From: Thermococcus onnurineus NA1
Lineage (GTDB): Archaea; Methanobacteriota_B; Thermococci; Thermococcales; Thermococcaceae
Direction: 5' to 3'
DNA length: 64,000 bases
Assembly: GCF_000018365.1 (NCBI RefSeq)
Contig: NC_011529.1
Span: forward strand, 1 to 64,000
Shown here: piece by piece, positions 1 through 64,000 of the stretch
Numbering within the stretch: position 1 is the first letter of the stretch
Layout of the letters: every line of letters starts with the position of its first letter
Position numbers and translations under genes: made by a program
The notes under the pieces: model-generated
What the model saw: only the letters and a program-made list of their open reading frames with translations
Told to the model about the DNA's origin: nothing
Databases searched by the model: none

Positions 1-3000
1 ATGATCCTCGACGTCGATTACATCACAGAGGACGGAAAGCCTGTCATCAGGATCTTCAAGAAGGAGAAGGGTGAGTTCAAGATTGAATACGACAGAGACT
101 TCGAGCCTTACATCTATGCACTCCTCAAGGACGATTCTGCCATCGAGGAAGTGAAGAAGATAACCGCGGAGCGCCATGGAAAGGTTGTCAAGGTCAAGCG
201 TGCCGAGAAGGTGAATAAGAAGTTCCTCGGCCGACCGGTTGAGGTATGGAAGCTCTACTTCGAGCACCCGCAGGACGTGCCCGCAATCCGCGACAAGATA
301 AGGGCTCACCCGGGGGTTATCGACATTTACGAGTACGACATACCCTTCGCCAAGCGCTACCTCATAGACAAGGGCCTCGTCCCCATGGAGGGCGATGAAG
401 AACTGAAGATGCTCGCCTTTGACATCGAGACGCTCTACCACGAGGGCGAGGAGTTCGGAACCGGGCCCATACTCATGATAAGCTACGCGGATGAGAACGA
501 GGCGAGGGTTATAACCTGGAAAAAGATAGACCTGCCCTACGTTGACGTCGTCTCAACCGAGAAGGAGATGATAAAGCGCTTTTTGAGGGTTGTTAAGGAG
601 AAGGATCCTGATGTTCTCATTACCTACAACGGCGACAACTTTGACTTTGCTTACCTCAAAAAACGTTGCGAAAAGCTTGGGATAAGCTTTACCCTCGGGC
701 GGGACGGAAGCGAGCCGAAGATACACCGCATGGGCGACCGCTTCGCCGTGGAGGTTAAGGGGAGGATTCATTTTGATCTCTATCCGGTCATAAGGCGTAC
801 CATCAACCTGCCGACCTACACCCTTGAGGTTGTTTATGAGGCGGTCTTTGGCAAACCCAAGGAGAAGGTATACGCGGAGGAGATAACCCTTGCCTGGGAG
901 AGCGGCGAGGGGCTTGAGCGCGTTGCGCGCTACTCTATGGAAGATGCAAAGGCAACCTATGAGCTCGGAAGAGAGTTCTTCCCGATGGAGGCCCAGCTTT
1001 CGAGGCTGATAGGCCAGAGCCTCTGGGACGTGTCGCGTTCCAGCACCGGCAACCTCGTGGAGTGGTTTCTCCTGCGGAAGGCCTACGAGAGGAACGAACT
1101 TGCCCCCAACAAGCCAGACGAGGGGGAGTTAGCGAGGAGAAGGAACAGTTACGCCGGCGGCTACGTTAAGGAACCAGAACGGGGATTATGGGACAATATT
1201 GTGTATTTAGATTTTCGCTCTCTTTACCCCTCGATCATAATCACCCACAACGTCTCGCCGGATACTCTCAACAGAGAGGGCTGCAAGGAATATGACGTCG
1301 CCCCTCAGGTCGGTCACAAGTTCTGCAAGGACTTCCCCGGCTTCATTCCGAGCCTTCTCGGGAACCTGCTCGAAGAGAGGCAGAAGATAAAGAGGAAGAT
1401 GAAGGCTACAATAGATCCCCTGGAGAAGAAGCTCCTCGACTACAGGCAGCGGGCAATAAAAATCTTAGCGAATAGCATTCTACCCGATGAATGGGTTCCT
1501 TTGCTCATTGATGGAAGGCTCAAACTGACGAGAATCGGCGATTTTGTTGATAATGCGATGGATGAGGGGAACCCCCTAAAGAGCAATGAAACCGAGGTTC
1601 TCGAAGTTTTGGGGATAAATGCCATTTCCTTCAACAGAAAGACAAAGATATCCGAGGTAAGGCCCGTCAGAGCCCTTATACGGCACCGCTATCGCGGAAA
1701 AGTGTACAGCATAAAACTCTCCTCCGGCAGGAAAATCAAGGTCACGGAGGGGCACAGTCTTTTCACAGTCAAAAATGGGGAACTTGTGGAAGTTACCGGC
1801 GGGAAAGTAAAACCTGGGGACTTCATAGCAGTTCCAAGGAGGATTAACCTCCCGGAAAGGCATGAGAGGATAAACCTTGCCGATGTTCTCCTCAACCTTC
1901 CTGAGGAGGAAACCGCCGACGTCGTCTTAACTATACCCACCAAGGGGCGCAAGAACTTCTTTAGGGGCATGCTGAGAACCCTCCGCTGGATTTTTGAGGG
2001 AGAGAAAAGACCCAGAACGGCCCGAAGATACCTCGAACACCTCCAAAAGCTGGGCTATGTCAGACTCAAAAAAATCGGCTACGAAGTTCTTGATGAGAAA
2101 GCTTTAAGGAAATACAGGGCGCTCTACGAGGTTCTTGCTGAAAAGGTTAGGTACAACGGCAACAAGAGGGAATACCTGGTTGCCTTTAACGACCTCAGGG
2201 ATAAGATAGAGTTTATGCCGGAGGAAGAGCTTAGGGAGTGGAAGATTGGAACCCTCAACGGCTTTAGGATGGAGCCTTTCATTGAAGTCAACGAAGACCT
2301 TGCAAAGCTTCTCGGTTATTACGTCAGCGAGGGTTATGCAGGAAAGCAGAGGAACCAGAAGAACGGGTGGAGCTATTCGGTCAAGCTTTACAACAATGAC
2401 CAGAAGGTTCTCGATGACATGGAAAGGCTTGCATCGAAATTCTTCGGAAAGGTGAGACGCGGAAAGAACTACGTGGAGATGCCCAAGAAAATGGCCTACG
2501 TGCTCTTCAAGAGCCTATGTGGTACGCTGGCGGAGAACAAACGAGTTCCTGAGGTTATATTCACATCCCCCGAAAACGTGCGCTGGGCCTTTTTAGAGGG
2601 GTACTTCATAGGGGACGGCGACCTCCATCCGAGCAAGAGGGTTAGGCTTTCCACAAAAAGCGAGACCTTAGTCAACGGTTTGATAATCCTCCTCAACTCC
2701 CTTGGCATCTCGGCCGTTAAGATAAGGTTTGAGAGCGGGGTGTACAGAGTTCTAGTTAACGAAGAACTATCGTTCCTTGGCAACAGCAAGAAGAAGAACG
2801 CCTATTACTCTCACGTAATTCCAAAGGAGATACTCGAAGACGTCTTCGAAAAGAGGTTTCAGAAAAACGTGAGCCCCAAAAAGCTTAGAGAGAAGATTAA
2901 GAGGGGCGAACTTAACCAGGAGAAGGCCAAGAGAATTTCCTGGCTTCTCGAGGGAGACATTGTGCTTGACAGAGTTGAAGAAGTCGAAGTTGAGGACTAC

Positions 3001-3927
3001 AACGGCTACGTCTACGATCTAAGCGTTGAGGAGAATGAAAACTTCCTGGCAGGATTTGGAATGATATACGCTCACAACAGCTATTACGGGTACTACGGCT
3101 ATCCCAGGGCAAGGTGGTACTGCAAGGAGTGCGCTGAGAGCGTTACCGCCTGGGGCAGGGAATACATTGAGATGACGATAAGGGAAATTGAGGAGAAATA
3201 TGGCTTTAAAGTGCTGTATGCGGACACCGATGGCTTTTATGCTACAATACCGGGAGCGGACGCTGAAACTGTCAAAAAGAAGGCTAAAGAGTTCCTTAAA
3301 TACATAAATGCCAAGCTGCCTGGATTACTTGAGCTTGAGTACGAGGGCTTCTACAAGCGCGGCTTCTTCGTCACCAAAAAGAAGTACGCTGTTATCGACG
3401 AGGAGGGCAAGATCGTAACTCGTGGGCTGGAGATAGTCAGGCGTGATTGGAGTGATATAGCTAAAGAAACACAGGCTAGGGTTCTTGAGGCTCTCCTGAA
3501 GGACGGTAATGTAGAGAAGGCCGTTAAGATAGTCAAGGAGATAACCGAGAAGCTGAGCAAGTACGAAATCCCGCCGGAGAAGCTCGTCATCCACGAGCAG
3601 ATAACCCGCGAGCTGAAGGACTACAAAGCAACGGGCCCGCACGTAGCGATAGCAAAGCGTTTGGCGGCGAGGGGAATAAAAGTTCGCCCCGGCACGATAA
3701 TCAGCTACATCGTCCTTAAGGGAAGTGGAAGGATAGGTGACAGGGCGATACCCTTCGACGAGTTCGACCCAACGAAGCACAAGTACGACGCTGACTACTA
3801 CATCGAGAACCAGGTTCTCCCGGCTGTGATGAGGATTTTGGAGGCGTTTGGGTATAAGAAAGAGGATTTAAGATACCAGAAGACGAGGCAGGTTGGATTG
3901 GGGGCTTGGTTGAAGCCGAAGAAATGA
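1..3927 (+). CDS. polB: Family B DNA polymerase with intein
   Basis: Replicative/repair DNA polymerase with 3'-5' proofreading, translated as a 1308-residue precursor; removal of residues 492-1026 leaves a 773-residue enzyme, the usual length for Thermococcus. Visible exonuclease residues are D141 and E143 (Exo I), the YNGDNFDF motif (Exo II) and YSMED (Exo III). Polymerase motif [11 protein letters not shown] has D404; motif C YADTDG has D1075 and D1077, which become D540 and D542 after splicing. The N-terminal uracil-sensing domain and a normal C-terminal thumb are present. The sequence strongly resembles 9N-type and KOD polymerases. The ATG is the first base of the window, so the promoter cannot be seen. 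Motifs A and C are uninterrupted, so the other two known Thermococcales intein sites are empty. Confidence 0.97.
1474..3078 (+). mobile_element. PolB intein (pol-b site) with LAGLIDADG homing endonuclease
   Basis: In-frame 535-residue intein between N491 and the +1 Ser1027 of the polymerase precursor, at KILAN/S-YYGY. The first residue is Ser492 (SILPDEW) and the last residues are His1025-Asn1026 (block G, YAHN), so all splicing residues are present. Two LAGLIDADG motifs are visible: [12 protein letters not shown] at about 770-781 and [12 protein letters not shown] at about 864-875, each with an acidic catalytic residue. The same position is occupied by PI-PspI of Deep Vent polymerase and by the Tli and Tko inteins, so this is a member of a known allele family. 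The endonuclease looks intact; activity is inferred. Confidence 0.93.
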
Positions 3928-4070
3928 GTTCTGAGATTCGTGTTTCCTGTCTATTATTTCAACCGAATGGCCCTTTCTTCCTTTGCCCTGTTTCTCCAGC
4001 TCTTTGACTTTCGTGATGTTTTCACGGTATCAACCCAAATGCGTTGATTTGGTGGGTAAGACTGTTAAAA
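3928..4070. other. Intergenic gap with two overlapping inverted repeats
   Basis: Non-coding convergent gap between polB and the HAD gene. It contains ATCAAC/GTTGAT (4029-4048) and CCAAAT/ATTTGG (4035-4052), which share bases and cannot both form at once. Nothing else is recognised; it may be a 3'-end processing or termination region. Confidence 0.35.
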
Positions 4071-4078
4071 AAGCCAAT

Positions 4079-4774
4079 TTAACCTTCTAACTCCCCCAGC
4101 ACCTCCAGAATTCCCTCAACGCTCGGCACTTCAAAGCCCCTCTCGTGGATTCTCTTCACTTCCTCGGCCTCGGGATTAATCCAGACCGCCCACATCCCCA
4201 TTTTAAGCGCTCCCTCGAAGTCTTCTGCATAGGTGTCGCCAATGTGGATGGCCTCACCTGGCTCAACGCCGAACGCTTTAAGCGGCTTTTCGAACATCTC
4301 GGGCATTGGCTTGTAAGCGAAGACCTCGTCCGCAAAGAAGGTCCTGTCCACGAACTCCATCAGTCCGAAGCGCTCAAGCAGGAGCCTTGTGTAAGAGCCC
4401 GGCCAGAACATCACGTTGCCAGTAACGGTGACCTTCAGGCCCTTTCTCTTGACGCTCTCAAGCGCCTCTCTTGCCCCCGGCAGGACGATTTCATCGCTGA
4501 CCTTAAGAACAGCCCTCGCGGCGGCCCTCCTTACGACCTCGATCTCAGTTCCGAGCAACTCTGCGAGCATCTTCTGACTCTCCTCCAGAGCCTGGGTGGG
4601 ATCTCCAGCAGTTTCTGCCCTCATGCGCTTTATCCTCTCCCTTGTGAACATCATGCCCTCGACGACGTCTATGATGCACGCTCCCATGAGCTTGGACAGC
4701 TCAACGGCCATGGCGTCGAGCATAATGTTAATGTCTAGAAGGGTGTTCCAGACATCGAATGAGGCGAGCTTCAT
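4079..4774 (-). CDS. HAD-superfamily hydrolase
   Basis: Probable phosphatase or dehalogenase-like hydrolase of 231 residues. Motif I is FDVWNT with nucleophile D7; Trp replaces the second Asp of the classic DxD, which is seen in haloacid-dehalogenase-like branches. A C1-type cap follows (about 15-95), then a T-x-N motif II region (VTGN), a motif III Lys and motif IV GDTYAEDFEGA, typical of phosphoglycolate phosphatase-like enzymes. The start is the ATG at 4774 because GGTGA lies five bases upstream and a TATA-like GAATTTTTATTCC sits at 4803-4812; a GTG three codons upstream is less likely. The substrate cannot be told from sequence. Confidence 0.85.
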   Translation of the reverse strand: MKLASFDVWNTLLDINIMLDAMAVELSKLMGACIIDVVEGMMFTRERIKRMRAETAGDPTQALEESQKMLAELLGTEIEVVRRAAARAVLKVSDEIVLPGAREALESVKRKGLKVTVTGNVMFWPGSYTRLLLERFGLMEFVDRTFFADEVFAYKPMPEMFEKPLKAFGVEPGEAIHIGDTYAEDFEGALKMGMWAVWINPEAEEVKRIHERGFEVPSVEGILEVLGELEG

Positions 4775-4814
4775 GCGTATCACCTAGGAGAGTTGGGGGA
4801 GGTGGAATAAAAAT

Positions 4815-5831
4815 TCAACGGTTCATGCCTGAGATAATGAAAAGCCCTTCCATAAGCCCCGCTTCCCTAAGAATGGCCTTGAGGTTTCTGAAGCGGGAGC
4901 GCATGACAAAAAGCTCGTAAAAGCCTTCCAGATTGCCCCAGTGTCCGTAGGCCGAAAGAGCCAGGTACATGACCTCTTTGGGCTTTAGCTTCCTGCACAG
5001 GCTCTCGTTTAGGGTCCTTAATGCCGGTCTGATTCTCTCCAGAAGTCCCTCTCGCTCTATGAGGTGGAGCATTAAATCTTCAACAGTAGGCTTCTTCCAC
5101 TCGATTAGCTTGTCCTCAAAGGGAAGGCCTATGATTAGAGGTATTACCTCTGTCTTCCCAACTCTAAAACCTGTGGCCGTTTTTTCAGGACGGAACCGGG
5201 AGAGCTTCCCGGTTATTGAGGCCATCGCACTCTCTCTGTCGTCATCGACATCTATGGCGACTCCTATTTTGTCAACACTTAATTCAAAGACTTCCATTGC
5301 TCTGATAAAGTTGCCTAGGTTTCGGATGACTCCTGAATTGCCCTCACTTGGGATTACCGCTAAGAAGCCATTCTCATTTCTCAGCAGCTCGAAATTCTCG
5401 CGCTCAAAGACTCCCTCAATGAATTTTAGATTCGCTGGAACTTCTCTGCTCTCTTTGAACTTGAAGAGCTTCTTGAAGACCGCCTTAAAGAACTTAGCAT
5501 CAGTCTTACCCTCGACGAAAAGGACGCTCGCCCGGGAGGGTTCACCAGTAAAGCCACCCCGGAGATCGAAGTCAAGGTATTTTCTCAGCTCATAGGCCTC
5601 CTTGGTTGTTAGGGTCCTTCCAGTGTCGGAGTAGATAAGGAAATGTCCCTCGCCTCTGAACTTACCAAGTATGAGGTCTATGAGCTCGAGGCTCGCTGTT
5701 ATCACCGTTTCCTCCCCGGTGAGCGATCTAACAATCCTAACTAACTCTCTCCGATTTTTTCCGCATTCGGGAAAAATCAGTGTGTTATTATCTGCAAAGG
5801 CCTCAAATCTCTTTCCAGTGATGATCCTCAT
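4815..5831 (-). CDS. TOPRIM-domain protein of unknown function
   Basis: 338-residue cytoplasmic protein. The segment VLFVEGKTDAKFF (about 103-115, Glu107) followed by AIDVDDD (192-198, Asp194 and Asp196) has the conserved Glu and DxD pattern of a TOPRIM metal-binding fold, as in OLD-type nucleases and DUF3226/DUF4435 proteins. No ATPase domain is fused. The C-terminal 100 residues are helical and unassigned. It begins immediately after the stop of the upstream membrane-protein gene (0-base gap, with GGTGA inside the upstream stop region), so the two are almost certainly co-translated. A nuclease or nucleotide-handling role is inferred from the fold only. Confidence 0.7.
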   Translation of the reverse strand: MRIITGKRFEAFADNNTLIFPECGKNRRELVRIVRSLTGEETVITASLELIDLILGKFRGEGHFLIYSDTGRTLTTKEAYELRKYLDFDLRGGFTGEPSRASVLFVEGKTDAKFFKAVFKKLFKFKESREVPANLKFIEGVFERENFELLRNENGFLAVIPSEGNSGVIRNLGNFIRAMEVFELSVDKIGVAIDVDDDRESAMASITGKLSRFRPEKTATGFRVGKTEVIPLIIGLPFEDKLIEWKKPTVEDLMLHLIEREGLLERIRPALRTLNESLCRKLKPKEVMYLALSAYGHWGNLEGFYELFVMRSRFRNLKAILREAGLMEGLFIISGMNR

Positions 5832-6371
5832 TCACTTCACCATGTCAACAGTTATCGCTCCGATGACGGCAAATGTGCTTATAAGTATGGTCGCGTTGAG
5901 GTACTGCTCCGTCGTAAAGTCGGCTATCCCGTTGATGCCGTAGAGGTATATTAACCCGGAGGAAATCAGATACGCTATCAAGGTCACGGTGAGAAGTCTT
6001 TTTGGGACATGGAAGAGCTCCTCTTTTTTGAGGTTGCCTATCTGGGACTTCGCAATGAAGAGGTATGCAATGGCCAGGGTCATGAGAAGGATTACCAGGG
6101 AGCGCTCTACGGATATGTCTTTGGCGATTTCCCAAAGTTCGCCGGTGAAGAGGAATGGAAGGGCGAAGGTTACCGCACCGATGATCTCCTGGGCTATGTC
6201 GTCCCACCCGAGCCGGTCGGGTGCCTTCTTTTCCTCAACCTCCCTGCGAAGCTCCTTAAGGCTGGTATATATCTCGTCGAGCTTATCTTCCATTTCCTTT
6301 CCCCTTTCGTCCGCTGGTGGGTGCTCAGGTTCGGGGTTCATCATCCCGTCAGCATTGGATTCACTCATCAT
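5832..6371 (-). CDS. Integral membrane protein, DUF2391-like, with coiled-coil N-terminus
   Basis: 179 residues. About 1-60 are polar, with a heptad-like helix (EDKLDEIYTSLKELRREVEE), followed by roughly four hydrophobic segments starting near 70, 95, 130 and 155. This fits the poorly characterised TIGR02587/DUF2391 integral membrane family from memory. A frame open further upstream would overlap the divergent S-layer-like gene and its promoter, so the ATG-ATG at 6371 is chosen; a TATA element about 25 bases upstream suggests an almost leaderless mRNA. It is directly followed by the TOPRIM gene, so a membrane-anchored complex is possible but unproven. Confidence 0.65.
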   Translation of the reverse strand: MMSESNADGMMNPEPEHPPADERGKEMEDKLDEIYTSLKELRREVEEKKAPDRLGWDDIAQEIIGAVTFALPFLFTGELWEIAKDISVERSLVILLMTLAIAYLFIAKSQIGNLKKEELFHVPKRLLTVTLIAYLISSGLIYLYGINGIADFTTEQYLNATILISTFAVIGAITVDMVK

Positions 6372-6390
6372 CGCAGAAGGGATTTCCCCA

Positions 6391-6432
6391 GGAAAAGTTA
6401 TAAAGGTTGGGATGCACCTTAATTCGGTGATA
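6391..6432. promoter_or_regulatory. Divergent promoter with a near-symmetric TATA box
   Basis: GGAAAAGTTATAAAGG gives a good BRE plus TATA in the plus direction (start at 6437, RBS GGTGAT at 6426-6431). The complement, CCTTTATAACT, can serve the minus-strand membrane-protein gene starting at 6371. One TATA element could therefore drive both genes; the plus orientation has the better BRE. Confidence 0.55.
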
Positions 6433-6436
6433 AACG

Positions 6437-7906
6437 ATGAAAAAGGCTTTGGCCCTGTTTGTGAGCCTGACAATTCTGGGCTTGCTCCTTACGCCGATTA
6501 ATGCAGCTATTACTGGCATTAATTCTGCCAATACCGTGATAGTTCTACCAACCACCAAGATAGTTAACGGCGTGCCCCTTCACATAGGTGAGGACGCGAT
6601 AACCGGCTCAAGACTCGGAGCTTTTCTGGTTCTCAGGGGGATTTCTCAGGGAACTTACACTACCACCGTTTCTGTACCCGTTGAGTACCACAGTGTGGTT
6701 ATTCCTGATGAAAACCAGATATACAAACTCAATCCAATCGACATGCCCGACGTCGGAGTGAACGTTAGCGACGTACCCGTGGGACACGCTGTAGTTGTTC
6801 AGGTTGACTTCTCCCGCGTTGGGTTTAACTCCACTAACGGGATGGCTGAGTTCCTCGACAGAAGCGTAGAGATAATCTTCAACGAGAACACAACGCCCCT
6901 TGATATAGGCGGCGATTATAAGGTTGTCTCGGCGACTGTTGATGGGAAGGACACCATGTACTTCTACGCGTACTTGGAGGCCGACTCTGAATCTAGCTCG
7001 CTTGGCGATTCCATAGTCGTCGGTGGCTGGAAGATAAAGCTGCTCGACATAAACCTCGATGTCTCCAAGATGCTCATCGAGCTGACCTATCCCAGCGGCC
7101 TCATCAAAACCAAGACCATGAGCGAGGACAAGTACTACGTCATGTACGTCGACACCAACGGTGCCGAGGACTTTGAGGAGTACGACACCTATCCCTCTGC
7201 AAGAATAAACGAACTTCTCGAAACTGGGGCGAAGAACGTCTTCCTTTTCACCCCCACGGACTTCTTCGTTGGCATAAACAACGCCCAGATGGTCACCTAC
7301 GACTACTGGTACTACGAGAAAGTGAAGCAGTACTCGGACGGTGATGTCTATAAAGGCCAGTGGATCTGGGACATAGACCCCGATAACGGGCTCTACACCC
7401 TCTACCTCCACGTGAACGAGAGCCTCGAGAGCTTTCCAAGGGTGTTCATAGGGTCGGGAGACGCCCTAGAGCTCCCGACTGGTTGGGGTCTTGAGATTAT
7501 GGCGGTCTTCCAGAGGGACGAGAACGGAGGGATAGTTGGAGTTGAAGGCTACCGCTTCGTCCGCGTTGCCACGGTTACGAGAACCGTCTCGGTTATCGCT
7601 CCGAAAGTCGAGGCTACAGACGATGTTTACGACTTCATCATCGAGGATACCGACCTGACGAGCCTTCCATCGGACAAGAACGTTATAATCATAGGTGGGT
7701 GGGTCAGCAACAAAGCCTGGGAGCTCCTCGGGCAGGTCTATGGAACGAACACAGTGGATGCCATTAAGGCCGAGGTAGAGCAGAAAGGATACGTGATAAA
7801 AGAGCTGGACAACCCGAACAACCCGCAGTACAAGGTAATCATACTCGCAGGAAAGACCTATGAAGAGACAAGGCTCGCTGTAGAGAAGTTTATGGAAGAA
7901 ATGTGA
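6437..7906 (+). CDS. Secreted S-layer family protein
   Basis: 489 residues with a clear Sec signal peptide (MKKALALFVSLTILGLLLTP, cleavage near A23) and a largely beta-rich extracellular body with several NxS/T sequons. The C-terminal part (about 405-489) has the pattern VIIIGGWVSNKAWELLG, then YKVIILAGKTYEETR, typical of the archaeal S-layer C-terminal domain of Methanocaldococcus and Thermococcales surface proteins. It lacks a C-terminal membrane anchor or CGP-CTERM tail, so attachment may be non-covalent. It is shorter than the main Thermococcus S-layer protein and may be a paralogue. RBS GGTGAT lies 5 bases before ATG. Confidence 0.8.
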   Translation: MKKALALFVSLTILGLLLTPINAAITGINSANTVIVLPTTKIVNGVPLHIGEDAITGSRLGAFLVLRGISQGTYTTTVSVPVEYHSVVIPDENQIYKLNPIDMPDVGVNVSDVPVGHAVVVQVDFSRVGFNSTNGMAEFLDRSVEIIFNENTTPLDIGGDYKVVSATVDGKDTMYFYAYLEADSESSSLGDSIVVGGWKIKLLDINLDVSKMLIELTYPSGLIKTKTMSEDKYYVMYVDTNGAEDFEEYDTYPSARINELLETGAKNVFLFTPTDFFVGINNAQMVTYDYWYYEKVKQYSDGDVYKGQWIWDIDPDNGLYTLYLHVNESLESFPRVFIGSGDALELPTGWGLEIMAVFQRDENGGIVGVEGYRFVRVATVTRTVSVIAPKVEATDDVYDFIIEDTDLTSLPSDKNVIIIGGWVSNKAWELLGQVYGTNTVDAIKAEVEQKGYVIKELDNPNNPQYKVIILAGKTYEETRLAVEKFMEEM

Positions 7907-7940
7907 AAGCTTATTTTATCCCGTTTTTCTAATTTTACTC
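7907..7940 (+). terminator. T-rich terminator after the S-layer-like gene
   Basis: Directly after the stop there are several T-runs (TTATTTTATCCCG, TTTTTCTAATTTTA) with no stable hairpin, the usual archaeal intrinsic termination signal. Confidence 0.5.
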
Positions 7941-8035
7941 ACTCTTATTTAAGCTAGGGAATGCTCGTATTTCTTGATTTAATCGGTGAGTAATGCCTTT
8001 TTTTATTAATAAATTTTTTGGCATGGCGTGGGGTA

Positions 8036-8068
8036 GGTTTATATACTCAAACCCTCGTCTAAACGTTC
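8036..8068 (+). promoter_or_regulatory. Promoter of MFS gene, apparently leaderless
   Basis: TATA element GGTTTATATACTC is centred near 8042, about 25 bases before the ATG at 8069, with no RBS, so a leaderless transcript is likely. TCTAAACGTTCA overlaps the expected start site. Confidence 0.5.
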
Positions 8069-9247
8069 ATGTCACTGCAGAATTACAGGGACTTCAGCAG
8101 GGATGCATGGTTGCTCGTGGCCTACTCGTTTATATCCTGGCTAGGCGGCAACATAGCATGGTTCATATTCCCGTTCTATCTAAAATCCCTCGGCTTTGAC
8201 TACACAAACATTGGGATAGTCTTCTCGCTCTCGACCCTGGCTCAGGCGAGCGTTCTCCTCTTCTCGGGCCCTCTCGGCACGAGGATAGGCTACAAGAGGG
8301 CCGTTCTTCTTGGAGTCTCACTGATGTTCTTGGGCAGGCTCATCCAGGTTCTATATCCGACCATAGTCATGCTCACCCTGGGCGGTGTGCTCATTGGAAT
8401 AGGCCTCGCCTTTGAGAGCCCCTCCTACATGGCCCTGCTGAGCGGTGAAGTTAGCGACGAGAAGAGGCACTACCTCTTCAGTCTCTCCTCCGCGATGGGA
8501 ACGATAGGTTCCGCAGTGGGCCTCCTTTTAGCTGGCTTCCTGCCAAGGTACTTAGGCTACCGCGAGGTCTTTGCGCTGGTTCTCCTTATAATCCCGATTA
8601 GATTCGTCCTCGTGCTCTTCGTGAAGTCCGTTCTGGCAAACACGGAGAAGAGACTCAACCTCAATAAGAAACTGCTCCTGAGAATCGGTCGCTTCGCTCT
8701 TCCAAGCGCCCTCATTGGTCTCGGTGCCGGTGTTACGATACCATACATGGGCCTCTACTTCAACCAGCGCTTCGGCACGAGCCTGGAAAGCATAGGCTGG
8801 CTCTTCGCCCTTCAGCAGTTCATAATGGGCCTTGGCATGTTTATCCTCCCGATGATAGCGGACAGGCTCGGCAGTGTCAAGACCGTAGTCTCTTTCAACG
8901 GAAGTGCCAGTTTCCTGATAGCTGCGATGCCATTCTCCCCGACTTTCATGGTGGCGGCCTTCATCTACACCGTTAGAACTATTCTCATGAACATAGTCAA
9001 CCCCATATGGAACTCCTTCATGATGAGTTCCTTCTCCAAGGAGGAGCGTTCGACTGTAATGGCCTTGAACAACCTCTCCTGGACGGCCACCTTCGGAATA
9101 GGTCAGTACATAGGCGGCAGGCTTTTCGATTTCTCTCTCACCTGGCCGTTCCTTATAACGGCATTCCTTTACGCAATCTCTATGCTTGTCTTCTGGGGTT
9201 TCTTCCGGGACGCGGAGACAAAAGGTTATAAGTCCCCATCGGCCTAA
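8069..9247 (+). CDS. MFS transporter
   Basis: 392-residue polytopic membrane protein with about 12 hydrophobic helices in two halves. The loop after helix 2 (GPLGTRIGYKRAVLLG) is an MFS signature-A variant, and the equivalent loop in the second half is MIADRLGSVKTVV. The substrate is unknown; the sequence resembles archaeal drug- or metabolite-efflux paralogues. It has its own leaderless promoter. The next gene starts 38 bases downstream, so the two may be co-transcribed. Two other MFS proteins occur in this window and are not close copies. Confidence 0.85.
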   Translation: MSLQNYRDFSRDAWLLVAYSFISWLGGNIAWFIFPFYLKSLGFDYTNIGIVFSLSTLAQASVLLFSGPLGTRIGYKRAVLLGVSLMFLGRLIQVLYPTIVMLTLGGVLIGIGLAFESPSYMALLSGEVSDEKRHYLFSLSSAMGTIGSAVGLLLAGFLPRYLGYREVFALVLLIIPIRFVLVLFVKSVLANTEKRLNLNKKLLLRIGRFALPSALIGLGAGVTIPYMGLYFNQRFGTSLESIGWLFALQQFIMGLGMFILPMIADRLGSVKTVVSFNGSASFLIAAMPFSPTFMVAAFIYTVRTILMNIVNPIWNSFMMSSFSKEERSTVMALNNLSWTATFGIGQYIGGRLFDFSLTWPFLITAFLYAISMLVFWGFFRDAETKGYKSPSA

Positions 9248-9285
9248 AGTGACTTCAGTGAGAGAACTTCTGGAGAGTGTGAGCC

Positions 9286-11511
9286 ATGGTGGTTAAAGAC
9301 TGTCCTGAGTGTCACGGAACTGGTAAAGTCAAGGTTGGCGAGAAGGAGTGTCAAGTTTGTAACGGCTGGGGCTATGTTCCGGCTGATTTCAAGCTCGACA
9401 AGCAGCTTAAGGGTTATAGAAACCTGGACTACTTCGGCGTTGAAGACGAAGTTGACGAGATACCCTGTCCTGAGTGCCACGGCAAGGGCGTTGTACCAGT
9501 TTACGACACTTGCCCCGCCTGCGGCGGAACTGGCCGTGTTCTCGCCTGCGACATCTGTGGTAAGGTGAAGGAGCCCTGGGAACCTGGTATGGAAACCACC
9601 TGGGTCTGTCCGGACTGTATGAGGAAATACAAGGTGGTCTATATTCTCGACAAGACCTGCGACTATGAGGACGTTGAGATAGGCAATGTATATAAGGGAA
9701 CCATAGACAGGGTGGAGCGCTTTGGTGTTTTTGTGAAGCTTAACCCGCACGTTACAGGGCTTATCAAGAGGAAGGACCTCCTTGGCGGTAGGGATTACGT
9801 TCCGGGTCAGGAGATACTCGTCCAGGTTCTTGATGTTAGACCCGACAAGCGCGAGGTTGACCTCATAGAGTCGGCCCTTAAGCACTACAAGGAGGTCGTC
9901 GTTAGAAAAGAGCTTCCAGTTACTCCAATCGGCGAACTCAGGAAGGACATGGCCGGAAAAACCGTGAGGATACGCGGCAGGGTCACTCAGATACAGGTCA
10001 CCGGCGGCCCAACGGTCTTCACGATAACCGACGGAACGGGCATAACTTGGGCGGCCGCCTTTGAGGCACCGGGCGTTAGGGCCTATCCTAACATAAACGT
10101 CGGCGACATCGTTGAGATAATCGGAAAGATAGCCTTCCACTCCGGCGAGATACAGATAGAAGTCAGCGACATGGCCCGCCTCTGGGGTCCGGAGGCGGCT
10201 GAGGTAAAGAAGAAGATTGAAGAGCAACTCGACAGGAAGGCCCAGCCCGAGGACGTTGGCTTCCTCGTGGAGAGCGAGGTTCTGGAGAAGCTCAAGCCGA
10301 AGATAATGAAGGCCGCCTTCATGATAAGGCGTGCCATCTACGAGGGAAGACCGATATTGCTGAGACACCACGCGGATGCGGACGGCTACACCTCTGGTCT
10401 GGCACTCGAATACGCTATAGTTCCACTCATAGAGGAGGTCTCGCCCGATCCAGGGGCAAGGTGGAAGCTCTTCAAGCGCAGACCTAGCAGAGCACCGTTC
10501 TACGAGCTTGAGGATGTTCTCAAGGACATAATCTTCATGGTCGAGGACCACGAGAAGTTCGGCGATCCATTACCGCTCGTCGTCATAGTGGACAACGGCG
10601 GAACGAGTGAGGACATTCCAGCCTACAAGCGCATCAAGGCCTACGGCGTTCCGATAGTGGTTATAGACCACCATGACCCGAGGGAGTGGATAAGCGAGGA
10701 CAAAGCTGCCGTCGATGAGTATGTCGACGTTCACGTCAATCCTCATCATATCAAGCGTGGCTACTACGAACTGACCGCCGGAATGCTCGCAACTGAAATA
10801 GCGCGCTACATTAATCCGGCCGTAGAAGACAAGATCAAGCACCTGCCAGCCATAGCCGGAACCGGCGACAGGAGTAAAGCACCGGAGTTTTACCAGTACC
10901 TTGAGATAGCCAAGAAGGCGAAGGGTCTAACTGAAGAGGATCTCAAGAAGATAGCCGAGGTTATAGACCACGAAGCTTATTTCTGGAAGTTCATGGACGG
11001 GCATGGCATAATCGACGAGATACTTCTCCTAACGGGCAACCTGCAGAGGCACAGAATGCTTATCGACGCAATTTATCCAGAGGTCAGGGAGAAGCAGGAG
11101 AAGGCCCTTAGGGCTTCACTGCCTCATGTCAAGAGCGTCGTCCTGCCGAACGGTATAAGGTTCAACACCATAGACATAGAGCTCTATGCACCGAAGTTCA
11201 GCTACCCGAGCCCTGGCAAGCTGAGCGGCCTGATCCACGACCACTTCAAGGAGAAATACGGCGAGGACAGCCCGATACTCACTTTGGCCTACGGCCCGGA
11301 CTTCGCTGTTGTCAGGGCGAGCGACGGCATGGCAGCCTACAACTTCGACCTCAACGAGATAATACCCAAGCTCCAGGAGGCACTCCCGAGCGCTGGCATC
11401 GAGGGCGGTGGCCACAGCTACGCTGGCTCAATAAAGTTCTTTGAGGGTATGCGCAAGGAAGTGCTTGAGGAGTTCGCCAAGCAGGTGCTCAAGCTGAAGA
11501 AGAGCTCTTGA
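9286..11511 (+). CDS. DHH-family phosphoesterase with zinc-finger, S1 and OB domains
   Basis: 741 residues. Order: four DnaJ-type CxxCxGxG-like Cys clusters (about 6-85) plus CDxCG/CPDC near 89-108; an S1 RNA-binding domain (about 130-200, GTIDRVERFGVFVKL); an OB-fold (about 215-300); then a DHH phosphoesterase core with HHADADG (H361, D364, D366) and DHHD (D461-D464), and a DHHA1 domain ending in GGGHSYAG near 704-711. The metal-binding residues of RecJ/NrnA-type exonucleases are present, so a single-strand or oligonucleotide exonuclease is expected. It is larger than the GINS-associated RecJ homologue GAN, and the zinc-S1-OB front suggests RNA or tailed-substrate binding. RBS GTGAG is just before the ATG. 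Confidence 0.85.
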   Translation: MVVKDCPECHGTGKVKVGEKECQVCNGWGYVPADFKLDKQLKGYRNLDYFGVEDEVDEIPCPECHGKGVVPVYDTCPACGGTGRVLACDICGKVKEPWEPGMETTWVCPDCMRKYKVVYILDKTCDYEDVEIGNVYKGTIDRVERFGVFVKLNPHVTGLIKRKDLLGGRDYVPGQEILVQVLDVRPDKREVDLIESALKHYKEVVVRKELPVTPIGELRKDMAGKTVRIRGRVTQIQVTGGPTVFTITDGTGITWAAAFEAPGVRAYPNINVGDIVEIIGKIAFHSGEIQIEVSDMARLWGPEAAEVKKKIEEQLDRKAQPEDVGFLVESEVLEKLKPKIMKAAFMIRRAIYEGRPILLRHHADADGYTSGLALEYAIVPLIEEVSPDPGARWKLFKRRPSRAPFYELEDVLKDIIFMVEDHEKFGDPLPLVVIVDNGGTSEDIPAYKRIKAYGVPIVVIDHHDPREWISEDKAAVDEYVDVHVNPHHIKRGYYELTAGMLATEIARYINPAVEDKIKHLPAIAGTGDRSKAPEFYQYLEIAKKAKGLTEEDLKKIAEVIDHEAYFWKFMDGHGIIDEILLLTGNLQRHRMLIDAIYPEVREKQEKALRASLPHVKSVVLPNGIRFNTIDIELYAPKFSYPSPGKLSGLIHDHFKEKYGEDSPILTLAYGPDFAVVRASDGMAAYNFDLNEIIPKLQEALPSAGIEGGGHSYAGSIKFFEGMRKEVLEEFAKQVLKLKKSS

Positions 11512-11579
11512 CCCTTTCCCAACCTTTTTAAAGGTGAAAGCTGGAGGTTTTTATGGTACAAGTTTTTGGAGGAGTCCGA

Positions 11580-11834
11580 ATGAAGGTTAAGGTTGAGGTT
11601 ACTTTTAGAATGGGCGGTGTTTCTTACCGCGGCCACAGATGGGAGGATGACGTTCTCGTCTTCGAGTTCGAGAGGCTGGGGGATGCCTTTATCCAGGTTC
11701 TAAGCAAAAGGGTTGTGGAGGAGGAAGTTGAGCGCGAGCCCGCTAAGGTCCTCGTGGAGCTCCGCACGAAGGACGGGGGCAAGGTCTTCGGCACCCTCAA
11801 GGAAGACGGCGTTTACAGGGCGATAGAGCCTTAG
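11580..11834 (+). CDS. Small conserved hypothetical protein
   Basis: 84 residues, charged, beta-alpha-beta-like, no recognised domain. Two in-frame ATGs exist. A TATA box (CCTTTTTAAAGG, 11523-11533) predicts a start site near 11553, and GGAGGAG at 11568-11574 lies five bases before the ATG at 11580, so 11580 is preferred over 11553. The stop overlaps by four bases (TTAG) the end of the degenerate convergent gene. Function unknown. Confidence 0.6.
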   Translation: MKVKVEVTFRMGGVSYRGHRWEDDVLVFEFERLGDAFIQVLSKRVVEEEVEREPAKVLVELRTKDGGKVFGTLKEDGVYRAIEP

Positions 11835-12394
11835 CGCTTTCTCGCGAGTGCAGGTGTCAGTGCTATCAGTATCAACAGGCTAGGACCGCAGATGTTTTCT
11901 TCGTCATTTCTCGTTTCCTTCTTTGCTAGTGATGTCTCCTCTGGTGGCTCTATTGGGTCTAGTAAATTATCTTTCCATTACGCTTTATCGTTAGGCTGTA
12001 GATGCCTACTGGAACGTCTGTCTCGTTAAGGGGCGTTTCTCCGATAGGCTCTCCGTCGAGATAGACTTCCAGTCCCCTCTCCTTTGTCAGTATCCTGAGC
12101 TTGAAGGTTGGGTACTTCAGCGTGGCGTTAATCAGTTTTCTTTCCCCATCCCGCAGGGAGACGTTCAGGGAGTAGACGAGGTAGTCGGGGTTGTAGAGCT
12201 GGATAGTGTAGTTGCCCGGCGTGATGGTGAGGTTGAGGGGTGTCTCGCCAACGTTCTTTCCGTTGATGAAGACGTGGGCCTTTGGGGGTACTAACTACCA
12301 TAAGGTACGCCATTTGGTTCTCTGAAGTGGTGAGGATTGGTGGAGTTATAAGCAGCATCGCTAGGAGGGCAAGAAAAAGGGCATGACCCTTCAT
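11831..12394 (-). pseudogene. Frameshifted secreted PEGA-domain protein with CGP-CTERM tail
   Basis: Three consecutive frames on the minus strand join into one 187-residue protein if two single-base indels are corrected. Frame 1 gives a signal peptide (MKGHALFLALLAMLLITPP) up to STPK. One base too many in the C5 run (plus-strand G5 at 12284-12288) shifts to frame 2, which holds two PEGA-type repeats (HVFINGKNVGETPLNLT and EVYLDGEPIGETPLNET). One base too few in an A-run (plus T3 at 11972-11974) shifts to frame 3, which ends in an acidic linker and CGPSLLILIALTPALARKR, matching the Thermococcales CGP-CTERM sorting signal (TIGR04288, from memory). A TATA box (12414-12424) and GGAGG remain upstream. 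Either a young pseudogene or two sequencing errors. Confidence 0.8.
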
Positions 12395-12483
12395 TACTCC
12401 TTCCTCCAAGTTGCTTTATACCACTGACTATAATTAGGGTGAACGTTTTAAAGTTTGTCCCCCACCTACCTGCGGTGGTGCCC

Positions 12484-12699
12484 ATGTACATGGCGGAGTT
12501 CAAGCTTCGCTTTGGAGATAGGAAATGGTACGTCAGGAGGATAATCGAGGCTAACTCACTTGAAGAGGCCGAGGAGATGGCCGAGCGCTACGCCAGGGCC
12601 ATGAACAAAGGCGAAGTTCTCTGGGAGCTGAGCTACGTTATAGAGGCTGAGAGGCCGCTTCTCATAGGAAAGGAAGAGCTCGAGAAGCTTGGGGCTTGA
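12484..12699 (+). CDS. Small conserved hypothetical protein
   Basis: 71 residues: a beta hairpin (FKLRFGDRKWYVRR), a helix (SLEEAEEMAERYARAM) and a second beta segment. No family is recognised. The start is the ATG at 12484, preceded by GGTGG-N5; a TATA-like TTTTAAAG near 12444-12452 places transcription initiation just before the GGTGG. An upstream in-frame start at 12439 would precede this promoter and is rejected. It is divergent from the degenerate PEGA gene. Confidence 0.6.
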   Translation: MYMAEFKLRFGDRKWYVRRIIEANSLEEAEEMAERYARAMNKGEVLWELSYVIEAERPLLIGKEELEKLGA

Positions 12700-12753
12700 T
12701 TTTGCTGTTCTTCTCTTCTCCCGGCTTTTCTGCAAGGTAAAAATGAAACGAGG

Positions 12754-13932
12754 CTACTCCCTCACAAACGCCATCAGAACCATAGCTATCGCGTTCATCA
12801 GCGCCGCGAAGATGAACGAGTAGGTCAGTGAATAGTTCTGCCACAGCCAGCCTGCTATCACCGAGGCTGGAAAGACAAAGACACCAAAGACAGTGTGGTA
12901 TGCGCCTATGATTGTCCCCTTCTCGAATTCCTCCGCTAAGTCAGCCATGTAGGCTCTCGGTATGGTGTCCTCGATGGCTATGTAGAGGCCATAGAGCACG
13001 AAGGCTGCTATGAGTGTGTAGAAGTCCCTCGCGTATGCGAAGGCCAGCGATGCCAGGGCCGCTATTCCGAAACCGAGGGCTATCATCCTCTTCTTTCCGA
13101 AGGTGTCCGAGTAGGTTCCGAGGGGATAGGCTGAGAGAGCGTAGATTAGGTTGAAGAGCGCGTAAAAGCCCAGTCCCTGAACGACTGAGAAGCCGAGCTC
13201 CTCTGCCTTCCAGAGTGTGAAGGCATAGCTGTACCTGCCGAGGGCGCCGATGGCAACCACGACGAGGAAGAGGCGCAGGTTTCTGGATTTGAGTGCCGAG
13301 ATGCCCTTTACCTTCTTCTTTACCTCGCCGCCTTTGTCTTTGACCAGCAGTATGACGATAACGACTCCGATTAAGCCTGGAATAGCCGAGAGCAGGAAGA
13401 GATAGCGGTAGGCGGTTTCTAGGGGCAGGCTTTTGAGCAGCTCCAGAATCGCTATCGCCGCCAGCGGTCCGGCAACAGCTCCAAGCGTATCCATCATTCT
13501 GTGAAAGCCAAAGGACTTGCCTGTCTTCCCCTTCTCACTGGATTCGGCAATGAGCGCGTCTCTTGGTGCGGTTCTTATTCCTTTGCCTACCCTGTCGAGA
13601 ACCCTTAGGGTTACAAAGTCCCACCACGAGTGGACGAATGCAAGGGCCCCCTTGGCGATGGTGGAGAACAGGTAGCCGAAGGCCACGAAGAGCTTCCTTT
13701 TTCTAAAGTGGTCGCTGAAGTAGCCGAAAAGTACTTTAAACAGCGAGCTCAGGCTTTCGATGAGGCCCATTATCGAGCCGCTCACGACCTTGCTAATTCC
13801 CAGGATTTCAGTCAGATAAGTTGGTACTACCGGTGCTATCATCTCACTGCTCATGTCGTTGAGGAAGCTGACGATCCCGAGCAGGAAGACGTTCCGGCTA
13901 ACGCCGAAGATTTTCTTTTCCTTCTCCCCCAT
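12754..13932 (-). CDS. MFS efflux transporter under PadR control
   Basis: 392 residues, 12 hydrophobic helices. The motif GYFSDHFRKRKLFVAFGY after helix 2 is the MFS signature A; DRVGKGIRTAPRDALIAES follows helix 4, as in drug- and metabolite-efflux MFS proteins of the YfcJ/MdtG type. The second-half loop is TYSDTFGKKRMIALGF. The gene starts three bases after the stop of the PadR regulator, with GGAGGAG as RBS inside the regulator's last codons, so they form a two-gene operon. That arrangement suggests an inducible exporter repressed by its own PadR, with a toxic ligand as likely inducer (inference). Confidence 0.85.
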   Translation of the reverse strand: MGEKEKKIFGVSRNVFLLGIVSFLNDMSSEMIAPVVPTYLTEILGISKVVSGSIMGLIESLSSLFKVLFGYFSDHFRKRKLFVAFGYLFSTIAKGALAFVHSWWDFVTLRVLDRVGKGIRTAPRDALIAESSEKGKTGKSFGFHRMMDTLGAVAGPLAAIAILELLKSLPLETAYRYLFLLSAIPGLIGVVIVILLVKDKGGEVKKKVKGISALKSRNLRLFLVVVAIGALGRYSYAFTLWKAEELGFSVVQGLGFYALFNLIYALSAYPLGTYSDTFGKKRMIALGFGIAALASLAFAYARDFYTLIAAFVLYGLYIAIEDTIPRAYMADLAEEFEKGTIIGAYHTVFGVFVFPASVIAGWLWQNYSLTYSFIFAALMNAIAMVLMAFVRE

Positions 13933-13935
13933 ATT

Positions 13936-14235
13936 TCACTCCTCCAGGAGTTCTCTGCACAGCTCCCTAACTCGTTCCCTGCCCTCTTCGAGGGCTTTCT
14001 TTCCCTTCGGAGTTATCTCGTAGACCCTGACGCGCCTTCCGTCCCGCACTTCCCAGTGGCTCTTTAGGAGCCCGCTTTCCTCCATGCCGTGCAGAAGGGG
14101 GTATATCGTGCCCGGGCTGATGTGATAGCCATGTCTTTTGAGCTCTTCCATCATGAAAGAACCGGTTATTGGCTCCCTTTCTGCGTGGTGGAGAACGTGT
14201 AGAGTCAAGAAGTCGCGGTATTTCATATCGAACAC
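13936..14235 (-). CDS. PadR-family transcriptional repressor
   Basis: 99 residues from a GTG at 14235, or 96 from the ATG at 14226. The winged helix is clear: LTLHVLHHAEREPITG, ELKRHGYHISPGTIYPLLHGMEESGLL, and the wing VRDGRRVRVYEITPKGKKAL, followed by a short C-terminal dimerisation helix, as in the small PadR-s1 subgroup. It is the first gene of an operon with the MFS exporter. Two overlapping 17-bp palindromes lie over its transcription and translation start, which implies autorepression. The start is ambiguous because the expected start site is within a few bases of both codons. Confidence 0.88.
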   Translation of the reverse strand: MFDMKYRDFLTLHVLHHAEREPITGSFMMEELKRHGYHISPGTIYPLLHGMEESGLLKSHWEVRDGRRVRVYEITPKGKKALEEGRERVRELCRELLEE

Positions 14236-14254
14236 CGATATCGAAATCCGATAT
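14225..14254. promoter_or_regulatory. Double palindromic operator for the PadR regulator
   Basis: Two perfect inverted repeats ATATCG-N5-CGATAT occupy 14225-14241 and 14238-14254, sharing four bases (period 13). They lie directly downstream of a TATA-like TTTAAATCT (14258-14266, minus strand) and cover the predicted start of transcription and the start codon, an ideal repression site. Confidence 0.75.
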
Positions 14255-14274
14255 TGAGATTTAAAAAATTTTTG

Positions 14275-14667
14275 TCACTCGAGGACGTGCTTCTCAAGGA
14301 CGTAGCAGTGGAAGGTTCCCTCAAAGACCTTCTCGTTCTTCTCGTTGAACACTTCGGCTTTCACGAGCTTCTTTTTGCCCAGATCCTCCACCAGAGAGGC
14401 CTTAGCGAGGAGTCTCTCGCCGGCTTTGACCGGTTTCAAAAAGCGCACTTCGGCCTTTCCGAGAACAACGGTCGGTTCGTTTACAGCGAGCATGGCCGCG
14501 TAATCGGCAAGCCCGAAGGTGAAGCCTCCATGAACCAGTCCGTACTCGTCGACCTTCATCTCGTCCGTCGTCTGAAGAACGACCTCTGCATAGCCTTCTT
14601 CAATCTTAACGGGCTTCCCCACAAGGGTCTCAGAGGTTAGAATATGCGTTCTCTGCTCCACGACCAT
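14275..14667 (-). CDS. Hotdog-fold thioesterase, PaaI-like
   Basis: 130 residues, the usual size for a single hotdog domain. The helix motif GLVHGGFTFGLADYAAM (H46-G47-G48, D55) matches the PaaI/YiiD acyl-CoA thioesterase catalytic region; beta strands with alternating hydrophobics follow. The substrate acyl-CoA is unknown. The start is ATG 14667, two codons after a GTG; a TATA box GGTTTAAAC at 14689-14697 puts transcription start within a few bases of the ATG, so translation is likely leaderless. It is divergent from the DUF2240 gene. Confidence 0.8.
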   Translation of the reverse strand: MVVEQRTHILTSETLVGKPVKIEEGYAEVVLQTTDEMKVDEYGLVHGGFTFGLADYAAMLAVNEPTVVLGKAEVRFLKPVKAGERLLAKASLVEDLGKKKLVKAEVFNEKNEKVFEGTFHCYVLEKHVLE

Positions 14668-14710
14668 CACCACTCTAAATTTTCTTCACCGTTTAAACCT
14701 CTAACGGGCA

Positions 14711-14750
14711 AAGGTTTATCTATTCCAACGCCCTAAAAACGTTAGGTGAT
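14711..14750 (+). promoter_or_regulatory. Promoter with dyad at the start site (DUF2240 gene)
   Basis: TATA GGTTTATCTATT (14714-14724) is followed by the perfect dyad CCTAA-N5-TTAGG (14732-14746), which covers the predicted transcription start, then GGTGAT and a GTG start at 14754. A repressor site is possible. Confidence 0.45.
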
Positions 14751-14753
14751 TGT

Positions 14754-15152
14754 GTGCACCCGCTGAAGCGCGCCGTCGAGTATAAAGGCTCGGTTGAGTT
14801 CACGAGGAGCGAACTCGTTGGAATCATCGCCTTCAGCCTCAGGCTCATGGACATTAAAGCCACGAAGGAGCTCATAGAGAAATCCATCGAGAGTGGTCTC
14901 CTTGAGGAGAGGGAAGGAAAGCTGGTTGTAAACGAGGTCTTGTTAGAAGAGGAAGAGGCCAGTGAAGACCTCTTCAACGAGATGGTTGAATACATAGCGA
15001 AGTCCCTCGGCTGGGAACGGGAGGAGGTTCTCGAAGGCATCAAAACTATGCGCGAGCGCTACGGTGACCTTGACGAGAAGGTTCTGGCGTATCTCTTTGG
15101 TATGGATAAGGGAGTGGACATGGCAAAGTTCAGGGAAAGGCTTGAGCTCTAG
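14754..15152 (+). CDS. DUF2240 family protein
   Basis: 132 residues, mostly helical and acidic. The N-terminal HPLKRAVEYKGSVEFTRSEL and the helix LRLMDIKATKELIEKSIESGLLEE match the archaeal DUF2240 pattern from memory; the middle resembles a winged-helix domain (SGLLEEREGKLVVNE). The C-terminal half contains a UBA-like or DNA-binding-like helix bundle. The function is unknown; a DNA- or RNA-associated role is plausible. It starts at GTG with GGTGAT three bases upstream; no ATG alternative is near. Transcribed alone. Confidence 0.6.
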   Translation: MHPLKRAVEYKGSVEFTRSELVGIIAFSLRLMDIKATKELIEKSIESGLLEEREGKLVVNEVLLEEEEASEDLFNEMVEYIAKSLGWEREEVLEGIKTMRERYGDLDEKVLAYLFGMDKGVDMAKFRERLEL

Positions 15153-15199
15153 GTTTTCTCTTTTCGACTCACGTTATAGAAATCAGGATGCAGATGTTG

Positions 15200-15240
15200 T
15201 TAAACAAGTCAGTTTAATATGGACAAAAATGTTTATAAGA
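15200..15240 (+). promoter_or_regulatory. tupA promoter with upstream inverted repeat
   Basis: Perfect inverted repeat TTAAAC-N6-GTTTAA (15200-15217) lies just upstream of a TATA element ATGTTTATAAG (15229-15239). Transcription should start near 15260, just before the GGTGG of tupA. The repeat is suitably placed for a metal- or oxyanion-responsive regulator. Confidence 0.5.
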
Positions 15241-15272
15241 TTGGCCTTCGTCCAGCTAACGGTGGGGGCATT

Positions 15273-16313
15273 ATGAATAAGAAGATAAAGCTGTTGGCTC
15301 TACTGGTGTTCCTCTTTGTTGGGTTTTCCTATGGTTGTATTAGTAACACGAACACCAGCACAACAAGCACTGTCTCCGAGAAGCCCAAGGTTTTGACGAT
15401 TTCAACAACAACCAGCCTCTACGATACTGGAATTCTTGAGAATGTGGTCGCGCCAATCTTCAAGGAAAAGTACAATATAGAGCTCCGTTTCATTCCTAAG
15501 GGAACCGGTGGGGCGATACTCGACGCTAAAAGCGGTGCCAGTGACGCTATCCTCGTTCACGCTCTGTCGAAGGAGCAGGCCTTTATGGAAGAGGGCTACG
15601 GCGTTAACAGGAAGGTTTTCGCCTACAACTTCTTTGTCATCGTCGGCCCCAAGGACGACCCGGCTGGAATAAGAGGGCTCAGCGTTACTGAGGCATTGAA
15701 AAAGATAGTCGAGTACGGAAGGGCACATCCTGACCAGCTCGTCTGGGTCTCAAGAGATGATGGTTCCGGAACCAACACCAAGGAGATAGCTCTCTGGAAG
15801 AATGCTGGCTTTGAGTTTGAAGCTTTAAAGAACGAGAGCTGGTTCGGTACGACTGGTTCTGGAATGGGTAACACCCTTCTCTACACCAGCGAGAGAAATG
15901 CCTACACTCTCTCCGACATCGGTACATACCTCAAGTACCAGAAGGAAGGCAAGATAAACCTCGATGTCCTCGTCGACAAGGGTGAAGAGCTTATCAACGT
16001 CTACGCTATAATCATCATTAATCCTGAAAAGATACCGGGCAAGGACTTTGAAGGCGCGATGCTCCTCGCTGAGTGGCTGACCTCAGAGGAGGGCCAGAAG
16101 GCAATAGCTGAGTACGGAAAGGACGAATTCGGAAGACCTCTATTCTACCCAGCGGTTCCGGTCCTTAAGAGCCAGGAGGGAGACGTCTTCAAGTGGATAC
16201 TCAAGTACGGCTTCATGAAGGACGGCGACAAGTACACCGAGTGCCCTGAGAAGTTCAGGTACAAGCCTACCTACGACTTCTTCGAGTTCCCTGCCTCGGT
16301 CGTGGAAGGCTAA
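15273..16313 (+). CDS. tupA: Tungstate-binding lipoprotein of ABC transporter
   Basis: 346-residue substrate-binding protein. The signal peptide ends in a lipobox (GFSYGC, Cys22), so it is probably lipid-anchored outside the membrane. The mature start TISTTTSLYDTGIL is the hallmark of TupA, with the TTTS anion-binding loop; RFIPKGTGGAI and RDDGSGTNTKE complete the oxyanion site. TupA has very high affinity for tungstate, which these organisms need for aldehyde and formaldehyde:ferredoxin oxidoreductases. Pyrococcus is better known for WtpA, a different family. An upstream in-frame ATG at 15219 lies ahead of the TATA box and is rejected; ATG 15273 has GGTGGGGG seven bases before it. First gene of tupABC. 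Confidence 0.88.
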   Translation: MNKKIKLLALLVFLFVGFSYGCISNTNTSTTSTVSEKPKVLTISTTTSLYDTGILENVVAPIFKEKYNIELRFIPKGTGGAILDAKSGASDAILVHALSKEQAFMEEGYGVNRKVFAYNFFVIVGPKDDPAGIRGLSVTEALKKIVEYGRAHPDQLVWVSRDDGSGTNTKEIALWKNAGFEFEALKNESWFGTTGSGMGNTLLYTSERNAYTLSDIGTYLKYQKEGKINLDVLVDKGEELINVYAIIIINPEKIPGKDFEGAMLLAEWLTSEEGQKAIAEYGKDEFGRPLFYPAVPVLKSQEGDVFKWILKYGFMKDGDKYTECPEKFRYKPTYDFFEFPASVVEG

Positions 16314-16352
16314 GCCTTTTATTTTCTATTTCCATCTCTGGGTGGATGAGCT

Positions 16353-17060
16353 ATGGCATGGGACTACATAATCCAGGGATTTTCAGAGGCCATCAAACTG
16401 ATAGATGACCCGTACGTCATTGAGATAGCCCTCCGTTCAATCAAGGTCTCTGGGATGGCTACTCTCATTGCCGTTGTCTGGTCTTTGCCACTCTCGGTTC
16501 TGCTTGGACTCAGGGACTTTCCGGGTAAGTGGCTCGTGAAGACACTGATAAACGGCCTCATGGGAGTTCCCACCGTCATCTGGGGGCTGGTGCTGTACCT
16601 TATGTTCGTTCCACTCGGCCCACTAGGCTCACTGGGCCTGCTCTATACCGAGATGGGAATAAGCATCGGCCAGGCTCTGCTGATCACTCCGATAATCATG
16701 AGCATAGTCGTGAGCTCCCTGGAATCCATTGAGGGTGAAATAAGAGAGCTTGCTTTAACCCTTGGTGCCGATGAGATTAGGGCTTCCTTACAAGTCGTCA
16801 GGGAGAGCATCGGGGGGATAGTCCTGGCGATAATAGCGGCCTTCAACAGGGCAATATCCGAACTCGGTATAGCGCTCATGATAGGCGGAAACATCTACGT
16901 AAAGGGCGGCGTCTACAATACCCGCGTCCTGACGACGGCTATACAGATGTACACGGTCAGGGCTGAGGTAAGCATAGCCATAGCGCTGGGCATAATCCTG
17001 ATGGGCATAGTCCTTACCGTGAACCTTCTATCGAACTTCGTGAGGAAGTGGTTGGCATGA
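16353..17060 (+). CDS. tupB: Tungstate ABC transporter permease
   Basis: 235-residue inner-membrane permease with about five or six transmembrane helices. The cytoplasmic coupling loop ELALTLGADEIRASLQVV is the EAA-type motif that docks on the ATPase. It resembles TupB/ModB-type permeases and sits between tupA and tupC. It starts 39 bases after tupA with GGTGGATGAGCT upstream of the ATG. The stop overlaps the tupC start (ATGA), so the last two genes are translationally coupled. Confidence 0.88.
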   Translation: MAWDYIIQGFSEAIKLIDDPYVIEIALRSIKVSGMATLIAVVWSLPLSVLLGLRDFPGKWLVKTLINGLMGVPTVIWGLVLYLMFVPLGPLGSLGLLYTEMGISIGQALLITPIIMSIVVSSLESIEGEIRELALTLGADEIRASLQVVRESIGGIVLAIIAAFNRAISELGIALMIGGNIYVKGGVYNTRVLTTAIQMYTVRAEVSIAIALGIILMGIVLTVNLLSNFVRKWLA

Positions 17061-17779
17061 GCCTTGTTAGGGTTCTAAACCTTGTCAAGGCCTATGATGG
17101 AAAAAGGGCTCTTGACGGCGTCAGTCTTGAAATCATGAAAGGTGAGATATTCTGCGTTATGGGCCACAGTGGTGCAGGAAAGACGACCCTCCTGAGGGTT
17201 CTTGCCCTGCTTGAACGGCCAGATTCCGGTGAGTACTACTTCGATGGGGTCAGAGTTTCTTGGAACCGGCCGGGAAGTATCAGAAAGGAAATAACAATGG
17301 TGTTCCAGACGCCGGTGATGTTCAACACCACAGTCTTCAAGAACATAGCCTATGGCCTGATGCTGAGGGGTTATCCAATGGCCGAGATCAAGAGGAGGGT
17401 GGAAGAAGTTCTGAGGCTTGTGAGGCTTGAGGGGTACGAGCACAGAAAGGCAAAGACCCTCTCGGGTGGCGAGAAGCAGAGAGTGGCCATAGCGAGGGCG
17501 ATAGTGCTGGAGCCAAAACTCCTCCTGATGGACGAACCAACTGCCAATCTGGATCCGACGAACTCCACCATAATAGAGGACATAGTCCGGAAGATTGCTA
17601 AGGAAAACGGGACCACAATAGTCTTCTCTACTCATAACATGTTCCAGGCCAAGAGGCTCGCGGACAGGATTGCCCACATGTATTCCGGACGGATTGTTGA
17701 GATTGGGAATACAAGGGAAATCTTCGAGAAACCCAAAAATGAGCTAACGAGGAAGTTCATCAACGGTGAGCTTTTCTGA
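17057..17779 (+). CDS. tupC: Tungstate ABC transporter ATPase
   Basis: 240-residue ABC ATPase. Walker A GHSGAGKT (36-43), Q-loop VFQTPVMF, signature LSGGE, Walker B LLLMDEPTANLD and the switch His in FSTHNM are all present, so it should be active. There is no C-terminal molybdate-binding TOBE domain, in agreement with the TupC type rather than ModC/WtpC. The ATG at 17057 overlaps the tupB stop; an upstream GTG three codons earlier is possible but less likely. Energises the TupAB importer. Confidence 0.9.
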   Translation: MSLVRVLNLVKAYDGKRALDGVSLEIMKGEIFCVMGHSGAGKTTLLRVLALLERPDSGEYYFDGVRVSWNRPGSIRKEITMVFQTPVMFNTTVFKNIAYGLMLRGYPMAEIKRRVEEVLRLVRLEGYEHRKAKTLSGGEKQRVAIARAIVLEPKLLLMDEPTANLDPTNSTIIEDIVRKIAKENGTTIVFSTHNMFQAKRLADRIAHMYSGRIVEIGNTREIFEKPKNELTRKFINGELF

Positions 17780-17805
17780 AGTTCACTTATTACGCGAACT
17801 GTTTT
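17780..17805 (+). terminator. Hairpin and T-run after tupC
   Basis: AGTTC and GAACT flank an 11-base loop and are followed by TTTTT. This is a weak hairpin plus T-run; the T-run may also be part of the next gene's TATA region (GTTTTTAATG). Confidence 0.4.
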
Positions 17806-17840
17806 TAATGTGTTTTTCGAAATGTTAACTGGTGGTTGAC

Positions 17841-18380
17841 ATGCCTGAGGATGCCTTGATAGTTGTGGACATGCAGAGGGATTTCATGCCTGGAGGAGCC
17901 CTGCCCGTTCCGGATGGTGACAAAATCATCCCGAGGGTGAACGAGTACATCAGAAAGTTCAAGGAACGCGGGGCTCTGATAGTTGCCACGAGGGACTGGC
18001 ACCCTGAGGATCACATCAGCTTTATGGATCAGGGAGGTCCCTGGCCGAAGCACTGCGTTCAGAACACGCCTGGTGCCGAGTTCGTTGTTGAACTTCCTGA
18101 AGATGCAGTGATAATCTCGAAGGCGGCCGATCCGGATAAGGAGGCCTACTCCGGCTTCGAAGGGACCAACCTGGCTGAAATCCTGAAGGAGAAGGGTGTA
18201 AAGCGCGTTTACGTCTGCGGTGTGGCAACGGAGTACTGTGTTAAAGCCACGGCCCTCGACGCGGTCAGGCACGGCTTTGAGACCTATCTCCTACGCGATG
18301 CCGTTAGGGGCATCAATCCTGAGGATGAGGAGAATGCTTTGAGGGAGTTGGAGCAGGCTGGTGTGAAGGTCCTTTCCTAG
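17841..18380 (+). CDS. pncA: Nicotinamidase
   Basis: 179 residues, isochorismatase-fold amidohydrolase that converts nicotinamide to nicotinate for NAD salvage. The catalytic triad D10 (VVDMQRDF), K94 (IISKAADP) and C133 (GVATEYCVKAT) coincides with the numbering of the Pyrococcus horikoshii enzyme PH999. The metal site DWHPEDHISF and the WPKHC segment are present. The ATG follows GGTGG by five bases; a GTG three codons upstream overlaps the RBS. Its last 68 bases overlap the end of the convergent membrane-protein gene. Confidence 0.93.
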   Translation: MPEDALIVVDMQRDFMPGGALPVPDGDKIIPRVNEYIRKFKERGALIVATRDWHPEDHISFMDQGGPWPKHCVQNTPGAEFVVELPEDAVIISKAADPDKEAYSGFEGTNLAEILKEKGVKRVYVCGVATEYCVKATALDAVRHGFETYLLRDAVRGINPEDEENALRELEQAGVKVLS

Positions 18381-19359
18381 CTATGACTCTCTTCCACTCT
18401 TTTAGGAGCGTCAGAAGAAGGTTGAGGACTATAGGTCCTATTATCAGCCCTTTTATTCCCATTGCCCACGTGCCACCGACCATTCCGATGAAGACGAGCG
18501 TCTCGTTGAGATCCGTGTCCTTGGCCACTATCAGCGGCCTTATAATGTAGTCAGGCATCGGGGAGACGAGGAAGAACCCATAGAGAGAGATGCCGGCAGC
18601 GTGGAGGTACATTCCCTCTTTAGCGAAGTAAGCGGCGGCAATGAGCCATATCATCCAGCCTTCGAAGAGGGGCACGAAGCTGAAGAGGAACGTAAGAAAG
18701 CCTGCCACTATAGCGGTGTAAATATCTGAAACGTCGAAGATTATGAAGCCGAAGGTCATGAGCACTCCCTTGGCAACGTTGAGGAGGAGCCACGCCCTAA
18801 CCAGGGCACCCAGTGTTTTGCTTACGCTTTGGAGTATCTCTTCGCCGAGGTGCCGGTTTTTCTCGGGGAGGGAAAGTTGTATCTGCTCGATTATACTCGT
18901 TGAGTTTGCCAGGGCGTAGTAGAATGTGAAGAGAAAGATGAACAGCTGCAGGGGGTACATGGGGAGTGAAAAGGCCTGTTTGGATAGATACTCGGAAAGT
19001 TTGGGTATGAATTCTCCTGAGAAGTTCCTGATGAAGTCAAGAACTTCTGAGGGAAGCGGTTGGGCTAGTATCCAGTTGAAGAAGTCGACGACGTTGTAGT
19101 AGAACGATGCAGCAACCTGGGCGGAGATCATTATAAGTTCCGCCGTTATAGTGCCCCCAAGACCCACCATTCCGACCGTCAGCAGGAAGGCCGACCTTGC
19201 CTCGCCGAGCTCTGGGATTAGTCTCTTGTGGATAGGATAGACTGCGTAAGCCAGAACGAGGCCGAAGAATATTGGCGTGATGAGCGGACTGACGACTTCC
19301 CAGGCGATGTAGATTATGACCAAGACCGTTGTGGCCCACGCGATTATCTCCGCCCTCAT
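18313..19359 (-). CDS. AI-2E family transporter (PerM/YdiK-like)
   Basis: 348 residues with about eight hydrophobic helices in the pattern of the AI-2 exporter/PerM superfamily: paired N-terminal helices (VISPLITPIFFG-like region), a central amphipathic stretch (LDFIRNFSGEFIPKLSEYL), and a C-terminal glycine-rich pair ending GLIIGPIVLNLLLTLLKEW. In other organisms members act as Na+(Li+)/H+ antiporters or exporters; the substrate here is unknown. The C-terminal 20 residues are proline- and histidine-rich and are encoded antisense to the 3' end of pncA. TATA-like TTATAAGG lies upstream. Confidence 0.8.
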   Translation of the reverse strand: MRAEIIAWATTVLVIIYIAWEVVSPLITPIFFGLVLAYAVYPIHKRLIPELGEARSAFLLTVGMVGLGGTITAELIMISAQVAASFYYNVVDFFNWILAQPLPSEVLDFIRNFSGEFIPKLSEYLSKQAFSLPMYPLQLFIFLFTFYYALANSTSIIEQIQLSLPEKNRHLGEEILQSVSKTLGALVRAWLLLNVAKGVLMTFGFIIFDVSDIYTAIVAGFLTFLFSFVPLFEGWMIWLIAAAYFAKEGMYLHAAGISLYGFFLVSPMPDYIIRPLIVAKDTDLNETLVFIGMVGGTWAMGIKGLIIGPIVLNLLLTLLKEWKRVIARKGPSHQPAPTPSKHSPHPQD

Positions 19360-19414
19360 AAGCCCTCGACAGATTTATTAAGTCCGTCCTTATAAACTCT
19401 GCGTGGTGGGAGAA

Positions 19415-19738
19415 ATGGAAAAGGAGTTTATTGAGAAGATTTCGGCTTACATGGGTCGTGCTGAGTATTACCTGTCCGAGAGACGCTTTGATATGGCCTA
19501 CAACTCCTATATAGATGCCCTCTACGCGATAGGCGCCTATTTTGTTTACCGCGACACGGGCATGCTCCTGCCCGCTGGAGAACTAATGGGAATGCTGGAG
19601 AGCAGGTATCCTGAGGTTCATGAAGTCATAAAGCGCTACTCCGGAATCACGAGCTTTGATGAAGAAATGGTAAGCGCTTTAAGGGAGGACGTGGAAAGGC
19701 TCAGAGGGATGATGACTTTGCCGAGTTCTGAGAAGTGA
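19415..19738 (+). CDS. Small helical protein, possibly HEPN- or DUF357-like
   Basis: 107 residues, all-helical prediction by eye: EFIEKISAYMGRAEYYLSER then RFDMAYNSYIDALYAIGAYF. The pattern resembles HEPN-type helical bundles or archaeal DUF357, but the RxxxxH motif of HEPN RNases is absent, so no nuclease function is claimed. ATG 19415 has GGTGG-N5 upstream and a TATA box CTTATAAAC at 19389-19397. Divergent from the AI-2E family gene; the end overlaps the remains of a convergent broken gene. Confidence 0.55.
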   Translation: MEKEFIEKISAYMGRAEYYLSERRFDMAYNSYIDALYAIGAYFVYRDTGMLLPAGELMGMLESRYPEVHEVIKRYSGITSFDEEMVSALREDVERLRGMMTLPSSEK

Positions 19739-19739
19739 T

Positions 19740-20171
19740 GAGACTCAGCGGCTGACCCTCGACGAGAGAATCTTTTCCTCTTTCCTTTGTGAATTCTGCA
19801 GTCTCTTATCGCACCTTCAGGGGTTTTTGCCAGTCCCGTGTTCGTGTAGAGCGTGACCATAATCACACCCCTCCGGATGGATGAAAAATAAGCTCCACGG
19901 TGTAATCCAGCCTGTACACATCAATCCTTGGGGGGCACATTTTGATGAGAAAAGCATGGTTCTTTTTCTATTCGCACCTCTGTTACCTCCAGCATCCCGT
20001 CCACATAGAATACACTCAAAAATGGGAGCGGTCTCTCTATTGGTGTTAGCGGGTAAGCTCTCCCATTGTAGAGGATTGCTTGCCCCTAGCAGCCCCAATG
20101 TAAATCGCATCGCACAGGGCATCTATGTACGAACCCAAAGTTTCATAAACTACATCAGCTGACCCATTCAA
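19740..20171 (-). pseudogene. Decayed protein gene, multiple frameshifts
   Basis: The roughly 490-base gap holds remains of a minus-strand gene. A TATA-like CCAATATAC (about 20200-20207) and AGGTGA-N5-TTG give a start at 20171. Frame 1 reads SADVVYETLGSYIDALCDAI up to AARG; adding one G to a G4 run continues in frame 2 as QAILYNGRAYPLTPIERPL through FLSVFYVDGMLEVTEVRIEK to VPP; removing one C from a C6 run continues as RIDVYRLDYTVELIFHPSGG; a further shift gives MVTLYTNTGLAKTPEGAIRD. Composition and codons look like a genuine Thermococcus gene. The original function is unrecognised. Confidence 0.5.
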
Positions 20172-20235
20172 CACTGTCACCTAGATCTTGTAATATCGGG
20201 AGTATATTGGTAATTGGTGCTTAACGGTGGTTGCC

Positions 20236-20919
20236 ATGAGGATAGTCGCTGCTGACACGGGAGGTGCACTTCTCACGGAGGAGTATGAACCCGTCGGACT
20301 TATCGCCACGGTCGCGGTTCTCGTTGAGAAGCCATACAGGACGGCAACGCTCAGCATAGTCAAGTACGCTGATCCCTTCAATTACGACATGAGCGGCAGA
20401 CAGGCCGTGAAGGATGAGGCATTTCTTGCTGTAAAGCTGGCAAAGAAAGTCAAGCCCGACGTTATTCACCTCGACTCTACACTCGGTGGGATAGAGGTAA
20501 GAAAGCTCGACGATGTCACCATCGATGCACTGACGATAACCGAGAGAGGAAAGGCAGTATGGCACGAGCTGAGGAAGGACCTTCAGCCCCTCGCGAAGAA
20601 ATTCTGGGAAGACACAGGCATAGAAATTCTCGCCATCGGAAAGTCGAGTGTCCCGGTCAGGATAGCGGAGATTTTCTCAGGAATATACACCGCCAAGTGG
20701 GCCATTGACTACGCGAGAGAGAACGGCAGGGTCATGGTCGGCCTGCCGAGGTATATGGAGGTTGAACTACTCTCCGGGAAGATACGCGGTGAAAGCCTCG
20801 ACCCGAGAGAAGGTGGTCTCTACGGAGAGGTTGAAGCGGATACAGACGGTATCGGCTGGGAGCTCTACCCGAACCCGCTTGTGAGGAGGTTTATGGTTCT
20901 GGAGGTTTGGAAGGAGTAA
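20236..20919 (+). CDS. Conserved archaeal protein, DUF4152-like
   Basis: 227 residues, soluble. The N-terminus MRIVAADTGGALLTEEYEPV followed by VAVLVEKPYRTATLSI looks like an RNase H/actin-like beta core with an acidic residue (VAADTGG); VIHLDSTLGGIEV adds another conserved Asp. It matches what I recall of the archaeal DUF4152 family; nuclease activity would be speculation. ATG 20236 has GGTGG-N5 upstream; a GTG three codons earlier overlaps the RBS. It is flanked by degenerate genes on both sides but is itself intact. Confidence 0.6.
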   Translation: MRIVAADTGGALLTEEYEPVGLIATVAVLVEKPYRTATLSIVKYADPFNYDMSGRQAVKDEAFLAVKLAKKVKPDVIHLDSTLGGIEVRKLDDVTIDALTITERGKAVWHELRKDLQPLAKKFWEDTGIEILAIGKSSVPVRIAEIFSGIYTAKWAIDYARENGRVMVGLPRYMEVELLSGKIRGESLDPREGGLYGEVEADTDGIGWELYPNPLVRRFMVLEVWKE

Positions 20920-21003
20920 AGCCTTACTCACTATAATCTTTAGGCAATTTTTTACGACCGGAACGCTTAGTAGATTCATGACCAATCCCCAACGGGTGAG
21001 AGC

Positions 21004-21340
21004 TTGGTCTATTGGATTGTCCCTGCTGTATACACAGTTTTGATACTCTCTCCACTGGTCTGGTCATCTATTATGTCCAGTGGGCTCTACTGGTTCATCC
21101 ACAACATGTTCTCGAGACAGGAGGCTCTGACTGCCTTTGACCGGAGAACTGGAGGCACATAAGGAAAGCTGCATTCAAGCTGGCTTTCTCCTGCTTGCGG
21201 TAATATGGGCTCTTGCTAAGATTGACGAGCAGCTCGGAGCGTTCATCGGCTTTTTCCTAACGCTAATATACTCTGGCTCTTCAACGCGATTGTTTCGGAT
21301 GAAGTAGAAAAAGCGAGAAGAGAAAGAAAAGTGGCTGGAA
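21004..21340 (+). pseudogene. Decayed small membrane-protein gene
   Basis: The 430-base gap before iorA holds a broken plus-strand gene. GGTGAG at 20995 is followed by a TTG start and VYWIVPAVYTVLILSPLVW, then SGLYWFIHNMFSRQEALTAF. After a one-base shift near DRRTG the frame becomes GELEAHKESCIQAGFLLLAV then IWALAKIDEQLGAFIGFFLT; a second shift gives NILWLFNAIVSDEVEKARRE. Three hydrophobic segments would result, so the ancestor was a small polytopic membrane protein. The end runs into the 3' end of the convergent iorA. No homologue is recognised. Confidence 0.5.
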
Positions 21341-21352
21341 GTACGGGTGGTA

Positions 21353-23257
21353 TTAGCTCTTTCCCAGCTCGCTCGGGAACTTTATTGCGTCGAACGGACA
21401 GAGCTGGTTGCAGACTCCACAGCCGGTACAGAGGAGCTCGTCGATTTTCACCTTGTTGGTATCTGGGTCGTAGACTAGAGCTGGACAGCCCGTCAGGAGT
21501 ATGCACGCCTTGCAGCCAGTGCACTTCTCCTCGACGACGAGTGGTATCTCGCCGATCTCCCCGCGCCTTATGACCGGAATAACACACTCCCGTCTGGCTA
21601 TTATCACGGCCGGCCCTTCAACCTGCATCGCTTCCTTTATCGCTTCTCTCGTCGCCTTGAGGTCGTAGGGATCAACAGTCTTGACGTACTTGACGCCCAG
21701 AGCCTTGACGAGCGCCTCGATATCAATCTCGTTGAACTTCCTGTCGGTTTCACTTCCCCCCGTTCCTGGATGCGGCTGGTGGCCGGTCATTGCCGTTGTC
21801 CTGTTGTCGAGTATCATCACCAGAACGTCGAGGTTCTTGTAGACTGCATCGACCAGAGGCTGGATTCCATTGTGGAAGAAGGTAGAGTCTCCGATCGTCG
21901 CTATGATTTTCTTCTTCATTGCCACGCTCTGGCCGTTGGCGAGGCTTATGCTCGCGCCCATGACGAACTCGGTCCAGATAGCCTCAAGCGGCGGGAGAAG
22001 CGATAGAGCGTAGCAGCCTATGTCACCGTGTATGGGAACCGAATAGCGGCCGAGCTTAAGGTCTCTCAGGGCATCAAGGGCAGCCCTGTATGAGCCTCTG
22101 TGTGGACAGCCGGGGCACATGACCGGAGGCCTCTTCGGGGCAAGGCTCTCGGCGTAAGCGACCTCATCGGGCTTAGTGTACTCTTCAGCTCTCCTGCCGA
22201 GGAGATTCAGCAGGGCGTTCCTGACCAGGCTCGGGTTCAATTCACCTTCAAGGGGCAGATGACCAGTTCTCTTGCCGTAGATTGGCACGTTCAGGCCGGC
22301 CTCATAGGCCGCTATTTTAACCTCCTCCTCGAGGAAGGGAGCGCCGTCCTCAATGACTATTGCGAAGTCAACCGTTTTGAGGAAGTCAACGACCAGCTTC
22401 CTGGGGAGCGGGTGAGGCGTTGAGATTTTGAGAACCCTGAAGTCACCGTCGAGCTTGGGTAGAACCTCCCTCACGTAGTTGTAGGGTGCTCCTTCGACGA
22501 TTATTCCAATCCTTCCCTCTCCCTCGGCCCAGTTGAAGGGCATCGAGTTGAACTCCTCCTCGATCTTTCTCAGCGTTTCGTTAAGCCACTTATGCCTCTT
22601 CCTGTTGCCATCCATGCTTGCCCTTACATAGCGCTCTATGTCCTTCTTGAACTTCGGCTCCCTGTTCAGCTCCACAAAGTCTCCAACCTCGACATCGGCC
22701 GTCGTGTGGTTCACGCGCGTCGTCGTCCTGAAGATGACAGGGACTTTATGGCGCTCACTCAGCTCGTAGGCGTAGATGATTAAATCGTGGGCCTCCTGCG
22801 GGTCAGCGGGCTCAAGAACTGGGAGAAGCGAGAGCTTTCCATAATATCTGTCATCCTGCTCGGTCTGGCTGGTGTGCGGGCCGGGGTCATCCGCAACGAG
22901 GATTACAAGACCCCCTTCAACACCGGAGTAGGCGAGGCTCATAAGGGGATCGGCTGCAACGTTGAGACCAACACATTTCATCGTGACGAGTGCCCTCAGG
23001 CCGGTGTAGGCAACACCCGCCGCCTCTTCAAGGGCAACCTTTTCGTTGGGCGCCCACTCGGCGAAGACTTCTGGCTTGAGATGGGCAATTGTCTCGATGA
23101 CCTCGGTTGAGGGGGTTCCTGGGTAACCAGTTGCGAAGACGACGCCCGATTCAAGGGCACCGTAGGCTATCGCCTCGTTTCCCATGAGAAGCTTTTTCTC
23201 ACGTTTCTTGGCTTTGGACTTGACTAAATCAGAAGGATAAGCCTTAACCGTCTCCAC
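21353..23257 (-). CDS. iorA: Indolepyruvate:ferredoxin oxidoreductase, alpha subunit
   Basis: 634 residues. Oxidative decarboxylation of aryl 2-oxo acids from aromatic amino acids to acyl-CoA, with reduction of ferredoxin. N-terminal pyruvate:ferredoxin oxidoreductase-type domain (NEAIAYGALESGVVFATGYP), TPP-binding C domain (GDIGCYALS, GDSTFFHNG), and two C-terminal [4Fe-4S] clusters (CTGCKACILLTGCP and CTGCGVCNQLCP). The start is the GTG at 23257, with GGTGG five bases upstream; the ATG at 23269 precedes the predicted transcript start (TATA GAGTTTTAACC, 23287-23296). The partner iorB, usually adjacent in Thermococcales, is not in the window. Confidence 0.92.
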   Translation of the reverse strand: METVKAYPSDLVKSKAKKREKKLLMGNEAIAYGALESGVVFATGYPGTPSTEVIETIAHLKPEVFAEWAPNEKVALEEAAGVAYTGLRALVTMKCVGLNVAADPLMSLAYSGVEGGLVILVADDPGPHTSQTEQDDRYYGKLSLLPVLEPADPQEAHDLIIYAYELSERHKVPVIFRTTTRVNHTTADVEVGDFVELNREPKFKKDIERYVRASMDGNRKRHKWLNETLRKIEEEFNSMPFNWAEGEGRIGIIVEGAPYNYVREVLPKLDGDFRVLKISTPHPLPRKLVVDFLKTVDFAIVIEDGAPFLEEEVKIAAYEAGLNVPIYGKRTGHLPLEGELNPSLVRNALLNLLGRRAEEYTKPDEVAYAESLAPKRPPVMCPGCPHRGSYRAALDALRDLKLGRYSVPIHGDIGCYALSLLPPLEAIWTEFVMGASISLANGQSVAMKKKIIATIGDSTFFHNGIQPLVDAVYKNLDVLVMILDNRTTAMTGHQPHPGTGGSETDRKFNEIDIEALVKALGVKYVKTVDPYDLKATREAIKEAMQVEGPAVIIARRECVIPVIRRGEIGEIPLVVEEKCTGCKACILLTGCPALVYDPDTNKVKIDELLCTGCGVCNQLCPFDAIKFPSELGKS

Positions 23258-23341
23258 GATGACCACCATATGCTATCTGTGCCGAGGGTTAAAACTCTAT
23301 GCTCAGAAAAGTACCTGTAAAAATCGAAAAATTTTCGAAAG

Positions 23342-23613
23342 TCACTTTTCTCCTTTTTCCTCCTTTCCGTAGAATGCCCTGTTGGGTGTCCTAGTGAATG
23401 TATTGCTGATGCTCTGACGGCCGCTTGAGAAGGCAAAGATAGCGACACCCAGCAGGAATAGGAGGAGTATTACAATGGCCACTGAGGTGATGTCCGCCTT
23501 AAGGCCGATGGCCATCAAGACCACGGGTGCTCCGATTATTCCGATGACCACGAGGCCATAAAGACCATAAGGAGCTTATATCCATACCTCTCCATGAAGA
23601 GACCAAGATCCAT
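23342..23613 (-). pseudogene. Frameshifted paralogue of the neighbouring membrane protein
   Basis: Starts 11 bases after the next gene's stop with MDLGLFMERYGYKLL, almost identical to MDFDLFMERYGHKIL of the gene just upstream. The frame then shifts; adding one T at CTCCTTATGG restores YGLYGLVVIGIIGAPVVLMA, which aligns with FGIFGAVLLVIIGTLLASFY of the paralogue, followed by a second membrane segment and a basic tail to the stop at 23342. So this is a tandem duplicate of about 90 residues broken by one deletion, unless that base is a sequencing error. Confidence 0.7.
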
Positions 23614-23623
23614 CTTTCTTCCC

Positions 23624-23875
23624 CTAACGCTTCCTCCTGTCGTCGTAGAAGTACTTGGCGTGGGCCTGCGCCTGGGCGTCCATGACGCGTCTCTTTACTG
23701 TGAAGGCGTAGGTTATCAAAAACACGATTACCAGGCCAGCGGCAAAGTATCCAAGGAACCTGAACAGCAGGTAGAACGATGCCAGAAGGGTACCTATTAT
23801 TACAAGAAGCACAGCTCCAAAGATTCCGAACAGTATTTTATGCCCGTACCTCTCCATGAAGAGGTCGAAGTCCAT
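23624..23875 (-). CDS. Small membrane protein, first of a tandem pair
   Basis: 83 residues. A short amphipathic N-terminus (MDFDLFMERYGHK) precedes two hydrophobic helices (about 15-35 and 40-60) and a basic, Tyr-rich tail (KRRVMDAQAQAHAKYFYDDR). No family is recognised. Several in-frame ATGs exist upstream; 23875 is chosen because GGTGAG lies four bases before it and because the paralogous next gene begins with the same MD-LFMERYG. The TATA region 23931-23940 is shared with the divergent helical-protein gene. Confidence 0.55.
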   Translation of the reverse strand: MDFDLFMERYGHKILFGIFGAVLLVIIGTLLASFYLLFRFLGYFAAGLVIVFLITYAFTVKRRVMDAQAQAHAKYFYDDRRKR

Positions 23876-23968
23876 AGGTCTCACCATAAACATTTCCTCG
23901 GCTATTGCGTAAGAACCTTCCGGGAGAAGCTTAAATATTCTGGCTGAGAAAGTCTCAACGTGGTGGAA

Positions 23969-24256
23969 ATGAAGATTGGAGAACTCATCCAACTGCTCGA
24001 CGAAACGATAGCCAACGTTAAGATTGCCATAATAGCCAACCAGAACAGGGCCTTTGAGAGCCCGCACACGAGCTATGAGTTCACCCAGCGCGCTTTAGAG
24101 CTTCAGGAGGATCTTGATGACCTAATGAAGGCCAGAGAATACCTAAGCAAATTCGACCCGGAGGATGAGGCGGAGAACCACTTCTCCGAGGAAGAGCTCA
24201 GGGAGTTCCTAAAGATGCTTGAGTTGCTGAGAAACACCGACGCCCACGTCTACTGA
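23969..24256 (+). CDS. Small helical hypothetical protein
   Basis: 95 residues, acidic, two or three long helices (MKIGELIQLLDETIANVKIA; TQRALELQEDLDDLMKAREY; SEEELREFLKMLELL). Possibly a coiled-coil partner protein; no family is recognised. GGTGG lies just before the ATG; a start three codons upstream would begin at that RBS. The next gene (MazG-like) starts nine bases after its stop with its own GGTGG, so the pair is probably an operon. Confidence 0.55.
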   Translation: MKIGELIQLLDETIANVKIAIIANQNRAFESPHTSYEFTQRALELQEDLDDLMKAREYLSKFDPEDEAENHFSEEELREFLKMLELLRNTDAHVY

Positions 24257-24265
24257 GGTGGTTTC

Positions 24266-24583
24266 ATGGACTTCGGAGAGCTGGAGAGAAAGGTTGTGGT
24301 CTTCCGTGATGCACGAGGCTGGGCGAAGTATCACACGCCCAAAAACCTCGCCATCTCGGCAGTGGTTGAGCTCGGCGAACTTTTGGAGCACTTCCAGTGG
24401 GAAACCGACGAGGAGATTCTTGAACTCGCCGAGAACCCAACCAAAAGGGAAGCGATAGCCGACGAGATTGCGGATGTCATAATCTACCTTACACTCCTCG
24501 CCCACGAGCTTGGAATAGACCTCGACGAGGCCGTCAAAAGAAAGCTGGAGAAGAACGAAGAGAAGTATCCTGTTAAAGCTTGA
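24266..24583 (+). CDS. MazG-like nucleotide pyrophosphohydrolase
   Basis: 105 residues, one-domain all-alpha NTP pyrophosphatase of the RS21-C6/dCTPase branch. The motif AVVELGELLEHFQW gives ExxE and, about 30 residues later, EIADVIIYLTLL gives ExxD, the Mg2+-binding residues of MazG-type enzymes. It probably cleaves non-canonical or excess (d)NTPs to monophosphate and PPi (house-cleaning). Its last 11 bases overlap the end of the convergent HIT gene. Confidence 0.85.
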   Translation: MDFGELERKVVVFRDARGWAKYHTPKNLAISAVVELGELLEHFQWETDEEILELAENPTKREAIADEIADVIIYLTLLAHELGIDLDEAVKRKLEKNEEKYPVKA

Positions 24584-25022
24584 ACGCTTTCCTCAGACCC
24601 TCCATCTCCTCCCTATTCAGTCTGTTCTTCTTCCACCGCTCTCTCAAGTTCAAGTTCTCGTCTTCCAGATCGAGGACCGCCTTTCTGACGCCGCCACGCG
24701 GGTGCCTGCAGTCTCCCTCCCATCTTGGAATCACATGCATGTGAAGGTGGGGAACCGTCTGTCCTGCTGCTCTCCCAAGGTTCATACCGATGTTGAATGC
24801 ATCAGGCTTGAGCGCCTTCTTCAACCCTTCCATCGCAAGGTCTATACCGTTGACCAGTGCGGTCTTTTCTTCTTCCGTCAGTTCTTCCCAGTGCTCGACG
24901 TGCCTCTTTGGAACGACAAGGAGATGGCCTCTGCTCGCTGGATATGAGTCGATAAGTATCCTGATCAGCCCGTCTTCATAGAGGATGACTTCAGCGCTTG
25001 GATTGCAGAACGGACAGTTCAT
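24573..25022 (-). CDS. HIT-family nucleotide hydrolase or transferase
   Basis: 149 residues. Zinc-like CPFC at 3-6 and the histidine triad HLHMHVIPR (H92, H94, H96) identify a HIT protein of the Hint/Fhit-like group, acting on adenosine phosphoramidates or dinucleoside polyphosphates. The start is MNCPFC at 25022; a longer frame upstream begins before a TATA-like element and is not needed for the domain. Convergent with the MazG-like gene. Confidence 0.85.
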   Translation of the reverse strand: MNCPFCNPSAEVILYEDGLIRILIDSYPASRGHLLVVPKRHVEHWEELTEEEKTALVNGIDLAMEGLKKALKPDAFNIGMNLGRAAGQTVPHLHMHVIPRWEGDCRHPRGGVRKAVLDLEDENLNLRERWKKNRLNREEMEGLRKAFKL

Positions 25023-25076
25023 GCCCAACACCAAAGGCTTAAAACTGCCTTGCAATAAAAACCCCTCGGTGGTGAG

Positions 25077-25313
25077 ATGGAGGAAACTATGGAAATCCTA
25101 AAGAGAACGTACCAGAGGTTTTTGGCTCTAGGCCTGGTCATGATGCTAGTCGCTTTCGCGCTCATGATATTCCAGCCCATTGGCAGGAGTGCCTCCCTTG
25201 TCCTGGCGGTTGTGATATTCCTCTTCGCTTTCCTGCCACTGGAGATGGCAAAGAGAACCGCCAGAAAGATGGCCCTGTTGGCGTTTGGAGGAAAAATAGA
25301 AAAGCTTAATTAG
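25077..25313 (+). CDS. Small two-helix membrane protein
   Basis: 78 residues: a basic N-terminal helix, then two hydrophobic segments (about 17-33 and 40-57) and a basic C-terminal tail (KRTARKMALLAFGGK), a positive-inside hairpin. Function unknown. The ATG at 25077 follows GGTGGTGAG; a second ATG four codons on is possible. It lies 64 bases upstream of psmA in the same direction, so it might be the first gene of that transcript. Confidence 0.5.
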   Translation: MEETMEILKRTYQRFLALGLVMMLVAFALMIFQPIGRSASLVLAVVIFLFAFLPLEMAKRTARKMALLAFGGKIEKLN

Positions 25314-25377
25314 GCCGTCCGAGAATTATCCCAAAGAGAGTAGGAGATATCGCGATAATCCATAGGGGTGATGTAAA

Positions 25378-26160
25378 ATGGCGTTTGTGCCACCGCAGGC
25401 AGGTTATGACAGGGCTATTACAGTTTTTAGCCCTGATGGAAGGCTTTTCCAGGTGAACTACGCGAGGGAGGCAGTGAAGCGTGGTGCTACCGCTGTAGGA
25501 GTTAAGTGGAAGGAAGGTGTTGTTCTCGCTGTCGAGAAGAGGATAACCAGCAAGCTCATAGAGCCGAGCAGCTACGAGAAGATATTCCAGATAGACGACC
25601 ATATAGCTGCCGCTCCAAGCGGTATAATTGCCGACGCTCGTGTTCTCGTTGACAGAGCCCGCCTGGAAGCCCAGGTGTATCGTCTAACCTACGGAGAACC
25701 AGTTCCGCTCACCGTTCTGGTGAAGAAGATCTGTGACCTCAAGCAGGCCCACACCCAGTACGGCGGTGTGAGGCCCTTTGGTGCGGCCCTGCTCATGGCA
25801 GGTGTCAACGATAAGCCCGAGCTCTACGAAACCGATCCGAGTGGAGCGTACTTTGAGTGGAGAGCAGTGGCGATAGGCAGCGGCAGGAACACTGCCATGG
25901 CCATCTTCGAAGACCACTATAGCGACGACCTTGATATGGAGGGCGCGATAAAGCTGGCTATCCTCGCCCTGGCAAAGACCCTCGAGGAGCCGAGCCCGGA
26001 GAGCATAGAGGTGGCGTACATAACCATGAAGGACAAGCGCTGGAAGAAAATGGACAAAGAAGAGGTCGCTAAGTATCTCGGCGAGATCCTCGAGGAGATC
26101 AAGGAGGAGGAAGTCGAGGAGAAGGAAGAGGATTATTCAGAGCTCGACAGCAACTACTGA
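25378..26160 (+). CDS. psmA: 20S proteasome alpha subunit
   Basis: 260 residues. The N-terminal gate segment [20 protein letters not shown] and the GATAVGV core are diagnostic of archaeal PsmA, which forms the outer heptameric rings and the gate of the proteasome; the alpha subunit lacks the catalytic Thr. It has a highly acidic C-terminus. First gene of the conserved psmA-SBDS-rrp4-rrp41-rrp42 superoperon, which links protein turnover, ribosome maturation and RNA decay. RBS GGTGAT is upstream of the ATG. Confidence 0.97.
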
Positions 26161-26171
26161 GGTGGCGGGCG

Positions 26172-26882
26172 ATGCCAATAAGCGTCGATAAGGCAGTCAT
26201 CGCCCGTCTTAAGACCCATGGCGAGACCTTTGAGATACTAGTTGACCCTTATCTAGCCAGAGACTTCAAGGAGGGCAAGGACGTCCCGATAGAGGAGATT
26301 CTTGCCACTCCCTACGTTTTTAAGGACGCCCACAAGGGCGATAAAGCTAGTGAGCACGAGATGGAGAAAATATTCGGCACAAGTGACCCCTACGAGGTCG
26401 CTAAGATAATCCTTCGCAAGGGAGACGTCCAGCTTACCGCCGAGCAGAGGAGGCAGATGCTCGAGGAGAAGAGGCGCTATATTGCCACAATCATTCACAG
26501 GCATGCGGTTGATCCAAGAACTGGCTACCCTCATCCGGTTGACAGAATCCTCAGGGCGATGGAGGAGGCAGGTGTCCACGTTGATCTCTTCAAGGATGCT
26601 GAGGCCCAGGTTCCAGGCATCATTAAGGCGATAAGGCCCATACTGCCGCTCAAGATGGAGATGAAGGTCATCGCAGTTAAGATACCCGGTGACTACGTGG
26701 GCAGGGCCTACGGTGAGGTCAGGAAGTTTGGCAACATAAAGCGCGAGGAGTGGGCCAGCGACGGCTCGTGGATGTTTCTCATCGAGATACCCGGCGGTGT
26801 CGAGGAGGAGTTTTATGAGAAGCTTAACGCCCTCACGAAGGGCAATGCGATAACTAAACTGGTAGAGAGGAAGGGACTATGA
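26172..26882 (+). CDS. SBDS-family ribosome maturation protein
   Basis: 236 residues with the three-domain SBDS layout: the N-terminal FYSH domain ([20 protein letters not shown]), a central helical domain with a [19 protein letters not shown]-like stretch, and a C-terminal ferredoxin-like domain. It promotes release of aIF6 and maturation of the large subunit together with EF-2 in related systems. GGTGG lies just upstream. Its stop overlaps the rrp4 start (ATGA). Confidence 0.95.
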
Positions 26883-27649
26883 GGCGGATTTTTGTAAAAA
26901 ATAGGGAACTGGTTGTCCCTGGGACTTTACTCGCCCAGGGGCCGTTTAAGAGTGGAAGAGGAACCTTCAGGGAAGGGAACAGGATTTACTCGACAGTTGT
27001 AGGGCTCGTAGAGATCAGAGGAGATGCCATAAGGGTTATCCCCCTTGAGGGCCCCTACATACCAGAGGTTGGCGACAACGTCATAGGGAAGATAGTGGAC
27101 GTCAAGTTCTCCAACTGGACGGTTGACATCGGCGCACCTTATCAGGCGAACCTGCGCGTTCAGGATGCCGTTGAGGAGCGCATTGACGTCCTAAAGACTG
27201 ACTTGAGGAAGATATTTGACATAGGCGATATAATCTACGCCAAGATAAAAGCCTACAACGAGATCAACCAGATAGACTTGACCACCAAGGGAATGCCATT
27301 CAAGGGTGGACCGCTCAGGGGGGGTCAGATAGTAAAGATAACGCCCTCCAAGGTGCCCAGACTTATAGGCAAGGGCGGTTCGATGATAAACCTCATCAAG
27401 AAACTAACCGGTACGAGGATAATTGTTGGCCAGAATGGATGGGTCTGGGTCAGCGGAAAGAAGGAGGAGCTTGAGAAACTCGCTATCGAAGCTATTCTCA
27501 AAGTTGACAGGGAGAGTCACACACAGGGACTCACAGACAGGGTGAAGGAGCTCCTTATGAGCAGGCTCCAGGAGCTCAAGGAGCAGGGAGTTATTGAGGA
27601 GATACCCCAGATTGAAGAGCCAACCGCTGGAGAAGGTGAAGGAGAATGA
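26879..27649 (+). CDS. rrp4: Exosome RNA-binding cap subunit Rrp4
   Basis: 256 residues: N-terminal domain, S1 domain ([20 protein letters not shown]) and KH domain ([19 protein letters not shown]). It caps the Rrp41/Rrp42 hexamer and recruits RNA substrates. It overlaps SBDS by four bases and rrp41 by four bases, so the three cistrons are translationally coupled. The C-terminal acidic tail ([11 protein letters not shown]) is typical. Confidence 0.96.
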
Positions 27650-28395
27650 TGGGCAAGCCAGAGGATTTAAAGCTCATAGATGAGAACGGAAGAAGAATAG
27701 ACGGTAGAAAGAAGTATGAACTCAGACCGATTAAGATGGAAGTCGGCGTGCTGAAGAACGCCGATGGTTCTGCCTACGTTGAGTGGGGTAAGAACAAGAT
27801 TTTGGCTGCCGTCTACGGTCCGAGGGAGATTCATCCCAAGCACCTCCAGAGGCCTGACAGGGCAATCCTCCGCGTCCGCTACAACATGGCACCTTTCAGT
27901 GTGGAGGAGAGGAAAAAGCCCGGTCCTGACAGGAGGAGCGTCGAGATAAGTAAGGTCATCAGGGGCGCGCTTGAGCCGGCCCTGATACTCGAGATGTTCC
28001 CGAGGACCGCTATAGACATATTCATTGAGGTTCTCCAGGCTGACGCTGGAACGAGGGTTGCAGGAATTACCGCCGCTTCGCTCGCCCTGGCAGATGCTGG
28101 AATACCTATGAGGGACCTTGTGGCTGCATGTGCTGCCGGAAAGATAGAGGGCGAAATTGTTCTCGACCTCAATAAAGAGGAAGACAACTACGGCGAAGCG
28201 GACGTTCCAGTTGCCATAATGCCTCTCAAGAACGACATTACACTCCTCCAGATGGACGGTTACCTCACAAGAGACGAGTTCATAGAGGCTGTGAGGCTCG
28301 CCATAAAGGGTGCAAAGGCCGTCTACCAGAAGCAGCGCGAGGCGCTGAAGGAGAAGTATCTCAAAATAGCAGAGGAGGTCGGTGGAGGTGAGTGA
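27646..28395 (+). CDS. rrp41: Exosome catalytic subunit Rrp41
   Basis: 249-residue RNase PH-fold subunit that carries the phosphorolytic active site of the archaeal exosome. [16 protein letters not shown] opens the domain; [13 protein letters not shown] holds RNA-binding arginines, and the [10 protein letters not shown] region contains the catalytic acid area. It overlaps rrp4 by four bases. Two consecutive ATGs are possible starts. Confidence 0.96.
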
Positions 28396-28396
28396 G

Positions 28397-29206
28397 ATGG
28401 AAGTTATGGCCAGCATAATGCGCGACCACATCCTCGCTCTCCTCAAAGAGGGCAAGCGCGTTGACGGTCGCTCGCTGGAGGACTACCGCGATCTGGAGAT
28501 CAAGATCAACGTCATCGAGAAGGCCGAGGGCTCAGCGTGGGTAAAGCTCGGAAACACCCAGGTTCTAGTTGGAATCAAGGTTGACATGGGTGAGCCGTTC
28601 CCTGACCTTCCAGAGAAGGGAGTAATAACCACTAACGTCGAGCTCGTCCCACTCGCTTCACCGAGCTTCGAGCCTGGACCACCGGACGAGAGGGCCATCG
28701 AGCTTGCGCGTGTTGTTGACAGGGGTATAAGGGAGAGCGGAGCGGTTGAGCTTGAGAAGCTCGTCATAGTTCCCGGCAAGCTCGTCCGTGTCGTCTTTAT
28801 TGATGTGCACGTCCTTGACCACGACGGTAACCTGCTCGACGCCAGCGGAATAGGTGCTATCGCCGCGCTCATGAGCGCCAAGATGCCGAAGGTGGTCTAC
28901 GACGAGGAGAGCGGCGAGGTGCAGATACTCGACGAGTACGAGCCTCTGCCAGTGAGCAAGATGCCGATTCCGGTTACAATAGCCAAGGTCGGCGGAAATC
29001 TGCTCGTTGACCCTAATCTCGACGAGGAACTCGTCATGGACGGCAGGATAACCATCACCACCGACGAGAACGGTATGATATCATCCGTCCAGAAGAGTGA
29101 GGGCGGAAGCTTTAAGCTCGAAGAGGTCATGTACGCCATAGACCTTGCCCTCACTAAGGCTGCAGAGATAAGGGAGAAGGTTCTCGAGGCCGTTGGAGCA
29201 GAGTGA
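28397..29206 (+). CDS. rrp42: Exosome subunit Rrp42
   Basis: 269 residues, RNase PH fold. Non-catalytic partner of Rrp41 needed for substrate binding and ring formation. The start is ATG 28397, one base after the rrp41 stop, with GGAGGTGA five bases upstream; an earlier GTG at 28382 overlaps rrp41 and is not favoured. KRVDGRSLEDYRDLEIKINV and LVIVPGKLVRVVFIDVHVLD are characteristic. Last gene of the exosome operon. Confidence 0.95.
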   Translation: MEVMASIMRDHILALLKEGKRVDGRSLEDYRDLEIKINVIEKAEGSAWVKLGNTQVLVGIKVDMGEPFPDLPEKGVITTNVELVPLASPSFEPGPPDERAIELARVVDRGIRESGAVELEKLVIVPGKLVRVVFIDVHVLDHDGNLLDASGIGAIAALMSAKMPKVVYDEESGEVQILDEYEPLPVSKMPIPVTIAKVGGNLLVDPNLDEELVMDGRITITTDENGMISSVQKSEGGSFKLEEVMYAIDLALTKAAEIREKVLEAVGAE

Positions 29207-29228
29207 ACCTTTACTTTTTTTGTTTTCA
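29207..29228 (+). terminator. T-run terminator after rrp42
   Basis: ACTTTTTTTGTTTTC directly follows the stop, a strong archaeal T-rich terminator; it may not be complete because the next gene is only 40 bases away. Confidence 0.55.
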
Positions 29229-29246
29229 TACTGTCCGGTGGTGTTT

Positions 29247-29543
29247 GTGGAGGGGCCCCTTTTGGTTAACGGCATAGCGGTCGTCGTGTTTCTACTCTTT
29301 ATTATCCAGTTCTTCAGGCTCGCCCTCAGGGGTGACTCGAAAAAGGAACTCTTCCTCACGCTCGCCCTCTGGGCACTCGGCATGGCCGTGTGGCTGGTCC
29401 ACAACGCCTTCTTTAACTGGGGGTGGGATGTTTACACCTACGTCCCTCTGGTCTTTGCTCTTGCCACATTCCTCCTGAGCGTTTTTGGTCTCCTCAGGTT
29501 GCAGAAGGAAGAAGAGCCTTCCAAATTTCAGAAAGAGATATAA
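29247..29543 (+). CDS. Small membrane protein with three helices
   Basis: 98 residues from a GTG at 29247, preceded by GGTGG-N5. Three hydrophobic segments (about 6-23, 35-52, 60-80), short loops, acidic/basic C-terminus KEEEPSKFQKEI. No recognised family. A longer frame back to 29193 would overlap rrp42 and its terminator and is rejected. It lies between the exosome operon and sepF. Confidence 0.55.
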   Translation: MEGPLLVNGIAVVVFLLFIIQFFRLALRGDSKKELFLTLALWALGMAVWLVHNAFFNWGWDVYTYVPLVFALATFLLSVFGLLRLQKEEEPSKFQKEI

Positions 29544-29595
29544 ACACCAATGCCCAAATTAATCCAGCCTTACGATTAACTGGGGGGAACAGGTT

Positions 29596-29994
29596 ATGGG
29601 ATTGTTTGATAGCCTCAAAAAGAAGGACGAAAAGATCAAGAGGAAGCCACCCACTGCTATTAAGAAGGAGGTTGCTGCTCCAAGGCGTGACATTGATGTC
29701 GTACCCCTTGAGGAGGATGTTCTTGCTAAGGAGCTAGTCAAGCCCCAGGTCAGGTACCTCAAGAAGATCGTCGTCACCAGCTACGCCGACCTCGAGAGGA
29801 TTTCAGAGGAGCTCCAGAACGGCAACATCGTTTTAGTCGACCTCACCCCGCTCGAGGTCAAGCCGGAGGTTCTTGAGAAGGTCGCGGAGCAGATAAAGGG
29901 CATGGTGAGTGCCCTCGGCGGCCAGGCCGCTAAAATCTGCAAGCACGAAATAAAGCTGATTTTGACCCCTGTGGACATAAAGATAGCCAAGTGA
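29596..29994 (+). CDS. sepF: SepF-like cell-division protein
   Basis: 132 residues. N-terminal amphipathic MGLFDSLKKK is a membrane-targeting helix, followed by a charged linker (about 12-45) and the globular SepF domain (VRYLKKIVVTSYADLERISE; NIVLVDLTPLEVKPEVLEKV; GGQAAKICKHEIKLI). Archaeal SepF anchors FtsZ to the membrane; FtsA is absent from archaea. The C-terminal residues LTPVDIKI match the family. It has its own GGGGGG-type RBS. Confidence 0.88.
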   Translation: MGLFDSLKKKDEKIKRKPPTAIKKEVAAPRRDIDVVPLEEDVLAKELVKPQVRYLKKIVVTSYADLERISEELQNGNIVLVDLTPLEVKPEVLEKVAEQIKGMVSALGGQAAKICKHEIKLILTPVDIKIAK

Positions 29995-30063
29995 CGGGGT
30001 TTTCTTTTTCCCATACCATGATTTTATAAAGGGCTTAGGGGTTCTATTCTTCGGTGGTGTGAG

Positions 30064-30699
30064 ATGAGTGAGAGAGAGGGAGAGATTCAGGAGATTCGCC
30101 TCGGTGACTGTCCTATCTGCGGCGGCAAAGGCACGCTCAAGGCTCTGCAGTACGTTCACGAGATACCTTACTTCGGCAAGGTCATGGAGTCCACGATAAT
30201 CTGCGACCGCTGCGGCTATAGGAACGCCGACGTCATGATGCTTGAAGACAGGCCGCCGAAGCTCTACACGATGAAGGTGGAGGAGGAGAAGGATCTCTTC
30301 ACGCGCGTTATCAGGAGCAAGAGCGGAACCATAGAGCTCGACGAGATAGGAGTTAAGATAGAGCCCGGTCCGGCCGCGGAAGGCTTTGTCAGCAACGTCG
30401 AGGGAGTGCTTGAAAGGGTCAGGGAGACTCTCCTCATGGCCAGGGACTTCAGGAAGCAGGAGGGCGACGAGGAAGCCGTCAAGAAGGTTGATGAAATACT
30501 CCAGTACATCGAGGACGTCAGAGAGGGCAAAAAGCCGCTTACGGTTAAAATCATGGATCCCCTCGGCAACAGTGCACTGATAGGCGAGAAGGTCAGGAGC
30601 AGGCTCTTAACACAGGAGGAAATCGAGAGCCTCAGCCTTGGGCCGTACGTCATCGTTGATCCAGAGAAGGAGACGGGAGAAAAGGAGGACTCCGATTAA
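30064..30699 (+). CDS. ZPR1 zinc-finger domain protein
   Basis: 211 residues. One ZPR1 zinc finger (CPICGGKGTL through CDRCGYRNADVMM, about 16-58) is followed by the beta-rich A/B domain ending in LTVKIMDPLGNSALIG. Eukaryotic ZPR1 has two such modules and acts as an eEF1A chaperone; the archaeal one-module protein probably has a related role (inference). GGTGGTGTGAG precedes the ATG. Its last four bases overlap the stop of the convergent DUF365 gene. Confidence 0.85.
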   Translation: MSEREGEIQEIRLGDCPICGGKGTLKALQYVHEIPYFGKVMESTIICDRCGYRNADVMMLEDRPPKLYTMKVEEEKDLFTRVIRSKSGTIELDEIGVKIEPGPAAEGFVSNVEGVLERVRETLLMARDFRKQEGDEEAVKKVDEILQYIEDVREGKKPLTVKIMDPLGNSALIGEKVRSRLLTQEEIESLSLGPYVIVDPEKETGEKEDSD

Positions 30700-31220
30700 A
30701 GATAGACTGCCTCCCTTGCGAGGAGGTCTTCTATCAAAGCCCTTACCCAGGGCTTCCTTGTTTTTCTTGACAGGTGAATTATACCCTCCACGTGGATTCC
30801 GTAGCGCTCCTTCATCTCCTCCCTGCTCATTGGCTCCTTGAAAAGGAAGGGTCTTTCTATGGTGAAGGCGTAGCCGTAGTCCCTGATGTATTGTCCAAGC
30901 CATTTCTTCCCGTTCTCGCCGTGAACGAGAGTTAAACCGCTCGTATCTTTCGTCATCTCCCAGAGCGTCTCAAGATCAGCCTTAATGACTTCTCCAACCT
31001 CGAAGCCACCGGCGATGGTTCCCCTCTTGGTCAGCGTCTGCTCCTCGTGAAGGCCGAGCCTCCTTAGCGTGTCCCTCAGCTCGTAGGGGTTTCCGCGCGC
31101 TATGTAGAGGAAAACGATGTCCCCCTCGCCAAAAGCTCTGCTCTTCCTCAGCTCTACCGTCTTTAGGCCTCTGAATATCAGCTCGCCGTAGACCTGGTGG
31201 AGCGCTATCACGTGCTCCAT
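30696..31220 (-). CDS. DUF365 / ASCH-PUA-like protein
   Basis: 174 residues. The N-terminus VIALHQVYGELIFRGLKTVELRK is the ASCH/PUA-like pattern (GxKTxExR), suggesting RNA or nucleotide binding; the overall pattern matches archaeal DUF365 as I recall it. A role in RNA modification or coactivation is inferred only. GGTGA lies four bases before the ATG. Confidence 0.65.
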   Translation of the reverse strand: MEHVIALHQVYGELIFRGLKTVELRKSRAFGEGDIVFLYIARGNPYELRDTLRRLGLHEEQTLTKRGTIAGGFEVGEVIKADLETLWEMTKDTSGLTLVHGENGKKWLGQYIRDYGYAFTIERPFLFKEPMSREEMKERYGIHVEGIIHLSRKTRKPWVRALIEDLLAREAVYL

Positions 31221-31270
31221 GAGCTCACCGGAGTTAGGCTTCCGGTAGGACTAAAAAAGGTTTGGGTAGT

Positions 31271-32272
31271 TCAGCGCATCATCAGCGCCGCCATAACAAT
31301 ATCACTCACCACCCCGCTGGCGGTTTCCTTCAGCCCTGCGCCAGCACCCTTAATCACAAGCTCGCCGAGGAGGTCGGTTTTTATCACTGCCGCGTTTTCG
31401 TGGCTTTCAACTGCGAGCGGACTGTTCTTCGGGATTTCTTTAGGCCCCACAACGATCCTCCCCTCTTCAACCGTGGCGACGAGCCTTATTGTCTTGCCCT
31501 TCGCTTTTGCCCTTTCAATCTCTCCGGGCGTTACCTCGACGATGCCCTTAACACTCGCCATATCAAACGTTATAGGCTCGAAGGCGAGGCAGTGGAGGAT
31601 GGTCGCTTTATAGCCGGCGTCGATGCCCAATATATCGCCGCTCGGGTCGCGCTCCGCTATGCCCAACTTTTGGGCCTCCTTCAAAGCATCATCAAAGTCC
31701 AACCCCTTCTCCATCTCGCTCAGGATGAAGGTTGTTGTGGCATTGAGGACGGCTTCAATTCTCTCCACGGTGTCCCCCCTCAGCCCGTGTCGGAGGAGCG
31801 TTATTATCGGGGTTCCTGCCATCACAGTCGCCTCGAAGAGATAGGGAAGGCTCCTTTTATTGGCCTCTTCCATCAGTTCCGCGTAGTGGAAAGCCAGCGG
31901 TGGCTTGTTGCTCGTAACGACAGCCTTTCCGTCTCTCAAAGCAGTTAGATGCCACCCGTAGGCGTTCTTGTCGTTCGTCACGTCGATAACGATGTCTGCG
32001 TCTATCTCCTGAACTGCCTCCTTTGGTGTGAAGTTGTAAACCTCGTAGTCGTTAGTCCATGCCGAGAGCTTTCCGAAGGTCTCCTTCACGGTGAGCGCTT
32101 CCCTCAGGTCGATGCTCTCCGGGAGCCACACCGTTCCGCTCGTGTCGGCTATGCTAACCACCTTAAAGCTCAGGCTGTATCGCTCTTTGAAGAAGGTCTC
32201 TTTTTCGAGAAGAACCCTCGCTACGGCTCTACCGACGTTTCCGAAGCCGAAAAGAGAGAGCTTTACCTCCAT
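31271..32272 (-). CDS. hom: Homoserine dehydrogenase
   Basis: 333 residues. NAD(P)-dependent reduction of aspartate semialdehyde to homoserine, leading to threonine and methionine. N-terminal Rossmann fold FGFGNVGRAVA, then the catalytic domain with VVTSNKPPLAFHYAEL, ATVMAGTPIIT and the family signature segment AERDPSGDILGIDAGYKATI (Asp and Lys catalytic residues). No ACT regulatory domain. GGTG lies five bases before the ATG. Downstream of the CBS gene on the same strand. Confidence 0.93.
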   Translation of the reverse strand: MEVKLSLFGFGNVGRAVARVLLEKETFFKERYSLSFKVVSIADTSGTVWLPESIDLREALTVKETFGKLSAWTNDYEVYNFTPKEAVQEIDADIVIDVTNDKNAYGWHLTALRDGKAVVTSNKPPLAFHYAELMEEANKRSLPYLFEATVMAGTPIITLLRHGLRGDTVERIEAVLNATTTFILSEMEKGLDFDDALKEAQKLGIAERDPSGDILGIDAGYKATILHCLAFEPITFDMASVKGIVEVTPGEIERAKAKGKTIRLVATVEEGRIVVGPKEIPKNSPLAVESHENAAVIKTDLLGELVIKGAGAGLKETASGVVSDIVMAALMMR

Positions 32273-32308
32273 AGAAACACCCGCTAAAATGTTGGGAAAA
32301 AGAAGAGT

Positions 32309-33151
32309 TCACTTGTTTAGGATGACCTTTATGATATCCATGTCCCTGACGATGCCGACAAGCTCGCCTTCACCTCTTATAACGGGCAGCTGCTCGATGT
32401 GGTACTGAACCATCTTCTGGGCGACCTCGTAGACACTCATGTGTGGTGTGGCTATGATAACTTCGGGATTCATTATATCCTCGACTGGCTTCTCCGGGAG
32501 CTGCAGCTCGGCCTTCTCGAAGAGCAGAGTTGGGTGGCTCTCGAGTATCCAGTCCTCCTCGCTGGAGGCAGCCAGGGCTGTGCTCTTCATAACCCTTACA
32601 ACTTCGCTGTCTTTGAGGAGGTCAGTCTCGTCGACCATTCCAACGAGGTTGCCGTCATCGTCTATGACAGGGATAGCCATCGCGTTGCAGAGGAGAAGTG
32701 CCTTCAAAGCGGCCTTGAGCGGCGTTCCACGCCAGACAACGCCGACGTTCTTCTGGTAGTATTTCTCTATCGTAACGCTCCTCAGCTTCTCGTTTTTGGA
32801 CAGGTAGCGCCTCACGATGTCCCCTACTGTCAGTATGCCAAGAACATGGTCATCGTCATCAACTACCACTACGCGTCTGTAGTCACTCTCCAGCATAGCT
32901 CTGACAGCCTTCTTAAGGTCATCATTGGGTTTCACTGTGGGAACATCCCTTTTGACGAGCATTGCCAGTTGCTCCTCATCAGGATGGAGCATAACACGCT
33001 TGATACTTATTATTCCAACGAGCTTGCCTTCTCTGTTTGCTACGGGGAATGACCTTACTTTGTGTTTCCTGAAGAGGTCAAGGGCATACTCCCTCGTGGC
33101 CGGGAGCTTTATGACCACTGGATCGGGGGTCATCAAAGTCTTTACACGCAT
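32309..33151 (-). CDS. Protein of four CBS domains
   Basis: 280 residues of four tandem CBS motifs (two Bateman modules) with no catalytic or DNA-binding domain. Repeats begin near VKTLMTPDPVVIKL, VPTVKPNDDLKK, VGVVWRGTPLKAALKA and PVEDIMNPEVIIATP; repeated patterns such as LVGIISIKRV, VLGILTVGDIV and LVGMVDETDLL are seen. Such proteins bind adenosine ligands and regulate partners. The start is ATG 33151, preceded by GGTGGTG; a GTG four codons earlier overlaps the RBS. TATA CCTTAAATAGG is near 33190-33200. Its position beside hom might be chance. Confidence 0.88.
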   Translation of the reverse strand: MRVKTLMTPDPVVIKLPATREYALDLFRKHKVRSFPVANREGKLVGIISIKRVMLHPDEEQLAMLVKRDVPTVKPNDDLKKAVRAMLESDYRRVVVVDDDDHVLGILTVGDIVRRYLSKNEKLRSVTIEKYYQKNVGVVWRGTPLKAALKALLLCNAMAIPVIDDDGNLVGMVDETDLLKDSEVVRVMKSTALAASSEEDWILESHPTLLFEKAELQLPEKPVEDIMNPEVIIATPHMSVYEVAQKMVQYHIEQLPVIRGEGELVGIVRDMDIIKVILNK

Positions 33152-33234
33152 TTTCTTCACCACCGCTTTAGGTTAAAGCGTCCTTCTCCTATTTAAGGTT
33201 TTCATTAGGCTCATCAAAAATTTGAAGAAAAAGG

Positions 33235-34362
33235 TCAGCCTAGAACTGAGAGAAGAACTCCGGCGACGACGGCAGTCCCTATAACTCCAGCGACGTTCGG
33301 ACCCATTGCGTGCATGAGTATGAAGTTCCCTGGGTCTTCCTCACTCGCCAAGCGCTGGACAACCCTGGCGCTCATTGGAACTGCCGAAACTCCAGCCGCT
33401 CCAATCATCGGGTTTATCTTGCCGCCGCTAAGCTTCATCATAATCTTCCCGAGGAGCACTCCTCCAGCGGTTGCAGAGGCGAAGGCGACGACACCAAGGC
33501 CAAGTATCATAAGGGTCTTCGCCGTGAGGAAAGTCTCAGCCCTCATCGTTGAGCCGACGCCAAGCCCGAGGAAGATGGTGACGATGTTCATTAGCTCCTC
33601 CTGGGCAGCTTTGCTCAGCCTCTCAACGACGCCGCTCTCCCTGAAGAGGTTGCCTATCATGAGCATTCCAATGAGCGGCCCGGCGCTTGGAACGAGGAGG
33701 CTGATGACGATAGCAGTGATTATGGGGAACATTATCTTCTCCCTCTTGGAGACGGGTCTGAGCTGCTCCATTCTGATTTTCCTTTCCTCCTTACTGGTCA
33801 TGGCCTTGATGATAGGCGGCTGGATAAGCGGGACGAGGCTCATGTAAGAGTAAGCCGCCACGGCAGTCGCTCCGAGAAGGTGTGGAGCCAGCTTGGTGGT
33901 GAGGTATATGGTCGTCGGTCCGTCGGCACCGCCGATGATACCTATCGAAGCCGCCTCAGGCAGGGTGAAACCGAGCAGCACCGCGCTCAGCATAGCAACG
34001 AAAACACCTATCTGAGCGGCAGCGCCGAGCAGAGCCGTCTTGGGGTCTGCTATCATCGGCCCGAAGTCTGTCATCGCCCCCAGTCCGAAGAATATCAGCA
34101 GTGGCACTATCTCTGTGCTTATGAGGTAGTGGTGGATAAGATAGAACAGTCCATGTGGTTCGTCGGTTATGCCTGTGAGCGGCAGGTTGACGATGACGGC
34201 ACTTATGCCTATCGGGAGGAGGAGCAGGGGCTCCATCTCATATCTGATGGCGAGATAGACGAGTATCAGACCGACGAGTATCATTATTACATTGCCAACA
34301 GTTAGATGGAGAAGCCCCATGCTCTCGATGAATTCGATTATTGCCTGCTCCAGTCCGGCCAT
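33235..34362 (-). CDS. mmdB: Methylmalonyl-CoA (or oxaloacetate) decarboxylase beta subunit
   Basis: 375 residues, about nine or more transmembrane helices. Membrane subunit of the Na+-translocating decarboxylase family: carboxybiotin decarboxylation drives Na+ export. The conserved helix with [20 protein letters not shown] carries the Asp of the ion and carboxybiotin site; [13 protein letters not shown] is near the end. Last gene of mmdADCB, six bases after the biotin carrier gene. Confidence 0.92.
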
Positions 34363-34368
34363 TCTCCA

Positions 34369-34833
34369 TCACCCGAGTTCGATTAGTGGTTGTCCGGTGT
34401 CGACGGTTTGGCCTTCTTTGATGAGGATTTTCTTTATTGTTCCGTCTTTTGGTGCTGGGATTTCGTTTTCCATTTTCATTGCCTCGAGGATGAGTAGTCC
34501 CTGACCGGTTTTGACTTGATCACCTTCTTTAACGAGTATTCTAAGAATCTTACCCGGCATGGGAGCCGTCACAACCCCCTCACCAACAGGAGCTGGCGCT
34601 GGGGCCGGAGCAGCGGGCGCTGAAACCGGAACGGGAGCACTCGGAACGGCAGGAGCGCTGATGCGGGCTGGGGTAGCTGCCGGCTCGCTTATTGCGCTCA
34701 GGTCTATTCCGAGCCCCTTTGCCTCGACCTCGTAGCTCTTGTCCTCGAAGGAGACTTTAAAACGGCCCATTCCAAGCTCTTCAACCTCAACCTCGTATTC
34801 AACACCGTCAACGATGACCTTAACCTTAGCCAT
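34369..34833 (-). CDS. mmdC: Biotin carboxyl carrier (gamma) subunit
   Basis: 154 residues. C-terminal biotinyl domain with the EAMKM motif (biotinylated Lys120), preceded by an Ala/Pro-rich flexible linker (about 50-85) and an N-terminal beta domain. It carries CO2 from the carboxyltransferase to the membrane beta subunit. ATG 34833 starts three bases after the upstream stop; an in-frame upstream GTG lies inside the previous gene. Confidence 0.93.
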   Translation of the reverse strand: MAKVKVIVDGVEYEVEVEELGMGRFKVSFEDKSYEVEAKGLGIDLSAISEPAATPARISAPAVPSAPVPVSAPAAPAPAPAPVGEGVVTAPMPGKILRILVKEGDQVKTGQGLLILEAMKMENEIPAPKDGTIKKILIKEGQTVDTGQPLIELG

Positions 34834-34835
34834 CT

Positions 34836-35222
34836 TCACCACTTCCCTTTCTCGTAATTGAAGTCCTCAACATCTTCCATAGTTGTCTGGATGCCGTAGA
34901 GGCGCCAAGAGTCAGAAACCTTCCTCTTGAAGGGTAAGGGCCTCAGCTGGGCCGCCTTCTCGGCAGTGTATGCTAAAATAGCCGCGGTAATAACTGCTAG
35001 GTCCCTCGGGGGTATCTCCGGCTTTGCTTCCTTAACTTTTGGTACTTCTTCGACCTTCGTCGGGATAGGGGCTTTTCCTGAAGTTTCTCTATCTATGAGC
35101 CTCCTCTCGAGCCAGCCGACGAAGTAGAGGACTAAAGCTAAAATGGTGAGGACGGCAAAGACCACCGTCACTCCGAGGGCGGTTATGTTGAGGCCCTCCA
35201 CGAACTCGGCCATGGTTACCAT
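34836..35222 (-). CDS. mmdD: Decarboxylase delta (OadG-type) subunit
   Basis: 128 residues with one N-terminal transmembrane helix (about 13-37), a variable linker, and a conserved C-terminal tail (AVITAAILAYTAEKAA; KVSDSWRLYGI) that contacts the carboxyltransferase in related complexes. It lies between mmdA and mmdC, the usual order. RBS GGTGTGAG is upstream; the gap to mmdA is ten bases. Confidence 0.88.
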   Translation of the reverse strand: MVTMAEFVEGLNITALGVTVVFAVLTILALVLYFVGWLERRLIDRETSGKAPIPTKVEEVPKVKEAKPEIPPRDLAVITAAILAYTAEKAAQLRPLPFKRKVSDSWRLYGIQTTMEDVEDFNYEKGKW

Positions 35223-35232
35223 GTCTCACACC

Positions 35233-36801
35233 TCACAGCGGTATGTTGCCGTGCTTCTTCGGCGGGAGCTTGACGCGCTTGCTCTCCATGGCCTCGAGGG
35301 CAAGGATTATCTTTGCCCTTGTCTCGGCAGGGTCTATGACATCGTCGATGTATCCCCTCGCGGCAGCGACGTACGGGTTGGCAAACCTGTCCTTGTACTC
35401 CTGTATCTTCTGCTGCCTGACCTCCTCAGGGTTCTCTGCCGCTGCAATCTCTTTCCTGAAGATGATATTGGCCGCTCCCTCAGGACCCATAACGGCTATC
35501 TCTGCGGTCGGCCAGGCGAAGACGAAGTCGGCACCGAGGTGCTTGCTTCCCATTGCGAGGTAAGCGCCACCGTAGGCCTTCCTGAGAATGACGGTCACCA
35601 TCGGGACGGTGGCCTCGGAGTAGGCGTAAAGGACCTTGGCTCCGTGCCTGATGATTCCACCATACTCCTGCTGGGTGCCCGGCAGGTAGCCGGGGACGTC
35701 AACAAGCGTGACGATGGGTATGTTGAAGGCGTCGCAGGTTCTCACAAAGCGTGCTATCTTGTCGGAGCTGTCTATGTCAAGAACGCCCGCGAAGTAGTTG
35801 GGGTTGTTGGCGACTATACCAACCGTCTGGCCGTTCATCCTTCCGAAGCCGACGACGGCGTTTGGGGCGAAGTAGGGCAGAATCTCCAGGAAGTCCGGAT
35901 TGCCGTTCTCATCCCTGTCAACTATCTCGTAGATGACCTGCCTGACGTCGTAGCCCTTGTTCGGGTCGTCCGGAACTATGGAGTACAGGCTTTCGGTCTT
36001 CCTGAATGGCAAATCGCTTGTCTTAACACGCGGCGGCTTCTCCATGTTGTTTGACGGCAGGTAGCTCATGAGACGTCTTATCAACGCTAGAACCTCTTCG
36101 TCGCTCTTTCCTATGAGGTGGGCCTGTCCGCTCTTTTGGGCGTGAACCATGGCTCCACCGAGCTGAACAGGTGTAACCTCGACGCCCGTGACAGCTTTAA
36201 CGACCTGTGGGCCTGTGATGAACATGAAGCTCGACGGGTTGTCCACCATGAGGATGAAGTCTCCTATCGCCGGGCTGTAAACCGCTCCTCCGGCACAGGG
36301 ACCCATAATTGCGGTGATCTGTGGCACAACACCGCTGAGAATTGTGTTCATCTTGAAGATCTCACCGTAGCCCTTGAGGGAGTCCACACCCTCCTGAATC
36401 CTTGCACCGCCGGAATCATTGAGGCCTATTACAGGTGCTCCCGCCTCAAGGGCGAGCTCCATTATGCGCTTTATCTTAGCAGCGTGCATCTCGCCGAGGG
36501 AACCTCCCATGACGGTGAAGTCCTGGGCATAGACGAAGACAAGCCTTCCATCGATGGTTCCATAGCCGGTGATGACACCATCCGCGGGCAGTTCCTTCTT
36601 ATCGAGACCGAACTCCGTTCCTCTGTGCTTGACGAACATGCCGATCTCAACGAAGCTTCCCGGGTCGAGGAGCTTCTCGATCCTCTCGCGCGCTGTGAGC
36701 TTGCCTTTAGCGTGCTGCTTTTCGACGGCCTTTTCGCCGCCCATCTCAAGAATCTTTTTTCTCCGTTCGTACAGCTCGTTAACCTTTTCCTCCATGCTCA
36801 T
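35233..36801 (-). CDS. mmdA: Methylmalonyl-CoA decarboxylase alpha subunit (carboxyltransferase)
   Basis: 522 residues of the acyl-CoA carboxyltransferase family, N and C crotonase-like halves. Segments such as VYAQDFTVMGGSLGEMHAAK, LNDSGGARIQEGVDSL, GPCAGGAVYSPAIGDF and the C-terminal GGAYLAMGSKHLGADFVFAW match methylmalonyl-/propionyl-CoA carboxyltransferases. Transfers CO2 from (S)-methylmalonyl-CoA to biotin on MmdC. First gene of the operon; TATA CCTTTTAAAC is near 36846-36858 and GGGGGAG precedes the ATG. Confidence 0.94.
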   Translation of the reverse strand: MSMEEKVNELYERRKKILEMGGEKAVEKQHAKGKLTARERIEKLLDPGSFVEIGMFVKHRGTEFGLDKKELPADGVITGYGTIDGRLVFVYAQDFTVMGGSLGEMHAAKIKRIMELALEAGAPVIGLNDSGGARIQEGVDSLKGYGEIFKMNTILSGVVPQITAIMGPCAGGAVYSPAIGDFILMVDNPSSFMFITGPQVVKAVTGVEVTPVQLGGAMVHAQKSGQAHLIGKSDEEVLALIRRLMSYLPSNNMEKPPRVKTSDLPFRKTESLYSIVPDDPNKGYDVRQVIYEIVDRDENGNPDFLEILPYFAPNAVVGFGRMNGQTVGIVANNPNYFAGVLDIDSSDKIARFVRTCDAFNIPIVTLVDVPGYLPGTQQEYGGIIRHGAKVLYAYSEATVPMVTVILRKAYGGAYLAMGSKHLGADFVFAWPTAEIAVMGPEGAANIIFRKEIAAAENPEEVRQQKIQEYKDRFANPYVAAARGYIDDVIDPAETRAKIILALEAMESKRVKLPPKKHGNIPL

Positions 36802-36950
36802 GAGAACTCCCCCTAACAGCTGAGAGTGTCTGGTGGTTGTAGTTTGTAAAGTTTAAAAGGGTTTTTGCTCCACTGCCCGTTGAGGAGTTGATAAAATTCT
36901 TAGATGTTGAAAGCAGCAAAAGGGGTGAAGTAGAAAAAGGTAGAACGGAT

Positions 36951-37382
36951 TCAGAGGTGTGCAATCGGAGTTTCTGCACCACAGGCCTCGCACTTGAGGA
37001 AGTGGAAGCGTCCCCTCTTGATGATCTTGGTATCTGGTGAGCCGCAGACCGGGCAGATAACGTAGTCCTTGAGGTACTTCTTCATCTTGTTGGCTATCAG
37101 GTAGGGTGTGAAGCGTCCTTGGAGGACAACTCTCCTTCCCTCGAGTGTTCCGGCCGTTGCCACCTCTCTCAAGATGAACTTGAGAAGATGGTTCGGGTCG
37201 CGGTTCATGGCCTCGGCTATGTCCATGAAGTTCTCGATTATAGTCCTGTTTCCGGCTATCGTGACTACGGCGGCGGGAACCTCAAACCTCGAGATGTGAT
37301 GCTTAACGTTCTCTGGGAGCTCCTCGTAAGCCTTATCGAGTAAGCCTTCGAAATCGTAAAAGTCAACCTTCTTCTCGCTCAC
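36951..37382 (-). CDS. Translation initiation factor aIF2 beta
   Basis: 143 residues: flexible N-terminus (contact with aIF2 gamma), central alpha-beta domain, and C-terminal zinc ribbon ([11 protein letters not shown] ... CEACGAE). With alpha and gamma it delivers Met-tRNAi to the small subunit. The GTG at 37382 is chosen because GGAGGTGAGG lies just before it and the TATA box GGTTATAAAC (37412-37420) predicts a start near 37391; a GTG at 37397 would be upstream of that. Confidence 0.93.
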
Positions 37383-37450
37383 TTTCCTCACCTCCACTTA
37401 AGGTATGCAGAGCCGTTTATAACCTTTTGGCGTGGGGAAAATCGAGAAAA

Positions 37451-40400
37451 TCAAAGCACCCTGTAGAAGCCGGCTCTCGGTTCGTATATCCTCGCGTCCC
37501 TCTTGAGGTCGTTGATGAGCTTCTTTACTTCGTTCTCCGTTCCAATTCCAGCCTGCTTCGCCGCTTCCACTACCTTGTCCTCCGGTGCGCCGAACTCACC
37601 CTCACTCTCAAGGCTCTTGATGATGTCTATGAGCTTGTCAATCTTGTTTATCTTCTTGGAACTCTTGCCGACTTCGAGGATCGAAACGTCCAGTGTCCCC
37701 TCCTCGTCGGTCGCTATCTTTCTTATCATCTCCTCGATTATCTGTATCGCCGCTCTGGCGTCTTCCCTCGTCACGGTCTCGCTCAGGCGCATTCTCGCAT
37801 GGGCCTCGCTGAGACGTATGAGTGCCTCCAGCTGCCTCGCAGTAATTGGAATCGGCTGCACTCCCTCGTCCTCACCGCTCTTTCTGAAGCCCTTCCTCAT
37901 ACGGACGTAGTAGCGCTTTATCTCGTCCATCGCCTCTTTGCTCAAAACCGGGTGGATGTTCTTCCTCGCGTAGGCTATATACTTCTTGAGCAGGTCGTAG
38001 GGTATCTTGGGCGTTACCGCCTCGGCCTCTCCCCTCCTGACCTTGAGTATGTGCTCGGCTATAGATGCGTCTATCTTCTCGTCCGGCTCGTCCAGCAGGA
38101 GGAATATAAGGTCGAAACGGCTCAGCAGAGTCGGTGGGAGGTCTAGCTGCTCCGGAAGGGACTTGTGGCGGTTAAATCTGCCATACTTTGGATTGGCGGC
38201 GGCTATAACCGTTGTTCTGGAGTTAAGTGTCGCTGTGATACCCGCTTTTGAAATGCTGATTGTCTGCTGCTCGAGTGCCTCATGTATAGCGCTCCTGTCA
38301 CGGTCGCTCATCTTGTCGAACTCGTCAATTAGGGCAAATCCGCCATCGGCGAGAACCAGAACACCAGCCTCCAGAACCCACGAACCTGTAAATTCGTCAC
38401 GGACGGCTGCGGCTGTCAAACCGGCGGCAGAGCTGCTCTTCCCACTCGTATAAATCGCTCTCGGCGCCAAATTGGCAACATAGCGGAGAATTTGGCTGTT
38501 GTGGACGAAGATGTCGTTGGCTATGAAGTTGTGGTGCTCCGGCACCTGGAGGTCGTAGACCCACGGATGCTCTGGCTTGTATTCTCTGACCTCGACGACT
38601 CTGTCCCAGAAGATATCGGAGTCCGCAAGCAGTTCAAGTACTTTGAGCTTTTTGGGGGCATCAGGCGACTTCTCTTTCAGTGTTTCAACGACGATTTTGA
38701 GCTTTTCCCTGCTGGGCAGCCTATCCCCCCGTTCATAGTGCAGGTAAGTGGAGCGGTTTATTCCTAGGTCCTTTTGTCTTAGTCCTGCTGATTCACGGAG
38801 TTCTCTGAGCAGCTTCGAGACGCCCGGAACAACATCAACGTTGGTGTTCAGTTTTATCCCGTTGGTAACCTTTGCGAGGAGTTTTGCCTTCTCCTCAACT
38901 CCAAAACCGATGGTCTCTCTGAACTTTATGACATCTTTGCCCGTTATGACCAGGCGGTAGTACGTTTTTGCCTCCTTCATCTTTCCGTTTGTGGCTATGC
39001 CTCTTGTCGCGTGCAGCTGTGATTTTATTCCAAACCTCAAAAGAAGGTGCCGGACACCTCTCAGGAGTTCCAGTGATGCTGAAACCACTGTGATTTTTGG
39101 TCTGGCTCTATCAACTGTCCCCTCTGCGTCAAAGTAACCCTGAAGGAACGCCTTGATGTCCTCCAACCTTGCGGAGAATATCTGGGATGGTACTTTTTTC
39201 TTTGAAGAGTTCTCCGCGATTCCAAGATGTTTAAACAATCTGAAGAACTCAACGCTGCTCACGTAAACCTCTTTCGCCGATTTGCCTCTATGAGGCTTTC
39301 TAATCGTTGGGTTAAGGTCGAGCTTTCTGAAGTATTCGTAGACTTTTTGAATCAGCTTTTCGTCGTTGTTCGTAAAGAATATCGTAGCGCTACCGTTTCT
39401 GTTCTGTGCGTAGCCCTCTCCGGCTAGTAGGCCGATAACGTACCAGAACTCCTCGTCAGCAAATTCAGGAAGCTTTAGCCTGCTCTTGGCAGTTTTGGGC
39501 TTTTCTATCTCAATGTCCCAAAGCCTAGTAGGCTTCCCAGCAACCGGAATGATGCGTGGAACTGCTATAAAGTCGCTCGCTTTTAGTTCCTCAGCCTTCC
39601 TTGTCTTGAACTGCCCATTCTCAAAGACAAAGAATGGATGAGTCGGTGTTACCCTTATCTCCCTTCCGCTCGCAGTCCTTATGAGGAACATTCTCTCGGG
39701 CGCGGTTCTCTTCCAGGCTATGTTAGCCTTCACCTTTTTCACTTTGAGCGTCTTGGCATCTAGAGCGTAAAGCTCAAGGTCTATTGGAGCGTAGAAGCCG
39801 TCGTCAACTCTGCCGAGGGTTCCCTCTTTTTTGGCTCTCCTAATTGCCCCCTCCACAAGCTCACCTATCTTCCCTAAGCTCCCGTCGGCCAGAACAACCT
39901 GGGTGTCATAATCAACGCACTTCGCAACACCAGGATCTCCGACCAGTAGAACGTGGCTCTCTCCTCTCAGCTTAGTTCCATCAGGGAGAACCCGCTGCAC
40001 GCCACCGAAGAGCGCCAAAGCTATGCCCTTCTTCACGGTCTTGTGTCCCCAGATTGCCGGGGCTATCGAATCGACAATAGCATCAACGATGTCCTTTCTC
40101 TTTGCCAGCTCCCTTATCTTCTGCTCGTCCTCAGGAGTAATCTCAAGTTCCTCTATCTCCTTACTGAGCTGCTCGATGTGGTTGACCTCGAGAACCTTCT
40201 TGAATATCGGCCGCTTATCCTTCTGCTCGAGAATTACGCGAAGTATTCCCGTGACGAGAACCCTGTCGCCTGGCAGGGCGGTATCAACGAGGTCGTCGAG
40301 GAGGATTGCGTCAATAAATCTCGGCATCTGGCCACCCTTGAGGCTCTCGGGCCTGTCCTGAAGGCGGAAGCTCTGGAAGTTGATGAACCTGCTCTTCTCG

Positions 40401-40924
40401 ACGTCGAGCTCAACGTTTCTTGACCCACAGGCGTCACACTTGCTCGGCTTGACTATGTTGTCGTAGGGCCTCTGCAGTCTTACCATCTCGTTGCCGCAGT
40501 CCTTACAGACGAAGACGGCCTTCTCAACGAATGGCTTGACCTCGCTCACGCGCGTGATGATTCCATCAACCTGTATGAGCCTGTTTATGTGCTCGCTGCC
40601 GAGTTCTTTAACGAGGAGCGTCCTTGGAAGGTTGAAAAACCTCGCGTGAACCTTGAACTCCTCCTCCCTCAAAAGGGGAGGCTCGCGGAGGACTATCTGG
40701 ATGGCGTCCTCGGCAGCCAAAATGCTATCTTCGGGGTTTTTGAGAAGTTCTTCCGCCAATTCGGGGTCAAAGGAGTTGAGGTGAGTCCAGTCTATCGATA
40801 GAGAGCGCCTTGGGGTAACCGTTAGCAGGTCTTTAAGCTTGTTTAGGTAAACCTCATTACCGCTGTCATCGACGTACTCACGCAGAAATCTCGCGTACCT
40901 TTCTATCATGTCCTCCCTGTCCAT
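37451..40924 (-). CDS. mcm: MCM replicative helicase with intein
   Basis: 1157-residue precursor; removing residues 336-809 leaves 683, the normal size for the Thermococcus main MCM. N-terminal DNA-binding domain with zinc motif CKDCGNE...CDACGS; AAA+ domain with Walker A GDPGVAK-S split by the intein after Lys335, Walker B ALIDEFD, sensor 1 AANPKYG, arginine finger LLSRFD; C-terminal winged helix. It unwinds DNA 3'-5' as a hexamer at the fork. The stop-start overlaps GINS51 upstream by one base, matching the Pyrococcus MCM-Gins15 pair. Without splicing, ATP binding would be impossible. Confidence 0.96.
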   Translation of the reverse strand: MDREDMIERYARFLREYVDDSGNEVYLNKLKDLLTVTPRRSLSIDWTHLNSFDPELAEELLKNPEDSILAAEDAIQIVLREPPLLREEEFKVHARFFNLPRTLLVKELGSEHINRLIQVDGIITRVSEVKPFVEKAVFVCKDCGNEMVRLQRPYDNIVKPSKCDACGSRNVELDVEKSRFINFQSFRLQDRPESLKGGQMPRFIDAILLDDLVDTALPGDRVLVTGILRVILEQKDKRPIFKKVLEVNHIEQLSKEIEELEITPEDEQKIRELAKRKDIVDAIVDSIAPAIWGHKTVKKGIALALFGGVQRVLPDGTKLRGESHVLLVGDPGVAKCVDYDTQVVLADGSLGKIGELVEGAIRRAKKEGTLGRVDDGFYAPIDLELYALDAKTLKVKKVKANIAWKRTAPERMFLIRTASGREIRVTPTHPFFVFENGQFKTRKAEELKASDFIAVPRIIPVAGKPTRLWDIEIEKPKTAKSRLKLPEFADEEFWYVIGLLAGEGYAQNRNGSATIFFTNNDEKLIQKVYEYFRKLDLNPTIRKPHRGKSAKEVYVSSVEFFRLFKHLGIAENSSKKKVPSQIFSARLEDIKAFLQGYFDAEGTVDRARPKITVVSASLELLRGVRHLLLRFGIKSQLHATRGIATNGKMKEAKTYYRLVITGKDVIKFRETIGFGVEEKAKLLAKVTNGIKLNTNVDVVPGVSKLLRELRESAGLRQKDLGINRSTYLHYERGDRLPSREKLKIVVETLKEKSPDAPKKLKVLELLADSDIFWDRVVEVREYKPEHPWVYDLQVPEHHNFIANDIFVHNSQILRYVANLAPRAIYTSGKSSSAAGLTAAAVRDEFTGSWVLEAGVLVLADGGFALIDEFDKMSDRDRSAIHEALEQQTISISKAGITATLNSRTTVIAAANPKYGRFNRHKSLPEQLDLPPTLLSRFDLIFLLLDEPDEKIDASIAEHILKVRRGEAEAVTPKIPYDLLKKYIAYARKNIHPVLSKEAMDEIKRYYVRMRKGFRKSGEDEGVQPIPITARQLEALIRLSEAHARMRLSETVTREDARAAIQIIEEMIRKIATDEEGTLDVSILEVGKSSKKINKIDKLIDIIKSLESEGEFGAPEDKVVEAAKQAGIGTENEVKKLINDLKRDARIYEPRAGFYRVL
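38498..39919 (-). mobile_element. MCM intein with LAGLIDADG and embedded HTH segment
   Basis: 474-residue intein between Walker A Lys335 and +1 Ser810. First residue Cys336 (CVDYDTQV), terminal VHN, block-B-like TPTHPFFVF. Two LAGLIDADG motifs: VIGLLAGEGYA near 494-505 and FLQGYFDAEGTVD near 590-602. Between the endonuclease and the C-terminal splicing block is a helix-turn-helix-like region (ELRESAGLRQKDLG then STYLHYERGDRLPSREKLKI), about 700-745, resembling Cro/XRE domains. All splicing residues look intact. Confidence 0.9.
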
Positions 40925-41418
40925 CAGCCCTCACCCAGCCACTCGTTCCTAATCTTCGACAGCTGCAGGTATATCCTTCTCTCCTCGGGGGAGAGTCTAG
41001 AGAGCAACTCAAGGCTGTTCGGCCTCAGCATGACGGAGTTGAGTATCTTCTTGAAGCGTATGGCTTTGAGGTGCTCAAGCTTTTTCTTCAGGTTGGCCAG
41101 CTTGGTGAGCTTGACGTTTATAGTCTCGATGTTATCTCCGGCGTTCATTCTGACGTAGTTTTCGAGGTAATACATGTAGAACTCCGCCCTCTCGTAGAGG
41201 CCGGCCGGAAGGGGCATAAGGGGCTCGTTCTCCCTCTCCTCGGCTATTGCCCTGTCTATCTCGCCTATAACCTTGTCTGTCTCATCGATGACCTCCACGA
41301 TCTTCGCTTCCCACAGCTCCTTCGCTTTCCAGTCCTCGATGAGCACTATATCGCCGGCGTTCCAGTCTCCGAAGGGACGGAGGATTTTAACGGCTATTAT
41401 TGCCCTCCCTGTGAACAT
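40924..41418 (-). CDS. GINS complex subunit GINS51 (Gins15)
   Basis: 164 residues. Helical A domain with NAGDNIETINVKLTKLANLK and the C-terminal RLSPEERRIYLQLSKI region fit archaeal GINS51. With GINS23 it bridges MCM and the GAN/RecJ nuclease in the CMG-like helicase. It precedes mcm with a one-base overlap, the order seen in Pyrococcus furiosus. N-terminal FTGRAIIAVKILRPFGDWNA is a beta-rich start. Confidence 0.88.
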   Translation of the reverse strand: MFTGRAIIAVKILRPFGDWNAGDIVLIEDWKAKELWEAKIVEVIDETDKVIGEIDRAIAEERENEPLMPLPAGLYERAEFYMYYLENYVRMNAGDNIETINVKLTKLANLKKKLEHLKAIRFKKILNSVMLRPNSLELLSRLSPEERRIYLQLSKIRNEWLGEG

Positions 41419-41526
41419 GACATCACCCTCTCGAATGTATGCCTACTCCCTTGGGTCTATTAACCTTATGGCTGTGGGTGGGTTAAGGCTATAAGCTCAG
41501 CCTCCCAAAATTAACCCGGTGGGAGC

Positions 41527-42039
41527 ATGCTGATAGGGATAATGAGCGACACCCATGATAACCTTCCGGCGGTAAGGAAGGCTGTGGAGTTCTTCAACGA
41601 GCAGAACGTCGAGCTGGTGATTCACGCTGGCGACTACGTGGCGCCGTTCGTGGCGAGGGAACTCAAGAAGCTCAAAGCCCCTCTTAAGGGAGTCTTCGGA
41701 AACAACGATGGCGAAAAAAAGGGCCTCCACGAAGTGCTGGGAATAGCCGACGAGATACTTGAAATTGAAGCTGATGGTATGAAAATAGCGGTCACCCACG
41801 GTACGGACGAGAGGATAGTGCGGGCCCTGGCGAGGAGCAGGCTCTACGACGTTGTAGTCGTTGGCCACACGCACCGCTATGAGATCAGGGAGGACGGCAG
41901 GACGATACTGATAAATCCCGGTGAGGTCTGCGGTTACATTACCGGCATTAAGAGCGTTGCACTGCTGGACACGAGGAAGAGGGAAGTCAGAATAGTGAAC
42001 ATTGAAACGGGTGAACTGCTCGGGGTCATGAGTCTCTAG
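41527..42039 (+). CDS. YfcE/MJ0936-type metallophosphoesterase
   Basis: 170 residues, calcineurin-like fold. Motifs MSDTHDN, HAGDYV, GNNDGE, THGTDER and VVGHTHRYE provide the two-metal site; the length and motifs match MJ0936, a phosphodiesterase active on artificial substrates. Its natural substrate is unknown. GGTGG-N4-ATG; divergent from GINS51. Confidence 0.9.
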   Translation: MLIGIMSDTHDNLPAVRKAVEFFNEQNVELVIHAGDYVAPFVARELKKLKAPLKGVFGNNDGEKKGLHEVLGIADEILEIEADGMKIAVTHGTDERIVRALARSRLYDVVVVGHTHRYEIREDGRTILINPGEVCGYITGIKSVALLDTRKREVRIVNIETGELLGVMSL

Positions 42040-42071
42040 CGAACGTCTCTAACGAACGTCTCTGACGAGCG
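42040..42071 (+). repeat. 13-bp tandem repeat after the phosphodiesterase stop
   Basis: CGAACGTCTCTRA occurs at 42040-42052 and 42053-42065, with a partial third copy after and a partial copy (GTCTCTAG) just before, overlapping the stop codon. This is a short minisatellite of about 3 copies. Confidence 0.6.
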
Positions 42072-42117
42072 CCTTTGAAGAACCTCTGGAGGATAGAATT
42101 AGGAGAACAGCCTGGCG

Positions 42118-42972
42118 ATGAGTATGGAAGATGTTTTAGTTCCCCGGGAAAGGCATGATGCGGTGGTCTTAATAGGCGTGGACAGATGGGAGAACGTCGA
42201 GTTCATCAAGGTCTACGCGGTCAGCGAGGAGATAGCGAAGAAAACCCTGGAAGAGTTTTTCAACGCTAGGGGGCTCTTTCCCGGGGACTACCGCCTCGTC
42301 AGCCGCGGCCACGAGGAAGTCGGGGAGAGAAAGGTCATAACGACAAAGACGGAAGGCTCGCTCAGCGCCGCCCTCGCGAGGCTCGGCCTTAAGCTACTCT
42401 CGAACGGCGTCCTCTACCTGGAGAACATTGAGAGGCTCTATCAGTTCACCCTCGTCAGCGAGACCCTCTACGAGAGGATAGCCTCTGAAACTACCACCAA
42501 GGAATCCCGGAGGGTCAAAATAAAGGGACCTGTGGACGAGCTTGAGGCCCTTTCTCTTGGACTAGATGCCATCGTCGAGAACCTCCGTGGGGTTGAGCTG
42601 TCGGAGTTCCTCCCGGAAAATGCACTTCTCCTTAGGGAGCCGCCGGTTGAGAGAGTAGTCGAACTACTGAGCGGAGAGAGGGATTACCCCCTCATCGTCG
42701 AGACTAAAGATTTGAAAAAATACGCACCTCTCGACTTTCCGGTGGTTCTAAGACTTCCACCCTTGACCGTTGAGGAGTTCACGGCGGAGCTTTCCCAACG
42801 GCTTGGCTTCGATGTCGATTCTCGATACTTCCTCAGCTATCCTCCCGAGAGGCTCAACCTTAGGAATGTTGAAGCCCTCGCAAAGCTCGTTAGGGCTCTG
42901 ATGGAAAAGAAGGGGCTGAGCGAAAAAGATGTTCTGGAGCTCGCAGTGAGACTTAACCTCGGAGAGCTTTGA
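42118..42972 (+). CDS. Hypothetical protein, possible AAA+-derived C-terminus
   Basis: 284 residues, soluble, no clear motif. A beta-rich N-terminal half includes DAVVLIGVDRWENVEFIKVY; the C-terminal half (LPPLTVEEFTAELSQRLGFD; LNLRNVEALAKLVRALMEKK; LSEKDVLELAVRLNLGEL) looks like an AAA+ lid helix bundle, but no Walker motifs are present. Function unknown. No obvious RBS precedes the ATG at 42118. The end overlaps the next, convergent gene by 20 bases. Confidence 0.5.
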   Translation: MSMEDVLVPRERHDAVVLIGVDRWENVEFIKVYAVSEEIAKKTLEEFFNARGLFPGDYRLVSRGHEEVGERKVITTKTEGSLSAALARLGLKLLSNGVLYLENIERLYQFTLVSETLYERIASETTTKESRRVKIKGPVDELEALSLGLDAIVENLRGVELSEFLPENALLLREPPVERVVELLSGERDYPLIVETKDLKKYAPLDFPVVLRLPPLTVEEFTAELSQRLGFDVDSRYFLSYPPERLNLRNVEALAKLVRALMEKKGLSEKDVLELAVRLNLGEL

Positions 42973-43543
42973 AGTAACGAACCACCATGGCCTTGAACTC
43001 TGGGTTGTGTTTGCCCAGTGCGGCGTTTATTAGCTCTTTGAACTTCTCATCCTCAGCGAGATATCTTAAGAGCAGACCCTCGTCAACGCCCAGCTCTTCT
43101 AAGAAGTCTGTCCTCTTGAGAAACTCTGAACGCTCTTTCACTTCATTTCTGAGCTCCTTCAGCCGCTCGAGGTATGGCCTAACCTTTTCCTCCCGCCTTT
43201 CAAACTCGAGCCAGTCTATTGCCAAGTGCTCGCTGATCAGGAGGTATCTCCCCGGGTCGGTGAGGTATTCGGCAACACCCTCCCCAAGCTTCGAGTGGAG
43301 TATCTTGAGCCTGAACTTCTCGATGGCCTTGTAGTCGTCGCTCAGGCGCTTCTTATCGACGATGTCGAGGCTCTCGAAGAGCGCTACGGCTGTTAAGTAG
43401 CACTTCACCACGAAGGGGATTTCCGGGAGGGTGAGTGTTTCCTTTGAGACAGTTACCACTTTGCCGTTTCTTCTTTCCAACCTCTCAAGGAGCATCCCAA
43501 GGGGATAACTCAGGCTCTTCAGGCAGAACTCCAGCTCGTCCAT
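42953..43543 (-). CDS. Hypothetical helical protein
   Basis: 196 residues, predominantly helical, charged, with long amphipathic helices (YLERLKELRNEVKERSEFLK). No domain is recognised; primase/GINS-like or DUF-type helical folds cannot be excluded. GGTGG-N4-ATG start, divergent from rtcA. Convergent overlap of 20 bases with the previous gene, which probably allows antisense effects only at the ends. Confidence 0.55.
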   Translation of the reverse strand: MDELEFCLKSLSYPLGMLLERLERRNGKVVTVSKETLTLPEIPFVVKCYLTAVALFESLDIVDKKRLSDDYKAIEKFRLKILHSKLGEGVAEYLTDPGRYLLISEHLAIDWLEFERREEKVRPYLERLKELRNEVKERSEFLKRTDFLEELGVDEGLLLRYLAEDEKFKELINAALGKHNPEFKAMVVRYFKALRG

Positions 43544-43630
43544 ACTTCCACCGTTGTGAATTCGGTTTTCAATTGTAAAAGCCTTTTGGGTGAAGCTTTT
43601 TAGCCCAAGCCGGGAATTTAGTCATGGTGA

Positions 43631-44659
<1,029 letters not shown>

Positions 44660-44713
44660 TTTAATGATTTGATGTTGAAAAAGTTTTTATAATCTTCCTT
44701 AATTCCTATTTTG

Positions 44714-45553
44714 ATGGTTCCTGAAGTTAACCAGGCCGTTGTTGAATTGCTTCAAAATCCGAGTCAAGTTAATCAGTATTTGCCATTGTTGGAGTTCGGC
44801 CTCCTTTTGATAACCCCATTTGTGTCGTGGGCATATAAACTTCTGAGATATATTATCACCCCATATAGGACAAGAAATAGAATTTTAAGATTGATCTCAA
44901 AGTATGATTATTATGTTTTTTGTCTTCTTCAGGATTTAGAAGTTATCCCTAAAAATAAGCGGGCAAAGTTACTTTTTTATAATGTGAAGCGACATATTAT
45001 ATTAATTTTCTTATTAAATGCCATTTTATTCTTACTTTATTTCTATGCTAAATTCTCTTTTATCAAGATAGTGATTATCATAATCTGGATAATTGCCTTC
45101 TTAACATTCATGATTGTTGGAGGCCTAATCTTTCCACTCTTTATATCTAAATTGTCCGAACGAAATATCCGGAGGTTGTTTTGGGTGTATTTTGTTAGTA
45201 TGTTTGAATTATCTTTGTTAATCTTAGTTCTTCTTAAAAAGGATATAACCGCACCGGAACTGATGAAGATTCTTCTTGGATATTACGGAATGATTGTTGT
45301 CATGAGTTATCTTATTTGGAGGCTCATAAAATCCGAACTGTACATAAGATATAAGCATAGTATTCAAAGGTCATATCAGAACAAGCTACCTTTTGTAATA
45401 ATATCTACTAAGAATGGACTACACAAGGGATATTTGCACGATATAGTTAGTTCTCAGGTGCTGACCTTAAAAACTGGGAATACGTTCATTCCAATATTTT
45501 GGGAAAATATAGATGAACTTGAAATAATCCCGCGATTTTTTATTGAGCCATGA
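44714..45553 (+). CDS. AT-rich orphan membrane protein
   Basis: 279 residues, about five hydrophobic helices (near 25-45, 100-117, 122-143, 158-176, 188-205) and a soluble C-terminal domain (PFVIISTKNGLHKGYLHDIV). The reading frame is markedly richer in A+T than its neighbours and full of Ile/Leu/Lys/Tyr codons ending in A/T, the sign of recent transfer. TATA TTTTTATAATC lies about 25 bases before the ATG, with no RBS, so it is probably leaderless. No homologue is recognised. Confidence 0.65.
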   Translation: MVPEVNQAVVELLQNPSQVNQYLPLLEFGLLLITPFVSWAYKLLRYIITPYRTRNRILRLISKYDYYVFCLLQDLEVIPKNKRAKLLFYNVKRHIILIFLLNAILFLLYFYAKFSFIKIVIIIIWIIAFLTFMIVGGLIFPLFISKLSERNIRRLFWVYFVSMFELSLLILVLLKKDITAPELMKILLGYYGMIVVMSYLIWRLIKSELYIRYKHSIQRSYQNKLPFVIISTKNGLHKGYLHDIVSSQVLTLKTGNTFIPIFWENIDELEIIPRFFIEP

Positions 45554-45562
45554 GGAGAATAA

Positions 45563-46408
45563 TTACTCCTCCATCTCCATCCCGTAAACCTTCTCTGGAT
45601 TTTCTACATGAATCTTGTAAACGTCCTCCTCCGTGAACAGGCCGTTCTGGAGGAAGGCCTTTGTCCTCCTCGGCACTGTCTTCGGCCCTAAAACGGCTCC
45701 GGGACGGCGTTTGTCGTCTATGTAGTCCGTCTCCATCATGAAGCGGTTGCCCTGCTTGATGGCCTCGGCAATGTTCTTCTTGCTCGCGATTATGCTCGGG
45801 AAGACACCGACTTCTTCGGCAACCTTCACCAGCGGCGGCGAGAAGTGCTTGACGACCCTGTACGGCTTTATTCCGACCTCCTCAACTATCTCGCCCAGCT
45901 CGCGGAACTTGGCCTCGTCGAAGCTCTCCGTGTGGAGCTGGACCGCGCAGTCGGCTTCCTTGGCCAAGCTCATCCCGTACTTCATCAGCTCGATGCTCGC
46001 ATCCCAGATCTCGGGCGGAACCTCGTAGTGGGGTCTGCCTATCTCGCCTATCGCTACCGCTTTCCCCTCAAGGCAGAGCCTCTGGGCGTATTCTAAGGCC
46101 TTCATCACTTCGTTCTTGGCATATTCGAGGCCCTTTTTCTCTGCAAGGTAGACGAACTCCGCTGGATGGACGCCGACGACGGCGTATGCTTTTACAGGTG
46201 TTTCTTTGTTTATCTTCTCCACAAGCTCAATGTGGAAGTCCATGGCTTTGATGAAATCCTCTGCGCTCATTCCAGGGAAGCCGTAGTCGTGGGCCGTCTT
46301 GTAGACCACCATCAGGTGGGTTCCGCCAGCTCTGTGGAACTGCTTGACAGCTTCCAGAAACAGGCCCTTGAAAGGATCAACGTGGAAGTGGTCATCGAGG
46401 ATTATCAT
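45563..46408 (-). CDS. TatD-like metal-dependent hydrolase
   Basis: 281 residues, amidohydrolase-fold. IILDDHFHVDPFKG gives the HxH metal motif at the N-terminus; GEIGRPHYEVPPE, QLHTESF and METDYIDDK supply further ligands. The family includes DNases and other hydrolases; activity here is unknown. The start is ATG 46408 with GGTGAGGG upstream; a longer frame would run into the upstream gene. Immediately downstream of Pbp11. Confidence 0.82.
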   Translation of the reverse strand: MIILDDHFHVDPFKGLFLEAVKQFHRAGGTHLMVVYKTAHDYGFPGMSAEDFIKAMDFHIELVEKINKETPVKAYAVVGVHPAEFVYLAEKKGLEYAKNEVMKALEYAQRLCLEGKAVAIGEIGRPHYEVPPEIWDASIELMKYGMSLAKEADCAVQLHTESFDEAKFRELGEIVEEVGIKPYRVVKHFSPPLVKVAEEVGVFPSIIASKKNIAEAIKQGNRFMMETDYIDDKRRPGAVLGPKTVPRRTKAFLQNGLFTEEDVYKIHVENPEKVYGMEMEE

Positions 46409-46418
46409 TTCCCTCACC

Positions 46419-46742
46419 TCACGACTGATAGACTTCAAGGGTATCTCCCTCTTCCGCTTTAGTAATTCCCTCGAGAATGAGTGCAGCCTTGTCTCCGTCG
46501 ACGACAAAATCCACAGCCTTTCTACCTTTCTCTATCCTGTAGATCACTGCGGCTTTCTTTCCCTTAACCTTGTAGCCTGGATAGATTACTCCTCTCTCCA
46601 CGGTCCCCACGAGGGTTTCGCGTCCCATGATGTGGAAGACCTTCTCAACGTGGAACTTTCCAACTGGCTTCCTCGAGACTATCTGAATTTCCTCAGTGTC
46701 GGTTTCCTTCTTCCCACCGAACAGTCTGCTTAGGAATCCCAT
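46419..46742 (-). CDS. Probable tRNA-binding protein Pbp11
   Basis: 107 residues: a short amphipathic start (MGFLSRLFGGKKE), then one beta-barrel resembling domain 2 of translational GTPases (FHVEKVFHIMGRETLVGTVE; VIYPGYKVKGKKAAVIYRIE). It corresponds to the Thermococcales Pbp11 protein described as an elongation-factor-like tRNA-binding domain (from memory). It lies 10 bases upstream of the TatD-like gene, so they are likely an operon. Confidence 0.7.
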   Translation of the reverse strand: MGFLSRLFGGKKETDTEEIQIVSRKPVGKFHVEKVFHIMGRETLVGTVERGVIYPGYKVKGKKAAVIYRIEKGRKAVDFVVDGDKAALILEGITKAEEGDTLEVYQS

Positions 46743-46790
46743 GCTCTCCCCCGAGAGGGATTGAAAAGGGGAAATTAAAAAGATTGCCGG

Positions 46791-48038
46791 CTAAAGCTTC
46801 ACGATGTGCACTGAACAGGAAATGCACGGATCAAAGGCTCTAACCGTTTCCTCCAGCCTCTGGACGAGTACCGTCTCGTCCGTCTCTCCGTAGAGTTTTC
46901 TCGCTTCCTTGAACAGGCTTGCCTCCATCATAGCGTGGTTTAAAGCCGTGGGCGTTATGATGTTCGAGTAGGCGATTTTGCCCCCAGAGTCAATGCGGTA
47001 GTGATGTATTAGGACACCCCTAGGCGCTTCCACGTACCCTATGCCCTCGCCTTCTTTGACTTCAACGGGAACGTTTTCACCCTTTATGCCCTTGTCGAGG
47101 AGTTTCTTTGCTATCTCTCCCGCCCTTTCAAGCGCGTAGACGAGCTCTATGGCCTGAGCGAGGTTGTTGTAGCTGACGTAACCGGTGGCGAGCTTTTCCC
47201 TGTGCTCCTCGAAGAGCCTCTTCGCTGTGGGTGTCAGCATCTCTGCTTTGAGCAGGAGCCTCGGCAGTGCGCCAACGAAGAAGGGCTCACCCTTATAGCG
47301 GCTCTGCTTTGCGAAGCTGTAAACCAGTGAGCGTTCCTCTATTCTCTCGGTGTAGTGGAAAGAGCCATCCTCATCGGAAATCAGCTTGTCGCCCCATAGG
47401 TAGCCGTCCGTCGCGACGAAGTGTCCCGCCTTTTCGCCGTAGGGCTCAAGCGAAGCGAATAGCCTCACCGCTCTCCTTGCGAGTCTCAGGAGGGCCCCAC
47501 TCTCCCTCTCGATGTTTTCAAGTTCCTCAACCGTCGGATACCTGCCAAATCCACCGGGTTTAACGTTTATGCCGTGGATCTCCCTTCCTCCAATGAGTTC
47601 CCTTATACTGTTGCCGAAGGCCTTCAGTGCAAGCCCCTCCTTGACGAGCTCCCCGTGCTTCGTAGCCATTCTTATCGCGTCAGGATAACCGAAAACGTCT
47701 GGAGCAACGAGCAGGTACAGGTGGAGTGCGTGGCTCTCCAGTAATTCACCGATGAGGCCGAGCTCTCTTAGGAGCTGGATCTCCTCCGAAACTTCAACTC
47801 CGAAGGCCTTCTCTATGCCCAGAACCGAGGCGACGCTGTGTGAGAGGTAGCATATGGCGCATATCCTCGCTTCCAAGTCTGGAACGTCATAGTAATGCCT
47901 TCCCAAAGTCAGCAGCTCGAAGAAGCGCGGCCCTTCAACGATTTTGAGCCTGACGTCCTTAACTTCACCGTTCTCGACAACTATCTCGGCTTTGCCGTTG
48001 CCTTCAACTCTCGTGAACTCCCTCAACTCGATTATCAT
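46791..48038 (-). CDS. [NiFe] sulfhydrogenase II alpha (large) subunit
   Basis: 415 residues. N-terminal RICAIC (RxCxxC) and C-terminal DPCISCSVH (DPCxxC) supply the four Cys ligands of the Ni-Fe centre. A short extension after His (IVKL) should be removed by a maturation protease. Group 3b cytoplasmic hydrogenase; with the other subunits it oxidises NADPH/NADH and evolves H2 or reduces sulfur. ATG 48038 is preceded by GGTGG-N5 and overlaps the delta stop (ATGA). The alpha and beta lengths and the neighbouring NfnI genes favour SH II (Shy) over SH I. Confidence 0.93.
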   Translation of the reverse strand: MIIELREFTRVEGNGKAEIVVENGEVKDVRLKIVEGPRFFELLTLGRHYYDVPDLEARICAICYLSHSVASVLGIEKAFGVEVSEEIQLLRELGLIGELLESHALHLYLLVAPDVFGYPDAIRMATKHGELVKEGLALKAFGNSIRELIGGREIHGINVKPGGFGRYPTVEELENIERESGALLRLARRAVRLFASLEPYGEKAGHFVATDGYLWGDKLISDEDGSFHYTERIEERSLVYSFAKQSRYKGEPFFVGALPRLLLKAEMLTPTAKRLFEEHREKLATGYVSYNNLAQAIELVYALERAGEIAKKLLDKGIKGENVPVEVKEGEGIGYVEAPRGVLIHHYRIDSGGKIAYSNIITPTALNHAMMEASLFKEARKLYGETDETVLVQRLEETVRAFDPCISCSVHIVKL

Positions 48039-48775
48039 GGCTCCCACCTCGCGAAGGTCTTGAACTTCCTGAGGATGTAGTCATCATCGTAGCCCAGATC
48101 CTTGAGTATCTCGTACTCACTTGCAGGATTCACCTCGCCGGGCAACGGCCCGCGACAGCCTATGCATCCCAGCCCGGAGCGTATACAAGCAGCGTTGCAG
48201 CCGCCGTAGGTTATTGGACCGAGGCAGGGGAGGCCCTTCTTCACGAGAACACATTCGTATTCGTTGAGCTTGCACTCGACGCAGACGGGGTAGTCTTTCT
48301 TTACCGGCTCAATGCCTTTGGCAATGTCCATCAGAACCTGATATACCTCGTTTTTGTCGTAGGGACAGCCTGGGAGGGCGAAATCAACGGCGACGTACTC
48401 AACGACGGGCTTCGAGTCCAGCGCCCTCATCGGGTTGCCCTCATCTCCATAGACCCTCTTCAGCTTCTCCCTTATGCTCCCCTCGACGCTAGCCTGAACC
48501 GAGCCGTGCGTTGCGCAGGTTCCGAGGGCTATGAGGTAGTCGGAGTGGTTTCTTGCCTCCTTGAGGAGCGCTAGGTCGCGCTGGCTTGAGACCGTTCCGG
48601 TTACGAGGGCCACGTCGTAGTGGCTCCCCTCGCTTAGGCTGGTCGCCATGTGGAACTCCGTTATCTCGTAGAACTCGAGCAGGTCAAACAGCTTCTCGTA
48701 GAGGAAGAGAATATTCAGCGCACAGCCGCCGCAGTCGGTAAGCTCGAAGACGGCCAACTTGAGCTTGTCCATCAT
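48035..48775 (-). CDS. Sulfhydrogenase II delta (small) subunit
   Basis: 246 residues. Carries Fe-S clusters that pass electrons to the Ni-Fe site: LTDCGGCALN, GTCATHGS, LPGCPYD and the C-terminal CxxC-rich stretch (ACIRSGLGCIGCRGPLPG). It starts at an ATG overlapping the gamma stop (ATGA) and ends overlapping alpha, so translation is coupled. Sequence upstream of this start is out-of-frame gamma sequence. Confidence 0.93.
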   Translation of the reverse strand: MMDKLKLAVFELTDCGGCALNILFLYEKLFDLLEFYEITEFHMATSLSEGSHYDVALVTGTVSSQRDLALLKEARNHSDYLIALGTCATHGSVQASVEGSIREKLKRVYGDEGNPMRALDSKPVVEYVAVDFALPGCPYDKNEVYQVLMDIAKGIEPVKKDYPVCVECKLNEYECVLVKKGLPCLGPITYGGCNAACIRSGLGCIGCRGPLPGEVNPASEYEILKDLGYDDDYILRKFKTFARWEP

Positions 48776-49647
48776 ATCAACCCCCTCGTGGAGAGAGCAT
48801 CCCAGTATGTGAAGACGGGGCCGTCCTTGCAGACGTACTTTATGGAGGTGCTCGTTCCCACTATACAGTGGCCGCACTTGCCTATTCCGCAGCGCATGCG
48901 CCTCTCGAGGGTCATGTATATCCTGCCCGGCGAGAGTTTCCTGTCTAGGAGCTCCTTGATGACGAAGCGGTACATAACCGGCGGCCCACAGATGAGGGCG
49001 TAAGCCTTGTCGACGTCGAACTCCTCCCCGCGGAAGAGGTCGGTAACGACACCCTTGCACACCCTGTCGAAGAAGCCCCGCTCGAGGTAGATGCACGAGG
49101 GGCTTTCGACCTCATAGGCGAGCTTTACGCTGCAGCCAACCGCGTCGCCGTGCTTCAGCAGGTGGATTATCTCGTCGCGGAAGAGTATGTCCTCGTAGGC
49201 TTTGGTGCCGTAGAGGAGCCAGACGTGCTCGTACTTTCCGGTGTCTATCGCGTACCAGAGAACCGAGCGGAGGGGTGCCATACCGAGTCCACCGGCGACC
49301 AGGAGTAGATTCGAGCCCTCCATTTTCTCCATCGGGAAGCCGTTGCCGTAGGGCCCGCGGATGCCCACCACTTCTCCCTCTTTCATCTGATGGATGAACT
49401 TGGTCATCCTTCCGGCTTTTCTGATGCAGAGCTGAATGTATCCTTTTCTCGTTGGTGAGGAGCAGAGGCTTATGGGGAACTCACCGAAGCCCCGTATATC
49501 GACGATGACGAACTGGCCGGGCTTGAATGTGAAGTGTTCGCCAATTTCCGGGTCTAAGAAGCGGAGCGTGAAGAGCTTCTCCCTGGGTGTTAGGTCCTTC
49601 ACTTCCAGAATGCGCGCATCGTAAGTTTGATGTGGATTCTCGCTCAT
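48772..49647 (-). CDS. Sulfhydrogenase II gamma subunit (diaphorase)
   Basis: 291 residues, ferredoxin-NADP reductase-like. FAD-binding region RGFGEFPISLCSSP, NAD(P)-binding LLLVAGGLGMAPLRSVLWYA, C-terminal Cys motif RMRCGIGKCGHC for an Fe-S cluster. It links NAD(P)H to the hydrogenase Fe-S chain. Overlaps beta by four bases and delta by four bases. Confidence 0.93.
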   Translation of the reverse strand: MSENPHQTYDARILEVKDLTPREKLFTLRFLDPEIGEHFTFKPGQFVIVDIRGFGEFPISLCSSPTRKGYIQLCIRKAGRMTKFIHQMKEGEVVGIRGPYGNGFPMEKMEGSNLLLVAGGLGMAPLRSVLWYAIDTGKYEHVWLLYGTKAYEDILFRDEIIHLLKHGDAVGCSVKLAYEVESPSCIYLERGFFDRVCKGVVTDLFRGEEFDVDKAYALICGPPVMYRFVIKELLDRKLSPGRIYMTLERRMRCGIGKCGHCIVGTSTSIKYVCKDGPVFTYWDALSTRGLI

Positions 49648-50654
49648 CTCAGCGACCCCCTGACCTCCTCAAGAACCTTGACGTGCTCTATCTTCGCCGG
49701 GCAGAACTCGTCACACCTTCCACAACCTACGCAGTTATAACCCGAGGAGGGATCGAAGTAGCTCTTGCAGTAGTATCTGTGCCTGAATCTGTCGAGTCTA
49801 GTTGGCCTGAAGTTGTGGCCTCCGGCAACCAGTCCGTGGTTCTCCATAAAGCAGGAGTCGTAGCGTCTCTCTCTGACGGCGTCGTAGGCGCTGATCCAGT
49901 TATCGCAGACCTCGTAGCAGCGGCAGGTAGGACAGACCATGTTGCAGTTGCCGCAGGCCAGGCATATCTCGGCGTACTCCTTCCAGACCGGGCTGTTGTA
50001 GGCCAAATCGAGCATGTCTGCGAGTCCTTCCTGCGGGATCTCCTTCTGGAACGCATTTGCGCGCCTCTCCTCGAACTCCTTGAAGTGCTTCAAGTCCTCG
50101 TCGGTCACCTCCTCGAAGAGCTCACCGTTCTCCCAGACTACCTCGTGTCCCCTCACACTTCCTATCCTGACGAGCCATCCGTCGGGAAGCTCGTGCAGGA
50201 ATAGGTCAAAGCCGTCCATGGCAAAGTGCGTGCCGAGACTCTTGCAGAAGCAATACTCGTCGGGCATGCAGCTTATCCCAACTATGAAGGTTTTCTCGCG
50301 CCTCGCCTTGTAGTACGGGTCGGCGGGCTCGTCGAGATAGACCTTATCGAGAATCTTGAGCCCGTGCATATCGCAGGAGTGGAGGCCGAAGAGAACTATC
50401 GGCTCTGCGTCGGTTCCATTTTCCCAGCGACCGTTCTTCAGGCGAAGAATTTCGTCCCTTGGCCTCACGAAGAACTTTTTTGGAGGTAGCATTGTCCTTG
50501 TATAGTTGAGTTCTATCTCTCCTAGCTCGTGAACTTCTTGGAATGTGTAAATGCTTCCTCTTTTGATGGGAGCGTAGACTTTGCCCCAATTCCTTAGAGA
50601 TTCAAAAAATGAGCTAAAGTTCTCAGATGATAGTTTTACATATCTCAAATACAC
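49644..50654 (-). CDS. Sulfhydrogenase II beta subunit (Fe-S protein)
   Basis: 336 residues. Two [4Fe-4S] motif groups: ICLACGNCNMVCPTCRCYEV (about 233-252) and YNCVGCGRCDEFCPAKIEH (about 306-324), with an N-terminal domain of sulfite-reductase-like type. First gene of the beta-gamma-delta-alpha operon. The GTG at 50654 is the longest start; a TTG at 50648 has a better GGAGG spacing, so the true N-terminus is uncertain. The promoter lies in the divergent region with NfnI. Confidence 0.9.
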   Translation of the reverse strand: MYLRYVKLSSENFSSFFESLRNWGKVYAPIKRGSIYTFQEVHELGEIELNYTRTMLPPKKFFVRPRDEILRLKNGRWENGTDAEPIVLFGLHSCDMHGLKILDKVYLDEPADPYYKARREKTFIVGISCMPDEYCFCKSLGTHFAMDGFDLFLHELPDGWLVRIGSVRGHEVVWENGELFEEVTDEDLKHFKEFEERRANAFQKEIPQEGLADMLDLAYNSPVWKEYAEICLACGNCNMVCPTCRCYEVCDNWISAYDAVRERRYDSCFMENHGLVAGGHNFRPTRLDRFRHRYYCKSYFDPSSGYNCVGCGRCDEFCPAKIEHVKVLEEVRGSLR

Positions 50655-50798
50655 CGCCTCCGTTATATGGCATTCTATAATATACAGTTTGTAGAAGAAT
50701 GATTTAAGGGTTCTTCAAACCAACAGTTACCAACGGATGGTTGGGTATTAGAAAAGGATTTTATAGGAGCTTGCCCCAAAATACCCAGGTGGGGAACT
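50655..50798. promoter_or_regulatory. Divergent hydrogenase/NfnI promoter with SurR-like site
   Basis: GTTACCAAC-N5-GTT (50726-50742) exactly fits the published SurR consensus GTTn3AACn5GTT of Thermococcales. It is about 40-45 bases upstream of a minus-strand TATA (TATATTATAG, about 50678-50688) for the hydrogenase and about 20-30 bases upstream of the plus-strand TATA (GGATTTTATAGG, about 50757-50766) for NfnI. A redox-dependent activation of the hydrogenase is expected. Confidence 0.7.
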
Positions 50799-53059
<2,261 letters not shown>

Positions 53060-53131
53060 ATTCTCTTACTTTCATTCTACTAGTCACGGTGCAGTTAATT
53101 TTGACTGATTAGAAGAAAGAAAAGCATGTCA

Positions 53132-54034
53132 TTATATGATTGCTGGAATCCCCGGAATTCTCGGGAAGGGCTGAACCTCCGCTATGTGCTCAGCCCCGAC
53201 CAGGTACCTGATGAGCCTCTCGATGCCTATGCCCGCTCCAGCGCTTGGCCTCAGGAGGCCCGCTTTGGCGACTTCGAGGTAGGGTTTGAAGGCGTCGAGG
53301 CTTATGCCTGCCTTCTTAATTTTTCTGACTATTACTTCGTACTCCCACTCCCTCTCGCCGCCGCTTGAAACCTCGCCGTATCCCTCTGGCAGATAGAGGT
53401 CGTAGTTCCTGAAGTGGCCCGGCCTCTCTGGGTCTTCCCTGTCGTAGAACTCCCTTTCAATGTCTATCACCCAGAAGGGCTCGTCCATGGCTTTACTTGC
53501 CTCATCCTCGCTTCCAAACTCGGCCTTAATTTCCTCAAGAGTGAAGCGCTTGAAGGGTGGCGCTACCTTGGGCACTTCCCTCTCCAGTCCCCAGTTCCTA
53601 GCTTCCTTAAACAATCCGCTTATCAGCTCCTCTATGAGGCTCATGACGTCGTCCATGCTCGCATAGGCTATCTCGAAGTCAAGCTGCGTAAACTCGTAGG
53701 CGTGTCTGCCATCGTCGGCGCTTCTCCCTTCGAGCCTTATGTTCGGCGAGAGTATAAAGAGCCTGTTAATTCCCATAGCTATCGCCATCTGCTTGTGGAG
53801 TATCATGCTGTGAGTTAGCCTTAGCCTCTCGCCGTAGACCTCGACTTCTGGCGGCTTTAGGGCCTCACTGGCGGCCGGGTCTGGCCATAGGGGGTCAGTT
53901 ATGGAGCTGAGCATCACCGGGAGCATCCACCTGAAACCCTTGCTCACCATGTATCTTGTCATATAGTCAATCACTCTCGTTTGAACTTCTATAACTGGTT
54001 CAATTTTCCGGGTTACAATTTGGAGAGCGTTCAT
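53132..54034 (-). CDS. Archaeal-type asparagine synthetase (AsnRS paralogue)
   Basis: 300 residues, catalytic domain of class II aminoacyl-tRNA synthetases without an anticodon-binding domain. Motif 2-like RLEGRSADDGRHAYEFTQLD and motif 3 GAGIGIERLIRYLVG are present. Matches the Pyrococcus AS-AR enzyme, which makes asparagine from aspartate with ammonia and ATP; the absence of the N-terminal domain excludes a full AsnRS/AspRS. The start is ATG 54034, with GGTGATG just upstream and a TATA-like ACATAAAGG near 54068; longer frames are unlikely. Confidence 0.82.
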   Translation of the reverse strand: MNALQIVTRKIEPVIEVQTRVIDYMTRYMVSKGFRWMLPVMLSSITDPLWPDPAASEALKPPEVEVYGERLRLTHSMILHKQMAIAMGINRLFILSPNIRLEGRSADDGRHAYEFTQLDFEIAYASMDDVMSLIEELISGLFKEARNWGLEREVPKVAPPFKRFTLEEIKAEFGSEDEASKAMDEPFWVIDIEREFYDREDPERPGHFRNYDLYLPEGYGEVSSGGEREWEYEVIVRKIKKAGISLDAFKPYLEVAKAGLLRPSAGAGIGIERLIRYLVGAEHIAEVQPFPRIPGIPAII

Positions 54035-54234
54035 CTTCATCACCTGTTCTTTGTCAGTGATTTCCACCTTTATGTCCTTTGTGCAAGAAAAGTTGAATTT
54101 TGGGCAAAATTCGACATAAAATAAAGGTTAATTTTGAATAAACGTCAGAAAATCACAATCTAATTGGCGAAGATGGCGGCGGGTAAACGATAGCGTTATA
54201 ATGCCCCAAGGAGAACCCTATACGGTGGTAAAGC

Positions 54235-54828
54235 ATGGGCGTCTACATATTCACTCCCGAAGACCTCCTTAGATACGGAACGATAACCGAGGAACAGCTT
54301 GAGATTTTAAAGGATGCCCTCCTTGAGAGGAAGGACATCTTAATCGTTGGCTCAAGCAGGTCTGGAAAGACCAAACTCGTCGAGGCTCTGATCCATCTGA
54401 TACCTGATGACAGGAAGGTTGCTGTAATAACCGCCTACAGCGAATTCAAGCCATTCAAACCGAATATCGTTGTTATAGACACTCAATTTGACCCCGAGAG
54501 CCTTGAGAAGCGCACCAAGGATGTTATCGAAAAAATAAAGCGCATAAACCCGGACTACATCGTCATAGACACCATCCACACCGTCCACGTGCCCACGATT
54601 CTGGACGAGCTCCTTGATGACTACACATTCATAGCAACCTCGCTAACAATCTCTGGCGATATAATCGAGGAAGTCAAGCACTGGCTAAGGGCCAGCAATG
54701 ACGTCATGAGCAAGTTTGATATTGTGGTCGAACTCAAGAGGGACTTCAGAACTGGAACCAGGAAGATCAACAGGATATATGCTGTCAAAAAGTCGGGAGA
54801 AAAAGTGGAGCTCGAGCCGCTTCTTTAA
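54235..54828 (+). CDS. Minimal PilT/VirB11-like ATPase
   Basis: 197 residues. EEQLEILKDALLERKDILIV leads into Walker A GSSRSGKT (about 39-46), followed by the Asp-rich VVIDTQFDPE and Walker B IVIDTIHTVH. This is the C-terminal catalytic domain of type II/IV secretion ATPases (GspE/VirB11/PilT), without the usual N-terminal domain. There are no pilus or archaellum genes near; the next gene encodes a membrane protein, convergent. The role is unknown. GGTGG-N6-ATG. Confidence 0.7.
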   Translation: MGVYIFTPEDLLRYGTITEEQLEILKDALLERKDILIVGSSRSGKTKLVEALIHLIPDDRKVAVITAYSEFKPFKPNIVVIDTQFDPESLEKRTKDVIEKIKRINPDYIVIDTIHTVHVPTILDELLDDYTFIATSLTISGDIIEEVKHWLRASNDVMSKFDIVVELKRDFRTGTRKINRIYAVKKSGEKVELEPLL

Positions 54829-54830
54829 GG

Positions 54831-55592
54831 TTATTTCCTTATCCTCTTAAGGTCCTTGTGTATCTCTTCCTTCAGTTTGCGGTAGTATTCCATGGATAGA
54901 TAGCCCCTTTTCCAGCCGGCATAGAGAGTCACGTTGAACAGAACGGTTATCAGAACTGCTATCAGGAGGGAGTTTACAGTAACACCACCGATAGTCTTCT
55001 GGGTTCTTCGGAACATGCCGAGGGAAACATAGTCGTCCACCGTCATTTGTCTCATAGGGAGGTTCTCAACCCTGATGGTGCCGTTCTCCGGAGTCAGCGA
55101 GAGCATGTGGTTCCAAGTCACGACGTAGACCTTCACGTGGGTTCCCTTCTCGGTGCAGTCTGGGATGGTCTGCCCGTTCCAGAGGCAGCTCCCGTCGGGC
55201 TGTATCGTTGCCCATACATCGGTGTGCTCGTAGGTTTGGAGGTATACACTGTTATTGTCTGGGTAGATCTTCACGACCTCTATATCGTAAGTGTTCCCGT
55301 TGTAGACCAAGGAACGGAAGAAGTGGTAGAGCCTGTCGATTATCGTGTTGTGAAAATACTCGTCCTCCCATACGATGTAGTAGTAGATGTTACCCTTTAT
55401 GTCCACCATGTATAGAATTCCGTAAGGTTCATCTCCGGGGAAGGTGTGGATGATGGGGGTATACTCTTGAATCTTGGCGCTTTCCCATGGGAGGTAGCCC
55501 TCGAGGGAATATCCGCTAGTGTAGAGTCCAACACTCCAAAATATCAGAAGATTGATGAAAAGCCACAGTGCAATCCATATTTTCTTTGCCAT
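54831..55592 (-). CDS. Membrane-anchored hypothetical protein
   Basis: 253 residues. N-terminal signal-anchor helix (about 5-24), a large extracytoplasmic domain with several NxS/T sequons and two Cys (CLWNGQTIPDC), and a second helix near 208-228 before a basic cytoplasmic tail (KLKEEIHKDLKRIRK). No family is recognised. The start is ATG 55592; an upstream ATG is three codons earlier. It ends 2 bases from the convergent ATPase gene. Confidence 0.6.
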   Translation of the reverse strand: MAKKIWIALWLFINLLIFWSVGLYTSGYSLEGYLPWESAKIQEYTPIIHTFPGDEPYGILYMVDIKGNIYYYIVWEDEYFHNTIIDRLYHFFRSLVYNGNTYDIEVVKIYPDNNSVYLQTYEHTDVWATIQPDGSCLWNGQTIPDCTEKGTHVKVYVVTWNHMLSLTPENGTIRVENLPMRQMTVDDYVSLGMFRRTQKTIGGVTVNSLLIAVLITVLFNVTLYAGWKRGYLSMEYYRKLKEEIHKDLKRIRK

Positions 55593-55622
55593 TACTTTCA
55601 CTGGAGAAATATAAAGGGAGCA

Positions 55623-56777
55623 TCAGGCCTTAAGCTTTTCTATGACCACCCTCAGGTTGTCGAGCATCTCCCTTATGTCGTCGAATGTCATGTAGCCCAT
55701 GTTTCCAATCCTGAATGTCTTTTCAGCGACGCTTCCATAGCCCTTGGCGAGCTCAAAGCCCCTCTCGCGCATGGCGTTGTAGACGTCAACGCCCTTCATT
55801 CCCTCAGGAACGACGACGGCAGTGATGGTTGGGCTCTCGTAGCCTGGCTCGGCGAGGATTCCGAGGCCCATCTCCTTGACGCCCTCGCGTATCATCTCAC
55901 TCCTCTTCCTGTACATATCGAGCCAGGCACCTTTGCCGCCCATCTTCTCGATTATCCTGAGGACGACGTTGAGGCCAAATATCTGTGGGAGTGGTGGAGT
56001 TGAGGGTGTTCCCTTCTTCTTCTCGTTGAACTTCTTGTAGAGCGGCAGGTCGAAGTACCAGCCGCGCTCGGGCATCCTCTCGGCGATCTCAAAGACTCTC
56101 TCACTAACGGCGGCAACCGCTAATCCTGGTGGAACACCGAAGGCTTTCTGGCTGCTCGCGAAGACCAAATCGATGCCCCACTTGTCGAACTTGATGTCCG
56201 CTCCGCCCATGGCAGAGACGGCATCGACGAAGAGGAGTTTGTCGTGCTCCTTGACGACCTTAGCAAGCTCCGGAAGCGGGTTAAGAACACCAGTGCTCGT
56301 CTCGTTGTAGGTTATGGTGACTGCGTGAACGTCAGGGTTCTTCTTGAGGACTTCATCAAGCTCCTCTGGCTTGATGGCCTTTCCAGGCTCCTTTTCAAAT
56401 ACAATGGCTTCCCTTCCGTTAGCATTGACGACGTCAGCAAAGCGCTTTCCAAACGCGCCAATGATCGTGACGAGAACTTTTCCACCGCGCGGGATGGTGT
56501 TTCTCACAGCGGCCTCCATGAAGCCAGTTCCAGAGCTCGGGAAGAGGATTATCTCGCCTTTATCGGCCTCGAGGAAGGCCTTGAGCCTGTTGAGTGTATC
56601 AACGTGAGCCTCCTTTGCCTCAGCCGAGCGGTGGCTGAACATCTGGACGCTCATTATCGCGAGAACCTCCGGGAAACAAGCAACAGGACCTGCTGTGAAG
56701 AGCTTGTACTTCGGCCTGACTATTTCATAAAGCTCCCTGTAAGCTTCCTCATACTCCATGTCGAACCTGAGCTCCAT
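55623..56777 (-). CDS. Alanine-glyoxylate / serine-pyruvate-type aminotransferase
   Basis: 384 residues, PLP-dependent class V aminotransferase. YKLFTAGPVACFPEVL, PSSGTGFMEAAVRN and SQKAFGVPPG with Lys211 as the PLP lysine match AGT/SPT and phosphonate-like transaminases. May convert glyoxylate to glycine or make serine. The start is ATG 56777, with GGTGATG upstream; TATA TTTTTATATTTCC (about 56805-56815) places the transcript start near 56787, so the longer frame to 56918 is rejected. Confidence 0.87.
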   Translation of the reverse strand: MELRFDMEYEEAYRELYEIVRPKYKLFTAGPVACFPEVLAIMSVQMFSHRSAEAKEAHVDTLNRLKAFLEADKGEIILFPSSGTGFMEAAVRNTIPRGGKVLVTIIGAFGKRFADVVNANGREAIVFEKEPGKAIKPEELDEVLKKNPDVHAVTITYNETSTGVLNPLPELAKVVKEHDKLLFVDAVSAMGGADIKFDKWGIDLVFASSQKAFGVPPGLAVAAVSERVFEIAERMPERGWYFDLPLYKKFNEKKKGTPSTPPLPQIFGLNVVLRIIEKMGGKGAWLDMYRKRSEMIREGVKEMGLGILAEPGYESPTITAVVVPEGMKGVDVYNAMRERGFELAKGYGSVAEKTFRIGNMGYMTFDDIREMLDNLRVVIEKLKA

Positions 56778-56941
56778 CAGCATCACCTCGGCGGGGGTTG
56801 GAAGGGAAATATAAAAATGGTTCGTTAGTCCCTTCACGTGGCTTATCGAAGCTATGTTCGTTTCGCCGGCAATAAAATGAAGAATTTTCGACCTAGCCAA
56901 GACTTTTAAAAGTTCCACCCTAACGTTTAGAAGGGGGTTTG

Positions 56942-58108
56942 ATGGAACGCAAACGCCTGGCTGGAATAATCCTGCTCATCATCTCTGCCTTCACAGGAAC
57001 GATAGCTTTCCGCCTCGCGACTCCGGCGATAGCCTTCTATACAAGGAACATTCTCCAGGCCTCAATGCTTTCGGTCTCCATTGTTTCCATGTCATTTGTC
57101 CTGGCAAGGGCATTTTCGTCTGTTCTTGGTGGTCTCGCCCTTGAGAGAGGCAGGAAGCTCGTTTACATAGGAGCACTGGCTATGATTGGTAACGCTCTGG
57201 CGGTCCATCTCTACCCCATCACAAGCACCTGGGTTCAGGTGGCCGGAATAAAGCTTCTCAACGGCTTCCTCAATGGATTGAGCTGGCCAATGGCTCAATT
57301 CGTCATAGCAGTAACTACACCAAACGAGATAAGGGCAAGGGTCACATCAATTTACTTCCTCTTTGGCAGTATAGCTTCACTCCTCGGCAACTATGTTTAC
57401 GCCTACACCATTAACCTTGGCTTGTCCGGTCAAATGTGGATTGCCTCTGTATTCTTTGTATTCACCGGCGTGATAATGATCCTTGCCTACTTCCTACTCT
57501 ACGGCTGGATAGTGCCCAAGAGAAAGAAAACGCCCGATGGGGAGAAGCCGAGCCTCAACCCAAAAAGGATTCTCATAATCGCGTCGTTGATGGCGATCAT
57601 AGTTGCCTTTACATCTGGCGAGATAACCTATATCTATGTTTCCGAGGCTTTGGGTATGGACAAAGCTAGGACAGCGATGCTTATTGGATGGGCAGGCTTT
57701 TTATCGGCACTCCTCAGCTACGTCATTTCCTGGCTCGCCGACGTCAGGAGCGAGAGAAGGATGGTTGTTCTGACGTCAGTTATGGCAGCGATCTCCCCAA
57801 TCCTCGCTGCCGTAAAGACTGCTCCGACAGTTTTTCTCGGCATATTTATGGCTCTCTTAGCCTTCCAGAGCTTCAGACCGGTTTCGAGGAAAGTCTTGGC
57901 TTCGTACTACCGCTCTTCGTTGGCTATAGGGGGTGTGAACGGAATTCAGAACCTCTCGACCTTCGCTGGGGGAATGCTCTTCGGCCTGGCCTACTCTCTC
58001 GGGGAGATAAGTGTTGGCGTAACGTTGAACCTCGCCCTGCTTTCCTTCCTGCCGTTTTCACTGGCACTCCTTCGGGAGTCCGTTAAGCTTAAAGGGACTG
58101 GAGAGTAA
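56942..58108 (+). CDS. MFS transporter
   Basis: 388 residues, 12 hydrophobic helices. GGLALERGRKLVYIGALAM follows helix 2 (MFS signature A variant) and LADVRSERRMVVLTSV is the second-half equivalent. Substrate unknown. TATA CTTTTAAAAG (about 56903-56912); predicted start site is in TCTAACGTTTAG-like sequence (dyad 56920-56930). AAGGGGG is the RBS before ATG 56942. The window contains two other MFS genes (8069, 12754). Confidence 0.83.
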   Translation: MERKRLAGIILLIISAFTGTIAFRLATPAIAFYTRNILQASMLSVSIVSMSFVLARAFSSVLGGLALERGRKLVYIGALAMIGNALAVHLYPITSTWVQVAGIKLLNGFLNGLSWPMAQFVIAVTTPNEIRARVTSIYFLFGSIASLLGNYVYAYTINLGLSGQMWIASVFFVFTGVIMILAYFLLYGWIVPKRKKTPDGEKPSLNPKRILIIASLMAIIVAFTSGEITYIYVSEALGMDKARTAMLIGWAGFLSALLSYVISWLADVRSERRMVVLTSVMAAISPILAAVKTAPTVFLGIFMALLAFQSFRPVSRKVLASYYRSSLAIGGVNGIQNLSTFAGGMLFGLAYSLGEISVGVTLNLALLSFLPFSLALLRESVKLKGTGE

Positions 58109-58130
58109 GATGGGGTGACGGGCTTTCCAA

Positions 58131-58196
58131 AACTTTTATAAGCCACTCCACTCGCCTAAGTTTAGGCTTAGCTTACGCTCATTTGGAGGTGAGAGT
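58131..58196 (+). promoter_or_regulatory. rpl10e promoter with start-site dyad
   Basis: TATA AACTTTTATAAG (58131-58141) and the perfect dyad GCCTAA-GT-TTAGGC (58154-58167) at the predicted transcription start, followed by GGAGGTGAG just before the ATG at 58197. Confidence 0.5.
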
Positions 58197-58745
58197 ATGG
58201 GACTGAGACCAGCCAAGATTGATAGGGACGTTGACAAGCCCGCTTACACAAGGAGGGAATACATACGTGGTGCCCCTGGACCGAAGATAACCATCTTCGA
58301 CATGGGCAATCTTTCCGCCGAGTTCCAGTATGAGGTGAGCCTTCACGCTGAGCAGGCCATGCAGATAAGGCAGAACGCCCTTGAGGCCATCCGTATACAA
58401 GTCAACAGGTACCTCCAGAAGAACGTCGGTAGGAGCAACTACCACTTCAAGATAAGGGTCTACCCGTTCCAGGTCCTCCGTGAGAACCCGATGGCTACCG
58501 GGAGGAAGGCAGACCGTTACGGTAACGGTATGCGCAGGCCCTTCGGAAAGCCCATCGGACTTGCCGCTCGCGTCAAGAAGGACCAGAAGATACTCACCGT
58601 CTGGGTCAACGAGGGCCACCTCAAGTTCGCCCTCGAGGCAATGCGCAGGGCTGCCATGAAGCTCCCATACAGCGCCTACTACAGGATCTACGACAAGGAA
58701 GGCAACGACATTACCAGCAAGGTTCTCTCGACCATGAAACGCTGA
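58197..58745 (+). CDS. rpl10e: 50S ribosomal protein L10e (L16-like)
   Basis: 182 residues. Large-subunit protein of the L16/L10e family, near the peptidyl transferase/tRNA site. [40 protein letters not shown] and [21 protein letters not shown] are diagnostic. Strong GGAGGTGAGAGT RBS. Appears to be transcribed alone. Confidence 0.96.
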
Positions 58746-58763
58746 CGCACAACGCTAAAGCGC

Positions 58764-58795
58764 AGCGCTGGAGCGCTTCTTCCTTGCTCCTTTTT
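58764..58795 (+). terminator. Hairpin and T-rich end after rpl10e
   Basis: AGCGC-TGGA-GCGCT hairpin (about 58768-58781) follows the stop, then CTTCTTCCTTGCTCCTTTTTC. Probable transcription end. Confidence 0.45.
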
Positions 58796-58962
58796 CTGTT
58801 CGAGTTTTGCAGTATATTCATAGATGATTATTAACGATGTCGCTCTAATTTTGTGCATAGTGATGATTCCTCACGTGCAAGGGGTGTTGATTTCATTTAA
58901 CTTTAAGTTCGATAAGTCCAAATAATTATTAATACCAACGTCTAAACTTCTTTGGTGGGATG

Positions 58963-60105
58963 ATGGTAAGCTCTCACTTCAGGAACATTCTGCTCAAGCT
59001 TGGCATCCCTGAGGAGCGATTATCGGTCCTCGAGGGTAAGGGGGGCCTCGTCGAAGACGAATTCGAGGGCATCAGATACGTCCGCTTCCGCGATTCTGCC
59101 AAAGGCTTCAGGCGTGGAACTGTCGCCTTCGAGAACGGTGATGTTGTTCTTGGCTTCCCCCACATAAAGCGCATCGTCCAGCTTGAGAATGGGATAAGAC
59201 GTGTCTTCAGGAACAAGCCCTTCTATGTGGAGGAGAAGGTCGATGGATACAACGTTAGGGTCGTTAAAGTGAGAGATAAGGTTCTCGCCATCACAAGAGG
59301 AGGTTTCGTCTGCCCATTCACGACGGAGAGGGTTGAGGACTTCATAAATTTCGACTTCTTCAGGGACTACCCGAACCTCGTTCTGGCTGGGGAGATGGCT
59401 GGACCTGAAAGTCCTTACCTCGTTGAAGGTCCGCCCTACGTGAAGGAGGATATTCAGTTCTTCCTCTTTGACATCCAGGAGAAAGGGGGTGGGAAGAGCC
59501 TTTCCGTAGAGGAAAGGCTGAAGCTCGCTGAAGAATACGGAATTCCCCATGTTGAAGTGTTCGGAGTTTATGATCGACGCCGCATCGACGACCTCTACGA
59601 CCTCATTGAGATGCTCCACAGCGAGAGAAGGGAAGGAATCGTCATGAAGAGCCCCAACATGAAGAGAATCGCGAAGTACGTAACGCCCTACGCCAACATC
59701 AACGATATCAGGATAGGCTCGCATATCTTCTTCGACCTGCCGCATGGCTACTTCATGCAGAGGATTAAACGTCTCGCATTCTACCTCGCGGAGAAGCACG
59801 TAAAGGGCGAGGAGTTCGACGAGTACGCCAAGGCCCTTGGAAAAGCTCTTCTGAGGCCTTTTGTGGAGAGCATCCATGAGGTTGCCAACAGCGGCGAGGT
59901 CGAGGAGGTCTTCACGGTGAGGGTCAAGAACATAACGACCGCCCATAAAATGATGACCCACTTTGAGGGGCTAGGGGTCAAGATCCACATCGAGGACATC
60001 GAGGACTTGAAGAACGGCTACTGGCGGATAACCTTCAAGAGGGTTTATCCTGACGCCACGAGGGAGATAAGGGAGCTGTGGAACGGGCTGGCGTTTGTGG
60101 ATTAA
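58963..60105 (+). CDS. ATP-dependent RNA ligase (Rnl3/Pab1020 type)
   Basis: 380 residues. Nucleotidyltransferase motif I is EKVDGYNVR (Lys92), with motif III-like FFLFDIQ, motif IV EGIVMKSP and motif V-like KYV; the C-terminal domain is the archaeal dimerisation module. Family known from P. abyssi and Methanothermobacter; it ligates and circularises RNA. ATG 58963 follows GGTGG by four bases (a first ATG at 58960 touches the RBS). The TATA box AATTATTAATAC is about 25-30 bases upstream. Confidence 0.9.
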   Translation: MVSSHFRNILLKLGIPEERLSVLEGKGGLVEDEFEGIRYVRFRDSAKGFRRGTVAFENGDVVLGFPHIKRIVQLENGIRRVFRNKPFYVEEKVDGYNVRVVKVRDKVLAITRGGFVCPFTTERVEDFINFDFFRDYPNLVLAGEMAGPESPYLVEGPPYVKEDIQFFLFDIQEKGGGKSLSVEERLKLAEEYGIPHVEVFGVYDRRRIDDLYDLIEMLHSERREGIVMKSPNMKRIAKYVTPYANINDIRIGSHIFFDLPHGYFMQRIKRLAFYLAEKHVKGEEFDEYAKALGKALLRPFVESIHEVANSGEVEEVFTVRVKNITTAHKMMTHFEGLGVKIHIEDIEDLKNGYWRITFKRVYPDATREIRELWNGLAFVD

Positions 60106-60549
60106 TTACTCCTTCTTTTTTGCCAGCGCTGAAGCTTTTGGAGAAAGCTTCACCAAAAGTTGGTAGCTCTCCGACCTTATAATGCTAAGGGGGTTTCTCT
60201 TTTGTGTTTTCGTTGGATTGAAGAGAACAACGATTAAGTACCAGCTTATCCATGGGTTTGCATCTTTTCGACGCCCGAAGGGCGTCCTCTTGAGATAAAC
60301 CTCTTTTTATGAGGGAGTTCCCAGGGCTTCTCTATAATATTGCTCTTGGAATAATAAACCCAAGAAAAAGATTGGCTATGCTTTAATGAGCTACGAACTT
60401 TGATGAAACTTTGTCCTGCAAAGTTTCTTTGCAAAAAATTTGTACACCTCCAAATCCAAAAAAGGGTGGAAGGGTTCGAAAGCCTTTTAAATAGTCTCCA
60501 TAGACCCCACTTCAGCGTTGAAGTTACCATAGCGAAGGATGACGGAAAA
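60106..60549 (+). other. 440-base non-coding gap with three stable hairpins
   Basis: No supported gene. A T-rich terminator (CTTCTTTTTTG) is followed by GAAGCTTT-N5-AAAGCTTC (60131-60151; an alternative CTTTTGG/CCAAAAG stem overlaps it), GACGCCC-GAA-GGGCGTC (60270-60286) and GAAACTTTG-N5-CAAAGTTTC (60405-60427). The TATA box CTTTTAAATAG near 60483-60493 drives the SPOUT gene. Part of this region may encode a structured RNA or a leader. Confidence 0.5.
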
Positions 60550-61320
60550 ATGGCCTGGCACATCTTCATTCCGGATTCGCTACTAGAAGAGACCGATGAC
60601 CCGAAAATCAGGACGTACAAGGTTGGGCAGATAGCAAGGGCAGCAGCAATATTCGGTATCGAGCACATCTGGATTTACAGGGCCGGCGGGAAGGACGGAA
60701 GGTTCATCAAGCTCATCCTCGAGTATGCGGAAACGCCCCAGTACCTCAGGAAGAGGCTCTTTCCCCTCATGCCTGAACTCAAGTACGTTGGCGTGATTCC
60801 CCCGCTCAGAACGCCCCACCACAAGCTCAAAGGCAAGCCCAAGGTTGGAGAAATCCGTGAGGGCTTCGCCTTCAGGAGGGGGCGGAGGGTCTACGCCGAC
60901 ATCGGTCTCGACGAGCTCGCTTTGGTAGGGGGGGACGTTGAGGGGCGTGCAACGTTCAGAATTGTCTCAACGAGACCGCTCAGGGTCATACCAGCGAAGC
61001 CAGAAGAGTACTGGGGATACAGGGTGCACCTCACGAAAAAGTCCTTAGCAAAAACACTTAAAAAGGCCGGGCTTGACTTGGCAATCGCCACCTCCAGGAA
61101 GGGGCAAGACATTCGAGAGGTGAAGCTTCCCCCGCTCGAGGGGGAGGTCGGATTCATCTTCGGCTCACCGAGGAAGGGTGTGATGGAGCTCCTCGGCGAG
61201 GAGGATTATTCCTTTGATCTAATCCTCAACACCATTCCAAATCAGCGGACAGCTACCGTCCGCACCGAGGAGGCCGTGCTGGCCACCCTCGCGGTGTTTA
61301 ATCTCATAAGGAGGGATTGA
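60550..61320 (+). CDS. SPOUT-family RNA methyltransferase (DUF171 / C9orf114-like)
   Basis: 256 residues. [20 protein letters not shown] then [20 protein letters not shown]; the SPOUT knot is near [20 protein letters not shown] and [21 protein letters not shown] small inserted domain (about 80-140) resembles an OB/S1-like fold. This family is a predicted RNA uridine N3 methyltransferase and commonly precedes rpl3. ATG 60550 is the first plausible start after the TATA box; the longer frame upstream holds hairpins and no RBS. Its stop is one base from rpl3. Confidence 0.82.
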
Positions 61321-61321
61321 G

Positions 61322-62365
61322 ATGGGAAAAATACACAGGCCAAGGAGAGGTTCACTGGCTTACTCCCCGAGAAAGAGGGCTAAGAGCATAGTTCCGAGAA
61401 TCAGGAAGTGGCCGAAGGACAGTGAGGTCAGGATGCTCGGTTTCGCCGGCTACAAGGCTGGCATGACCCACATCCTCATGATAGACGACAGGCCAGGGCT
61501 CACCAAGGGCAAGGAAATATTCATGCCGGTCACGGTAGTCGAGGTCCCGCCGCTCTTCGTCTACGGCATCAGGGCCTACAGGCAGGGCTACCTCGGACTT
61601 GAGACAGCCACCGAGGTCTGGTTCCACGAGCTCAACGACTACGTCAAGAGGAGGATAAAGACCCTGCCGAAGGACTACAACGAGGAGGCCTTCCAGGCCA
61701 AGCTTGGCCAGCTCGAGGACCTCGTTAACGACGGCGAGATAGTTGACGTTAGGCTTCTCGTCCACACTCAGCCGTGGCTCATCAAGCTCAAGAAGAAGCC
61801 CGAGGTCATGGAGTACGCCATCGGCGGTGACGACGTCAAGGCCAAGTTTGACTACGCCAAGGAGAAGATAGGCAAGGAGCTCCGCGCGAGCGAGGTTCTC
61901 CACGAGGGAGAGCTTCTCGACGTCATAGCAGTCACCAAGGGCAAGGGAACCCAGGGTCCAGTCAAGAGGTGGGGAATAAAGATCCAGTTCCACAAGGCCC
62001 AGAGGGCTGGAAAGGGTAGGCACGTCGGCAACCTTGGTCCATGGCACCCGACCAGGGTCATGTGGACCGTCCCGCAGGCTGGACAGATGGGCTTCCACCA
62101 CAGGACTGAGTTCAACAAGAGGCTCATCGCCATAGGCGAGAACGGCAAGCTCAAGCTCGACGAGAAGAACGAGATAGAGATTACCCCGAAGGGAGGCTTC
62201 CCGCACTACGGCATCATAAGGAGCGACTTCCTCATGATACAGGGTACTATACCGGGTTCCTTCAAGAGGATAATCAGGGTCAGGCCGGCTATAAGGCCGC
62301 CGAAGAAGAAGCCGCCCGTTGAGAGGCCGCAGATAACCTACATCAGTAGGGAATCCAAGCAGTGA
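61322..62365 (+). CDS. rpl3: 50S ribosomal protein L3
   Basis: 347 residues. Core of the large subunit near the peptidyl transferase centre. [54 protein letters not shown] and [19 protein letters not shown]-like region are diagnostic. First protein of the S10/spc-type operon, starting one base after the SPOUT gene. Confidence 0.98.
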
Positions 62366-62375
62366 GGTGAGATAG

Positions 62376-63143
62376 ATGAAGGTTAAGGTTTTCAATCTCG
62401 AAGGCGAGCCAGTCGAGGAGATAGAGCTTCCAAATGTCTTCGCCACTCCCTTCAGGCCCGACCTCATCAGGAGGGCTGTCATTGCCTCATGGACCCACAG
62501 AATTCAGCCCCAGGGTAGGGACCCGCTCGCTGGAAAGAGAAGGGTCACCGAGAACATCGGAAAGGGCCACGGAATGGCAAGGGTTGAGAGGATAAAGACC
62601 TCTCCGAGGTTTGCCGCCTTCGTCCCATTCGCGAGGGGTGGAAGGAGGACCCACCCGCCAAAGGTCGAGAAGATAATCTGGGAGGACATCAACAAGAAGG
62701 AGCGCAGGCTCGCCATCATGAGCGCCATAGCTGCCACCGCCAACTACGACCTTGTTAGGGCTAGAGGTCACATCGTTGACAACGTCCCGCAGGTTCCGCT
62801 CGTTGTCGTTAACGACCTCGAGAAGGTCTTCAAGACCGCCCAGACTAGGGAGATCTTCAAGAAGCTCGGCGTCTGGGATGACATAGAGAGAGCCAAGAAG
62901 AATACCAAGATAAGGGCCGGTAAGGGTAAGATGCGCGGAAGGCGCTACAAGAAGGCCAAGGGCCCGCTCATCGTTGTCGCCAAGAACGAGGGAATCGTCC
63001 AGGGAGCCAGGAACCACCCGGGTGTTGACGTCGTCACCGTCGAGAACCTCGGCGTCGAGCTGCTCGCTCCGGGTACCCACCCGGGAAGGCTCACCATCTG
63101 GACCAAGGGCGCTATAGAGAGGCTTAGGGAGATTTACGGGTGA
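62376..63143 (+). CDS. rpl4: 50S ribosomal protein L4
   Basis: 255 residues. [20 protein letters not shown] and [20 protein letters not shown] are typical; C-terminal [20 protein letters not shown]. Its loop lines the exit tunnel. GGTGAG lies before the ATG, 10 bases after rpl3. Confidence 0.98.
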
Positions 63144-63149
63144 TGAGAG

Positions 63150-63410
63150 ATGGACCCATACAAGGTTATTATCAGGCCGGTCGTCACCGAGAAGGCCGTT
63201 GCCATGATCGAGAACGAGAACAAGCTCACCTTCATAGTTGACAGGCGCGCCACCAAGCAGGACATCAAGAGGGCCGTGGAAGCGATGTTCGACGTCAAGG
63301 TCGAGAAGGTCAACACCCTCATCACCATGAGGGGAGAGAAGAAGGCCTATGTGAAGCTCAAGCCTGAGTACAGTGCAAGTGAGATTGCTGCCAGGATAGG
63401 ATTGTTCTGA
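63150..63410 (+). CDS. rpl23: 50S ribosomal protein L23
   Basis: 86 residues. [20 protein letters not shown] and [18 protein letters not shown] are characteristic. It sits near the exit tunnel and contacts SRP. Spaced six bases after rpl4 in the ribosomal operon. Confidence 0.98.
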
Positions 63411-63423
63411 CGGGGTGAGTGAG

Positions 63424-64000
63424 ATGGGAAAGAGTTTGATTCAGCAGAGGAGAGGTAAGGGAACCACGACCTTTAGGGCCCCCTCCCACAGGTACAGGGG
63501 TGCCGTCAGGTACGTTCCGCTCAACCTGACAAAGGAGAAGACCCTCGTCGGTAAGGTCGTTGAGATACTCCACGACCCTGGAAGGACCGCTCCAGTGGCT
63601 CGCGTCAAGTTCGAGAACGGCATGGAGAAGCTCATTATCGCTCCCGAGGGAATCCTCGTCGGTGAGGAGATTGCCATAGGGCCGAACGCTCCAATCAAGA
63701 TAGGCAACACCCTCCCGCTTGCCATGATACCAGAGGGAAGCTATGTCTATGACATAGAGGGAACCCCTGGAGACGGCGGTAAGTACGTTCGCGCTGGCGG
63801 TGTCTACGCCCTCGTCGTCAGCAGGGAGAAGGACAAGGTCATCGTCCAGCTCCCGAGCGGCGAGCTCAAGCAGTTCAACCCAATGTGCAGGGCCACCATT
63901 GGTGTCGTTGCAGGTGGTGGTAGGCTCGAGAAGCCTATCGTCAAGGCAGGAAAGGCATACTACATCGCCAAGGCGAGGAACAGGTTCTGGCCGAAGCCGA
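63424..64000 (+). CDS. rpl2: 50S ribosomal protein L2 (5' part, continues beyond window)
   Basis: Partial, about 192 residues visible. [40 protein letters not shown] and the SH3/RNA-binding region [18 protein letters not shown] are typical; the C-terminal part is cut by the window end. GGTGAGTGAG precedes the ATG. Confidence 0.97.

What the first reader, a model, noticed from the sequence alone, without database searches (positions are those of the whole stretch)
11831..12394. Cryptic PEGA/CGP-CTERM surface protein hidden by two one-base frameshifts
Joining three minus-strand frames rebuilds a signal peptide, two PEGA repeats and a CGP-CTERM sorting tail. Standard gene calling would miss it. 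The indels are in short C and A runs. The order of parts matches Thermococcales surface proteins that are processed by an uncharacterised sorting system.
Basis: seen in the sequence. Interest (0 to 1): 0.55.

Follow-up and report, generated by a model that had tools for sequence, protein, structure and literature searches.

The report
Broken surface-protein gene in Thermococcus
This is the decayed remnant of a small predicted cell-surface protein gene in a heat-loving archaeon; a close relative keeps the gene whole, so it is an ordinary pseudogene and not a hidden or specially decoded gene.

Summary
The three reading frames are real. They belong together as a signal peptide, two PEGA repeats and a CGP-CTERM tail. 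A close relative, G026, has the same gene at the same place as one intact 202-aa frame. Against it the window has two lesions. One is a surplus C in a C run near 12284. The best explanation is a pseudogene in Thermococcus onnurineus NA1. Programmed frameshifting and sequencing error cannot explain the 46-bp loss. The gene sits at a site that turns over in the genus: of 45 scored loci, 34 are empty, 7 hold a 753-813 aa PEGA/CGP-CTERM gene, 2 the short one and 2 an unrelated gene. The window copy is 1 of 10 CGP-CTERM hits in its genome. A second, at 906 kb, is also frameshifted, and a published one-base insertion in a CO-adapted strain would return its frame. That side observation is more interesting than the finding itself.

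The parts
12282..12394 (-). frame A: predicted signal peptide and start of the mature protein (MKGHALFLALLAMLLITPP...)
   Evidence: same N-terminus in the intact G026 protein; no signal-peptide predictor was run
12274..12292 (-). lesion 1: one surplus C in a C run (5 C in window, 4 in G026)
11960..12285 (-). frame B: two PEGA repeats, closed by an in-frame TAG
11962..11963 (-). lesion 2: junction of a 46-bp deletion relative to G026 (15 codons plus one base)
11831..11965 (-). frame C: linker and CGP-CTERM tail (ENICGPSLLILIALTPALARKR), stop overlapping the stop of the convergent 93-aa ORF 11553-11834
12395..12465 (-). 5' region with TATA-like and Shine-Dalgarno-like sequence, nearly identical to G026
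   Evidence: motifs read by eye
11553..11834 (+). flank gene B (small protein, no Pfam or NCBIfam hit)
12439..12699 (+). flank gene A (small protein, no Pfam or NCBIfam hit), found in 58 of 61 genus genomes

Best explanation
It is a pseudogene of a small secreted and anchored surface protein (signal peptide, two PEGA repeats, short linker, CGP-CTERM tail). Shown: the sister genome G026 keeps an intact 202-codon gene at the same place, and the window copy carries a surplus C that throws translation off after about 37 codons and, downstream, a 46-bp deletion that removes 15 codons and shifts the frame again. Shown: in 34 of 45 scored loci the site is empty and in 7 it holds a longer PEGA/CGP-CTERM gene, so the gene is dispensable. 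Inferred: when intact, the protein was exported by Sec, the PEGA repeats formed a short extracellular stalk or binding module, and the CGP tail held it in the membrane or was exchanged for a lipid by an unknown enzyme. In the window strain only a short secreted nonsense peptide of about 88 aa could be made from the old start.
For: Intact orthologue, 91% DNA identity over the whole stretch and 96% protein identity over the PEGA part. Lesions defined by alignment and again by blastn. G000/G026 changes fit a formerly selected protein: 11 synonymous and 9 non-synonymous where neutrality expects about 15 of 20 non-synonymous (binomial P 0.004). dN/dS is 0.26 against 0.027 and 0.066 for neighbours C and A. 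Presence/absence is patchy: 10 state changes on a 36-genome tree of the flank proteins. The coordinates of a resequencing study of NA1 fit this genome, and its Table 1 of ten mutations lists none in the window.
Against: There is only one intact orthologue, so which side changed is inferred from its continuous frame. Neighbour B has a higher ratio (0.48, few sites), so relaxed selection in the gene itself is not shown. Promoter-like sequence is preserved, so transcription is possible. Lesion 1 alone could still be a sequencing error.
Confidence: 0.9

Rival explanations
1. The gene is whole in the living strain and the frameshifts are errors of the reference sequence.
For: Lesion 1 is a one-base difference in a C run. 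Other one-base differences occur in the window.
Against: Lesion 2 is a 46-bp loss, not a base-calling error. A resequencing study (Illumina and SMRT, about 100x each) whose coordinates fit this genome lists ten mutations, none here; it compared with the parental strain, so shared reference errors may have been filtered. The one-base loss near 23552 is shared with G016, so at least one comparable lesion is real.
Confidence: 0.04
2. Programmed frameshifting joins the three frames into one protein.
For: A C5 run before AAA could in principle allow a +1 slip (recalled; no call). Both frames show more synonymous change than neutrality predicts.
Against: The orthologue needs no frameshift. Two separate shifts would be needed, and the second sits at a deletion that removes 15 codons just after the second PEGA match.
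Confidence: 0.02
3. The gene is a switchable (phase-variable) surface gene, now off.
For: A second CGP-CTERM gene of the same genome is off by one missing G, and a published T insertion 8-9 bases on would return its frame. Five of 224 CGP tails in 21 genomes follow a frameshift.
Against: The window gene also carries a 46-bp deletion, which cannot revert by slippage. No long homopolymer or repeat tract is present.
Confidence: 0.04

Closest known systems
CGP-CTERM proteins of Thermococcales (TIGR04288)
   Same: C-terminal CGP motif, hydrophobic stretch and basic end, above the curated cut-off
   Different: the gene is broken; its score is the lowest of the 10 hits in its genome
PEGA-domain proteins (PF08308)
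   Same: two repeats, E 1.8e-22 in the intact orthologue
   Different: only two repeats in a 202-aa protein, where the other PEGA hits listed lie in frames of 440 to over 3000 codons
753-813 aa PEGA/CGP-CTERM genes at the same site in G002, G005, G031, G032, G045, G046, G048
   Same: same site, orientation and C-terminal arrangement; P0004 residues 29-202 align to the last ~190 residues of the G002 protein at 28% identity, E 4.7e-15
   Different: the short gene lacks the long N-terminal part; whether it is a deletion derivative is not shown

Membership tests
CGP-CTERM (TIGR04288) | match over the curated cut-off at the extreme C-terminus | tested here: met
   22.9 bits, cut-off 21, residues 25-44 of 44
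CGP-CTERM (TIGR04288) | N-terminal signal peptide on the same polypeptide | tested here: inconclusive
   hydrophobic N-terminus in the intact orthologue, judged by eye; in the window the two ends are in different frames
CGP-CTERM (TIGR04288) | processing by a sorting enzyme or lipid attachment at the Cys | not testable with these tools
   no experiment; PMC4870337 passages call the function speculative
PEGA (PF08308) | profile match over gathering score | tested here: met
   77.5 bits against 20.8, two stretches
pseudogene | disrupted relative to an intact orthologue at the same site | tested here: met
pseudogene | relaxed selection after the lesion | tested here: inconclusive
   dN/dS 0.26, but B has 0.48 and only one orthologue exists
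programmed frameshift gene | frameshift conserved in orthologues | tested here: not met
   the single orthologue is continuous
phase-variable gene | lesion reversible by slippage in a repeat tract | tested here: not met
   46-bp deletion without tract

The most novel reading that the evidence does not exclude
CGP-CTERM surface genes of Thermococcus are switched off and on by short indels. In several genomes the shift lies between the exported domain and the CGP tail, which would turn an anchored protein into a released one. In T. onnurineus NA1 two of ten CGP-CTERM loci carry frameshifts. The T insertion that others found at 906462 in a CO-adapted strain and listed as a frame shift in an 'aminotransferase' would instead return one of them to a full-length anchored protein.
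Probability: 0.12. Interest if true: 0.55.

Novelty: new member of a known kind. Interest (0 to 1): 0.2.

Why it matters
As a pseudogene it matters little beyond annotation. It shows that this intergenic site gains and loses PEGA/CGP-CTERM surface genes across the genus. It also led to a second broken CGP-CTERM gene whose frame may be returned by a mutation seen in laboratory evolution, which would give a testable handle on what these anchored proteins do.

Tried and rejected
One-base slip in an A run at 11960-11985: rejected, it is a 46-bp deletion. Programmed frameshifting: rejected. A scan of genome contigs with the intact protein for named relatives gave one weak hit in a Bacteroidaceae MAG and no useful relative. 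Descent of the short gene from the long genes at the same site: plausible, not shown. A single gain of the short gene in the G000/G026 lineage: the group has support of only 16 on the tree, so not decided. Alignment was made on the wrong strand and replaced. In one search loci L165, L166 and L169 were taken at the wrong end, so only G000 against G016, G035, G001 and G024 is readable there. The 2008 genome paper of NA1 is not held. Searches gave listings without direct bearing; one search gave passages without mention of this locus.

Full report
What is there. The window is bases 1-64000 of a single-contig genome of 1,847,607 bp. I recalled this size as Thermococcus onnurineus NA1. A published mutation table for that strain supports it: I looked up five of the ten entries of Table 1 of PMC4791640 as checks on the coordinates, and three give the reported parental residue (Thr55 at 1400830, Leu at 760634, Pro at 1420154), a fourth falls in an A run where an A deletion is reported (1527982), and the fifth (1422235, a reported T deletion) is a T. 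The minus strand between 12394 and 11831 reads in three frames a hydrophobic N-terminus, two PEGA repeats and a CGP-CTERM tail. PEGA and CGP_CTERM matches pass their curated cut-offs.

The intact orthologue. Of 61 genus genomes searched with the PEGA stretch, the window's own included, 44 have some PEGA match, but only G026 matches at 96% identity; the next best by E-value is 44% identical. The DNA search shows the same: G026 aligns over the whole 901-bp query, and no other genome besides the window's own does so. The G026 gene is one frame, 202 codons from its ATG. Alignment shows a surplus C in the window at 12284 and a 46-bp deletion at 11962. blastn over 31,292 aligned window bases lists 34 gaps in all. 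Many of those inside long ORFs come in neighbouring pairs that cancel, which I read as alignment slips. The two lesions here do not cancel in place, and 15 codons are gone.

Selection. Over 186 comparable codons G000 and G026 differ by 11 synonymous and 9 non-synonymous changes, dN/dS 0.26. This is fewer non-synonymous changes than neutrality expects (binomial P 0.004), so the composite frame was under selection for much of the divergence. Neighbours A and C have 0.066 and 0.027, but neighbour B has 0.48 on few sites, so relaxed selection in this gene is not demonstrated.

The site. Flank protein A was found in 58 of 61 genomes, and I fetched the stretch beside it in all 58. In 45 of 58 both flanks A and B lie in the fetched stretch; 13 of 58 were not scorable. 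Of the 45, 34 have a gap of 49-121 bp, 2 hold the short gene (G000, G026), 7 hold a 753-813 aa PEGA/CGP-CTERM frame and 2 a 444-aa frame without a CGP motif. On a tree of 36 genomes with all of A, B and C the states need 10 changes, about as many as shuffled labels (10.5), so occupancy is scattered over the tree. G016 and G028, next to G000 and G026 on that tree, are empty. In both short-gene genomes the gene's stop overlaps the convergent stop of B, and the 3' junctions of the long-gene genomes G031 and G045 look the same.

The family in this genome and genus. TIGR04288 matches in 61 of 61 genus genomes and in 0 of 14 control genomes. The window's genome has 10 hits, and the window copy is the weakest, 22.8 bits. 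In 21 genomes listed in full there are 224 hits, of which 8 lie in frames under 150 codons. These are the two in G000, and one each in G003, G006, G009, G010, G012 and G016. By eye five of the eight follow a frameshift (G000 twice, G003, G010, G012), one has an in-frame stop (G016) and two are unclear (G006, G009). Breaks further upstream would be missed, no background rate for other genes was measured, and sequencing error is not excluded for these genomes.

A second broken gene. The hit at 906585 belongs to a gene from 905572 whose first 294 codons are 97-98% identical to G016 and G026, where the frames are reported as 359 and 386 codons long. Here one G is missing relative to G016, with the tail in another frame. 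Table 1 of PMC4791640 (passages seen) lists a Sanger-checked T insertion at 906462 after the 32nd transfer on CO, labelled TON_0982, aminotransferase, frame shift. In this sequence 906462 lies 8-9 bases past the missing G, and one added base would return the frame of the CGP tail (frame arithmetic). The protein has only weak DUF4350 similarity, just under its cut-off, and nothing that supports aminotransferase in Pfam or NCBIfam. If instead the reference is wrong at the G, the T insertion would break an intact gene. The paper's passages do not decide this.

Literature. A search for CGP-CTERM found 1 paper, whose passages call the domain's function speculative. A search for PGF-CTERM, CGP motif and Thermococcales with at least two terms found none. 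I saw passages of PMC4870337, PMC5316973, PMC4791640 and PMC5522443, and search listings only for all others.

Verdict. Interest is low for the locus itself and moderate for the side observation.

Noticed in passing
G000:C1:905572-906653 (L162, L163, L185): A second CGP-CTERM gene of the same genome is broken by one missing G. A published T insertion at 906462 in CO-adapted strain 156T (PMC4791640 Table 1) would return its frame, the opposite of the 'frame shift' label there, if the reference is right.
   Followed up: partly
window 20954-21330 (+): G026 has a 128-codon frame of a small membrane-like protein here; the window shows five one-base losses across the stretch. The gene is missing from the G016, G028 and G018 matches.
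   Followed up: partly
window 23342-23680 (-): A small membrane-like gene, intact as a 112-codon frame in G026, has a one-base loss near 23552 that G016 shares, so it is not a sequencing error of this genome alone.
   Followed up: partly
window 11834-12439 and the same site in 45 loci: The site between flank genes B and A is empty in 34, holds PEGA/CGP-CTERM genes in 9 and a 444-aa exported-looking protein in 2.
   Followed up: partly
L189, L190, L192, L193: CGP-CTERM genes in G012, G003 and G010 have a frameshift upstream of the tail, in G012 and G003 in the linker just before it; one in G016 has an in-frame stop.
   Followed up: no
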